41,958 bases of DNA from Bacteroidaceae bacterium (GTDB lineage Bacteria > Bacteroidota > Bacteroidia > Bacteroidales > Bacteroidaceae). Under the pieces are notes generated by a model. That model ran no database searches and had not been told where the DNA came from. It was given only the letters and a program-made list of their open reading frames with translations. Location of the stretch: assembly GCA_017469685.1 (NCBI GenBank), contig JAFUFW010000085.1:1-41958 (forward strand), written 5' to 3'. Of the stretch, positions 1 to 41,958 are shown one piece after another (position 1 is the stretch's first letter; every line of letters starts with the position of its first letter). A program made the translations under genes and the position numbers.

Positions 1-16
1 ATAAACAACAGTTATT

Positions 17-1018
17 ATGGCAAAAAAGAAAATCATCATCTTCGGTGCAACAGGAAACGTAGGGTCATACCTCACCCTCTATGCACTCAACTTTTTCGAC
101 AAAGAGAAATATGAGGTCATTGCCTCTGGCCGCAGAAAGTCTGACTTCTGGCAGCGTCAGGGAGTGCCGTACTATTCGGTAGACCTGACCAAGGCAGAGG
201 ACTTTGAGCAGTTGCCGCAGGAGGATGTCTATGCCGTCATTCACCTCGCAGCAGAGATACCTTCGTACATGAATGAGTATCATCCGAGAAAGTACATTGA
301 CAGCATCGTGATTGGCACGACCAATGTGCTGGAGTATTGTCGGAAGGTAAAAGCAGACAGGATGATGTTCAGCCAGACCGTGTTCGACGTGTCGCTCTAT
401 CCTTCTGACCACGTACTCGACCCATACGACAAGCCTAACTTCTCCTATACTGGCGACCATGCTGTATATGTGATAGCCAAGAACTGTGCCATAGAAATGA
501 TGGAGCACTACTGGCAGGAGTTCGGCATTAAGAAGTTCGTGTTCCGTTTCCCCACCATCTACGAGTACAGCCCCTTCCAGTACTATTTCCCCAATGGTGT
601 GAAGACCATGCGGCCGCTCTACCAACAGATAAACAAGGCCATCAAAGGCGAGCCGCTGACCATCTGGGGCGACCCAAGCTATGCCAAGGACATGGTGCAT
701 GTGTACGACTGTGCACAGATGATTTGCAAAGCGGTCTTGGCAGACCGGAATGGCGGTTTCTACAATGTAGGTACGGGTATTCCTGTGACATTGCAGGAAC
801 AGTGCCAGGCTATCATTGACGTTTTCTCACCGAAGGACAATCCCTCGAAAATAGAATATGTAGATCCCGGTCGCAAGAGCGGTGGCGGCTTCCTGATGGA
901 CATCACCAATGCCAAAGAGGAACTGGGCTATGAACCAGTCTATGATGTGCATAAGCTGTTTGAAAACTACAAAGAGGAAATGGCGTTAGACCGATTCCTG
1001 GAATTAAGAGGAAAATAA
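17..1018 (+). CDS. NAD-dependent epimerase/dehydratase (SDR), polysaccharide locus
   Basis: A 333-residue extended short-chain dehydrogenase/reductase of the nucleotide-sugar epimerase/dehydratase/reductase group. The N-terminal Rossmann signature GATGNVG sits at residues 10-16, and the catalytic Tyr-x3-Lys pair is Y151/K155 (motif YVIAK). Length is usual for the family and the protein looks complete and cytosolic. It should modify the sugar part of an NDP-sugar feeding surface-polysaccharide assembly; the exact reaction (4-epimerase, 4-reductase or 4,6-dehydratase) cannot be read from sequence. The stop codon touches the GTG start of the next gene with no gap, so it is the first visible member of a polysaccharide operon that probably begins left of the window. 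Confidence 0.85.
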   Translation: MAKKKIIIFGATGNVGSYLTLYALNFFDKEKYEVIASGRRKSDFWQRQGVPYYSVDLTKAEDFEQLPQEDVYAVIHLAAEIPSYMNEYHPRKYIDSIVIGTTNVLEYCRKVKADRMMFSQTVFDVSLYPSDHVLDPYDKPNFSYTGDHAVYVIAKNCAIEMMEHYWQEFGIKKFVFRFPTIYEYSPFQYYFPNGVKTMRPLYQQINKAIKGEPLTIWGDPSYAKDMVHVYDCAQMICKAVLADRNGGFYNVGTGIPVTLQEQCQAIIDVFSPKDNPSKIEYVDPGRKSGGGFLMDITNAKEELGYEPVYDVHKLFENYKEEMALDRFLELRGK

Positions 1019-2059
1019 GTGAAAGAATTTGGATCAGATTTCCATTTCATTCCGAATGGAAGTCATTCAGAAAATACCCTCAACGCTCTCTTCTCGTCCG
1101 CAAACTACTATGCGGACGGGAGACAGGCGTTGATACACCTGTACCGGAGCAAAGGCTGGCAACGGCTGTGGGTGCCGGAGTACTTCTGCTATGATGTGAT
1201 AGCATCGCTACGGGAAGCGGGATTGGAACTGGTGTTCTATACCGACTGCCCCAGCTATCACGATGACGGCAAGACACTGGAAGCCATTCAGCAGAAAAAT
1301 CATTTCAGACCTACGGATGCCATCTTGCGAGTGAACTACTTCGGGATGCGTTCTTTTAGAAGTCCTGAGAAACTGTCCGTGGCAGCAGTGGTGGAAGACC
1401 ATACACACGACCTGATAGGGGACTGGGCTTTCAGGAGTGAGGCTGACTGGTGTATCGCTTCTCTGCGCAAGACTTTGCCCATCCCTGAAGGGGGAATGTT
1501 GTGGTCGCCTGTAGGACTACGCCTGCCTGAAAAGCCTGAAAGTTCGGAAGAGAACGAGAAGATTGCAGCCATACGCTGGGAGGCCATGCGGATAAAAGCG
1601 AGGTATCTGGCAGGGGAGGATATAGAAAAGAGTGCTTTTCGTGCCGGATATTTGGATACGGAAGAATACTTTGACCATACCCCGGTCAGTGCATTAGACA
1701 AAGAGAGCATGGAATACCTGAAGACCTTCGACATTCGCAGTTGGTATATGCGGAAATATGAGAACTGGGAGGCTTTGCGAGGTATTAAGAAAGACGGTGT
1801 GAAAGTTATAGTTCCAGAGGGGAGGGGAGGCTACCCGTTCTCGCTGGTACTGCTCTTCGATGAGCCGTCAGAGAGAGACCGGGTAAGAAAAGAGGTGATA
1901 GAGCATCAGATTTACCCTGCTATACTTTGGAACGTCCCCAGTCCGACGGACGGGGAAGCGTTCAAGTTTTCGAGAGGAATGTTATCCATCCATTGTGATG
2001 GCAGATATAATGCTGAAGACATTCAGCAAATGAAATCTATCATTGAATCAATCCTATAA
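1019..2059 (+). CDS. PLP-dependent transaminase-fold protein (DegT-like, divergent)
   Basis: A 346-residue protein with the layout of fold-type I PLP enzymes. ALIHLYRSKGWQRLWVPEY resembles the N-terminal helix and loop of DegT-type sugar aminotransferases. VVEDHTHD (D127) fits the Asp that contacts the pyridine nitrogen, and SLRKTLPIPEGG places the Schiff-base lysine at K151. It is divergent from ordinary DegT/ArnB enzymes, so its substrate is unknown; amino-sugar formation for the surface polysaccharide is the natural guess. The start is a GTG immediately after the upstream stop codon. The downstream gene follows after 3 bases, also on GTG, suggesting translational coupling. Confidence 0.7.
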   Translation: MKEFGSDFHFIPNGSHSENTLNALFSSANYYADGRQALIHLYRSKGWQRLWVPEYFCYDVIASLREAGLELVFYTDCPSYHDDGKTLEAIQQKNHFRPTDAILRVNYFGMRSFRSPEKLSVAAVVEDHTHDLIGDWAFRSEADWCIASLRKTLPIPEGGMLWSPVGLRLPEKPESSEENEKIAAIRWEAMRIKARYLAGEDIEKSAFRAGYLDTEEYFDHTPVSALDKESMEYLKTFDIRSWYMRKYENWEALRGIKKDGVKVIVPEGRGGYPFSLVLLFDEPSERDRVRKEVIEHQIYPAILWNVPSPTDGEAFKFSRGMLSIHCDGRYNAEDIQQMKSIIESIL

Positions 2060-2062
2060 ACT

Positions 2063-3094
2063 GTGATACTGCTATATTCTTTGTCCCGGTCTGCGGAGTG
2101 GGACGCTACTGTTCGCTCTTTTAAAGAGTATGATGTGTATTACCTTAGTGGGTATGTTAAGGCCTTCCACATCCACGGTGATGGTGGCCCGTACCTTTTT
2201 TACTATGAGTCACCCTCGCTGAAGGCAATCTATGTGTATATGCGGAGGCCCACCGCACTGGAAGGCGTGTATGATTCTGTCACGCCCTACGGCTATGGCG
2301 GTGTGCTCTTTGAAGGTGATACCTCGGAAGAGAACAAGGCTGCGTTCTTGAAGGAGTATCTTCAGTTTATGGAGCAGGAGCATATCGTTGATAATTTCGT
2401 GCGCTATCATCCCGTGCTGAGGAATGCCGAACCGATGAAGTCTATCTCAAACGTGATAGACCTGGGCAAGACCATAGCCTTTGACCTGTCTTCGCCAGAG
2501 GTGATTTGGGATAACATCATCAGCAAGAACCGCAACATGATACGAAAGGCAGAGAAGAACGGTATCGAGATTCGTCACGGCAAGGACATGGCCCTGTTTG
2601 AAGATTTCCGCAGGATTTACAATGCCACGATGGACAAAGACCATGCGGAGGAGTATTACTACTTCGGGGATGCCTTCTATGCGTCCATCCATAACGACTT
2701 GCACGATAACTACGAGATGTTCTATGCCGTGCTGGACGGACAGATTATCGCCATGTCCATCATACTTTTTGCCAACAAACAGATGCACTATCACCTGTCT
2801 GGCTCAATGATAGAGTTCAGGAATTTGGCTCCGTCAAACCTGCTGCTGTACAAGGTTGCTTTGTGGGGCTGCGAGCAAGGTTACAAGACCTTCCATCTAG
2901 GCGGTGGTGTTGGCTCAGGTGAGGACAACCTGTATAAGTTTAAGGCGGCCTTCAACAAAAAATCGGACTATCAGTTCTCAATTGGGAAACAGATATTCGA
3001 CCAGGCGAAGTATGATGAACTGGTCGCTATGAGAGCGTCGCAGGATGCAGAGTTTAACAGGGAGAGCAAGTTCTTCCCGCTGTATAGGGCATAA
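2063..3094 (+). CDS. FemAB/GNAT-like acyl- or aminoacyltransferase
   Basis: A 343-residue protein of the FemAB/GNAT-like group. The central stretch ISKNRNMIRKAEKNGIEIR and the C-terminal block FHLGGGVGSGEDNLYKFKAAF match the usual pattern of these duplicated acetyltransferase folds (substrate-binding segment, then LGGG...LYxFK). Family members transfer an acyl or aminoacyl group to a peptidoglycan or polysaccharide acceptor. Next to two sugar-modifying genes it probably decorates a sugar or lipid-linked intermediate. It starts on GTG 3 bases after the previous gene. No signal peptide or membrane span is visible, so it should act in the cytosol. Acceptor and donor are unknown. Confidence 0.7.
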   Translation: MILLYSLSRSAEWDATVRSFKEYDVYYLSGYVKAFHIHGDGGPYLFYYESPSLKAIYVYMRRPTALEGVYDSVTPYGYGGVLFEGDTSEENKAAFLKEYLQFMEQEHIVDNFVRYHPVLRNAEPMKSISNVIDLGKTIAFDLSSPEVIWDNIISKNRNMIRKAEKNGIEIRHGKDMALFEDFRRIYNATMDKDHAEEYYYFGDAFYASIHNDLHDNYEMFYAVLDGQIIAMSIILFANKQMHYHLSGSMIEFRNLAPSNLLLYKVALWGCEQGYKTFHLGGGVGSGEDNLYKFKAAFNKKSDYQFSIGKQIFDQAKYDELVAMRASQDAEFNRESKFFPLYRA

Positions 3095-3158
3095 GGGCGA
3101 AGGAGGATTATAATCAATTGTTGTGTTTTAACGGGATAATTGTGTCCATAATAAGATA

Positions 3159-3401
3159 ATGAAAAAGAATGTAGTTTGGGCCAGGATAGTGGCACTTTTT
3201 GTGCAGAAGAGAGTGGGAAAGAACGGCAAGACTCATCAATTAGTTTATGTAAGCGTTTGGAATATGGGACATAATCGCAAGAAGAATAACCTGAGGTATC
3301 CATATTTGATTCGTAAGAGCTTCTCTATGAGCCATCGCATCGGTGATTTGATAAACCATGCTCGAATCTTCCCGATGGATTCACTGCGGCTCGTCCCGTA
3401 G
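3159..3401 (+). pseudogene. Decayed copy of the sugar-transferase 5' end plus unknown tail
   Basis: An 80-codon open frame. Residues 1-24 read as a sugar phosphotransferase N-terminus with its middle removed: VVWARIVAL is followed directly by FVQKRVGKNGK. The split transferase at 8528 has DRVVAF, then about 28 further residues including the membrane helix, then FVQKRVGKGGK. At DNA level the upstream TAATAAGAT, the AGTGGC block and GCAGAAGAGAGTGGGAAAG also align with 8520-8680, leaving about 90 bases missing here. The remaining 56 codons (SHRIGDLINHARIFPMDSLRLVP at the end) are not recognised; they could be the tail of another glycan gene. Without the membrane helix and catalytic part it cannot be a working transferase. 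Confidence 0.6.
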
Positions 3402-3522
3402 ATAATAATGGTAGGCCTGAGTGCAGCAGCGAGAGGGGAAGGGTGAATTATGGTTTATGGTTAGGGGTTTATGGTTAAGGGTGAATGGCTCCTAAAACGA
3501 TAACGAAAACGAAAATTCAAGT
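3402..3522 (+). repeat. Word-repeat intergenic region before the defence operon
   Basis: About 120 bases without a gene. It holds two kinds of degenerate tandem words: TTATGGTTAGGGGTTTATGG and neighbours at 3446-3487, and AAACGATAACGAAAACGAAAA-like sequence at 3494-3514. The second kind recurs at 8467-8489, 9859-9873 and 12382-12419. I see no convincing TAnnTTTG promoter here, although the downstream three-gene operon needs one nearby. Confidence 0.6.
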
Positions 3523-4824
3523 ATGAAACGCTCTCACATATTTTTATTCTGGACTCTAATCATATTAACAACATTATCCATAATAGGGGTATATGTTTGG
3601 AGACTTTGGGATTTGAAGTTTGCTACTGAACCTGGAGCCTTCGGAACATTTGGGGACTATATTGGAGGGGCTTTAGGAGCTTTTACCGGTCTTTTAAGTG
3701 TGATATTTCTTTACTTTACCTACTCCAAACAACTTGAAATATATAGCGAGCAAAAGAGACAAACGGAACAGCAGCAGTTTGAACAGACCTTTTTCCACTT
3801 GTTAGATAACTTTATAAACCTGCGCGAGCATCTGAAAAACGAGGAGGAACGGAGCGAGGGACTTGCCTACCTTCATTCTGTACGACTACTGATAGAGAAG
3901 GATATTGATAGAGTGTGTAAAGAGAAGGACTCCTTCAATGTTCTAAACAATGTTGCAACCCGCAACAAGATAGAAGAAGTTTATAAAACTGCTTTTATCT
4001 CAGAGTCAGACCAACTGGGGCATTATTTCCGCTCGCTATATCATTTGCTAAAGTATATTGAAGAGCATTGTCCTAAAGACGTGAAGAAAAAGATGTACTT
4101 TGACTTAGTGCAGGCACAGATGAATACAGACGAACTGTATCTGACGTGTTTGAACGGTATAAGCAGTTATGGACGGAAAAAATTAAGACCGCTACTGAAT
4201 GATTCGTCGTTTCTTGAGAACTTGGCGATAGATGAGAATGAGAGTATTCGACAATTAGTGTACTTCTTCTATCCTAAGACCAAGCAGAAGGATCCGAATG
4301 GCGTGCGTAAAAACGTGATATTAGTGTCGGGAACTGAAGGAACAAGAAAGGGCGAACTTGCCAAAATATTAATATCAGAACATCTGCCAGCCCGTGTAAC
4401 ATCGATACAGGCAATGCTCATTCGAGCAAATAAGAGTCCGTATGAACTGATTAAAGGCTGTGATACACTTAAGTATATACTGGAGACGACCATGGATCCT
4501 GATGATATATATGTTGTAAATTGCAGTTTCTGTGAACTTCAAAAAGATGGTAGAGACGAACGCATTCCCTCAACCGTATATGAAAATATAAATCCGGTAG
4601 CCGTAATTTATCTACATTCACCTATTGACTATCTGATTCATAGCGTAAAGCATGATGATAAGGTCTCGTTGGATGAAGAAAGGGCAAGGCTGTATCAGCA
4701 GGACGAAGAGAATGCTGCCTTAGAATATGCAGGCATGAAAGAAATACCTCTATATAAGTTTGATACCAAAGATATGCCAAAAGTAGTGGATAAGATTAGG
4801 GGAATCGTGGCGGCATTTGATTAG
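3523..4824 (+). CDS. Putative AbiC-like membrane protein fused to a P-loop kinase-like domain
   Basis: A 433-residue protein with two parts. Two membrane helices lie at about residues 5-26 and 46-67, followed by a charged helical region starting QQQFEQTFFHLLDNFINLREHL. This matches the layout of the putative phage abortive infection (AbiC-like) family as I know it. From about residue 265 there is a second domain, NVILVSGTEGTRKGELAK, which aligns with the adenylate-kinase P-loop GxPGxGKGTxAK, with Lys276 present and the middle Gly replaced by Arg275. Downstream VIYLHSPIDYLIHSV and DEERARLY fit the strand and lid of nucleotide kinases. It is the first gene of a three-gene operon (11 bases to the next). 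Probable role: membrane-anchored sensor or effector of phage defence, with the kinase-like part binding or phosphorylating a nucleotide. The fusion is my reading and needs profile confirmation. Confidence 0.65.
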   Translation: MKRSHIFLFWTLIILTTLSIIGVYVWRLWDLKFATEPGAFGTFGDYIGGALGAFTGLLSVIFLYFTYSKQLEIYSEQKRQTEQQQFEQTFFHLLDNFINLREHLKNEEERSEGLAYLHSVRLLIEKDIDRVCKEKDSFNVLNNVATRNKIEEVYKTAFISESDQLGHYFRSLYHLLKYIEEHCPKDVKKKMYFDLVQAQMNTDELYLTCLNGISSYGRKKLRPLLNDSSFLENLAIDENESIRQLVYFFYPKTKQKDPNGVRKNVILVSGTEGTRKGELAKILISEHLPARVTSIQAMLIRANKSPYELIKGCDTLKYILETTMDPDDIYVVNCSFCELQKDGRDERIPSTVYENINPVAVIYLHSPIDYLIHSVKHDDKVSLDEERARLYQQDEENAALEYAGMKEIPLYKFDTKDMPKVVDKIRGIVAAFD

Positions 4825-4835
4825 GAGGAGTAGTA

Positions 4836-6890
4836 ATGAATACAGAAATGCGTGAGGTGCTGGGGCAGATAGACGAACTTATCTCGAAGAAGGGGTTTGT
4901 TTATGCACTAATCATGGTTCAGATAGAGGATGAGTCAATAGCCACCATCAATATAGAGAAAAGGAATAACCAAGAACGGCTTTCTGGAAATGAGATACTT
5001 TTCCTATGGAGCCTTCTGATTAACAAAGAGGATTTCTGGCATTATCCTAAAGATTTTGATGGTCTCTATAAGATGAGGTGCGAAATACCTCGCCTGATGG
5101 ATGAATTACACCTTACATTCTTTTCAGGGCTTGCTTCTCACGTACAGGAAGTCATGGTTGGGAATCTGAAAGAGTTTAAGCCCAATTATGACGGTGCTGC
5201 CTTCCAAGAAGCGATTTTCTATAGTGGAGGTGCTCTGTATGATGAGGAGTACATCTACTACATCAAGCAGCGTTACGAAGATGATGCCCAATGGCTGAAA
5301 GAGCATAAAGGCTACGACAAGGATGAGTTCTGTGACATAGCCAGTAAGATAAAGCAGACGGTGTGGGATAAGATTAGGCGCTTCCGACTGCAATCCTTGC
5401 CCGAAACATGGGAGCAACAGTTGGAAAGGAAACCTTATGATTTGACGGAAGAAGAATTCCGAAAGGAGTTGACGATCTGGCAGTTCTTCTATAACCAGGA
5501 AGAGAGGCTGACATTACAAGAATTCTGCGATAGGATTAAGGATGCTATTTCCTTTACAAAGGATGATATAGATGAATATGATGGTGTTGAGAACTACCTA
5601 AAGTTGTTCAGCGTAGAGCCTTCAAAAGGATGTAACGAGACGTGTAAAGAACCGGGCGACTACAGCATCTTGATGTCATTCCCGCTCATGAAAACACCCA
5701 GTGGCTCATTCCTTGTGACCGAAGCACAGCAAGTATTCAAGAGTATGTATGATGTGCCGCGATACTGGCTGAATGAGCAGCTTGACGAGCACAAAAAGAT
5801 AGGGTCACATACGGGCGATTTTTCTGAAATGCAGACACTGAAAGTGCTGAAAGGCATATTTGGAGAGAACTGTTATAAGGATGTCATTGTACGGAAAGGG
5901 AAGAATCAAGTAACCGACATTGATGCCTTGTGCATTTGGAAGGACTTTGCCATTTGTTTTCAGATAAAGTCGAAAGGGCTGACATTGGCATCACGACAAG
6001 GGAATCTGGAAGCCATACGGACGGACTTTACGAAAAGTTTTCAAGCGGCTTATAAACAAGGTCTGAAATGCAGGGAAGCATTGCTACATCAGACGGAATA
6101 CAGCTTTATAGATGAGGAAACGCGCCAAAAGGTTTCGTTCCCGTCGTTGAAAGAAGTTTATGTCGTTTGTGAAACATCTGATGAATACCCATCGTTGACG
6201 CACCAAATGGCAGTATTGCTACACAGAGAGCCATCGGAGCCTGCGGCTCTTGCTGTCAATGTGTTTGATGTAAGCGTGATGGGCTTGTATTTGAATGAGC
6301 CGTACTACTTCATGCATTATGTTCACAACCGTTTGAAACACTATGGCAATACCCGCACGGACGTAGAGTTGAATTGTCTGTCTGCATATACCTATAACCG
6401 GCTATGTCTGGAGGGTGGTGAGTATGACGCATTAATGTTTGACAACTCGTTTGCAAAGGCTATAGATGCAGAACTCTTACCACAGTATGCTAAGCATCAA
6501 GAAATAACGGTGGACAATAGGGTTTGGCGTGACAGCACATTCGATGCTCTGGTAAAGGAGATTGACTCCTCGTCTTATAGTGGTTTGAGTCAGACTGTGT
6601 TGAACCTACTGGATTTCAGCAGAGAAGAAGTGAAGCTGATTGGAATGAAGATGAACGAACTTCTCCAGAAAGGCGCAGCCGAGAAAGAAGAGTATTACAG
6701 CTTCCGAAAGGGAGATTTCGGTTTTACTTTTGTCATGATGGAGATTGGAACCAAACAAGAAGTTCATGACTTTATTCAGGCGGTCTGCTTAAACGAGCTC
6801 AAAAAGAACAAATCGAGGAGTTGGTTCACTATAGCGCACTTTATTGGCTGTGTCTCATTGGTCGGAACACTGGCATACGTATCAAGGTAA
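4836..6890 (+). CDS. NERD/PD-(D/E)XK nuclease-like protein with C-terminal membrane helix
   Basis: A 684-residue protein. The region from about residue 325 to 385 carries the nuclease-fold signature: E331 in GDFSEMQTLKVL, D361-I-D363 in VTDIDAL, and Q376-I-K378 in CFQIKSKG. These are the E..D..QxK residues of NERD/Mrr-type PD-(D/E)XK enzymes, which cut nucleic acid using a metal ion. The roughly 320-residue N-terminal region and the region after residue 400 are not recognised. The last 23 residues (SWFTIAHFIGCVSLVGTLAY) form a hydrophobic helix that could anchor the protein by its tail. It is the middle gene of the cassette, 11 bases after the AbiC-like gene and 18 before the HEPN gene. Likely the nucleic-acid-cutting effector; whether DNA or RNA is the target cannot be told. 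Confidence 0.65.
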   Translation: MNTEMREVLGQIDELISKKGFVYALIMVQIEDESIATINIEKRNNQERLSGNEILFLWSLLINKEDFWHYPKDFDGLYKMRCEIPRLMDELHLTFFSGLASHVQEVMVGNLKEFKPNYDGAAFQEAIFYSGGALYDEEYIYYIKQRYEDDAQWLKEHKGYDKDEFCDIASKIKQTVWDKIRRFRLQSLPETWEQQLERKPYDLTEEEFRKELTIWQFFYNQEERLTLQEFCDRIKDAISFTKDDIDEYDGVENYLKLFSVEPSKGCNETCKEPGDYSILMSFPLMKTPSGSFLVTEAQQVFKSMYDVPRYWLNEQLDEHKKIGSHTGDFSEMQTLKVLKGIFGENCYKDVIVRKGKNQVTDIDALCIWKDFAICFQIKSKGLTLASRQGNLEAIRTDFTKSFQAAYKQGLKCREALLHQTEYSFIDEETRQKVSFPSLKEVYVVCETSDEYPSLTHQMAVLLHREPSEPAALAVNVFDVSVMGLYLNEPYYFMHYVHNRLKHYGNTRTDVELNCLSAYTYNRLCLEGGEYDALMFDNSFAKAIDAELLPQYAKHQEITVDNRVWRDSTFDALVKEIDSSSYSGLSQTVLNLLDFSREEVKLIGMKMNELLQKGAAEKEEYYSFRKGDFGFTFVMMEIGTKQEVHDFIQAVCLNELKKNKSRSWFTIAHFIGCVSLVGTLAYVSR

Positions 6891-6908
6891 TAAGAAGATA
6901 GTAGCGAG

Positions 6909-8435
6909 ATGGAAATTAAGGAACAGCTGAAAGAATCGGAAGTGACTCAGACTTCGGAGATGTTGAAGGGATTTGGCTATGTGATTAATGAAGTCATGGC
7001 ACGACGGAAGCCTATTGAAGAGGTTGACTCCATTATTGATGCCGTTGAGGAGTTGCTAAAAGGTGGTCAGCTGAATACTTTTGATAGGCTGATGTCGTAC
7101 TATGTTCTGGGACAGGCCTGTAATACGAAGAAGTGTTTCACACAAGCCCCCTCGCAAGCGATGTATAACCATCCTTTGATGATGAATGAGATATTCTGCT
7201 ATAGGATGACACTGAGGATTGCAGATGATGTGAGGCACAAGAAGCTTTGGGCACTCTATAACACGGTACGGGGGTGCGAATATCAGACATACGTACATTT
7301 AGGGAATGTATATGACCATCTGGGACGGCACCAAGAAGCATTGCATTCTTATTTCAAAGCAGGACTACTGATGCCTGATGACTATATGTGGCAATTCAAT
7401 CTCGGATTCTCGTATGGAGGAATGTTCGGTTATTATGAGAATAGAGTGCAGCCGTTTGTAGTGGCGAAGGCAAAGGATCTGTTGAAGCAGTTTCTGAATA
7501 AGCCGGAAACGACACAATCAGTCAGGGATATGTACCGTAGAATAAGCGGATTGAAGACACCAGCCAAACTGGATGAAAAGAATGTGGATTACGGGACATC
7601 GGAAGAAGATGAATACAATATGTGGGTGAATGAGAACTATCTGCGGTTGAATGGCTATAATGAGATTAATCCTGCATCGCTGTATGCACAGGATGACAGT
7701 CTGTATTTTGATTTTCTATACACGGCCAAGGGTGCTGAAAATGAGAGCTATCGGATGATGTCGCTACTGAATGAAATCAAACAGGAATACGTATCAGCAA
7801 GGTTTATGCTCTATTCTTATTTCAAAGAATCGGGAAAGGTGCATTTCTCGGATAAGAAGGTTCAGTTGGCGGACATGCTAGATTATTCTAACTATTCGTA
7901 TCATGTGGAGTTGGCAAAGGCCGCCTTCAGGTCACTGTATTCCTTGCTGGATAAGATTGCCTTCTCCCTGAATGGATATTTGGGGCTTGGGATAAATGGG
8001 AAAGAAGTTTCGTTTAAGGGATTATGGTACAGTGACAAGAAAAGCCGAAATATCAGGGCGGAGATTGTGAATTATTCGACGGTGATTTCCCTGGCAGGGC
8101 TGCTTTTTATCAGGAATGACATCTATGGTGGGAATGAATACTATCTTCAAGCAGAGGAGACGAAGAACCTACAGAAGGTAAGGAATGCGATGGAGCATAG
8201 GGCAATACAGATAGTAGATGATGGGCAGATGGAGGACAATGAAGCGGTGCTGATCATCTCGCGTGGCGAGTTTGAGGAAGTCGCGATGAATCTGATTGCG
8301 ACTGTGAGAGAGGCCATATTCTGCTTTGTGAATGCAGTGAAGCATATTGAGTATGACAAAACAACGGGAGCAAAGAAGCAAGGTATTGTGATGGAAAGCA
8401 TGGTGGGGAGCGTGATGGACGAAGAAAAAGTGTAG
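6909..8435 (+). CDS. TPR plus LA2681-type HEPN protein
   Basis: A 508-residue protein. Residues about 120-170 contain tetratricopeptide-like helices (TYVHLGNVYDHLGRHQEALH, then a second helix pair). The C-terminal 200 residues look like the LA2681 HEPN family: LYSLLDKIAFSLNGYL, FKGLWY and then RNAMEHR, giving the RxxxxH ribonuclease motif at R425-H430. HEPN proteins of this kind are usually metal-independent RNases of toxin-antitoxin or abortive-infection systems. As the last gene of the three-gene cassette it is the best candidate for the growth-arresting RNase, with the TPR part sensing or docking a partner. No antitoxin (MNT or small protein) is adjacent, so activity is presumably held in check by the other two proteins or by a trigger. 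Confidence 0.7.
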   Translation: MEIKEQLKESEVTQTSEMLKGFGYVINEVMARRKPIEEVDSIIDAVEELLKGGQLNTFDRLMSYYVLGQACNTKKCFTQAPSQAMYNHPLMMNEIFCYRMTLRIADDVRHKKLWALYNTVRGCEYQTYVHLGNVYDHLGRHQEALHSYFKAGLLMPDDYMWQFNLGFSYGGMFGYYENRVQPFVVAKAKDLLKQFLNKPETTQSVRDMYRRISGLKTPAKLDEKNVDYGTSEEDEYNMWVNENYLRLNGYNEINPASLYAQDDSLYFDFLYTAKGAENESYRMMSLLNEIKQEYVSARFMLYSYFKESGKVHFSDKKVQLADMLDYSNYSYHVELAKAAFRSLYSLLDKIAFSLNGYLGLGINGKEVSFKGLWYSDKKSRNIRAEIVNYSTVISLAGLLFIRNDIYGGNEYYLQAEETKNLQKVRNAMEHRAIQIVDDGQMEDNEAVLIISRGEFEEVAMNLIATVREAIFCFVNAVKHIEYDKTTGAKKQGIVMESMVGSVMDEEKV

Positions 8436-8527
8436 AACCCTAAAATATATAAATAATGGGTTAGATAATGAAAACGATAACGATAACGGGGTTGAACACG
8501 AATTAACATTAATTGCACCTTAATAAG
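8436..8527 (+). repeat. Word-repeat spacer after the defence operon
   Basis: Short gap containing the AACGATAACGATAACGG word (8467-8489), the same class as upstream of the cassette at 3494-3514. The two copies roughly bracket the three-gene operon, but the class also occurs at unrelated places, so they are not clear attachment sites. No terminator hairpin is seen. Confidence 0.5.
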
Positions 8528-8749
8528 ATGATACTGAAGTTCATATTTGATAGGGTAGTGGCGTTTGTAGGTCTTTTAATTCTATGGCCTATACTAATTA
8601 TTGTGGCCATACTTGTTAAAATAAAGACGCCGGGCGGTCCTGTTCTCTTCGTACAAAAGAGAGTAGGGAAGGGTGGCAAGTTGTTTAAGTGCCATAAATT
8701 TCGCACGATGACGGTACTTGATGGTTCAAAGTTCAAGGTTCGAGGTTGA
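8528..8749 (+). pseudogene. Undecaprenyl-phosphate sugar phosphotransferase, N-terminal half
   Basis: A 73-residue piece of a WcaJ/PglC-type phosphoglycosyl transferase, which loads the first sugar phosphate on undecaprenyl phosphate in the inner membrane. It has the re-entrant membrane helix (about residues 11-31), the substrate loop PVLFVQKRVGKGGKLFK and the conserved KFRTM, after which the frame runs into TGA. The stop lies in a repetitive insert at 8723-8770 (GGTTCAAAGTTCAAGGTTCG and more) not present in normal family members. The ATG at 8528 fits the family start; the TTG at 8513 only adds MHLNK. The C-terminal half continues in another frame from 8746. A functional enzyme would need both halves. 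Confidence 0.75.
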
Positions 8750-9330
8750 ACAATGAAACTGATAACAAGAAGGGTGGGTGGTCGTCTGTCTCTGTGGCGG
8801 GGGATTGCCGTATCACACCCTTTGGGGCAAAGCTGCGTCACTACAAACTTGATGAACTGCCGGGGCTTTGGGATGTACTTCGTGGTAAGATGAGCTTCGT
8901 TGGACCACGACCTGACGTGCCTGGGTATGCGGACAAACTCGTGGGGGATGATCGTGATGTGCTGAAGCTGAGGCCGGGGATTACTGGGCCTGCAACGTTG
9001 AAATATCGATTAGAAGATGAGTACCTTACAAACGCAAGGACGCTGGTAGCCAAGCTTTACGATAAAAATCAAGAATTAGAGAATTCGAGAATTGTGCCTT
9101 CTGGGTCGCAAAGCTCAAAATCTGAAAAAAATCTGCTTAAAAATCTGCCAAAGGATTGGGAGAAGATGAGTGATCAGGAGTTGGTGGTGTGGTATAATAA
9201 TGTAATTTATCCAAATAAGGTGCGTTTGAACTGCTATTACTATCGCCACTATTCTTTCATCAATGACATCCAAATGATTATCTGTACTGTACTTGGGAAG
9301 AAGATGAAGTATGCGGGGGAAGAGATATGA
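8746..9330 (+). pseudogene. Undecaprenyl-phosphate sugar phosphotransferase, C-terminal half
   Basis: A 194-residue continuation of the same transferase in a different frame: SVSVAGDCRITPFGAKL, KLDELPGLWDVLRGKMSFVGP, the RPG and ITGPATLKY motifs, and the C-terminal VIYPNKVRLNCYYYRHYSF block. The conserved Asp-Glu of the catalytic region belongs to the N-terminal half's KFRTM domain partner, so this piece alone should be inactive. It could be translated separately: TTG at 8746 overlaps the upstream TGA as TTGA. A second unusual insert at about 9065-9160 (tandem GAATT and AAATCTG words) lengthens the normally shorter linker before MSDQELVVWYNN but keeps the frame. Most likely a recently damaged gene; a translationally coupled split enzyme is the alternative. 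Confidence 0.75.
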
Positions 9331-9352
9331 ACGGGCCAATTACAATAGATAA

Positions 9353-9606
9353 CTAATAGGTGAGTCCGAAAAGCCAAATGGGATTTTTGTAGCCAAAGCC
9401 TATTTCGATATTGTCAGCCACGACGTAGCTGTCAGGAAGGTCTGCAATTTGAGAGAAACCTTTCTTCTTGCCACCGACCTCGAAAATGAGAGTTCCGTTG
9501 ACCTGTAGGTCACCCCGCCTGGCATACTGGGTGGTATGATTAAAGGCCATCATGGCAGAGAAAAAGGATTTGCGAAGTGTTCCTGCATCAGCTGTGGCAC
9601 CGGAAA
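9353..9606 (-). pseudogene. C-terminal remnant of an AAA_14/DUF4143 ATPase
   Basis: On the - strand an open stretch reads GTLRKSFF, then GTLIFEVGGKKKGFSQI and YVVADNIEIGFG, and ends IWLFGLTY followed by TAG. This is the typical end of Bacteroidota AAA_14/DUF4143 ATPases (EVGGKNKxxxQI...DxIExGxxxxxPLWxFGxLY). Only about 80 codons remain; the ATPase core with its Walker motifs is absent, and the sequence upstream (higher coordinates) turns into A/T-rich non-coding DNA. It is therefore a relic, a sign of past gene turnover between the two defence cassettes. Confidence 0.6.
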
Positions 9607-10190
9607 AATTTACAAAATGTTTCTTTATGGAGAAAGAATAATGTATAAAAAGTTTCTTTCAAAAGAAAGATTTTGTGGATATTGTTTTGTTTGGAAAGAA
9701 AAAACGTGGAATAGATGGTATAAAATGAAGATTTAAAAGTTGCATGTTAACGGTTAATGTTTCAATTGCTTGGATGCATTGAAGGCTCTAGCTGATGCGC
9801 AGGGGCTTACAGCTGTTGGCTGGATGGGATAGACGCATTGCGTCTCAAAGATAATCAGAACGATAACGAAAACTTTTTTCAACTTTAACCTTAACGATAA
9901 ACCTTAATATAAGTTTCGGATGTTCATTTACTATTTGACAATTTACGATTTACTATGGATTTACAATGGGATTGATTTACTATTTCAGCACCTGCGGTGT
10001 TCTGTGTAAATTGCTAAATCGCCAAATCGTAAATAAATTGTACATTGTAAATCGTTAAATTGTAAATATGACGTCGGCTTCAGAAAGTTGAGTAACCTTA
10101 ACTTTTGGTTAGCGCAAGATATTTAGGGATGAAGAAAAGAAAAAGAATGTTAAAAGTGACAAATTATCCCTTAGGGTACCGGAAAAGTAG
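9607..10190 (+). repeat. Gene-free region with palindromic word repeats
   Basis: About 580 bases without a credible gene. It contains an A/T-rich part (9607-9740), the word AACGATAACGAAAAC at 9859-9873, and a large imperfect palindrome at about 9927-10070. In the palindrome the left half repeats ATTTACnATTTAC-type words and the right half their reverse complements (GTAAATCGTTAAATTGTAAA), around a small central hairpin CACCTGCGGTG. No tRNA, ORF or terminator is evident. Confidence 0.5.
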
Positions 10191-10198
10191 TATTTTTG
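10191..10198 (+). promoter_or_regulatory. Probable -7 box of the HNH-ATPase-TOPRIM operon
   Basis: TATTTTTG fits the Bacteroidota TAnnTTTG -7 element and lies 38 bases before the ATG of the HNH gene. No good TTTG is found 19 bases upstream. Just downstream (10206-10225) a perfect 7-bp inverted repeat ATAACGC/GCGTTAT with a 6-base loop would lie in the leader, where it could be an operator or an RNA hairpin. Confidence 0.5.
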
Positions 10199-10236
10199 CA
10201 GATTAATAACGCTATTGGGCGTTATATGAATAAGAT

Positions 10237-10623
10237 ATGGCTTTTAAGGAAGAACAAATACAAGATGTTTGGAATCGCGCATCAACCGTGGAGGGTTATG
10301 ACAAGAACCGCTTCAGGAAAGATGCGTGCGGTGCTTGGATTATAAGGGAAAAGTATGGCGATACCGATAGTATGTATGGCTGGGTAATAGACCATGTCGT
10401 CCCTCAGTCTATCCTTGTGGAGAAGGGTTTCCAGAAAGAGATGATTGACAACCCACAGAATCTGCGGGCATTGCAGCACGAGAACAATGCCAGCAAGAAT
10501 GATGATTATCCCAGTTATTCGGCGGTTGTGACCTCGGATGGCACCGAAAACATTTCCTCTTGGAAATTCCTGGAGGTGAACAAGAAAAAACAAGCATTGT
10601 TAAATAAATTATACCATTTATAG
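10237..10623 (+). CDS. HNH endonuclease, first gene of a defence-like operon
   Basis: A 128-residue HNH nuclease. The motif core is visible: WVIDHVVPQS (D52, H53), then DNPQNLRALQHENNASKNDD with N75, H81, N84 and K87, matching the H-N-H/K arrangement that coordinates a metal for DNA cleavage. No zinc-binding CxxC pairs and no extra domain are present, so DNA recognition probably comes from partners. The ATPase gene starts 2 bases after its stop and the DUF4435 gene overlaps the ATPase, making a compact three-gene operon. HNH plus ATPase recalls Septu (PtuA/PtuB), but there the ATPase comes first. The ATG at 10237 follows a -7 box by a suitable distance. Confidence 0.8.
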   Translation: MAFKEEQIQDVWNRASTVEGYDKNRFRKDACGAWIIREKYGDTDSMYGWVIDHVVPQSILVEKGFQKEMIDNPQNLRALQHENNASKNDDYPSYSAVVTSDGTENISSWKFLEVNKKKQALLNKLYHL

Positions 10624-10625
10624 AA

Positions 10626-11534
10626 ATGCTGAACACTATACATATCGATGGCTTGTATGGCTTATATAATTATACGATTGATCTCACGCAAGGCGAGGAC
10701 AAGCGGTTGAAGATAATAACCGGTCCCAACGGTTATGGTAAGACTACAATACTACAATTGATTTATGCCCTTTTCGCTAAGGACATGGATTTGTTCTACC
10801 ATATACCATTCTCAAGGATGGCATTTTCTTTTGACGATTTTGTCATCCAGGTGTTTCAGACGAGGACTGCGATTCAACCGGATGAAGAGTCTGACCTGCC
10901 TGGTGATGAACAAATCAGCATCAGCTTTGAACTGGATGGGTACAAGGAAACCAAAATAGACGGGCCGCTGGAATTGGTGCTCAACACGATGAAGTGTTTT
11001 TACCTGACGGACAAGCGCGTGCTGCTTAGAAACAGGGAGCAACGAAAGCGGACTGAAAATGCTGATACGGATTCCTCCATGAAAAAGGTGGCAGAAAAGA
11101 TAGCTGAAATCAAGAAGCAGGGCGACAATGAACGCGGTGTTGAATTCTTCAAAGAATTGGTTTCGTTTTTCAAGTTTGCAGACAAGGAAATGATGGTCGA
11201 TGAAATGTTTGGTATCCGGTTTAAGATGAACAATGCTTCGAGGACCATTATTCCTGTTACTGCTCTCTCTTCTGGTGAGAAGCATGTGTTGCTTCAGCTC
11301 TTTGAGCTTGTTTTTGACGGAAAGGCGGGAGATTTGGTTATGATTGACGAGCCGGAACTCTCTTTCCATCCGGCATGGCTTAATGTGTATGTATCGGTGT
11401 TGGAGAAGATACAGGACTTTAAACTGGAGGAGGGACGTGAGATGCAGATAATCCTGGCCACTCACTCACCTATGCTGGTTGGGGGGCGTTGGGACGAGAC
11501 GTTGGATCTTTATACGTTGAGACAGAATGGCTGA
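10626..11534 (+). CDS. ABC/SMC-type AAA ATPase, AriA-like
   Basis: A 302-residue ABC/OLD-type ATPase. Walker A GPNGYGKT lies at residues 33-40, the ABC signature LSSGEKH at about residue 215, Walker B LVMIDEPELSFHP soon after, and the switch histidine in ILATHSPM. Such ATPases act as sensors or clamps in defence systems (Septu PtuA, PARIS AriA, Gabija, retrons). It is followed, with an 8-base overlap, by a DUF4435 protein, the pairing that defines PARIS. It is short for AriA: it lacks a long coiled-coil insertion, having only one charged helix pair (about residues 140-175). Likely senses a phage protein and controls the HNH and/or TOPRIM nuclease. Confidence 0.8.
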   Translation: MLNTIHIDGLYGLYNYTIDLTQGEDKRLKIITGPNGYGKTTILQLIYALFAKDMDLFYHIPFSRMAFSFDDFVIQVFQTRTAIQPDEESDLPGDEQISISFELDGYKETKIDGPLELVLNTMKCFYLTDKRVLLRNREQRKRTENADTDSSMKKVAEKIAEIKKQGDNERGVEFFKELVSFFKFADKEMMVDEMFGIRFKMNNASRTIIPVTALSSGEKHVLLQLFELVFDGKAGDLVMIDEPELSFHPAWLNVYVSVLEKIQDFKLEEGREMQIILATHSPMLVGGRWDETLDLYTLRQNG

Positions 11535-12357
11535 AGAAGTGGTAATTGCGTCTATGCGTGACGCAAGTGAGGCCGTCGAGGATGCCAAGGTGGCTGACGT
11601 GAAATCTCTTTTTGATACGCATGTCAATGATGGGAAAGTTATATTGGTCGTAGAGGGATCTGATGACAAGGAGGTTTATGAGAAGGTAATGGATGCTACT
11701 GCTGTTTGCTTCTATCCTGACGGTAATTGCGAAAAGCATTTCGTTATCCTTAACGCATTGAACGGACGCTATGGCAATCGTCTGCTGGCTATCAAGGATG
11801 CCGACTTCGACAGGTTGAATGGAAAACGGCACCCTTATTCCAATCTTGTGCTTACTGATACGCACGACATGGAGGGTATGATAGTTGGGGCGTCTCTGTC
11901 AGAATTACAGGGCGAGGATGCCGACCGTTGTCAGGGCATCGACCTTGATGTTATTTATTCTGAGTTGGAAGACATCTCTTACTTGAAGTGGTTTAATCAT
12001 ACGAATCATTGCGGCATCAATTTCAGTAATGTGACTCTTGACTTGGATTTGAATGCCTATTTCAGTGCTTGTGTCGCCAATACCGATAACGTTGTAAGAG
12101 TGACATTGGCAGATTTGTTCGCTTTCAAGGCCGTGCATCAAGGAGTATCGGGAAAAGAGTTATGCAACGGCCACGACATTTTTGAGAGGGTATTTGTCCG
12201 TGCGCATGCTGCTAAAGTGAGCAATTTCGCGAAAAGACCTTTTTTCAGAAGGCTTAGGAGGGCATATCCCAAAGAAATGTTTGTGGATACTGCGCTCTAT
12301 CGGGAGATCCGTGCATGGGAAGCTGTGAATGGATATACTGTGCTGGCCGTTGCATAA
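11527..12357 (+). CDS. DUF4435 TOPRIM-like protein, AriB-like
   Basis: A 276-residue DUF4435 protein. The TOPRIM-like acidic residues are clear: E43 in ILVVEGSDDKEVY, D91-A-D93 in AIKDADFD, and the family block LTDTHDMEGMI (D114, E116). In PARIS the DUF4435 protein AriB is a nuclease released by AriA that cuts host tRNA and stops growth. Here it overlaps the ATPase gene by 8 bases (ATGGCTGA), so translation is coupled, as expected for subunits of one complex. What differs from PARIS is the HNH gene in front and the small ATPase. The C-terminal 60 residues are basic and helical. Confidence 0.75.
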   Translation: MAEEVVIASMRDASEAVEDAKVADVKSLFDTHVNDGKVILVVEGSDDKEVYEKVMDATAVCFYPDGNCEKHFVILNALNGRYGNRLLAIKDADFDRLNGKRHPYSNLVLTDTHDMEGMIVGASLSELQGEDADRCQGIDLDVIYSELEDISYLKWFNHTNHCGINFSNVTLDLDLNAYFSACVANTDNVVRVTLADLFAFKAVHQGVSGKELCNGHDIFERVFVRAHAAKVSNFAKRPFFRRLRRAYPKEMFVDTALYREIRAWEAVNGYTVLAVA

Positions 12358-12483
12358 ACAATTGTGTGCGTGATGGGATTGAACGATAACGAAAACTCTT
12401 TATCAACGATAATGATAACTTTTCGAACGCAGGTCGGAATGAGGACTGAGGAATGAGGACTGAAGAATAATCAATATAATATT
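12358..12483 (+). repeat. Word repeats between the defence operon and the DegT gene
   Basis: Holds AACGATAACGAAAAC at 12382-12396, AACGATAATGATAAC at 12405-12419, and a tandem GGAATGAGGACTGAGGAATG-type run at 12436-12468. No terminator or promoter is convincing. Confidence 0.6.
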
Positions 12484-13899
12484 ATGCCAGAAAGGAAAAG
12501 AATTTATTTGTGCCTGGCTCACATGAGCGAGGCGGGACTGGAACAGAAGTACATCAAAGAAGCTTTTGATACTAATTGGGTGGTGCCATTAGGGCCAAAC
12601 GTAAATGCATTTGAGAAGGAGCTGAAGGAGTTCGTGGGCCCCACCCCGACCCTCCCCAGTAGGGAGGGAGATGATCCCACCGCGACCCTCCCCAATTGGG
12701 AGGGGGCTGTTGTTGCTCTTTCCTCGGGTACGGCAGCGGTGCATCTGGCTTTGTTGGCTTGTGGCGTTGGCCCTGGCGATGAGGTGTGTGTGCAAAGCTT
12801 TACATTCTGTGCATCGAGCCATCCAATTACCTATCTTGGTGCTACGCCTGTGTTCATCGATTCGGAGAAGGATACCTGGAACATGGATCCGGAGCTCTTA
12901 GAGGAGGCTATTAAGGACCGTATTGCCAAGACGGGTAAGAAGCCGAAAGCTATAGTGCCGGTGGCTCTCTACGGTATGCCATACAGGATCGACAAGATTA
13001 TGGAGATAGCCAATCGCTATGATATTCCTGTCATCGAGGATGCAGCTGAAGGCTTTGGATCACGGTTCAATGGTCAGGTGCTGGGTACATTTGGTAAGTA
13101 TGGTGTGCTCTCCTTCAACGGAAATAAGATGATTACCACAAGCGGTGGTGGTGCCCTCATCACTGAAGATGAAGACCACTGGCGCGAGATAATGATGTAC
13201 GCCACCCAGTATCGTGAGAGCTATCCGTATTACCAGCACGAGAAGATAGGGTACAACTACCGTATGAGTAATATCTGCGCGGGTATCGGTCGCGGTCAGA
13301 TGACAGTGGTGGGTGAGCATATCGCTCATCATAAGCGCCTGCAGGCTCTGTATGAAGAACTGTTGAAAGACGTTGACGGAATCAACGTCCACAGTCAGCC
13401 ACGGATTCACACAGAAAGCACGGATAACACAGAAATAGTTCCTCTCTATGACAGTAACTATTGGCTGTGTACGATTACTATTGATCCGGAGGTTAAAGTG
13501 ATAGGGCAGGAGAATGCCTATAAGACCATCGTGCAAGGTGCAGTGGGGGGTGCAGCAGGAGTAATACATGCTGCTACATCAGCCACGACCGACTGTCAGC
13601 CAAATGACAATGTAGAAGCATTGCGTGTGGCTCTTGATCAAGCGGGCATCGAGGCTCGTCCTGTATGGAAGCCGATGCACTGTCAACCGGTGTACTGCCG
13701 TATAAGTGAAAAAGGAAAAGTGAAAAGTGAAAAATTACCTTCCGGCTCAGAATGCCTCACCTATGATAATTCTGTGGCCTATGTCAATGGTGTGAGCGAG
13801 AGTGTTTTTAAGGTCGGTATGTGCCTGCCTGCTGGACCATGCGTGACAGATGATGATGTTAGATATATCGTGGATCGCATTAAGAAGGCGGTAAGTTGA
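12484..13899 (+). CDS. DegT/DnrJ/EryC1/StrS sugar aminotransferase with in-frame repeat inserts
   Basis: A 471-residue PLP sugar aminotransferase that makes an amino sugar on an NDP-keto-sugar for surface polysaccharide. The signatures are strong: VVPLGPNVNAFEKEL, LSSGTAAVHLAL, VIEDAAEGFGS (PLP ring Asp) and FNGNKMITTSGGG with the Schiff-base Lys215. It is about 80-100 residues longer than usual because of low-complexity inserts. Residues 53-76 are two 12-codon tandem repeats (PTPTLPSREGDD then PTATLPNWEGAV). Residues about 306-318 derive from two CACGGAT...CACAGAAA words, and residues about 407-418 come from AAGTGAAAAGTGAAAA words (SEKGKVKSEKL). All keep the reading frame and fall at likely surface loops, so the enzyme may still work. 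Confidence 0.85.
   Translation: MPERKRIYLCLAHMSEAGLEQKYIKEAFDTNWVVPLGPNVNAFEKELKEFVGPTPTLPSREGDDPTATLPNWEGAVVALSSGTAAVHLALLACGVGPGDEVCVQSFTFCASSHPITYLGATPVFIDSEKDTWNMDPELLEEAIKDRIAKTGKKPKAIVPVALYGMPYRIDKIMEIANRYDIPVIEDAAEGFGSRFNGQVLGTFGKYGVLSFNGNKMITTSGGGALITEDEDHWREIMMYATQYRESYPYYQHEKIGYNYRMSNICAGIGRGQMTVVGEHIAHHKRLQALYEELLKDVDGINVHSQPRIHTESTDNTEIVPLYDSNYWLCTITIDPEVKVIGQENAYKTIVQGAVGGAAGVIHAATSATTDCQPNDNVEALRVALDQAGIEARPVWKPMHCQPVYCRISEKGKVKSEKLPSGSECLTYDNSVAYVNGVSESVFKVGMCLPAGPCVTDDDVRYIVDRIKKAVS
12640..12711 (+). repeat. Two 36-bp tandem repeats inside the aminotransferase gene
   Basis: Copies at 12640-12675 and 12676-12711 share CCCACC-CGACCCTCCCCA and GGGAGG. Each contains a palindrome CCCTCCCC-n3-GGGAGGG. 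The period is exactly 12 codons, so the frame is kept. A related C/G-rich word (CCCCAAAGGGGGGAGCGGAG) occurs at 18784-18803. Confidence 0.8.
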
Positions 13900-13970
13900 G
13901 AATTGAAATCGCTCAAAATACGTCAAAGAAACGGATTTGGCCATAGACATCGAGTTATCTATGTAAAGCA

Positions 13971-15122
13971 ATGGAATTAAATGATAATATGGTAACGACT
14001 TTCCTGAAGCTGGTGTCATCAGCGCTGTGGGCGAAACTACTAAGTTGGAACGGTAGGACTATGAGCCATCAGCAGTTCCTTTCGCTGATGCAATTGGCTC
14101 AGGAGCAGGCTGTGGTGGGACTGGTGTCACAGGGATTGATGGATAGTGGCGTGCGGTTGGAGCGTGAGGATGCCTTGAACTTGTTTGCCTTGCAACAAGG
14201 CATCAGGCAAAGAAATCGCGTCATGGATGAGGCGGTGGTACAACTCTGCAAAATGATGAATAATCATGGTATACGTTTCTTTGTATTTAAAGGGCAAACG
14301 ATAGCAACATATTATCACGACTCATCGTTGCGACAGAGTGGAGACATCGATTTCTACGTTTATCCAGACGGATGGGACAAAGCGCTCTCACTTTTTAGGA
14401 ATGAACTTGGAATCTCTATTAATGATCTTCACTCCAGCAAAGATGTGGGATTTGAATGGAATGGTGTTTTATATGAGATGCATCGCCAGATAACGCTCTT
14501 TACATATCCTCCACATAGCAGATATTGGAAAAAAACAGTTATGCCGGAAATCATGGCATCGCCATATCTCGTGAACATTGACGGCTGCGAAATACCGACT
14601 CTGACGCCTACGTATAATGCGCTGTTTATCTTCATCCATATCTTTCAGCATCTGATAGCTGATGGTATAGGATTAAGACAGTTCTGCGACTGGGCGTTAC
14701 TGCTGAACAACATTCACAATGAGAAATTAATAGGGAATGAAGAAGGATGCGATGATCTGTTTGAGGTTGAAATACTGGAGCGGCATTTGAAAGGGCTTGG
14801 CTTGCGAAAGGCATATTCAGGATTAGGGGCCATTCTTACTGATTACCTCGAGCTGTCAGAAGAGTGTTTTCCTTTTGCCATTAGTGATACAGACCATAGA
14901 AGGGTTACATCATTATGGAACAATATGCTCAAGATGGGGAACTTCGGTCATAATGTTGAATATAAACATTCCAATATGATGGCTCATGGATTAGAACATG
15001 TATTGAGAATGACAAAACAATCACGTGAGCTCTATCATTATGCTCCGGCTGAGGCATGGTGGCATATTCCTAATATATTCAAATGGTGGGGGATGAAGAT
15101 ATGGAGGATGATGAGGCGTTAA
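13971..15122 (+). CDS. Nucleotidyltransferase-fold family protein (NTP_transf_5 type)
   Basis: A 383-residue protein of the uncharacterised nucleotidyltransferase family often found in polysaccharide and peptide clusters. FFVFKGQTIATYYHDSSLRQ leads to SGDIDFYV, in which D125 and D127 form the metal-binding DxD of the polymerase-beta-like fold. Helical regions and FIHIFQHLIADGIGLRQFCD follow, also typical of the family. No membrane span is present. Its biochemical role is unknown; being between the DegT and YjbH-like genes it is probably part of the polysaccharide pathway. It starts on ATG 71 bases after the previous stop and ends 22 bases before the next gene's ATG. Confidence 0.75.
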   Translation: MELNDNMVTTFLKLVSSALWAKLLSWNGRTMSHQQFLSLMQLAQEQAVVGLVSQGLMDSGVRLEREDALNLFALQQGIRQRNRVMDEAVVQLCKMMNNHGIRFFVFKGQTIATYYHDSSLRQSGDIDFYVYPDGWDKALSLFRNELGISINDLHSSKDVGFEWNGVLYEMHRQITLFTYPPHSRYWKKTVMPEIMASPYLVNIDGCEIPTLTPTYNALFIFIHIFQHLIADGIGLRQFCDWALLLNNIHNEKLIGNEEGCDDLFEVEILERHLKGLGLRKAYSGLGAILTDYLELSEECFPFAISDTDHRRVTSLWNNMLKMGNFGHNVEYKHSNMMAHGLEHVLRMTKQSRELYHYAPAEAWWHIPNIFKWWGMKIWRMMRR

Positions 15123-15144
15123 AAGATAAGGATTGAAGAATGAA

Positions 15145-15882
15145 ATGAAAAGAAGATTTTACATATTGATAGTTTTGACAGTGCTGGCGACGAATATGCC
15201 GGCACAAGAGTATGGTGGGATGACGGGACTGCTGCAGGTGCCGAGTGCAGAGACTGACTCGGCAGGCACGTTCCGAGGTGGCGTGTCGTTCCTACATCAG
15301 GAGTTCTTGCCAGCACAGATGCCACGGAAGAATACATTCGAATATGTAGTGGGTGTCACGGGGTTTAGATGGATTCAGCTTTCGTACTGCGGCACATTGC
15401 TATGGATGCATAGGAATGGAAAAAAGGGCGAAAAGTTGGGCTTCTACAATGAGGACAGGTGTGTGAATGTGAAGGTGACGCCGTTGTATGAAGGAAAATG
15501 GTGGCCTGGGATAGCTGTTGGAATGGATGATATCGGACGGTTCGATAGAATAAAAGAAGGTAAGAATAGTAATAACTATTTCCAAAACATATATATCGTT
15601 GGCTCAAAACACTTTGCACTTGGAGGTAATGAGTTAGGAGCGCACTTAGCTTATCGCTATTATTCATCTGATGTGAATAGTGACAGGCGTGGTGTGGCTG
15701 GCGGGTTGACGTTCCGCCCTGCCTTCTACCGTCCGTTGCGTGTCATCGCCGAGTGGGATGGAGTGGGGGTGAACGTGGGGGCTGATGCTCTACTCTGGCG
15801 CCATCTGTTCTTACAGGCTGCACTGGTGCATGGACGTGGATTTAGTGGGGGCGTGGGGTATAGGTATAGGATACATTTTTAA
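15145..15882 (+). CDS. YjbH-like exopolysaccharide outer-membrane protein
   Basis: About 245 residues. A signal peptide (RRFYILIVLTVLATNMPAQ) is followed by the motif YGGMTGLLQVPSAETDSAGT, which is typical of the start of YjbH/GfcD-type beta-barrel proteins. The rest alternates polar and hydrophobic residues and ends in an aromatic C-terminal strand (GVGYRYRIHF) as expected of an outer-membrane barrel. YjbH-like proteins are linked with secretion of capsule or exopolysaccharide. It is shorter than enterobacterial YjbH (about 700 residues) but of usual size for Bacteroidota. The ATG at 15145 is chosen because the signal peptide begins there; an in-frame TTG lies 12 bases upstream. The stop overlaps the next start as TAATG. 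Confidence 0.7.
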   Translation: MKRRFYILIVLTVLATNMPAQEYGGMTGLLQVPSAETDSAGTFRGGVSFLHQEFLPAQMPRKNTFEYVVGVTGFRWIQLSYCGTLLWMHRNGKKGEKLGFYNEDRCVNVKVTPLYEGKWWPGIAVGMDDIGRFDRIKEGKNSNNYFQNIYIVGSKHFALGGNELGAHLAYRYYSSDVNSDRRGVAGGLTFRPAFYRPLRVIAEWDGVGVNVGADALLWRHLFLQAALVHGRGFSGGVGYRYRIHF

Positions 15883-16283
15883 TGATTATGGTAATAGATA
15901 TTAAGTTATTAGATGAATTGACGGCTAAGGCGAAGGAGTCGCCGAGGTTGAGGATGAACCTGGACCTGAGGACGACTCCTGAGGATGGTTCGCAACGTAT
16001 GTTGAACGCAATGGAACCGGGGACGGTGCTGCCTATTCATAGGCATAGAAAGTCTACGGAGGTGGTGGTGTGTCTTCGCGGACGCCTATTGGAGATATTC
16101 TATGATGATGAGGGGAAGCAGGGGGAGGTGTTTGATCTTTCGCCTAATGGACCGATAATGGCGTTGAGCATTCCTGTGGGGCAATGGCATACAGTGGAGG
16201 TGCTGGAGGCTGACACGGTGATTATGGAGGCGAAGGATGGGGCGTATGAACCGCTTCAGGACTGTGATGTTCTTTCGATTTAG
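15882..16283 (+). CDS. wbuC: WbuC-type cupin
   Basis: A 133-residue cupin of the WbuC family, regularly found at the end of O-antigen and capsule clusters. The motif PEDGSQRMLNAM leads to the metal ligands: H53 and H55 in PIHRHRKSTE, then E60, and H103 in GQWHTVE. The enzymatic role of WbuC is not established; sugar modification or isomerisation has been supposed. It starts within the preceding stop (TAATG), so it is coupled to the YjbH-like gene; ATG at 15888 is an alternative. It is the last gene before a terminator at 16479. Confidence 0.8.
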   Translation: MIMVIDIKLLDELTAKAKESPRLRMNLDLRTTPEDGSQRMLNAMEPGTVLPIHRHRKSTEVVVCLRGRLLEIFYDDEGKQGEVFDLSPNGPIMALSIPVGQWHTVEVLEADTVIMEAKDGAYEPLQDCDVLSI

Positions 16284-16478
16284 CGAACACGGATGACATC
16301 ATTTTCGAACATGGATATATTCTTCCTACGGGCATTCGACACCTGCTTAGCTTGTCGAATAGATTTTATGTAATTTGTTTGTAATCTTCACGCTTGAAGG
16401 CTTAATAATCAGCGTAATCTGTGCAATCTGTGGTTTGATAATCTCCGTGTTCTGTTTTATATAAGCAAAAAATCGAAG
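16284..16478 (+). repeat. Intergenic CACGGATTACACAGA-class words
   Basis: No gene. The stretch 16405-16454 (AGCGTAATCTGTGCAATCTG and following) is the reverse complement of the CACGGATT...ACACAGA word class that also occurs inside the DegT gene (13400-13435) and at 18721-18757. Confidence 0.6.
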
Positions 16479-16506
16479 GGCCTGCTAATTAGTTAGCAGG
16501 CCTTTT
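16479..16506 (+). terminator. Rho-independent terminator after wbuC
   Basis: Perfect 10-bp stem GGCCTGCTAA / TTAGCAGGCC with a 4-base loop followed by TTTT. It closes the polysaccharide operon. A-rich sequence on the left could also serve the opposite direction. Confidence 0.85.
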
Positions 16507-16650
16507 GGTTATAGTACATCGTAGTAGAGGTGAGTATCTGGGCTGGGGCATTGCTTCATCCTTTATCAGAGTTGACATGCCCGCTGCCTTCAATATAAAC
16601 ATCCTCTTTCTCTGTGCGGAAGAATAAGGAAAAATAGGTGGATTAGAAAT

Positions 16651-16705
16651 AAAAGTGATGAAAAGCATTATATTCTTGCTTTTCACTTCGCACTTTTCGC
16701 TTTTA
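16651..16705. repeat. Inverted AAGTGAAAAGC-class words
   Basis: AAAAGTGATGAAAAGC on the left and GCTTTTCACTTCGCACTTTT on the right are inverted copies of the word class seen inside the DegT gene at 13704-13736. The right arm reaches into the -33 region of the TonB receptor promoter. Confidence 0.6.
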
Positions 16706-16717
16706 TTCGTATCTTTG
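16687..16717 (+). promoter_or_regulatory. Promoter of the TonB-dependent receptor
   Basis: -7 box TATCTTTG at 16710-16717, with TTCG (one mismatch to TTTG) exactly 19 bases upstream at 16687-16690, matching the Bacteroidota housekeeping sigma-factor pattern. It lies 41 bases before the ATG. Confidence 0.7.
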
Positions 16718-16758
16718 TAGCCGTAATCTTATCAAAAACAATAACACACTCACACAAA

Positions 16759-18612
16759 ATGAAAAGAATCATGACAATCATCACACTTGCAGCGATGACT
16801 GCAAGTGCTTTTGCTCAGACCGACTCTCTGCAGATGCAGGAAGTAGTAGTCACTGGAACACGCAATGCCGTAGACGTCCGCCACCTGCCGATGACGGTGA
16901 CGGTCATCAACCGCGAGACGCTTACCGAGCAGCTGCAGACTAACGTGCTGCCTACGGCGATGCAACAAGTGCCGGGCTTGTTCGTCACCAGCCGTTCCGT
17001 GATGGGCTATGGCGTGTCGACAGGCGCTGCCGGGGGCATCAATCTTCGCGGCATCACAGGCGGCGCTGGACAGCTACTCGTGCTCATTGACGGTCATCCT
17101 CAGTACAACGGCATCTACGGCCATCCCATCAGCGACAGCTACCAGACGCAGATGGCAGAGCGCCTTGAGGTGCTGCGCGGTCCGGCCTCGGTGCTCTATG
17201 GTTCCAATGCCATGGGCGGTGTAATCAATATCGTCACCCGCGCCATGCACGAAGATGGCGTACGCACGCAGGTCAACCTCGGCGCAGGAAGCTATGGCAC
17301 TGTGCAGGCTGCAGCCTCAAACCAAGTGCGCAATGGGAAGTATTCGTCGACAGTCTCCTTGCAGTACAACCGCACCGACAACCACCGCCCGCGCATGGGC
17401 TTCGAGCAGTATGGCGGCTATGTGAAGCAGGCGTACGACTTCACACCGCGCTGGGACGCCTATATCGATGCTGACATCACCCATTTCAACGCCTCATACC
17501 CAGGAGCCACTACGAGTCCGCTCTTCGATGCCGACCAGTTGATCACCCGTGGCGTGGTCTCCGCAGCCTTGGAGAATCACTACAACCGCACAAGCGGCGC
17601 CGTGAGCGTGTACTCAAACTTCGGCCGGCATAAGATAGACGACGGCACGTCAGACCCTGCCGTGCCCACCCAGCGTTACTTCCGCTCGAAGGATGCTCTC
17701 ACGGGCGTCTCGTGGTTCCAGAGCGCCCGGCTGTTCAAGGGCAACCGCCTGACGTTGGGCTTTGACTACCAGCATATCTATGGGCACGCCTACTACACGT
17801 CGAAAGAGACTGGCGAGGTGCTTGACACACCTAATAAGCAAAGCGGTAAATCACATCGCGACGAGGTGGCAGGCTACGTAGACCTCAGGCAGGAGGTGCT
17901 GAGCTGGCTCACCTTAGATGCCGGCTTACGCCTTGACCATCACAGCATCACCGGCACGGAGTGGATCCCACAGTTCGGCATCGTGGCCCGCCCTGTGGCT
18001 TCTGGCGAACTGAAAGCCATGGCGAGCAAAGGCTTCCGCAACCCCACGATGCGCGAGATGTACCTCTATCCGCCATCGAACGAGGACCTGGAGCCGGAAC
18101 GCATCTGGAACTATGAGCTGGCATGGCGGCAGCGCTTCAGCCGCTTCGCCTACGGCGCTAACCTCTTCTACATCAAGGGCGACAACATGATTCAGACCAT
18201 CAATCGCCAGAATGTGAACACGGGCGAGATAGAGAACTACGGGCTGGAGCTTGAGGCACAGTACTATATCAACCGTCATTGGAGTCTAAACACAAACCAC
18301 TCGCTGCTCCATATGGAGCACCATATCGTTGCGGCACCCGAGTACAAAGGTTTCCTCGGGGCTAACTTCAATTACGAGAAGTGGGGCGTCATTGCCGGTC
18401 TACAGTATATCGGCAAACTCTACATAGCAGTAGGGGAAACTGAACAAAAGGAGGATTTCTGCCTCCTGAACGCCACTGTCAGCTATGCCCTGCACAAGAA
18501 TGTCAGACTCTGGGTGCGGGGTGAGAACCTGCTGGCGCAGCGCTACGAGATTAACCTCGGCTACCCGATGCCGAAAGCTACGTTCATGGGGGGGGCGAGT
18601 GTGGAATTCTGA
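16759..18612 (+). CDS. TonB-dependent outer-membrane receptor (siderophore/cobalamin/haem type)
   Basis: A 617-residue ligand-gated barrel. The signal peptide is RIMTIITLAAMTASAFAQ. The TonB box and plug start are MQEVVVTGTRNAV, followed by plug motifs LRGITGGAGQLLVLIDG and RLEVLRGPASVLYGSNAMGGVINIV. The C-terminal barrel has RGENLLAQRYEINLGYPMP and ends in aromatic residues (GASVEF). Unlike the SusC proteins further on, it has no carboxypeptidase-regulatory domain and no SusD partner, and its size is that of BtuB/FepA/haem receptors. The ligand cannot be read from sequence. It has its own promoter and is flanked by a terminator upstream and a convergent operon downstream, so it is monocistronic. 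Confidence 0.85.
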   Translation: MKRIMTIITLAAMTASAFAQTDSLQMQEVVVTGTRNAVDVRHLPMTVTVINRETLTEQLQTNVLPTAMQQVPGLFVTSRSVMGYGVSTGAAGGINLRGITGGAGQLLVLIDGHPQYNGIYGHPISDSYQTQMAERLEVLRGPASVLYGSNAMGGVINIVTRAMHEDGVRTQVNLGAGSYGTVQAAASNQVRNGKYSSTVSLQYNRTDNHRPRMGFEQYGGYVKQAYDFTPRWDAYIDADITHFNASYPGATTSPLFDADQLITRGVVSAALENHYNRTSGAVSVYSNFGRHKIDDGTSDPAVPTQRYFRSKDALTGVSWFQSARLFKGNRLTLGFDYQHIYGHAYYTSKETGEVLDTPNKQSGKSHRDEVAGYVDLRQEVLSWLTLDAGLRLDHHSITGTEWIPQFGIVARPVASGELKAMASKGFRNPTMREMYLYPPSNEDLEPERIWNYELAWRQRFSRFAYGANLFYIKGDNMIQTINRQNVNTGEIENYGLELEAQYYINRHWSLNTNHSLLHMEHHIVAAPEYKGFLGANFNYEKWGVIAGLQYIGKLYIAVGETEQKEDFCLLNATVSYALHKNVRLWVRGENLLAQRYEINLGYPMPKATFMGGASVEF

Positions 18613-18844
18613 ATGATGAAGGGTGAATGACACAGCCTGTGGCCGGAGTTTATAGCGACGGCTTCGCTTGCGTGTCGCATTGAACTTGTGTAATACGTTT
18701 AAAAACTTCATGCCAGAGGATCTGACAATCTGTGTAATCCGCGTAATCTGTAGTTTAAATTGATATTTTGAAGGATATATCGCCCCAAAGGGGGGAGCGG
18801 AGGGTAAACTGTGAGTGATGAATGATCTTCACATGGCGAAGCGA
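18613..18844. repeat. Convergent intergenic region with word repeats
   Basis: Lies between two convergent genes. Contains TCTGTGTAATCCGCGTAATC-type words at 18721-18757 (reverse complement of the CACGGATTACACAGA class) and a C/G-rich word with a CCCCAAAGGGG hairpin at about 18784-18803. No clear T-tract terminator in either direction. Confidence 0.5.
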
Positions 18845-19858
18845 CTATGCCAGTTGCGTGTTGATATAATTGCGGTCGAAAAGGGATTTGTAGGACATAT
18901 ATAGCAGCTGCTGCAAATGGAAGAGTGGGCGTGGCAGGAGCCAGTAGCCAGGCTTGCAACGGTTGTGGCGCGGCGGGCTATTGCGACTGAAGCTTCGGAG
19001 AATGTCGACGAGGTTTTGTATTACTTGCTGCCGTTCGCCAGCGCTCAGTTCGGAGCGGTGCTTCAGGTATGTGCGGTAGACACTGACGAAGTTCACCCAG
19101 CGGTGGCCCTCGTAGATGCTGAGCAGTTCGGCGTCGACACCCTCACGGATCAGCGTTTGGCGTAAGGCGAGGTTGGCGCGGACGTATTCGAAATGGAGTG
19201 TGTTGAAGCTCTTGGTGAGCGACGCGTGTTGACGGTAGAAATACCGTCCGGCACAGGCTCGCACCTCACGGCTGTGGAGGTAGTGGATGTGGGTGGTGTT
19301 GTCATCAGAATAGAGGCGCGAAGAGGTGTCGAAGGGGTAACGGCGGTGTAGCTCTGTGCGGGTGACGTAGAGTCCATGCAGCTGCCAACCGTCGAGGCTG
19401 AGGCGCACAGCCATGGTGCCGCTTATGCTGCCGCCCTGTGCGAGGACTGCGGGTAGGCCGTAGTCCTCGGTACGTGCACCATCGTCGAAAGCTTTCACAA
19501 GGTGGAAAGCTACGCAGTCTGTGTCAGGATAGCGGTTGAAGATTTCAAGGGCAGATGAGAGGGCATCAGGCGAGAGCCAGTCGTCGGCATCTACCATGCA
19601 TACGAAAGGTGCCGTGGCGACTTCGAGGCCGAGGTTGCGGGCCACGGCCTGTCCGCTGTTGGTTGTGGTCTGAAGAAGCTTTATGCGAGGGTCGCGCTTC
19701 TCATAGTCCAGGAGCAGCTGCCAGGTGCCGTCGGTGGAGCGGTCGTCGATGCAGATAACTTCTATGTCCTCGAGCGTCTGCCTCAGTAGTGAGTTGAGGC
19801 ACTGGGGTAACCAGCGCTCGGCATTATATGCTGCAACAAGGACGGCAATCTTGCTCAT
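18845..19858 (-). CDS. Family 2 glycosyltransferase
   Basis: A 337-residue GT-A fold glycosyltransferase. It begins IAVLVAAYNAERWLPQCLNS, has the nucleotide-binding IDDRSTDGT at about residues 37-45 and the metal-binding DADD at 90-93, then GT2-type acceptor helices. No membrane span, so it should act on a lipid-linked glycan at the inner face of the cytoplasmic membrane. It lies 17 bases after the flippase gene and is surely cotranscribed with it, a minimal pair for adding a sugar and exporting the product. Donor and acceptor are unknown. The C-terminal part (from about residue 235) is less conserved in the family. Confidence 0.85.
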   Translation of the reverse strand: MSKIAVLVAAYNAERWLPQCLNSLLRQTLEDIEVICIDDRSTDGTWQLLLDYEKRDPRIKLLQTTTNSGQAVARNLGLEVATAPFVCMVDADDWLSPDALSSALEIFNRYPDTDCVAFHLVKAFDDGARTEDYGLPAVLAQGGSISGTMAVRLSLDGWQLHGLYVTRTELHRRYPFDTSSRLYSDDNTTHIHYLHSREVRACAGRYFYRQHASLTKSFNTLHFEYVRANLALRQTLIREGVDAELLSIYEGHRWVNFVSVYRTYLKHRSELSAGERQQVIQNLVDILRSFSRNSPPRHNRCKPGYWLLPRPLFHLQQLLYMSYKSLFDRNYINTQLA

Positions 19859-19875
19859 GACGTGGACTTCGGACT

Positions 19876-21357
19876 TCAGGTTTTATTGAGATGAAATTTC
19901 CTGCGTATGCGGTCAATGACCGTTGACTCGCGCTTGAGGACGCGGTAGCTGAAATATGCAGAGATGGTGAGGAGGAGGGTGCCGAGAATATATTTGGCTA
20001 CTTCGCCGGTGAAGAGGCATACGAGCATGGCGGCTCCTAAGGTGAGCCCTTGCGCAAGAGCCAGGCGTAGGGTGCTGCGCGTGAGACGTACTTTGTAGAG
20101 GTAACCGTATGCCAGGGCTATGAGCACGACATCAAAAGCGGCTGATAGCGAGAGACCTATGCCTGCACCTGTGAGCCCCCAATGGCTGAAGGAAACCCAG
20201 ATGAGAAGGATGCTGGCGACATCATAGACGAGTTCTGCCAAGAGGAAGATATGGGAGTCTCCACGTGCCAGAGCCATATAGCTCATGGGCATTGACAGGG
20301 CGCGCAGGAAAGGGTAGAAGACAGCACAGACGGCCATTGCTGTGGCTGGTAGGAACTTGTCGGTTGAGAGTAGGCGTATGAGGGCTGGCATCAGCACTAT
20401 CATGGCTATTAGCATGGGCGCCACGAGGAGCACGCTTACAAGTATCTGTTTGTTGATGAGCTCGTTGCATTGTGCAATGTCAGTGTTGATGCTCGACAGG
20501 CGGGGGAAGTAGTCGGCTTCGAAGGCCGCGAAGACGAGTCCGGCGTATGTACCCATGAGTATGTAACCTTGGCGATAGAGCCCTACAACCTCATCGCCTC
20601 CGCCCCTCTTGAGGATGGCCGTGATGATTATTGCCATTATGCTGCCGGCGACGGCCGCCATGACGAAGGGTATGCCGATGCGAACCATTGTCCAGCCCTC
20701 TCGCATGATGTTTGCCGAGAAAAGACTGACGCGCCAGGGGAAGAGAGGCACGGTGAAACAGAGGTGGATGGCAGCCGCTGCGGCTGTTGCCACATTCATG
20801 GCAATGATGATGCCAGCGATGCCCCACAGCCAGTAGATGGGCACGGTGAGGACGAGCGTGGCTACAGCTCCGAGTGCCGTGATGGAGGCTACGCGCTTAA
20901 GTCTACGGATTCCCTTGAGAATTGACGCCTCGCCAATTGTGACGGCCATGCACAGAAGCATAGGCGCGAGGCATGCCACCTTGGCGATGTTCTCCCATGT
21001 GGGCTCGAAATATATCCTGCACAGCAGTGGCGAGAACGCTATGCAGGCGACAGCTCCGGCGATGCCTATCCACAGGCACCATGTGCGCACTACTGCCACG
21101 AAGTTGGCAATGGCTGCCTTGTCGCCGCTCTCGAAAAGCTCAGAGGCTCTACGTACAGAGGCAAAACCGATGCCACAGTTAGTGGAGGAGTGGATACCGT
21201 CGACGATGGTTGTGTACTCACCCAGTAAGCCGTAGCCTACGACACCGAGGAGCTTTGTCGTGAGCTTATTGCGGACGACGCCCATGAGCAGCACCAACCC
21301 CTGAACGCCCCCAAAGACGCCAGTGTACTTGAGAATATGGTCAATCTTGTTTTTCAA
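19876..21357 (-). CDS. Wzx-like polysaccharide flippase (MATE/MVF superfamily)
   Basis: About 493 residues with 12-14 hydrophobic helices; an oligosaccharide-lipid flippase of the inner membrane. It starts with the pattern KNKIDHILKYTGVFGGVQG, followed by VVRNKLTTKLLGVVGYGLLGEY, which is typical of Bacteroidota O-antigen/teichoic-acid flippases. The start is chosen as TTG at 21357: this gives the family N-terminus and length, and a perfect promoter sits just upstream. The open frame extends to ATGs at 21429 and 21477, but these would put translation before that promoter. With TTG the message would be nearly leaderless. Cotranscribed with the glycosyltransferase 17 bases downstream. Confidence 0.8.
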   Translation of the reverse strand: MKNKIDHILKYTGVFGGVQGLVLLMGVVRNKLTTKLLGVVGYGLLGEYTTIVDGIHSSTNCGIGFASVRRASELFESGDKAAIANFVAVVRTWCLWIGIAGAVACIAFSPLLCRIYFEPTWENIAKVACLAPMLLCMAVTIGEASILKGIRRLKRVASITALGAVATLVLTVPIYWLWGIAGIIIAMNVATAAAAAIHLCFTVPLFPWRVSLFSANIMREGWTMVRIGIPFVMAAVAGSIMAIIITAILKRGGGDEVVGLYRQGYILMGTYAGLVFAAFEADYFPRLSSINTDIAQCNELINKQILVSVLLVAPMLIAMIVLMPALIRLLSTDKFLPATAMAVCAVFYPFLRALSMPMSYMALARGDSHIFLLAELVYDVASILLIWVSFSHWGLTGAGIGLSLSAAFDVVLIALAYGYLYKVRLTRSTLRLALAQGLTLGAAMLVCLFTGEVAKYILGTLLLTISAYFSYRVLKRESTVIDRIRRKFHLNKT

Positions 21358-21363
21358 ACCGTG

Positions 21364-21394
21364 CAAAGATATTATAAGTAGGGTGAAATGCAAA
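21364..21394 (-). promoter_or_regulatory. Promoter of the flippase-glycosyltransferase operon
   Basis: On the - strand, TTTG (21391-21394) is followed by exactly 19 bases and TATCTTTG (21364-21371): a perfect match to the Bacteroidota -33/-7 consensus. Transcription should start a few bases downstream, practically at the TTG start codon at 21357. Confidence 0.75.
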
Positions 21395-21508
21395 CCAAAA
21401 AGGCAAAAACTTGACACAAGAGCCTTCATTTTGCCCTGTGGAAAGTAAAAAAAAGGGATTTCAGTGCATTTTTTCACCTATTGGCATTCGCCCATTCGCA
21501 TTATTGAT

Positions 21509-21516
21509 TACCTTTG
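21509..21516 (+). promoter_or_regulatory. -7 box of panB
   Basis: TACCTTTG fits TAnnTTTG and lies 46 bases before the panB ATG. No clear TTTG at the expected -33 distance. Confidence 0.55.
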
Positions 21517-21562
21517 CAGCCGCTTTAACATTAAACATTAACCATAAACCACACACGAAGAT

Positions 21563-22384
21563 ATGGCTGGATATTTAGTTGACGATACTCGCAAAGTGAC
21601 GACGCATCGCCTTTATGAAATGAAGCAGAGCGGTAAGAAGATAGCTATGCTTACTTCCTACGACTATTCTATGGCTCGCATTGTCGACGGTGCAGGCGTT
21701 GATGTTATCCTGGTAGGTGACAGTGCTTCAAACACTATGGCTGGCAACGTTACGACCTTGCCTATCACTTTGGATCAGATGATTTATCACGCCCGGAGTG
21801 TGGTACGTGGTGTAACACGTGCGCTGGTCGTTTGCGACATGCCTTTTGGCACGTATCAGATCGACCCTCAGGATGCCGCACGCAATGCAGTCCGTATCAT
21901 GCAGGAGACTGGCTGTGATGCCTTGAAGCTTGAGGGTGGGGTAGAGATTCTGCCAGCCGTGAAGCTTATCCTCGATGCAGGTATTCCTGTGATGGGACAC
22001 CTGGGTCTGACTCCTCAAAGCATTAATAAATTCGGTACGTACGCAGTGCGTGCGCGTGAGGAGGCAGAGGCTGCTAAGTTGCGCTCGGATGCAGTGGCTT
22101 TGGCTGAGGTGGGTTGCTTCGCCATTGTGCTGGAGAAGATTCCCGCTGTGTTGGCTGCTGAGGTGACAAAGAGCGTTGATGTTCCTATCATTGGTATCGG
22201 CGCAGGTGGTGCTTGCGACGGTCAGGTGTTGGTGGTTCATGATATGCTTGGCATGAACAAGGGCTTCTCGCCCAAATTCCTGCGTAGGTATGCTGACTTG
22301 AACGAGGTAATGACAGACGCCATTGGCAATTATGTTACCGACGTGAAGAGCGGCGACTTCCCCAATGCTGATGAGCAGTATTGA
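21563..22384 (+). CDS. panB: 3-methyl-2-oxobutanoate hydroxymethyltransferase
   Basis: A 273-residue PanB, which transfers a hydroxymethyl group from 5,10-methylene-tetrahydrofolate to alpha-ketoisovalerate, giving ketopantoate, the first committed step of pantothenate (coenzyme A) synthesis in the cytosol. Diagnostic blocks: [31 protein letters not shown] (metal-binding Asp), [31 protein letters not shown] and [16 protein letters not shown]. Length and motifs are normal. It has its own promoter and terminator, so it is a single-gene unit unrelated to the surface genes on either side. Confidence 0.95.
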
Positions 22385-22412
22385 ATGACGAATGAGGAAT
22401 ATTTGATAAGTC

Positions 22413-22441
22413 AGAGCTGCGACAAAGTCGCGGCTCTTTTT
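22413..22441 (+). terminator. Rho-independent terminator after panB
   Basis: 11-bp stem AGAGCTGCGAC / GTCGCGGCTCT (one G-T pair), 3-base loop AAA, then a T-rich tract. Confidence 0.85.
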
Positions 22442-22736
22442 GTTTTGCGACAGTCATTAAGTGCACTTTTTACACTTTTTTCTCGAAAAAAGGAGGGAAA
22501 GGATTTGAAAATGGCTGAAATAATATGTTATTCAACACATTTTAAATAAATATTAAGAATAAATCATTAGCCTTAACGAAAAATAAAGTAATTTTGACCT
22601 CGTTATAGCCGCAGACGTATGACTTTACTAACTAACATTTTTAAGGGCTTTCTTCAGGCGTGAAGATCCCTGATGACTCTGTGGCGTAGCATTTAACCAA
22701 AAGGAAATCAAGTAATCATCAATCAATATTCAAACA
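22442..22736 (+). promoter_or_regulatory. Promoter and structured leader of the FAS1-SusCD operon
   Basis: A/T-rich DNA after the panB terminator leads to a -7 box TAATTTTG at 22589-22596, with a weak TTAG 18 bases upstream. From there to the first ATG is about 135 bases of untranslated leader. The leader holds a hairpin at 22645-22670: GGG/CCC outer pairs and an inner perfect TCTTCA/TGAAGA stem with loop GGCG. No T-tract follows it, so it is not an evident terminator. No regulator gene is nearby. Confidence 0.55.
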
Positions 22737-25565
22737 ATGAACAACAGTATTCTTAGACGTAGACTTACACGCGGTGTAAGCTCTGTTGTTGCTGTATTCC
22801 TGTTTGGGGGTGCCGGCCTGGCGCTGTCATCGTGTCAAGACGACCTCTTGACGGGTACCCCTTCGTGGCTTGGCAGCAGCATCTATGAAGAGCTGGAGAG
22901 CAGGGGCTCGTTCAAGCACACCCTGGCCCTCATCAATGACCCCGACCTCTCGGAGACGAACTACCCAGACTTGCTCAGACGCACGGGCAGTATGACAATG
23001 TTCGTGGCTGAGGATGCCGCTTGGGACAAGTTCCTTGCCAAACGAGGTCTCAGCTCAGTGAATCAGTTGCCCAAATCGGAGAAAAAGAATCTCCTGAAGT
23101 CGGCAATGATCAACAATGCTTACCTTATTGAACTGCTCAGCAACATAGCTGGCGATCCACCTGTGGAAGGCGCTTGCCTGCGCCGCACATCGCGCATGGA
23201 CATCACTGACTCGCTTCCCGAGGTGGTCAATGCCGATTTCCCTGCTGTAAACCCCGCCCGCTATGAGAGTGACGGCATGCAGATAGACTATTGGGCAGAG
23301 GTGCGCGACCGTGCCAGCATCAAGCTTTACAAGGACAACACAGCTGCTCCTATGGTACACTTCCTGCCAGAATACATGAGCCAGAACAACATCACCGATC
23401 TGGACCTCGACATGCTTACCAATGGTGCAGCCAAGACTACCGACCGCAGCTATATCAACGGTCTGCCTATAGCCTTGAACGAGGGTAAGTGGTCGAAGGA
23501 CGAAGGCAAGACCTACCTTCAGGACATTACCTGCCAGAATGGTTATATCCACATCCTCACAGACGTGCCAGAGCCTCTGGGTAACATGGCTGAGATTATA
23601 GCTTCGAAGCCTCAGTTCAGCACCTTCAGCGAGCTACTGGAGCGCTACAGCTACCCCTACTTCCTGTCGGTGCAGACGCTCGACGGTCGTGAGGACTCGC
23701 TCTTCGTGAAGCGCTATTTCAACACAGCTGGCAACCACGACCTAAAGACCGTCGTTGAGACAAACCGCTCAGTCAACGGCATCAGCTTCGACCCGGGATG
23801 GAACCAGTACGTGCTCTTCACCAGCGGCAACCGCTACTCGATGGCTGAGGACGGAGCAGCGATGTTCGTGCCCACCAACGAATGGATGGACTACTACCTC
23901 CACCACGACGGTGCTGCTATCGGTCTGAAGTATGGCTATGACTGGCGTAACGTTCCGGATAATGTTGTTCTGCCCTTCATCAACAACTGCTTGCAGAGCA
24001 GCTTCCGCGGCACTGTTCCGTCGAAGTTCCGTTCGCTGAAGAATACCGCAGCCGAGAACATGGGTATTACTGTCGACGATATCGACAGCTGCTTCATGGC
24101 CTGCAACGGTGTCGTCTATCAGGTGAACAAGGTTTTTGTAGCTCCTGAGCACCAGTCGGTATTCTTCCCTGCTGTGCTTCGTGCAGACCAGGACCTGAGT
24201 GTCCTATATACCACCGTTGCTGATAAACGCTATGAGAACCATGCCACCTGGACGATAGCCGGTGAGTACAGCTCTTACCTGAACTCCATGGCCAGCTCAT
24301 ACAGCTTCCTTATACCGAACGACAAAGCCTTCCTGACGTACATCGACCCCGTGTCCTACGCATACGGTCAGACAGAGCACACAGCTATGCGCTTCTATCT
24401 CGACCCGACGCAGAGAATATTGCCCGTCTCAGCCCAGGCGTTCAAGGTCGACTCGCTCGGCAACGTGACCGATGAGCTGGCCACTAACCAGCCCACGATG
24501 GCGATGATCAACAACCGCCTGCGCGACATCCTTGAGAACATCATCATCGTGCACGGACAGCGAGGCACCAGGACGTTCCACGAAGGCCAGACAATCTACC
24601 TCAACAAAGCTGGTAGCCCCATCACCGTACGCTTCGAAGGCGGCAAGGTCACGGGCATAGCAGGCTCTCGTCAGGCAGAGACAGGCTCCTTCACGAAGAT
24701 AGACGAAGAGCAGATATTCGACCAGACAGAGTCCGGCAACGGCGTAGCCTACATCCTCGACACTATTCCGCAGACGACTCTCGTCAGCCCCTATAAAGCA
24801 ATCTCAGACACAATTGCACACCCCGAGTTTGCAGGCTTCAATCGTCTGCTGGGTTCTGCCACTTTCGTCTCCACGGCAGGTTCCTCAGTTGAAGGTCATA
24901 CTACAGTGGACCGCGCCATCACCACGATGAGCAACTTCCACTATACAATATATGTACCGACGAACGATGTCATCGTAGCCCTCGAACAATCAGGAAAACT
25001 TCCCTCGCACGAACGTGCAGAAGCATGGGAAGACTATCTTGACGCCATATCGGACTACCAGACGACTCACGCTCGTGATCTCACTGATGAGCAGGCAGAG
25101 GAGCTGGACCGTCTGACTGACTATGGCACAGAGATGAAGGAGCGCATCCAGAGCGTTATAGACAACTTCGTACGCTACCACATTCAGGATAATTCAATCT
25201 ATCTTGGTGGTACTGATTCGACCGGCGTCTATGAGACCGCAGCTGTTGACACAACGCTTAACCGATTCCGCCGCCTCACTGTTTCTAACTATCAGCGACA
25301 GATTCGGGTTACCGATGCATCAGGTCACGCAGCCAACGTCATCGACGGACCGCACAGCAATCTGATGACTCGCCAGTACTATTTCACGTCAAGCAATCGC
25401 ACCATTTATGGAACCTCGAGTGCCGTCGTTCACCTTATTGATAACGTACTCTCATACGGTGATGCGATGTTCCTGCCCTCCGACTTCCCCGATCCGCCTG
25501 CATTCCCAGACTGGATGACTGAAGGCGAAACAAAATCAACCACTAATTATACCAGAAGAAGATGA
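22737..25565 (+). CDS. Surface lipoprotein with four FAS1 (fasciclin) domains
   Basis: A 942-residue lipoprotein. A hydrophobic signal ends in the lipobox ALSSC (Cys33), followed by QDD, which suits export to the outer membrane and probably the cell surface. Four fasciclin-like repeats are visible, each marked by the hydrophobic-FxPTxxAF strand: F89 (MFVAEDAAW), F377 (MFVPTNEW), F524 (FLIPNDKAF) and about Y739 (IYVPTNDV). Domain ends such as GVVYQVNKVFVAP fit the second FAS1 motif. FAS1 domains mediate adhesion or ligand binding. First gene of a seven-gene operon; its stop overlaps the SusC start as ATGA. It stands where a SusE/F-type surface glycan-binding protein might be expected, so it probably captures the ligand for the receptor. 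Confidence 0.8.
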   Translation: MNNSILRRRLTRGVSSVVAVFLFGGAGLALSSCQDDLLTGTPSWLGSSIYEELESRGSFKHTLALINDPDLSETNYPDLLRRTGSMTMFVAEDAAWDKFLAKRGLSSVNQLPKSEKKNLLKSAMINNAYLIELLSNIAGDPPVEGACLRRTSRMDITDSLPEVVNADFPAVNPARYESDGMQIDYWAEVRDRASIKLYKDNTAAPMVHFLPEYMSQNNITDLDLDMLTNGAAKTTDRSYINGLPIALNEGKWSKDEGKTYLQDITCQNGYIHILTDVPEPLGNMAEIIASKPQFSTFSELLERYSYPYFLSVQTLDGREDSLFVKRYFNTAGNHDLKTVVETNRSVNGISFDPGWNQYVLFTSGNRYSMAEDGAAMFVPTNEWMDYYLHHDGAAIGLKYGYDWRNVPDNVVLPFINNCLQSSFRGTVPSKFRSLKNTAAENMGITVDDIDSCFMACNGVVYQVNKVFVAPEHQSVFFPAVLRADQDLSVLYTTVADKRYENHATWTIAGEYSSYLNSMASSYSFLIPNDKAFLTYIDPVSYAYGQTEHTAMRFYLDPTQRILPVSAQAFKVDSLGNVTDELATNQPTMAMINNRLRDILENIIIVHGQRGTRTFHEGQTIYLNKAGSPITVRFEGGKVTGIAGSRQAETGSFTKIDEEQIFDQTESGNGVAYILDTIPQTTLVSPYKAISDTIAHPEFAGFNRLLGSATFVSTAGSSVEGHTTVDRAITTMSNFHYTIYVPTNDVIVALEQSGKLPSHERAEAWEDYLDAISDYQTTHARDLTDEQAEELDRLTDYGTEMKERIQSVIDNFVRYHIQDNSIYLGGTDSTGVYETAAVDTTLNRFRRLTVSNYQRQIRVTDASGHAANVIDGPHSNLMTRQYYFTSSNRTIYGTSSAVVHLIDNVLSYGDAMFLPSDFPDPPAFPDWMTEGETKSTTNYTRRR

Positions 25566-28500
25566 AAACAATTAAGTATATCATTACCTTGTGCCTCATG
25601 CTGACGTCAACGTTGGCGATGGCACAGATCTCGCGCATTAGTGGTACAGTTAGTGATGATTTCGACGTCCTGCCAGGCGCCAGCGTGCGCGAGGTGGATG
25701 CTTCAAACCGTATCGTTAATGCTACCGCAACGGATATGAATGGTAACTTCGTGCTGCCTATCAAGAGCGCGAAGAACAAGCTAACCATCAGCTATATGGG
25801 CTACAAGACTCAGACGTTGCCTATCAATAAGAATGTCTACAAGGTGAAGCTGGAGGACGCTACCAAGACGATGAAGGACGTCACTGTTGTGGCTAAGAAG
25901 AAGGTAAAGACCTCGGGTCTTGAGATTCCAGAGCGCGAAGTAAGTTTCTCCACGCAGGGTATCTCAGCCAAAGAGTTCGAAGGCCTCGGCATCACTTCTG
26001 TGGACGAAGCTCTGCAAGGACGTATCGCAGGTCTTGACATTGTGGCCAACTCGGGTGACCTCGGTGCCGGAACGAGTATGCGTCTGCGCGGTGCCTCTAC
26101 AGTGTCGACGCTCACCAGCAACGAACCCCTCATCGTCGTCAACGGCAACGTATGGAACGTAGACCTCTCTGACTTCGACACCGCAACGGCCAACGACGAG
26201 AAGTTCGCTCAGCTCCTCAACGTGAACACCGAGGATATCGAGGACATCCAGGTCCTCAAGGATGCTGCCGCTACAGCTATCTGGGGTTCGCAGGGTGCTA
26301 ACGGTGTCATCGAGATTAAGACGAAGCGCGGTCGCCGTGGTGCTCCACAGGTGACTTACTCGTTGAAGATGACCATGACCCATCAGCCTGAAGGCATCAA
26401 GCTGCTCAATGGTGACCAGTACACGATGCTTCTCAAGGAGAGTTATTTCAACCCCCATCAGCAGACTTACGTCGGTCAGATCCAAGAGCTCAACTACGAC
26501 GAGAACTACTCGGAGTTCCTGATGTTCAACAAGAACACCGACTGGGTGGACCTCGTGAAGCAGAACGGTCTGCGCCAGAACCACTACGTCAGCGTCTCTG
26601 GCGGCGACGAGAAGACCTTGTTCCGTATCTCCGGCGGTTATGACCATGAGACAGGTACTATCATCGAGCAGAAGCTGAACCGCTTCTCCACGCGTATGGC
26701 TCTTGACTACTACGTGAACGACCGCATCAAGATCATGTCCAACTTCTCGCTCACCTACACCAAGAACAACCGCAACTACGACGGTCTGCTCGGTATAGCC
26801 TATACGAAGATGCCAAACCTCTCGCCTTACCGTTGGCTTCGTGATGAGAACGGCAACGAGTACAATACGGGCGAGTACTACATCGTGCCACAGTATGCTT
26901 TCACTAACTACGGACAGCTTTCGGCCGACCAGTCGAACAACTACAGCGACCAGCGCAACTCGCACAACCCGCTGGCAAGTGCCAAGTACGCCAAGAATGT
27001 GCAGACGACTTACGATATCTCGCCTGAGTTGGAACTTGAATATAAGCTGCTCGGTCTTGACGAAGACCACACACAGCTGCGCTACAATGGTCGCGTGGTG
27101 ATGAACGTGTACAACGATTATACCGATCAGAGTTTCCCGCGCATGCTGCTCAGCGACAACTATCACGACACAGGCCGCGCCTACAGCTATAGCCGTAAGA
27201 ACTTGGCGTTCACCACGACCCACACACTCACCTTCCGTCCGCATTTCAACAACGAAGACCATCAGCTGATGGCCTTAGGACGTTTCCAGCTCGTGAGTGG
27301 TAATTCCAGCAACCAGAGCACGGACATCAACCGCCTGCCCAATCGTCTGGAGTCTGTGACAGCCGGCGGCAACGTGACTGGCATGGGCAGTGGCTTCAGC
27401 GAGTGGCGTTCGCTTTATTGGACATTCTCTACCCACTACGCATACAAAGGCCGCTACGTCTTCGACTACTCTATGCGCGCTGATGCCACTACAAAGTTCG
27501 GCGAGAATAGCCGCTGGGGTATCTTCCCCGCTATCTCTGGTAAATGGATTATCAGCGACGAGCCCTGGATGAAGACCATCCGTGAAAAGTCAAAGATGAG
27601 CCTCTTTGCCGTTCGTCCGGGTTGGGGCCGCGTAGGTAACCCTCCGACCGCCGACTATCTCTATCTTAACACCTATGCAGCCGGCGTGCGCTACCTGAAT
27701 CAGGTGGTGATGAATCCGAGCGGCCTGAAACTTACCGATTTCAAATGGGAGAACATCTACACCTGGAACCTTGGCTTCGACCTTAACTTCTTTGAGGATC
27801 GTTTCAAGATTGTCGTTGACCTCTACCGCCGTCTGACGAAAGACATGCTTATGCAAGGTGCACTCATCCCGACGTCCAACGGTTGGTCGGGTCTCAGCTT
27901 CAAGAATGTCGGCGACATGAAGAACGAAGGTTGGGAGGTACAGTTCATGGGCGATCGTTTGCTGAAGAAAGGCAAGTTCTATATGGACGCTTATGTCAAC
28001 TTCGCCAACAACCGCAACGTAATCACCAAGATGGATCCCCTGGTGCTGAAGACCCTCAACAGAGACTGGACCGAAGGCAACCGCAGCGTGCTGCAGCGTG
28101 TACAGCTCAACAATCCATTCGGCTCTATCTATGGATTCCGCAGTAAGGGCGTCTACCAATATAATTATGACACCGCCCGCGACCTTGCACGTGCAGATCA
28201 GGCCAATGGCACCAATGTCCTGCAGGAGAATATCAATGCCGGCAAGACATACCCCATTGCTATTGGCGCCTCCGGCAACTACGTCAAGGATGCTAAGGGT
28301 GACCCCGTACAGATGCGTTTCGCCTATAAGCCCGAAACAAATTCAGGCTACTATTTCAAGGGCGGCGATGCCATTTACGAAGATATCAACAACGATGGTA
28401 ACATCAACCAAAGCGACCTCGTATATCTCGGCAACTCACTGCCTCGCCTGACAGGTGGTTTCGGTCTCACTCTCCACTACGACCGCTGGGCACTCCGCGC

Positions 28501-28936
28501 CAACTTCAACTATCGTATCGACTACGACATACTGAACATGGCACGCCTGGATATGGAGTCGATGGTCAGCAACAACAACCAGAGCCAGGCCGTCAACTAC
28601 CGCTGGCGTAAGGAGGGCGACATGACATCGATACCTCGTGCTATGTTCGGCAACGGAAGCAACTACAACACCCTCATCAGCGACCGCTTCGTAGAGGATG
28701 GCTCCTTCCTGCGCCTTAACTACCTGCAGCTCAACTATAGCTTCGATCCCAAGCTCTTGAAGAACTGGCACATGAAGACCCTTAACTTCTACGCTTCGGC
28801 CAACAACCTCTTCTGCCTCACCAAGTATTCCGGCGTGGATCCGGAAATCGGTTATGGCGGCTACGGCGTGACGACCGACGATTCTAAGACTCCGCGCTCG
28901 AAGTCATACACTGTTGGTATCACCATTGGTTTCTAA
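25562..28936 (+). CDS. SusC/RagA-family TonB-dependent receptor
   Basis: A 1124-residue SusC-type barrel. Signal peptide TIKYIITLCLMLTSTLAMAQ, then a carboxypeptidase-regulatory-like domain at about 24-105 (RISGTVSDDFDVLPGASVRE). The plug follows (GLGITSVDEALQGRIAGLD, SMRLRGAST, LIVVNG, IEDIQVLKDAAATAIWGSQG), then the barrel with NNDGNINQSDLVYLGN and the usual ending SYTVGITIGF. It transports a ligand across the outer membrane using TonB energy with the SusD lid encoded 21 bases downstream. The ATGA overlap with the FAS1 gene suggests coupled synthesis. Substrate unknown; no degradative enzymes are adjacent. A 432-residue open frame on the opposite strand is only its shadow. Confidence 0.92.
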   Translation: MKTIKYIITLCLMLTSTLAMAQISRISGTVSDDFDVLPGASVREVDASNRIVNATATDMNGNFVLPIKSAKNKLTISYMGYKTQTLPINKNVYKVKLEDATKTMKDVTVVAKKKVKTSGLEIPEREVSFSTQGISAKEFEGLGITSVDEALQGRIAGLDIVANSGDLGAGTSMRLRGASTVSTLTSNEPLIVVNGNVWNVDLSDFDTATANDEKFAQLLNVNTEDIEDIQVLKDAAATAIWGSQGANGVIEIKTKRGRRGAPQVTYSLKMTMTHQPEGIKLLNGDQYTMLLKESYFNPHQQTYVGQIQELNYDENYSEFLMFNKNTDWVDLVKQNGLRQNHYVSVSGGDEKTLFRISGGYDHETGTIIEQKLNRFSTRMALDYYVNDRIKIMSNFSLTYTKNNRNYDGLLGIAYTKMPNLSPYRWLRDENGNEYNTGEYYIVPQYAFTNYGQLSADQSNNYSDQRNSHNPLASAKYAKNVQTTYDISPELELEYKLLGLDEDHTQLRYNGRVVMNVYNDYTDQSFPRMLLSDNYHDTGRAYSYSRKNLAFTTTHTLTFRPHFNNEDHQLMALGRFQLVSGNSSNQSTDINRLPNRLESVTAGGNVTGMGSGFSEWRSLYWTFSTHYAYKGRYVFDYSMRADATTKFGENSRWGIFPAISGKWIISDEPWMKTIREKSKMSLFAVRPGWGRVGNPPTADYLYLNTYAAGVRYLNQVVMNPSGLKLTDFKWENIYTWNLGFDLNFFEDRFKIVVDLYRRLTKDMLMQGALIPTSNGWSGLSFKNVGDMKNEGWEVQFMGDRLLKKGKFYMDAYVNFANNRNVITKMDPLVLKTLNRDWTEGNRSVLQRVQLNNPFGSIYGFRSKGVYQYNYDTARDLARADQANGTNVLQENINAGKTYPIAIGASGNYVKDAKGDPVQMRFAYKPETNSGYYFKGGDAIYEDINNDGNINQSDLVYLGNSLPRLTGGFGLTLHYDRWALRANFNYRIDYDILNMARLDMESMVSNNNQSQAVNYRWRKEGDMTSIPRAMFGNGSNYNTLISDRFVEDGSFLRLNYLQLNYSFDPKLLKNWHMKTLNFYASANNLFCLTKYSGVDPEIGYGGYGVTTDDSKTPRSKSYTVGITIGF

Positions 28937-28957
28937 CCCTTAGCAATCCTATCCAAT

Positions 28958-30742
28958 ATGAAACAGTTACATAAAACCATAAGAACTGGTGCAGTGCTGG
29001 GATTGCTCAGCCTTGCACTCGTCGGCTGTGGCGACTTCCTCGAGATTAAGCCTCGCGACATCGTCACCGAGGATAATTTCTGGAACGAGAAGACCGACGT
29101 TGATCAAATGGTTGCCGGTTGCTACGCCTCTATGCAGTCAGATGAATTCATTCGTCGCTGCATCGTCTGGGGCGAGCTCCGCAGCGAGAATATCTATCCT
29201 GGTTCGCAGGTACAGGACAACGAGGATCTCTTCCAGGCCCTTCGCGAGAACCTGCTCACCACGAACAGCTATTGCAAGTGGAACATCTTCTACGAAGTAA
29301 TAAACAAATGTAATACTATTATCCGGAATGCGCCACTCGTAAGCGAGAAGGACCCGTCCTACCGCTCGAGCGACGTTCAGGCCACGATAGCCGAGATGAC
29401 CGCCATTCGCTCGCTCTGCTACTTCTACCTTATCCGTGCCGTTGACGAAGTGCCCTTCACTCGCGACGCTGTGACTCAGGAGGATGAGGTGCAGTACCAG
29501 CCTGCCAGCTCGTTCGACTATGTCCTCGGCGAGATCATCAAGGACCTGGAGGCTGTGAAGCCCTATGCTCTTGATCACCACGCTTCAATCGACAAGCGCA
29601 CAGATGGAGTAGGACAGACCTACAACAGCAACTGTAACCGCATCACGCGTCCGGCAATCAACGCCATGCTCGCGGATATGTACCTTTGGCAGGGCAACTA
29701 CGACAAGTCTATCGAGAGTGCTGAAGCCGTGATAGAAGCTAAACGTAAGGATTATGAGCGCGACTACAGCCGTCAGACATCATTGACCTTCAGCGCTCCT
29801 CAGCTGCTCACTGCCCCTCACGGACTCATCGTTCCGATGTACCAGGCAACGCAGAACAATGCCGCCAATGTGGCCGATGCTATCTTCGGAGTAGGCAACA
29901 GCTTCGAGAGCATTTTTGAGCTCTCGTTCAATTACAGCAGTTCGTCTACAAACTACGTCCAGAGCACAGCCGTGGCTACTCTGTATGGCAGCTTCCCGTC
30001 GTCAGGTGGAAACGGAGGCTCAGGTCTCTTGGCTGCCAATCCTAATATCGTGGCTGACGTCTATAATGGCACAAACTCCTTTTTTGCCAACAACTACGAC
30101 ACCCGCTACTACACCAGCTTCCAGCCTGTCGACCAGAACTATGGCGAAGGTTATGTCCGTAAGTTCGTAGCCTCCAATTTCATACTTGAGCCGCGTGTTC
30201 AGAGCAACATCCAGTTCAACAGTTTCGAAGGCTCAGCTTTCTCACATCATGCCGATTATGACCGCAACTGGATATTCTATCGCTTGTCCGATGTCATGCT
30301 TCTCGAGGCAGAGGCATATCTCATGAAGGCTACCGACGATGATACAGAAGAAAATGCAGCTCTCATCGAGAAGGCTTTCGATCTGATTTATCTCGTGAAC
30401 TCACGTTCCGTGACAGACCGCACCAAGTACCTTGTGCCCACAAGCTCCACTGCCACCAACCGCGGTTCGCTGATGCAAACTCTGCGCAAGGAGCGCAATG
30501 CCGAGCTGATGTTTGAAGGCAAACATTTCTTCGACCTCGTTCGCTATGCCCGCTTTGACGGCAATACCGACATTTTGAGGAATACCGTAACATCAAAGAT
30601 CAGCAGTGGCGGCACGGGCCTGTTCCCAAGTATGCCTTACCTCTTCTGGCCATACGCTAAGGAAGAAGTGCAGGTGAACCCGTATCTCGTCCAGAAGAGC
30701 ATCTATGGTGCCGGTAAGACGACCTATGATATTAACGAATAA
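28958..30742 (+). CDS. SusD/RagB-family lipoprotein
   Basis: A 594-residue SusD homologue: lipobox ALVGC with Cys24, then GDFLEIKPRDIVTEDNFW, the classical SusD N-terminus. Helical TPR-like core with AEMTAIRSLCYFYLIRAVDEVPF and INAMLADMYLWQGNYDKSI. The C-terminal RagB/SusD domain has YRLSDVMLLEAEAYL and LRKERNAELMFEGKHFFDLVRY. It forms the hinged lid over the upstream SusC and binds the substrate at the cell surface. Size and motifs are normal. The next gene starts 17 bases downstream. Confidence 0.92.
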   Translation: MKQLHKTIRTGAVLGLLSLALVGCGDFLEIKPRDIVTEDNFWNEKTDVDQMVAGCYASMQSDEFIRRCIVWGELRSENIYPGSQVQDNEDLFQALRENLLTTNSYCKWNIFYEVINKCNTIIRNAPLVSEKDPSYRSSDVQATIAEMTAIRSLCYFYLIRAVDEVPFTRDAVTQEDEVQYQPASSFDYVLGEIIKDLEAVKPYALDHHASIDKRTDGVGQTYNSNCNRITRPAINAMLADMYLWQGNYDKSIESAEAVIEAKRKDYERDYSRQTSLTFSAPQLLTAPHGLIVPMYQATQNNAANVADAIFGVGNSFESIFELSFNYSSSSTNYVQSTAVATLYGSFPSSGGNGGSGLLAANPNIVADVYNGTNSFFANNYDTRYYTSFQPVDQNYGEGYVRKFVASNFILEPRVQSNIQFNSFEGSAFSHHADYDRNWIFYRLSDVMLLEAEAYLMKATDDDTEENAALIEKAFDLIYLVNSRSVTDRTKYLVPTSSTATNRGSLMQTLRKERNAELMFEGKHFFDLVRYARFDGNTDILRNTVTSKISSGGTGLFPSMPYLFWPYAKEEVQVNPYLVQKSIYGAGKTTYDINE

Positions 30743-30759
30743 AGATAAGTTTTTGAGTT

Positions 30760-32841
30760 ATGAAAAAGTTCTATAAGTATATCACAAGCGTGACGCTGAT
30801 GCTCATGGCAATGGCGTCAGTAGCGCTCGTTGGCTGTAACGATAATATAGCCGATGAGGACTTATATACGTACAAGCCAGAGATGCTCAGCGACTATCTT
30901 CATAATAATGCTGAGTTCTCGGACTTCGCTGCAATCGTAGAGAAAGCCGGAAAGATGGAGCTCCTCTCAACATACGGCACCTACACTTGCTTTGCACCTA
31001 CTAATGACGCAATCAAGAAGTACCTGGACACTTACGGCCTGAATAGCATAGACCAACTCTCTGCTGCCGACTGCGACACAATCGCAAGCACCTTGCTCGT
31101 AGATAAGCTCTATTCAATGGCCGACCTCGGAGCCCTCCAAGGCTTCATCGAAGACCAGAACATGCTGGGGCGCCCCCTCGCATGCGAGCCCATTCAGGTG
31201 CTCGTAGGTGAGGACTCGGTGACGACCTATCGCATCAACCGTTCGGCTCTCATAATCTATGAAATGGCCAACGACTCTGTCGACAACGGTATCGTACACC
31301 CCATCAGCACTGTGGCTGAGTCGTCGAACCAGACTCTGCCTACCATCATGCGTGAGGACGCCTCTATCAGCATCTTCAACACCTGCCTTGAGATTACAGG
31401 CCTCGACGAGAAGATGCAACGCATCAAGGATCCGTCCTACGATCCTCGCGACTGGGAATATATGGAAGGTCTCTATCGTTCGCACGAACACAACAACTAT
31501 TGCTGGGTGCCTCAGAGCCGCAACTACGGCTTCACCGCCTTTGCCGTGCCCGACAGCATCCTGCGTGCAGAGTACAATATCACGGACTGGGAGTCGATGT
31601 ACGACTACGCTTGCACCATATATACCGAAGGTGCCGGTCAGGAATATTATGGAAAGAGTGCCGAGGCACTGAGAGATGAGCGCAATCCTCTGAACAAGTT
31701 GATTGCTTATCATCTGCTTGACCGCAAGGGCCTCTACAGCAAACTCTACACCAACTGCACGATTTTCCGCAATGAGATTAACCCTACCGAGTGGTACAGC
31801 ACGATGCAACCCCTCTCGACAGTCAAGGTTGAGTACGTCTACGGTACGAATAAGTTCCGTGGCCAGTCGCAGATACGTACGCTCTATCTCAACCGCATGT
31901 ACGATCCCAACCGCCAGAACCTGACGAACCGAGGCGCCATCGTTAGCCAGACGGTGGGCGAAGGCCTTGTTCAGGAAGCCGTAAATGGCGTGTACTATTA
32001 TATAGACCGTCTGATAGACTACGGTGAGAACACCCACAACACGGTATTCAACACCCGTATGCGTATAGACTTCTACGATATCTGGCCCGAGCTGATGACC
32101 AACGACATCCGCACGACCAGAACCGGCGAAGGCGACTCACCGGCGTCAAAGGATGCCGCTGCCCGCAACTATATCTTCCCTCAGGGCTACTTTGACAATG
32201 TAGAGACCAACGAGGACGGCGACTTCATCTATCAGGGATGCCGCAACTATTATTGGAGCTACGAGGGCGATGAGTTCAACCTTCGTTCCGACAACAATGT
32301 CTACGACATCACTTTCAACCTTCCCAGTGTTCCTACAGGCCAGTATCAGATCCGCCTTGGCTTCTGCCTTATCCCGACACGTGGTATCGCACAGTTCTAT
32401 GTCGACGGTCTGCCTCAAGGCATACCTCTTGACATGCGTGGCAACGGCGGCAACTTCTCTGGCATTTGGGAAGCCCGTGTAGGTTGGAGAAGCAACTACA
32501 CAAACCTCTCACAGGATGCCAAGGAACAAACCCGCAAGGAATTGGCTAACCAAGGCTGGTACTACGGTCCCCGTGGCGTGCGTAACATCAGCACTGGCGG
32601 CGGCTCCGTGAAGGACGACAACCTACTGAGTGCTTCCAACTCTTCGCCCTTCTGCAACAACAACGGCACCGTCCGTCGCCTCATCTACACCGGTCCACTC
32701 GATGGCAATGTCCAGCACACGATGCGCATCCGTTCGACATATGCTGTCGGTGGCGCAGAGCTGATGTTCGACTATCTTGAGATAGTACCGAAGAGCGTCT
32801 ATGGCATTGAAGGTGAAGGCAAGGGTGAGGACGACCTATAA
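30760..32841 (+). CDS. FAS1 lipoprotein with C-terminal beta-sandwich domain
   Basis: A 693-residue lipoprotein with lipobox ALVGC (Cys26). FAS1 domain 1 spans about residues 40-185 (CFAPTNDAIKKYL, F78) and domain 2 about 195-440 (FAVPDSILRAEY near residue 262). Residues about 465-690 form a different, beta-rich domain: YDITFNLPSVPTGQYQIRLG, AQFYVDGLPQG and HTMRIRSTYAVGGAELMFDY. This resembles a jelly-roll carbohydrate-binding module or the DUFs seen with Bacteroidota fasciclins; I do not identify it further. Probably a surface ligand-binding accessory of the flanking SusCD pairs. Follows SusD after 17 bases and is 43 bases before the next start. Confidence 0.75.
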   Translation: MKKFYKYITSVTLMLMAMASVALVGCNDNIADEDLYTYKPEMLSDYLHNNAEFSDFAAIVEKAGKMELLSTYGTYTCFAPTNDAIKKYLDTYGLNSIDQLSAADCDTIASTLLVDKLYSMADLGALQGFIEDQNMLGRPLACEPIQVLVGEDSVTTYRINRSALIIYEMANDSVDNGIVHPISTVAESSNQTLPTIMREDASISIFNTCLEITGLDEKMQRIKDPSYDPRDWEYMEGLYRSHEHNNYCWVPQSRNYGFTAFAVPDSILRAEYNITDWESMYDYACTIYTEGAGQEYYGKSAEALRDERNPLNKLIAYHLLDRKGLYSKLYTNCTIFRNEINPTEWYSTMQPLSTVKVEYVYGTNKFRGQSQIRTLYLNRMYDPNRQNLTNRGAIVSQTVGEGLVQEAVNGVYYYIDRLIDYGENTHNTVFNTRMRIDFYDIWPELMTNDIRTTRTGEGDSPASKDAAARNYIFPQGYFDNVETNEDGDFIYQGCRNYYWSYEGDEFNLRSDNNVYDITFNLPSVPTGQYQIRLGFCLIPTRGIAQFYVDGLPQGIPLDMRGNGGNFSGIWEARVGWRSNYTNLSQDAKEQTRKELANQGWYYGPRGVRNISTGGGSVKDDNLLSASNSSPFCNNNGTVRRLIYTGPLDGNVQHTMRIRSTYAVGGAELMFDYLEIVPKSVYGIEGEGKGEDDL

Positions 32842-32884
32842 GCCTTTCAAGAAGAACATGTTTAACAAACATAGATATTTCAAA

Positions 32885-34780
32885 ATGAAGACTTTTAAAT
32901 ATATATCATCTCTAATCCTTGCTCTTGCCGGCGCCATGCTTGGTCTGATTGCGTGCGCCGATGAGTGGGACAACCACTATGGTGGCGAAGGCTTGGAGTC
33001 GGCTGTCGATGCACCTTCACTGCTTGAACTGGTGAAGGCAGACCCCGACTTGGCTAATTTCCTGCGTGTGGCCGAACATGTAGGCTACGACAGAGTGCTG
33101 GGCTCCCCACAGTCGCTCACGCTTTGGGCTCCTGTCATCACATCTGCCCAGGCTGACAGCATCATCAGCCTTTATGATGAACAGAAGCGCACACTCGTGA
33201 CAATGCCCGACGGCTCACAGCGCAACACAAAGGATAAGGACAACACCGCCATCACGCAGTTCATGCAGAACCACATGGCCCTCTACGGACGCTCTGTAAG
33301 TTCCGTGTATAAGGATTCCATCCGAATGATGAACGGTAAGTACATGATTCTCGGCGCTGACAATCTGAATGGCATTCCTTTCCTTACGAAGAATGTCGTA
33401 GCATCAAACGGAATCATGTACAAGCTGAGCCAGAAGGAGACCTTCTTCCCCAATGTTCGCGAAGCCCTTGAACTTAATCCACTGACCGACAGCATCGGCG
33501 CCTACTATCGTCTGTTCGACGAGTATGAGCTCGATGAGTCATCGTCCGTTCAAATGGGTGTCGTTGACGGCGAAGTAGTGTATGCCGACTCAGTGACAAA
33601 CCTGCGCAATGCGTTGTATGACCGCCTCGGCTACATTCAGCGTGAAGACAGCTCATACATGTTCATCGTCCCGACGACCGAGCTTTGGAAGCGTGAGTAT
33701 GAGAAGTACCACCGCTACTTCAATTACGTCAACAAGATGGAGAACCGTGACTCCGTAGCGAACCTCAATGCTGACATGGCCATCATACGCGGCCGTGTGT
33801 TCAACCTCAACAGCCAGCACAACGACTACAAAGACTCACTCTTCAATACATCATATATCAAGCAGTCGGCTTACAGCGGCTTGAATGTATTCCAGAATCC
33901 TAAAGGCACGTGGAATCCTGAGACCAACGAGGGAATCCTGGATGGCCTGGAGCAGACAATATGCTCAAACGGACTTGTCTATGTCGACAACGAAGGCCGG
34001 ATAGATCCCAAGCTAACCTTCATGCAGGACCGCTATATCCTCGGCACCAACATGCGCTATCGCTCTACGCCGCGTATTACTGTCAACAGCGAGCCTCAGG
34101 CTCAGGTGTCCGTAGCTAATCGCACGGCCATAGATTCAATACTCTACAATGGCCAGATGATAGACTTCACAAAGCTCCTCAAGGAGAGCAACTTTGTTGA
34201 GATTGCACCAGAGACATACCAGAATGTCGTCAACCGCAACAGCTCAATGTATTTCTTCCTGCCCAACACCCTGTCAGACGTATATTATAATGTATATGTT
34301 GTCATGGTGCCTGCTTTTGCCGACATTGACGGCTACACCGAGGATCAGGTGCGCCCGACACGCTTCAATGTCTACCGTCATGAGCGCGAGATGGATGTAC
34401 GCACCGACGGCACCTCCGATCCTAACGAGGATACCGAGTTCGCCCGCCCCAACCTCGACAATCGCCATATCCTCTCTCTGCCCGAAGGCGAGACTCACGG
34501 CTCAGGCACTAACTTCGAGACCACCGGCGACCAGGTTGACGTCATCTGCATTGACAAAGCCTTCCACACCAGCGTCTCCGGCATGAATGCCATCGGCACT
34601 GTTGACCCTGCAATCCGCTACCGCCTCACCACTTCCGTGCGTGCTTCCGAGATCAACAACAATCTCCTTACCAACGTGATGCGTATCAACCGTATCATAT
34701 ACGTTGCTTTTGAAACGGAGGAAGAGGCTAAAGCCTACCAACTCGATTTGTCTAACATTAAAGAATATAGAGAACAATGA
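32885..34780 (+). CDS. FAS1 (fasciclin) domain surface lipoprotein
   Basis: A 631-residue lipoprotein. The ATG at 32885 gives a proper signal with lipobox GLIAC (Cys24); the open frame extends 28 codons further into the previous gene, but that would bury the signal peptide. Two FAS1-like domains: about residues 40-215 (SLTLWAPVITSAQADSI, near 81) and 220-400 (YMFIVPTTELW, F260). The C-terminal 220 residues are beta-rich (SSMYFFLPNTLSDVYYNVYV, then VDVICIDKAFHTSV) and may parallel the beta domain of the preceding gene. Its stop overlaps the second SusC start as ATGA, as in the first FAS1-SusC pair. Probable ligand-capture or docking subunit. Confidence 0.75.
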   Translation: MKTFKYISSLILALAGAMLGLIACADEWDNHYGGEGLESAVDAPSLLELVKADPDLANFLRVAEHVGYDRVLGSPQSLTLWAPVITSAQADSIISLYDEQKRTLVTMPDGSQRNTKDKDNTAITQFMQNHMALYGRSVSSVYKDSIRMMNGKYMILGADNLNGIPFLTKNVVASNGIMYKLSQKETFFPNVREALELNPLTDSIGAYYRLFDEYELDESSSVQMGVVDGEVVYADSVTNLRNALYDRLGYIQREDSSYMFIVPTTELWKREYEKYHRYFNYVNKMENRDSVANLNADMAIIRGRVFNLNSQHNDYKDSLFNTSYIKQSAYSGLNVFQNPKGTWNPETNEGILDGLEQTICSNGLVYVDNEGRIDPKLTFMQDRYILGTNMRYRSTPRITVNSEPQAQVSVANRTAIDSILYNGQMIDFTKLLKESNFVEIAPETYQNVVNRNSSMYFFLPNTLSDVYYNVYVVMVPAFADIDGYTEDQVRPTRFNVYRHEREMDVRTDGTSDPNEDTEFARPNLDNRHILSLPEGETHGSGTNFETTGDQVDVICIDKAFHTSVSGMNAIGTVDPAIRYRLTTSVRASEINNNLLTNVMRINRIIYVAFETEEEAKAYQLDLSNIKEYREQ

Positions 34781-37700
34781 AGCATTTAGGTCTATTTTTC
34801 CTCACAGCGTGCATGACGTTGCCGCTCGCAACTTATGCTCAAGACGAGGTTGACTACGAAGATGTAGATACAGTTCTCGTCAAGAAAGCGCGTCAGGTCG
34901 CCAAGAAGAACGAGCCCGTGCGCGAGATTAAGGGTAGGGTAGTGAGCCAGCAGGATCACGCTCCACTCTCGGGTGTACTCGTCAAGTCCATTGCCGGCGA
35001 AGGCTATTCGGCACTCACTGATGAGGCCGGTCAGTTCACTATGAACGTGCCCTTGTACAGTTCCGCTATCGAAGTCACCATCCCTGGCTACAACACCGTT
35101 CGCGTAGGTCTTAACGAAAGCGGCCAGCTCCGCGATATCGTCCTCCAGAGCGATGCAGCCAGAGCCCTCTATGGTGCCGACGACAACATACTGAACAACT
35201 CCCGCACATCTGATTTTACCATTACGAATGCCACTAACATCGAGACTGAAATCCAGAGCCGCCTTGGCGCTGACGTGCTATCCAGCCAGCGTAGCGGCCT
35301 GACTGCTCTTGGCAACTACATGCAGATTGGCGGCGTTGGCTCCTATATGATCAATGCCCAGCCACTCATCGTCATTGATGGCGTAATCACAGAGATGCAG
35401 TACGGTCGTGAGATGCTGCATCAGGGTTTCTACAACGATGTGCTGGCCAACCTTAACGTGAATGATATTGAGAGCGTAGAGGTCATGAAGAACGGTACGG
35501 CCATCTACGGAGCCAAGGGTGCCAATGGTGTCATCTACATACGCACCAAACGCAACTCATCGCTGGCTACCCGCATTGATGCCTCTGCCTCCGTTGGCAT
35601 AGAGCTCATGCCTCGTCATTACGAAGTACTCAGCGGTGCGCAGTATAAGAACTACGCCAGCAGCCTGCTCGGCACGACCGGCTCCAAGCTTCAGTCGTTC
35701 AAGTTCCTCGATGAGCGCCCCTACAATCCCGCAGACCCCTACAACTACAACTATTGGGTCAACAAGTACAACAACAACACCAACTGGGCCGACCTCATCT
35801 TCAAGGAGGCTGTGACACAAAACTACGGTCTGAGTGTTCAGGGTGGTGGCGATGTTGCCAACTATATGCTCTCGCTCGGTTATACCCACGCCGGCGAGAC
35901 CATTGAAGAAGCCAACTTCAACCGCCTCAACATCCGTTTCAACACCGACGTGAAGATCAACGACTATATTGACTTCCGCTTCGATGCGTCGTTCAGCAAT
36001 ACCACCCGTAAGGTCTACGACACCGGTGCCCCCGACGACTATGAGAACAGCACCATCACATCGCTCAACTTCCTCGGCTATGCCAAGTCCTCAATGCTGA
36101 GCCCCTACAGCTTCGTGGCCAGTTCCCTTGGCCCCGGCACCATCAGCACAGCCCACCTTGACATCGACGACGAAGACTACCTTGCTGAGGTCAGCCAGCT
36201 CAATAACGAGAACTATGAGATTGCCAACCCTATGGCTATCCTCGAGTACGGTACGGCTCAGAACAAGAATTATTTCGACAATTCGTTCCTCTCGCTTGCC
36301 ATTACGCCGTCATGGCATCCCAACAAGCACCTTAAGTTCAGCTCGCTATTCAGCTACAACCTCGTGAACACCAACGAGAAACGCTATATACCGATGAACG
36401 GTGTCCCCCGATTCTACGTAGCAGCCTATCATCAGAACATGGACAATATGATCGGTTCGCTCTACAGCAAGCAGAACGATGTCGTCAGCGACACGAAGGT
36501 GGAATGGAACAACCGCTACGGCGGCCATCAGATTGACCTCACTGGTGGTTTCCGCTTCTTCAACCAGAGTTATACCGTGACGACTCAGAACGGTTACAAT
36601 ACAGGTAACGACAAGACCCCTCTGATCTCAAACACTCAGCAGAAGCTGATTGGTGGTAACATCGAGAGGTGGGCAACGCTGACATGGTATGGCCAAGCCA
36701 AATACAATTATGCCAATCGCTATTATTTGCAGGGCGACCTGGCTGTGGAGACCAACTCTCAGTTTGGTCACGATGCCAAGGGCGGCTTGAAGCTCGGCGG
36801 TGTTGTATGGGGTATCTTCCCGAGCCTGCAGGCCGGCTGGATTGTCTCCAACGAGAAGTGGTTCGATGTTGAAGGCATCGACTATCTGAAGCTCACCGCA
36901 GGCTACGGCCTCAGCGGTAACGACAACCTGCCTTACGATGCCTCGCACAGCTATTTCAAGAGCACCCTCTTCCTCGGGCAGATTCCTGGCCTGAGCCTCG
37001 AGAATATCGGTAACTCCGAGCTGAAGTGGGAGACTACGCGGCGCTTCAATGCTGGCATCGAGGGTCGATTCCTCAACAACCGCCTCTCGGCTGGCTTCAA
37101 CTATTTCAAGAGCTGGACCAGTAACCTCCTCACCCTCCGTTCTCTCAACTTCCTCTCTGGCATACAGCAGAACTGGACCAATGGCGGCAGTCTTGAGAAT
37201 GAAGGCTTCGACGTCAACCTGTCGGCTCACCTCGTCTCTGGCAACAACTGGAACTGGAGCGTAGGAGCAAGCGTGGGACATTATGTCAACCGCCTCACTG
37301 AGCTGCCTGACGGCGCACTCTACGACGACCATGACATCCTCGGGGCTACCATCCGTAGCCAGGTAGGGCAGAGCATCAACACCTTCTACGGCCTCAAGAC
37401 CCAGAAGACCCAGAACGGCACTATCGTCTATGCCACCAGCGAGGAGGCGGCAGCTGACGGCCTCTATCGCCTGCGCGAGGACGGCGTGACGAAGGATTAC
37501 TTCTCGGCCGGCGACGTTAAGTACCTCGACCGTGACGGCAATGGCGAGATCAACGATGCCGACCGCACAGTCATTGGCGATGCTAACCCTGACATCTACG
37601 GCAACATCTGGACCAGCCTCAGCTACAAGCGCCTGACACTCGATGTTGGCTTCAATTACAGCCTCGGTGGTGACGTCTACAACTATATGCGCCAGCAGCT

Positions 37701-38076
37701 GGAGTCTGGCTCACGCTTCATGAACCAGACTACTGCACTGCTCAACCGTTGGGCCTACGAAGGTCAGGTTACCGACATCCCCTCCGCTCAGTATGCTGAC
37801 CCGATGGGCAACAGCGCTTTCAGCGACCGCTGGATAGAGGATGGCTCTTACCTCCGACTGAAGAATGTCACCCTCAGCTATCGTCTGCCCATCAACAACA
37901 CCTATATCCAGGGCATCACTGTCTGGGCACGGGCTACAAATGTGTTCACCGTCACGAAGTACCTCGGTACCGACCCCGAGTTCTCGATGGGCAATAGCGT
38001 CTTGATGCAGGGCATCGACCGCGGATACCTCACTTCGGGCCGCTCTTTCAACCTTGGTGTTAAGATTAATCTCTAA
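34777..38076 (+). CDS. Second SusC/RagA-family TonB-dependent receptor
   Basis: A 1099-residue SusC-type barrel. Signal peptide KHLGLFFLTACMTLPLATYAQ, an acidic linker with a KKARQVAKKNEP stretch, then the carboxypeptidase-regulatory-like domain (IKGRVVSQQDHAPLSGVLVK). The plug (LIVIDGVITEM, DIESVEVMKNGTAIYGAKG, GVIYIRTKR) is followed by the barrel with DRDGNGEINDADRTVIGDAN and the end SFNLGVKINL. It differs strongly from the first SusC, for example in a divergent early plug, so it is not a recent tandem copy. Its SusD follows 12 bases downstream. Probably takes up a related or processed ligand. Confidence 0.92.
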   Translation: MKHLGLFFLTACMTLPLATYAQDEVDYEDVDTVLVKKARQVAKKNEPVREIKGRVVSQQDHAPLSGVLVKSIAGEGYSALTDEAGQFTMNVPLYSSAIEVTIPGYNTVRVGLNESGQLRDIVLQSDAARALYGADDNILNNSRTSDFTITNATNIETEIQSRLGADVLSSQRSGLTALGNYMQIGGVGSYMINAQPLIVIDGVITEMQYGREMLHQGFYNDVLANLNVNDIESVEVMKNGTAIYGAKGANGVIYIRTKRNSSLATRIDASASVGIELMPRHYEVLSGAQYKNYASSLLGTTGSKLQSFKFLDERPYNPADPYNYNYWVNKYNNNTNWADLIFKEAVTQNYGLSVQGGGDVANYMLSLGYTHAGETIEEANFNRLNIRFNTDVKINDYIDFRFDASFSNTTRKVYDTGAPDDYENSTITSLNFLGYAKSSMLSPYSFVASSLGPGTISTAHLDIDDEDYLAEVSQLNNENYEIANPMAILEYGTAQNKNYFDNSFLSLAITPSWHPNKHLKFSSLFSYNLVNTNEKRYIPMNGVPRFYVAAYHQNMDNMIGSLYSKQNDVVSDTKVEWNNRYGGHQIDLTGGFRFFNQSYTVTTQNGYNTGNDKTPLISNTQQKLIGGNIERWATLTWYGQAKYNYANRYYLQGDLAVETNSQFGHDAKGGLKLGGVVWGIFPSLQAGWIVSNEKWFDVEGIDYLKLTAGYGLSGNDNLPYDASHSYFKSTLFLGQIPGLSLENIGNSELKWETTRRFNAGIEGRFLNNRLSAGFNYFKSWTSNLLTLRSLNFLSGIQQNWTNGGSLENEGFDVNLSAHLVSGNNWNWSVGASVGHYVNRLTELPDGALYDDHDILGATIRSQVGQSINTFYGLKTQKTQNGTIVYATSEEAAADGLYRLREDGVTKDYFSAGDVKYLDRDGNGEINDADRTVIGDANPDIYGNIWTSLSYKRLTLDVGFNYSLGGDVYNYMRQQLESGSRFMNQTTALLNRWAYEGQVTDIPSAQYADPMGNSAFSDRWIEDGSYLRLKNVTLSYRLPINNTYIQGITVWARATNVFTVTKYLGTDPEFSMGNSVLMQGIDRGYLTSGRSFNLGVKINL

Positions 38077-38088
38077 TACTTACGAATC

Positions 38089-40305
38089 ATGAACAAGCTA
38101 AATTATATTTTGCCGGTATTAGCCTTTGCGCTTGCAGTTCCAGTCTTCGTGGCCTGTGATGACATGCTCGACATGGGCAATGATGATGTTCTCTACGCCG
38201 ACCACAACCACCTCACTACGGCCAACGACACCGTCAACTCATTCGTCGGCATACTCGCCCAGCTTCAGAAGATAGGCGTTCGCACTAATCTCTTCGGTGA
38301 GTTGCGTGGCGACCTCACGAAAGTCAGCGAAAACGCTAACGCCAATCTCAAGGCTATCGCCAACTTCTCCGTTGGCGACGACAATACCTACAACAATCCG
38401 CGCGACTACTACGCCATTATCAACAACTGCAACTACTTCCTCGCCAAGGCCGACACCGCTCTGCGCGAGTATCGCTACATCGATGGTGCCATGTCAGACT
38501 TCTATGTCTTCCGCTCCGAGTACGTTGCAGTGCGGGCCATCCGCGCCTGGGTTTATCTGCAGCTGGGGCAGATCTACGGCGAGAACATTCCTCTCGTCAC
38601 AGAGCCCCTTCTCACCCTCGACGAGGCTGAGGACGCTTACTCAAACTCACCCAAGACCGATCTGGCAGGCATCTGCAGCTATTTCATCGATGACCTCCGC
38701 CCCTACGTTTCCTGGTTCTCGTATCCCTTCCACGGCAACCCGGGTTACTTCGGCTACAACTCATCGATGCCTTCGCGCATGAGTGTCCTGCCCATCTCGC
38801 TGGTGCTCGGCGACCTCTACCTCTGGCTCGCCTCAATCAATCAGGATCCGCTCCTTGCCCGCGAGGCTGCCAAGTGCTACTACGACTATATCGACTGGAC
38901 GCCTACCATCAACGACAACACTTCCTACAAGCGCAAGAATGTGCTCGGCTACGAGGGTGACACATGGCCAACAAACAGCTATTCCACAGGAAACTACGAG
39001 AGAATCAACAGTCGCGAGAACAACTGGTTCCGCACAAACGGCTCCATCTCCTTCGGACTCAACAGTAGCGACGTCATCTCAGCCATTGCCATGGACTCGG
39101 CATCCTCACAGGGTCACTTCAACGACCTGCGCTACCTCTACAACTATAACCACGAGGACATTGAGATAGCAGCCAGCCTCTCACCCTCGCAGCCCTGTAT
39201 CGACTACAGCGACAGTCAGGTGTTCTGGGACTATTATTCCAATGGCGGCAACCGAGAGTTCGTCACTGTGCCTGCAACGCTCCTCAGTCAGGATCAGCTC
39301 TCGCAGCACTACTACGGCGACCTCCGACTCCCGGCCAACTACTCTGTAGACCAGCGCACCGAGTATCCGCTCCAGGTAATCATTAAGGCCTACGTACCTC
39401 AGGATGTCATCATCTATCGCACGGCGGACATCTACCTGCGCCTTGCCGAAGCCGTCAACTACGCAGGCTTCCCCAAGTTTGCGCAAGCCATACTCACCAT
39501 CGGTCTCGACGAGAACGTAATCAATTGGTACGTACTCCCGCAGTGCACCAATGCAAACGACTCTGCCTTCGTTAATTACTTTAAGTTCGACAGTCAGTAC
39601 TACCAGACACGCGTCAACGGAATATCTTACGGTATCGGCTCACCACAGCTCCTCATCAACTACACACGACCCACCACAGCCGCTGAGCTTGAAAACTGGC
39701 GAGTCAACCAGATGGGGCTTCACAGCCGTGGCAGCGGATTTGCCTTCAACAATCCCTACTACTATCCTGCCGACACCGACGTTCCGGCGGACTCCACTGG
39801 CTATCCTGTCCAGCCGCCTGTATTATTCCAAGTACCCAATCCAAGCACTGTGGCTGCTACTCGCCTGCAAGAGCTCATCGACCTCAATGCTGAATTCATT
39901 GACGTCGCTGCTAATTACGGTCTTGTAGCCCCCAACCTTGACGACTATGCCTCTAACCGCGATCGCCTGGCTGCCATCGACAGCTTCGAGGTCAGACTCA
40001 GAGCCCTCAGCTCTGCGCTCACCCTGCAGTTCAGCGAGAACGTCGAGAAGTGGTATCGTGAAGTAGCAGTTCCGCAAGTCAAGGAGCGCCAGATTGCAGT
40101 CATCGACAGCCTGCTCGACGTAGAGTCTGCACTCGAGACTCCATTTGAGGGCTTCCGTTTCGGAGTACTCATGCGCGAGGCCTACCGCAAGGGAGATCCT
40201 ACAGTGCTTGCCCGCCGCGTGGCTAAGCGCGACCCCGCACTGCTCGGTACGCTCTCTGACCGGCGAAACTGGTTCATCTCCTGGAAGGGGCAGATAGGCA
40301 AGTGA
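38089..40305 (+). CDS. Second SusD/RagB-family lipoprotein, long form
   Basis: A 738-residue SusD-like lipoprotein: lipobox FVACD with Cys23, then DDMLDMGNDDVLY. TPR-like core with YVAVRAIRAWVYLQLGQIYG and LPISLVLGDLYLWLASI, then VIIYRTADIYLRLAEAVNY and the late block GFRFGVLMREAYRKGDPTVL. It is about 150 residues longer than typical SusD proteins. The extra sequence lies near residues 535-690 (PADTDVPADSTGYP, then a helical segment FIDVAANYGLVAPNLDDYA) and may form an extra surface feature. Lid of the second SusC; last gene of the operon, followed by a strong terminator. Confidence 0.88.
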   Translation: MNKLNYILPVLAFALAVPVFVACDDMLDMGNDDVLYADHNHLTTANDTVNSFVGILAQLQKIGVRTNLFGELRGDLTKVSENANANLKAIANFSVGDDNTYNNPRDYYAIINNCNYFLAKADTALREYRYIDGAMSDFYVFRSEYVAVRAIRAWVYLQLGQIYGENIPLVTEPLLTLDEAEDAYSNSPKTDLAGICSYFIDDLRPYVSWFSYPFHGNPGYFGYNSSMPSRMSVLPISLVLGDLYLWLASINQDPLLAREAAKCYYDYIDWTPTINDNTSYKRKNVLGYEGDTWPTNSYSTGNYERINSRENNWFRTNGSISFGLNSSDVISAIAMDSASSQGHFNDLRYLYNYNHEDIEIAASLSPSQPCIDYSDSQVFWDYYSNGGNREFVTVPATLLSQDQLSQHYYGDLRLPANYSVDQRTEYPLQVIIKAYVPQDVIIYRTADIYLRLAEAVNYAGFPKFAQAILTIGLDENVINWYVLPQCTNANDSAFVNYFKFDSQYYQTRVNGISYGIGSPQLLINYTRPTTAAELENWRVNQMGLHSRGSGFAFNNPYYYPADTDVPADSTGYPVQPPVLFQVPNPSTVAATRLQELIDLNAEFIDVAANYGLVAPNLDDYASNRDRLAAIDSFEVRLRALSSALTLQFSENVEKWYREVAVPQVKERQIAVIDSLLDVESALETPFEGFRFGVLMREAYRKGDPTVLARRVAKRDPALLGTLSDRRNWFISWKGQIGK

Positions 40306-40364
40306 GCCGATGACTGACTGACAATAATAACATCACCAGATAAGTAGTTCTTATCTCTTCTCAT

Positions 40365-40399
40365 AAAAGTGTGCCATACTTCCTGGCACACTTTTTTTA
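40365..40399 (+). terminator. Rho-independent terminator ending the FAS1-SusCD operon
   Basis: 12-bp stem AAAAGTGTGCCA / TGGCACACTTTT with a 7-base loop and a run of Ts. Symmetric enough to act from either strand. Confidence 0.9.
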
Positions 40400-40538
40400 T
40401 CCCTCACCAACTGGATTCCCATACCATCATTTGTCCATCCCTCCGACTACGCGCCTCAGAGCTTGTGTGACATCCACCAGAGTATACTTGCAATAATCCT
40501 TCAATAGTTCTTGCGCTGACTTCAGGGGGGGCGTAAAG
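40400..40538. other. Gene-free spacer between two operons
   Basis: Nothing certain. On the - strand 40427-40525 reads as about 33 codons (KSAQELLKDYCKYTLVDVTQ) ending in TGA; it looks protein-like but has no start codon and an in-frame stop just upstream, so it may be a gene relic or chance. Confidence 0.3.
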
Positions 40539-40626
40539 AACCCTTAAGGGTTTTGGGCATAACCCTTAAGGGTTTCGGCAATAACCCTTAAGGGTTTTTC
40601 CAATAACCCTTGGCCCTTTTTTTTGC
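40539..40626. repeat. 22-bp tandem repeat with palindromic core
   Basis: Three full units start at 40539, 40561 and 40583, each opening with the perfect palindrome AACCCTTAAGGGTT. A fourth, altered unit at 40605 begins AACCCTTGGCCC and runs into eight Ts. The period is exactly 22 bases; the variable part of each unit is 8 bases. Confidence 0.85.
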
Positions 40627-40705
40627 CTCCCCGAGTCTTATTGTTTTCTATCAAGACCGAGATTGTCTTAAATGTAGGATTTTAATGCACTTCTGTCTAA
40701 TTAAT

Positions 40706-40736
40706 TTTGTGGTTCTACCAAATTGTAATAATTTTG
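40706..40736 (+). promoter_or_regulatory. Promoter of the CapD-like gene
   Basis: TTTG at 40706-40709, 19 bases, then TAATTTTG at 40729-40736: a perfect Bacteroidota -33/-7 promoter, 26 bases before the ATG. The -33 TTTG is itself the end of another TAATTTTG (40702-40709). Confidence 0.75.
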
Positions 40737-40762
40737 CAGACGCATCAAGAATAACAGAGCCT

Positions 40763-41958
40763 ATGCTTAATCTTCTAAAGCGGTTTGCACGGTGGTATTT
40801 CTCAAAGAGTGCCATGCCCTATTGGATGGTCCTGCTTTTTGACTGTTTCGTCGTCGTTGCTGCTAATCTTTTCGTATACATTCTCGACATGGGTGCCACA
40901 CACACCGCTCACCATTTCTGGCCCCTCATCGGCACCCTCCTTGTATACCTGATTCCGTACATCGTCGGATTCCGCCTTATGCGCACCTATTCCGGCGTAC
41001 TGCGCTATTCCTCGTTTGCCGACCTCTACCGCCTTGCCGTGGCCAACTTCATAGGCATAGCTTCGGTGGAGTTCTCCCGCCTGTTCCTTCACAGCGATCA
41101 TTGGCTTGAAGTAATCAAGTGGCACACACTGCTCTTCGCCTGGCTGCTGGCCACTGTAGTTATGTTCGGCGCTCGCATCATTATCAAGTATTTGTTCGAT
41201 ATTCTCAACGAGGTGCGTGCACTGCGCCGTGTGTTCATCTACGGCACCAAGAGCGGCGGACAGGCTTTGGCCAAGAGCATACGCATAGAGCAGCCACTGC
41301 GTTTCCATCTGCGAGGATTCATCAGCGACTCACAGGATATGCCTGGCCACACCCTACAAGGCGTCACCGTATATAAGAACGACGACCGCATCGTAGAAGT
41401 GATGAAGGCACATGGCGCTACGGCTCTGCTCGTGTCGCCCCTCAAATCGGCCCACCTTATGGCTAACGGCGAGATGAGCGAGCGACTCATAGATGCCGGA
41501 ATCAAAATCTACACCGTGCAGCACGAACAAGAGTGGGACGGCAAGAGCGACATCAGCGCGGCCCAAATCCACGAAGTGGAAATCGGAGACCTTCTGCCCC
41601 GAGAAGAAATCGACGTCGACCTCAAGGCTGTAGAGCAGCTGCTCCATAAGCGTCGAATCATGATTACCGGTTCCGCAGGCAGTATCGGCTCTGAACTTGT
41701 TCGCCAAATCGCGAAATGGGAACCTGCGCAGCTCGTGCTCGTGGACCAGGCCGAGACGCCGCAGCACGACATACGCCTAATGATGGCTCGCGACTATCCC
41801 GGCATCCCATTCGAAGCCGTTGTCACCAGCATCACCCACCGTCAGAGCCTCGAGCGACTCTTCGCCCAGTACAAGCCCGAATACGTCTTCCATGCCGCAG
41901 CATACAAGCATGTCCCCATGATGGAGGACAACCCCACCGAGGCTGTGCAGAACAACAT
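40763..41958 (+). CDS. CapD/WbpM-like nucleotide-sugar epimerase/4,6-dehydratase, partial
   Basis: At least 398 residues, running open past the window edge (family length about 600-650). Four N-terminal membrane helices (from about WMVLLFDCFVVVAANLFVYI on) are followed by a first Rossmann-like region (RRVFIYGTKSGGQALAKSI). The catalytic SDR domain then begins with RRIMITGSAGSIGSELVRQI and continues to VFHAAAYKHVPMMEDNPTEA, the signature of FlaA1/PglF/WbpM/CapD enzymes. These act at the inner membrane on UDP-GlcNAc-type sugars (4,6-dehydration or epimerisation) at the start of polysaccharide or glycoprotein sugar synthesis. It probably opens a second surface-polysaccharide locus. ATG at 40763 chosen from the hydrophobic N-terminus and promoter spacing. 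Confidence 0.9.
   Translation, partial: MLNLLKRFARWYFSKSAMPYWMVLLFDCFVVVAANLFVYILDMGATHTAHHFWPLIGTLLVYLIPYIVGFRLMRTYSGVLRYSSFADLYRLAVANFIGIASVEFSRLFLHSDHWLEVIKWHTLLFAWLLATVVMFGARIIIKYLFDILNEVRALRRVFIYGTKSGGQALAKSIRIEQPLRFHLRGFISDSQDMPGHTLQGVTVYKNDDRIVEVMKAHGATALLVSPLKSAHLMANGEMSERLIDAGIKIYTVQHEQEWDGKSDISAAQIHEVEIGDLLPREEIDVDLKAVEQLLHKRRIMITGSAGSIGSELVRQIAKWEPAQLVLVDQAETPQHDIRLMMARDYPGIPFEAVVTSITHRQSLERLFAQYKPEYVFHAAAYKHVPMMEDNPTEAVQNN

Follow-up and report, generated by a model that had tools for sequence, protein, structure and literature searches.

A NERD-like/HEPN gene pair behind different upstream genes in a Bacteroidaceae bacterium and a Prevotella genome: a candidate movable defence module

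The window, meaning the whole stretch of 41,958 nucleotides that was analysed (contig JAFUFW010000085.1 of the Bacteroidaceae bacterium assembly GCA_017469685.1), is an exopolysaccharide-type locus, as judged from sugar transferase matches in Pfam and, for the other genes, from names assigned by eye. Near its left end are three genes (g1, g2, and g3) encoded on the + strand, with 11 bases between g1 and g2 and 18 between g2 and g3; the coordinates confirm the three co-directional reading frames and both gaps given in the preliminary description of this DNA. The G+C content of the trio (0.426) is lower than that of the contig (0.497).

3523..4824, + strand: g1, putAbiC-type protein of 433 aa (ORF list, Pfam, and PADLOC)
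4836..6890, + strand: g2, NERD / PD-(D/E)XK-like protein of 684 aa (NERD 2.7e-4, conserved residues)
6909..8435, + strand: g3, protein of 508 aa with an LA2681-type HEPN domain and a TPR-like stretch (PF18733 6.4e-54)

g1 had been described as a membrane protein of putative AbiC type with two helices, and this stands: it passes the Pfam cut-off for putAbiC (PF16872; 60.5 bits vs 22), with the core at residues 162-237, and its sequence is hydrophobic in two segments, around residues 6-24 and 47-65. A match to phrog_8999 spans residues 5-237. In PADLOC, the AbiP model matches g1 at 6.9e-17, and the AbiC model does not qualify as a match (E 0.054). g1 resembles putAbiC (PF16872) and the AbiP of PADLOC in its two membrane segments and putAbiC core, but extends about 190 aa beyond them at its C-terminus. 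The extension (residues 241-433, 193 aa) had no significant match in Pfam, among PDB sequences, on plasmids, or in 148 further genomes from the same order, nor in any relative compared. The P-loop formerly placed in it is a degenerate GTEGTRKGEL at 270, and GxxxxGK[S/T] is absent. A P-loop kinase identity for the C-terminus found no support: the sole PDB sequence match, to dephospho-CoA kinase, is not significant (E 0.54) and Pfam gives none.

The residues pointed out earlier in g2 (E331, D361, D363, Q376, and K378) are all present, and we take E331/D361-D363/Q376-K378 to be a PD-(D/E)XK motif. Across 14 aligned rows, D363 and Q376 are found in 14 and K378 and E331 in 12, and position 361 is D in three and E in nine. 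The E...D...(E/Q)xK residues by which PD-(D/E)XK nucleases are recognised are conserved among the g2 relatives, and these conserved motifs suggest that g2 is a nuclease. The description of g2 as NERD-like holds for these nuclease-type residues but less well for the domain itself, since the NERD match (PF08378) scores 21.9, just below the cut-off of 22.1. Among the relatives scanned, this cut-off is passed by L046 (31.6); L063 (21.0), L047 (19.9), L045 (19.8), and L033 (15) fall below it, and Pfam detects no NERD in L035 or L036. The only PADLOC match of g2 is a weak one to MTase_III (0.0036). A C-terminal membrane helix, also attributed to g2, is not supported: the window protein passes the hydropathy threshold at residues 664-682, but the 84%-identical copy in L063 does not, and the peak is absent at that end of the other 12 relatives.

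Plasmid records with a g2-type gene number 30, of which 19 are from Agrobacterium; the alignments cover at least 80% of g2 in 26 of the 30, and identities are 23-25% in the rows checked. Genes of this type also occur in nine viral-collection contigs. These NERD/SEC-C proteins of plasmids and viral contigs (H1, H2, H4; L143-L151) align over most of g2 but differ in that SEC-C was detected in all three plasmid relatives scanned and not in g2, and in that g2 is followed by a HEPN gene. Neither g1 nor g3 lies near the g2-type gene at three plasmid and nine viral-collection loci. A viral scan with g1 or g2 as single query gave no relative, and phage records searched with g2 gave nothing; with g3, one unannotated phage record was retrieved (L059).

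For g3, the assignment as an LA2681-type HEPN protein is well borne out, with a score of 182.9 bits for HEPN_LA2681 (PF18733) vs a cut-off of 27, and the R425xxxxH430 pair, an R-x4-6-H motif, in 96 rows of the 97-row alignment, with a gap in the other one (the alignment took in only ORFs below 1e-15 against the g3 profile). This conserved motif suggests that g3 is an RNase-type nuclease. The TPR half of the earlier TPR-HEPN label is weaker than claimed: the TPR_1 match at residues 126-151 (23.9 bits) is under the cut-off of 27.8, and the top PDB sequence match for the stretch is to designed TPR proteins (0.00045). LA2681 HEPN proteins have been described as fused to TPR or in an operon with TPR, with Rx4-6H conserved (Anantharaman et al. 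2013, PMC3710099, available text). With these proteins g3 shares the HEPN domain with Rx4H and, less certainly, a TPR-like stretch; it differs in being paired with a NERD-like gene, the available text of PMC3710099 listing TPR fusion or operon only.

The trio had been proposed as one defence system, and lack of conservation of the three genes together was named beforehand as what would speak against it. Profiles built from g1, g2, and g3 were run over the ORFs of 95 g3-type, 16 g2-type, and 4 g1-type loci. The whole trio was found in 0 of 95 g3-type, 0 of 16 g2-type, and 0 of 22 g1-type records, the last with flanks of about 1.5 kb and four of them (L037-L040) also in wider stretches, L037 being a 4.9-kb contig. 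One g3-type record contains g2 (L063) and none contains g1, and no partner gene accompanies any of the g2-type or g1-type records. These are counts of records, not of independent events, and include near-duplicates or gene parts (L147/L148, L150/L151, L052/L105, and L020/L032). The genome scan with g3 covers the best 80 of 138 confirmed loci and rests on one peptide pattern, and of the plasmid records, 3 of 30 for g2, 8 of 23 for g3, and 0 of 3 for g1 were opened as loci. Genome sampling gave a similar picture. Among 399 sampled genomes of the family, g1-type genes are present in 22 and g2-type genes in 5, and the genome of the window is the sole overlap of the two lists. The g3 protein query returned four of these genomes, the three besides that of the window as weak matches to residues 47-187, outside the HEPN domain. 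Within 139 genomes of the genus, g2 was found in the genome of the window only, and the HEPN family of g3 is present in 4 of 395 genomes of the phylum. A fixed trio is not supported, and we discarded a conserved three-gene unit on the co-occurrence counts.

Such counts are in line with another account, which we regard as a real possibility though one we do not favour, namely that a defence island gathered three independent single-gene defence genes next to one another, their co-transcription being incidental. Consistent with this, g1-type genes occur in 21 other genomes of the 399, and 0 of 22 g1-type records have g2 or g3 in their flanks of about 1.5 kb; none of the 16 g2-type records has g1 or g3, and of the 95 g3-type records 94 lack g2 and all 95 lack g1. 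The next closest relatives of g3, in L064 (54% identity) and L065 (50%), also lack g2. Each of the g2 and g3 families can evidently work without the other, since 94 of 95 g3-type and 16 of 16 g2-type records have no such partner.

What this account does not explain well is the one further case of g2 with g3. In an uncultured Prevotella MAG (L063), g2 (84% identity) and g3 (86%) are adjacent and 14 bases apart, and the similarity at the DNA level is confined to the following stretch, which begins exactly at the ATG of g2:

4836..8396, + strand: g2-g3 module, DNA similarity of 81.7% to L063

Between the window and L063, dS is 0.8-1.2, and dN/dS values of 0.08-0.12 (g2) and 0.06-0.10 (g3) show both genes to be under purifying selection. 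The genes on either side of the pair differ. Upstream of g2, L063 has a metallo-beta-lactamase/trypsin-like gene pair in place of g1. The nearer of the two, encoding 1316 aa, ends four bases before g2 and has trypsin-type Pfam matches, all under cut-off, as well as PADLOC matches to LmuA (1.2e-16) and PD-Lambda-4_A (1.3e-16); GxxxxGK[S/T] was not found in it. The gene preceding it exceeds the Lactamase_B cut-off and matches LmuA (2.7e-71), RTasMBL (1.7e-51), and Avs1a (2e-34); the HxHxD motif was not found in it. Downstream of g3 are conjugation-type genes, named by eye, and g1 is absent from the 17.5 kb examined. Because g2 and g3 stay together under selection while their surroundings differ, we consider them a movable two-gene module, one that has a single case besides the window, and the two cases could be explained by one transfer of two neighbouring genes. 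Chance neighbours in an island would be less expected to remain together while dS reached about 1 and the context changed, or to keep the tight spacing of 11, 18, and (in L063) 14 bases.

A two-gene order under joint selection is also what would be seen if g3 were a toxic HEPN RNase controlled by g2, or by the long non-nuclease parts of g2, as in a toxin-antitoxin system. There is precedent in RNase LS, a HEPN toxin encoded along with the antitoxin RnlB (PMC3710099, available text). We nevertheless find this highly improbable, because the 16 of 16 g2-type records without g3 and the 94 of 95 g3-type records without g2 imply that neither gene needs the other for tolerance, and g2 retains its nuclease-type residues.

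The trio as a whole is bounded by repeats, as is a second cassette further right:

3494..3511, + strand: left copy of an 18-bp direct repeat (AACGAW repeats at 3496-3513), 11 bases before the g1 start
8471..8488, + strand: right copy of the 18-bp direct repeat (AACGAW repeats at 8473-8484), 35 bases after the g3 stop
9859..9870, + strand: AACGAWAACGAW site, left of an HNH/AriA-like/AriB-like cassette
12382..12393, + strand: AACGAWAACGAW site, 24 bases past the AriB-like gene

The second defence-type cassette (window 10237-12357) consists of an HNH gene and a PARIS-like pair. The HNH-like gene has a GmrSD_C match under cut-off, the ATPase matches PtuA (1.9e-25) and AriA (2.2e-24) and has an intact Walker A, and the AriB/DUF4435-type gene matches AriB at 2.7e-9.

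The AACGAW hexamer repeats that bound both the trio and this cassette lie between genes. With at most one mismatch, the 18-bp pattern occurs exactly twice in the genome of the window (2.83 Mb, 87% complete) and a control pattern not at all. In a genome of the same genus (G362) the pattern has 47 matches, overlapping ones included and again with at most one mismatch, and in two other genomes none. The G362 repeat is dispersed, and of 33 matches examined, 22 do not lie in an ORF of 90 aa or more. For AACGAWAACGAW, there are seven matches at six sites in the genome of the window (one match for the backward control); four of the sites belong to this contig, where each is intergenic and on the + strand, and the other two are inside ORFs. 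If placement were random, the chance of at least four of six sites falling in this 1.5% of the genome would be about 7e-7, for a question posed post hoc. Transposition was considered as the source of the direct repeats and set aside, since the dispersal in G362 makes import from such a genome simpler. The block was probably transferred into this exopolysaccharide-type locus from a relative with a repeat-rich genome, a route that we infer, and it is possible that the AACGAW repeats themselves guide insertion.

That the copies of the 18-bp repeat flank the whole trio suggests arrival as one unit and, together with the single strand and the gaps of 11 and 18 bases, would suit a genuine three-gene system in which g1 is a membrane sensor that switches on g2 and g3. 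The repeats, however, bound other genes of the locus too, g1 is found with g2 or g3 at no other locus examined, and in L063 the pair is under purifying selection with no g1 in the 17.5 kb, so that we regard such a system as unlikely.

The reading that we prefer, with a confidence of about one half, makes g2-g3 a movable module of two genes whose most likely role is that of an anti-phage effector pair acting by abortive infection. In such a pair, g2 would act as a PD-(D/E)XK-type nuclease and g3 as a HEPN RNase, with the TPR-like part of g3 receiving a trigger or restraining the HEPN part. The two would cooperate behind differing upstream defence genes, here g1, which would be a separable partner; relatives of g1 do occur without the g2-g3 module. 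The antiviral role and the roles of the individual parts are predicted from domain content and gene order. Should the pair work as a module with upstream genes that differ from case to case, it would exemplify defence effectors that can be separated from their sensor; in the window and L063 it comes with two different natural partners.

A bolder version of the two-gene module, which we consider rather doubtful, is an undescribed plug-in module of a DNA and an RNA nuclease set on unrelated sensors, as one combination of a mix-and-match set whose cassettes spread via the AACGAW repeats. The sensors would be the putAbiC membrane protein here and the MBL/trypsin-type pair in L063. A hint of mix-and-match comes from a protein family common to L036 (7870-9117) and L097 (6211-7596), related at 1e-8, which is encoded 6 bases after the g2-type gene in L036 and 62 bases before the g3-type gene in L097. 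The family has no Pfam match, and from its N-terminus our guess is that it may be PIN-like. A DUF5677 gene one base upstream of the g2-type gene in L035 was tried as a hidden HEPN and rejected: it has one RX4H, but so do 406 of 2000 shuffled versions of the protein.

Other neighbours of g3-type genes are varied. Family scans were made for 89 of 144 neighbours, hand-picked for resembling real genes. These include restriction-modification genes of type I, type IIG models (up to 3 of 89), and models of mad2 (5 of 89) and PD-T7-1 (2 of 89), but unrelated genes are among them too, for instance an efflux pump and an IMS polymerase. A UG5-type reverse transcriptase is encoded 170 bases upstream of the g3 relative in L064, and a HEPN/RES-type gene 270 bases upstream of that in L065. 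Both relatives lie among polysaccharide-type genes (Caps_synth in L064, by eye in L065) and near other defence-type genes. The window, L064, and L065 hint that polysaccharide loci in Bacteroidales collect defence cassettes.

As the preliminary description had it, these defence-type genes are not listed as one system: PADLOC 2.0.0 has no system model for g2 or g3, and g3 has no match in PADLOC at all. The putative NERD domain in a defence-type gene is shared with Mokosh type I and Nhi-like systems (PMC10952713, available text) and with PglW of type 2 BREX (PMC12839542, available text), from which the present case differs in that PADLOC gives no such model for g2 and the partner is a HEPN gene. 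Neither the pair nor the trio is described in the available text of PMC3710099, PMC12839542, PMC13092281, and PMC10952713. We put forward a NERD-like and an LA2681 HEPN protein, matched by no PADLOC system model, as defence candidates.

Two further observations concern the sugar-transferase genes around the trio. Upstream, a short ORF (3159-3401) carries ALFVQKRVGKNGK, which resembles the sugar-transferase LFVQKRVGKGGK; the ORF has no Pfam match to the sugar-transferase family and is possibly a degraded copy of such a gene. Downstream, a sugar-transferase gene (window 8513-9330) is divided between two reading frames: Bac_transf positions 1-60 match in one and 65-145 in the other, and the split may equally reflect a mutation or an assembly error.
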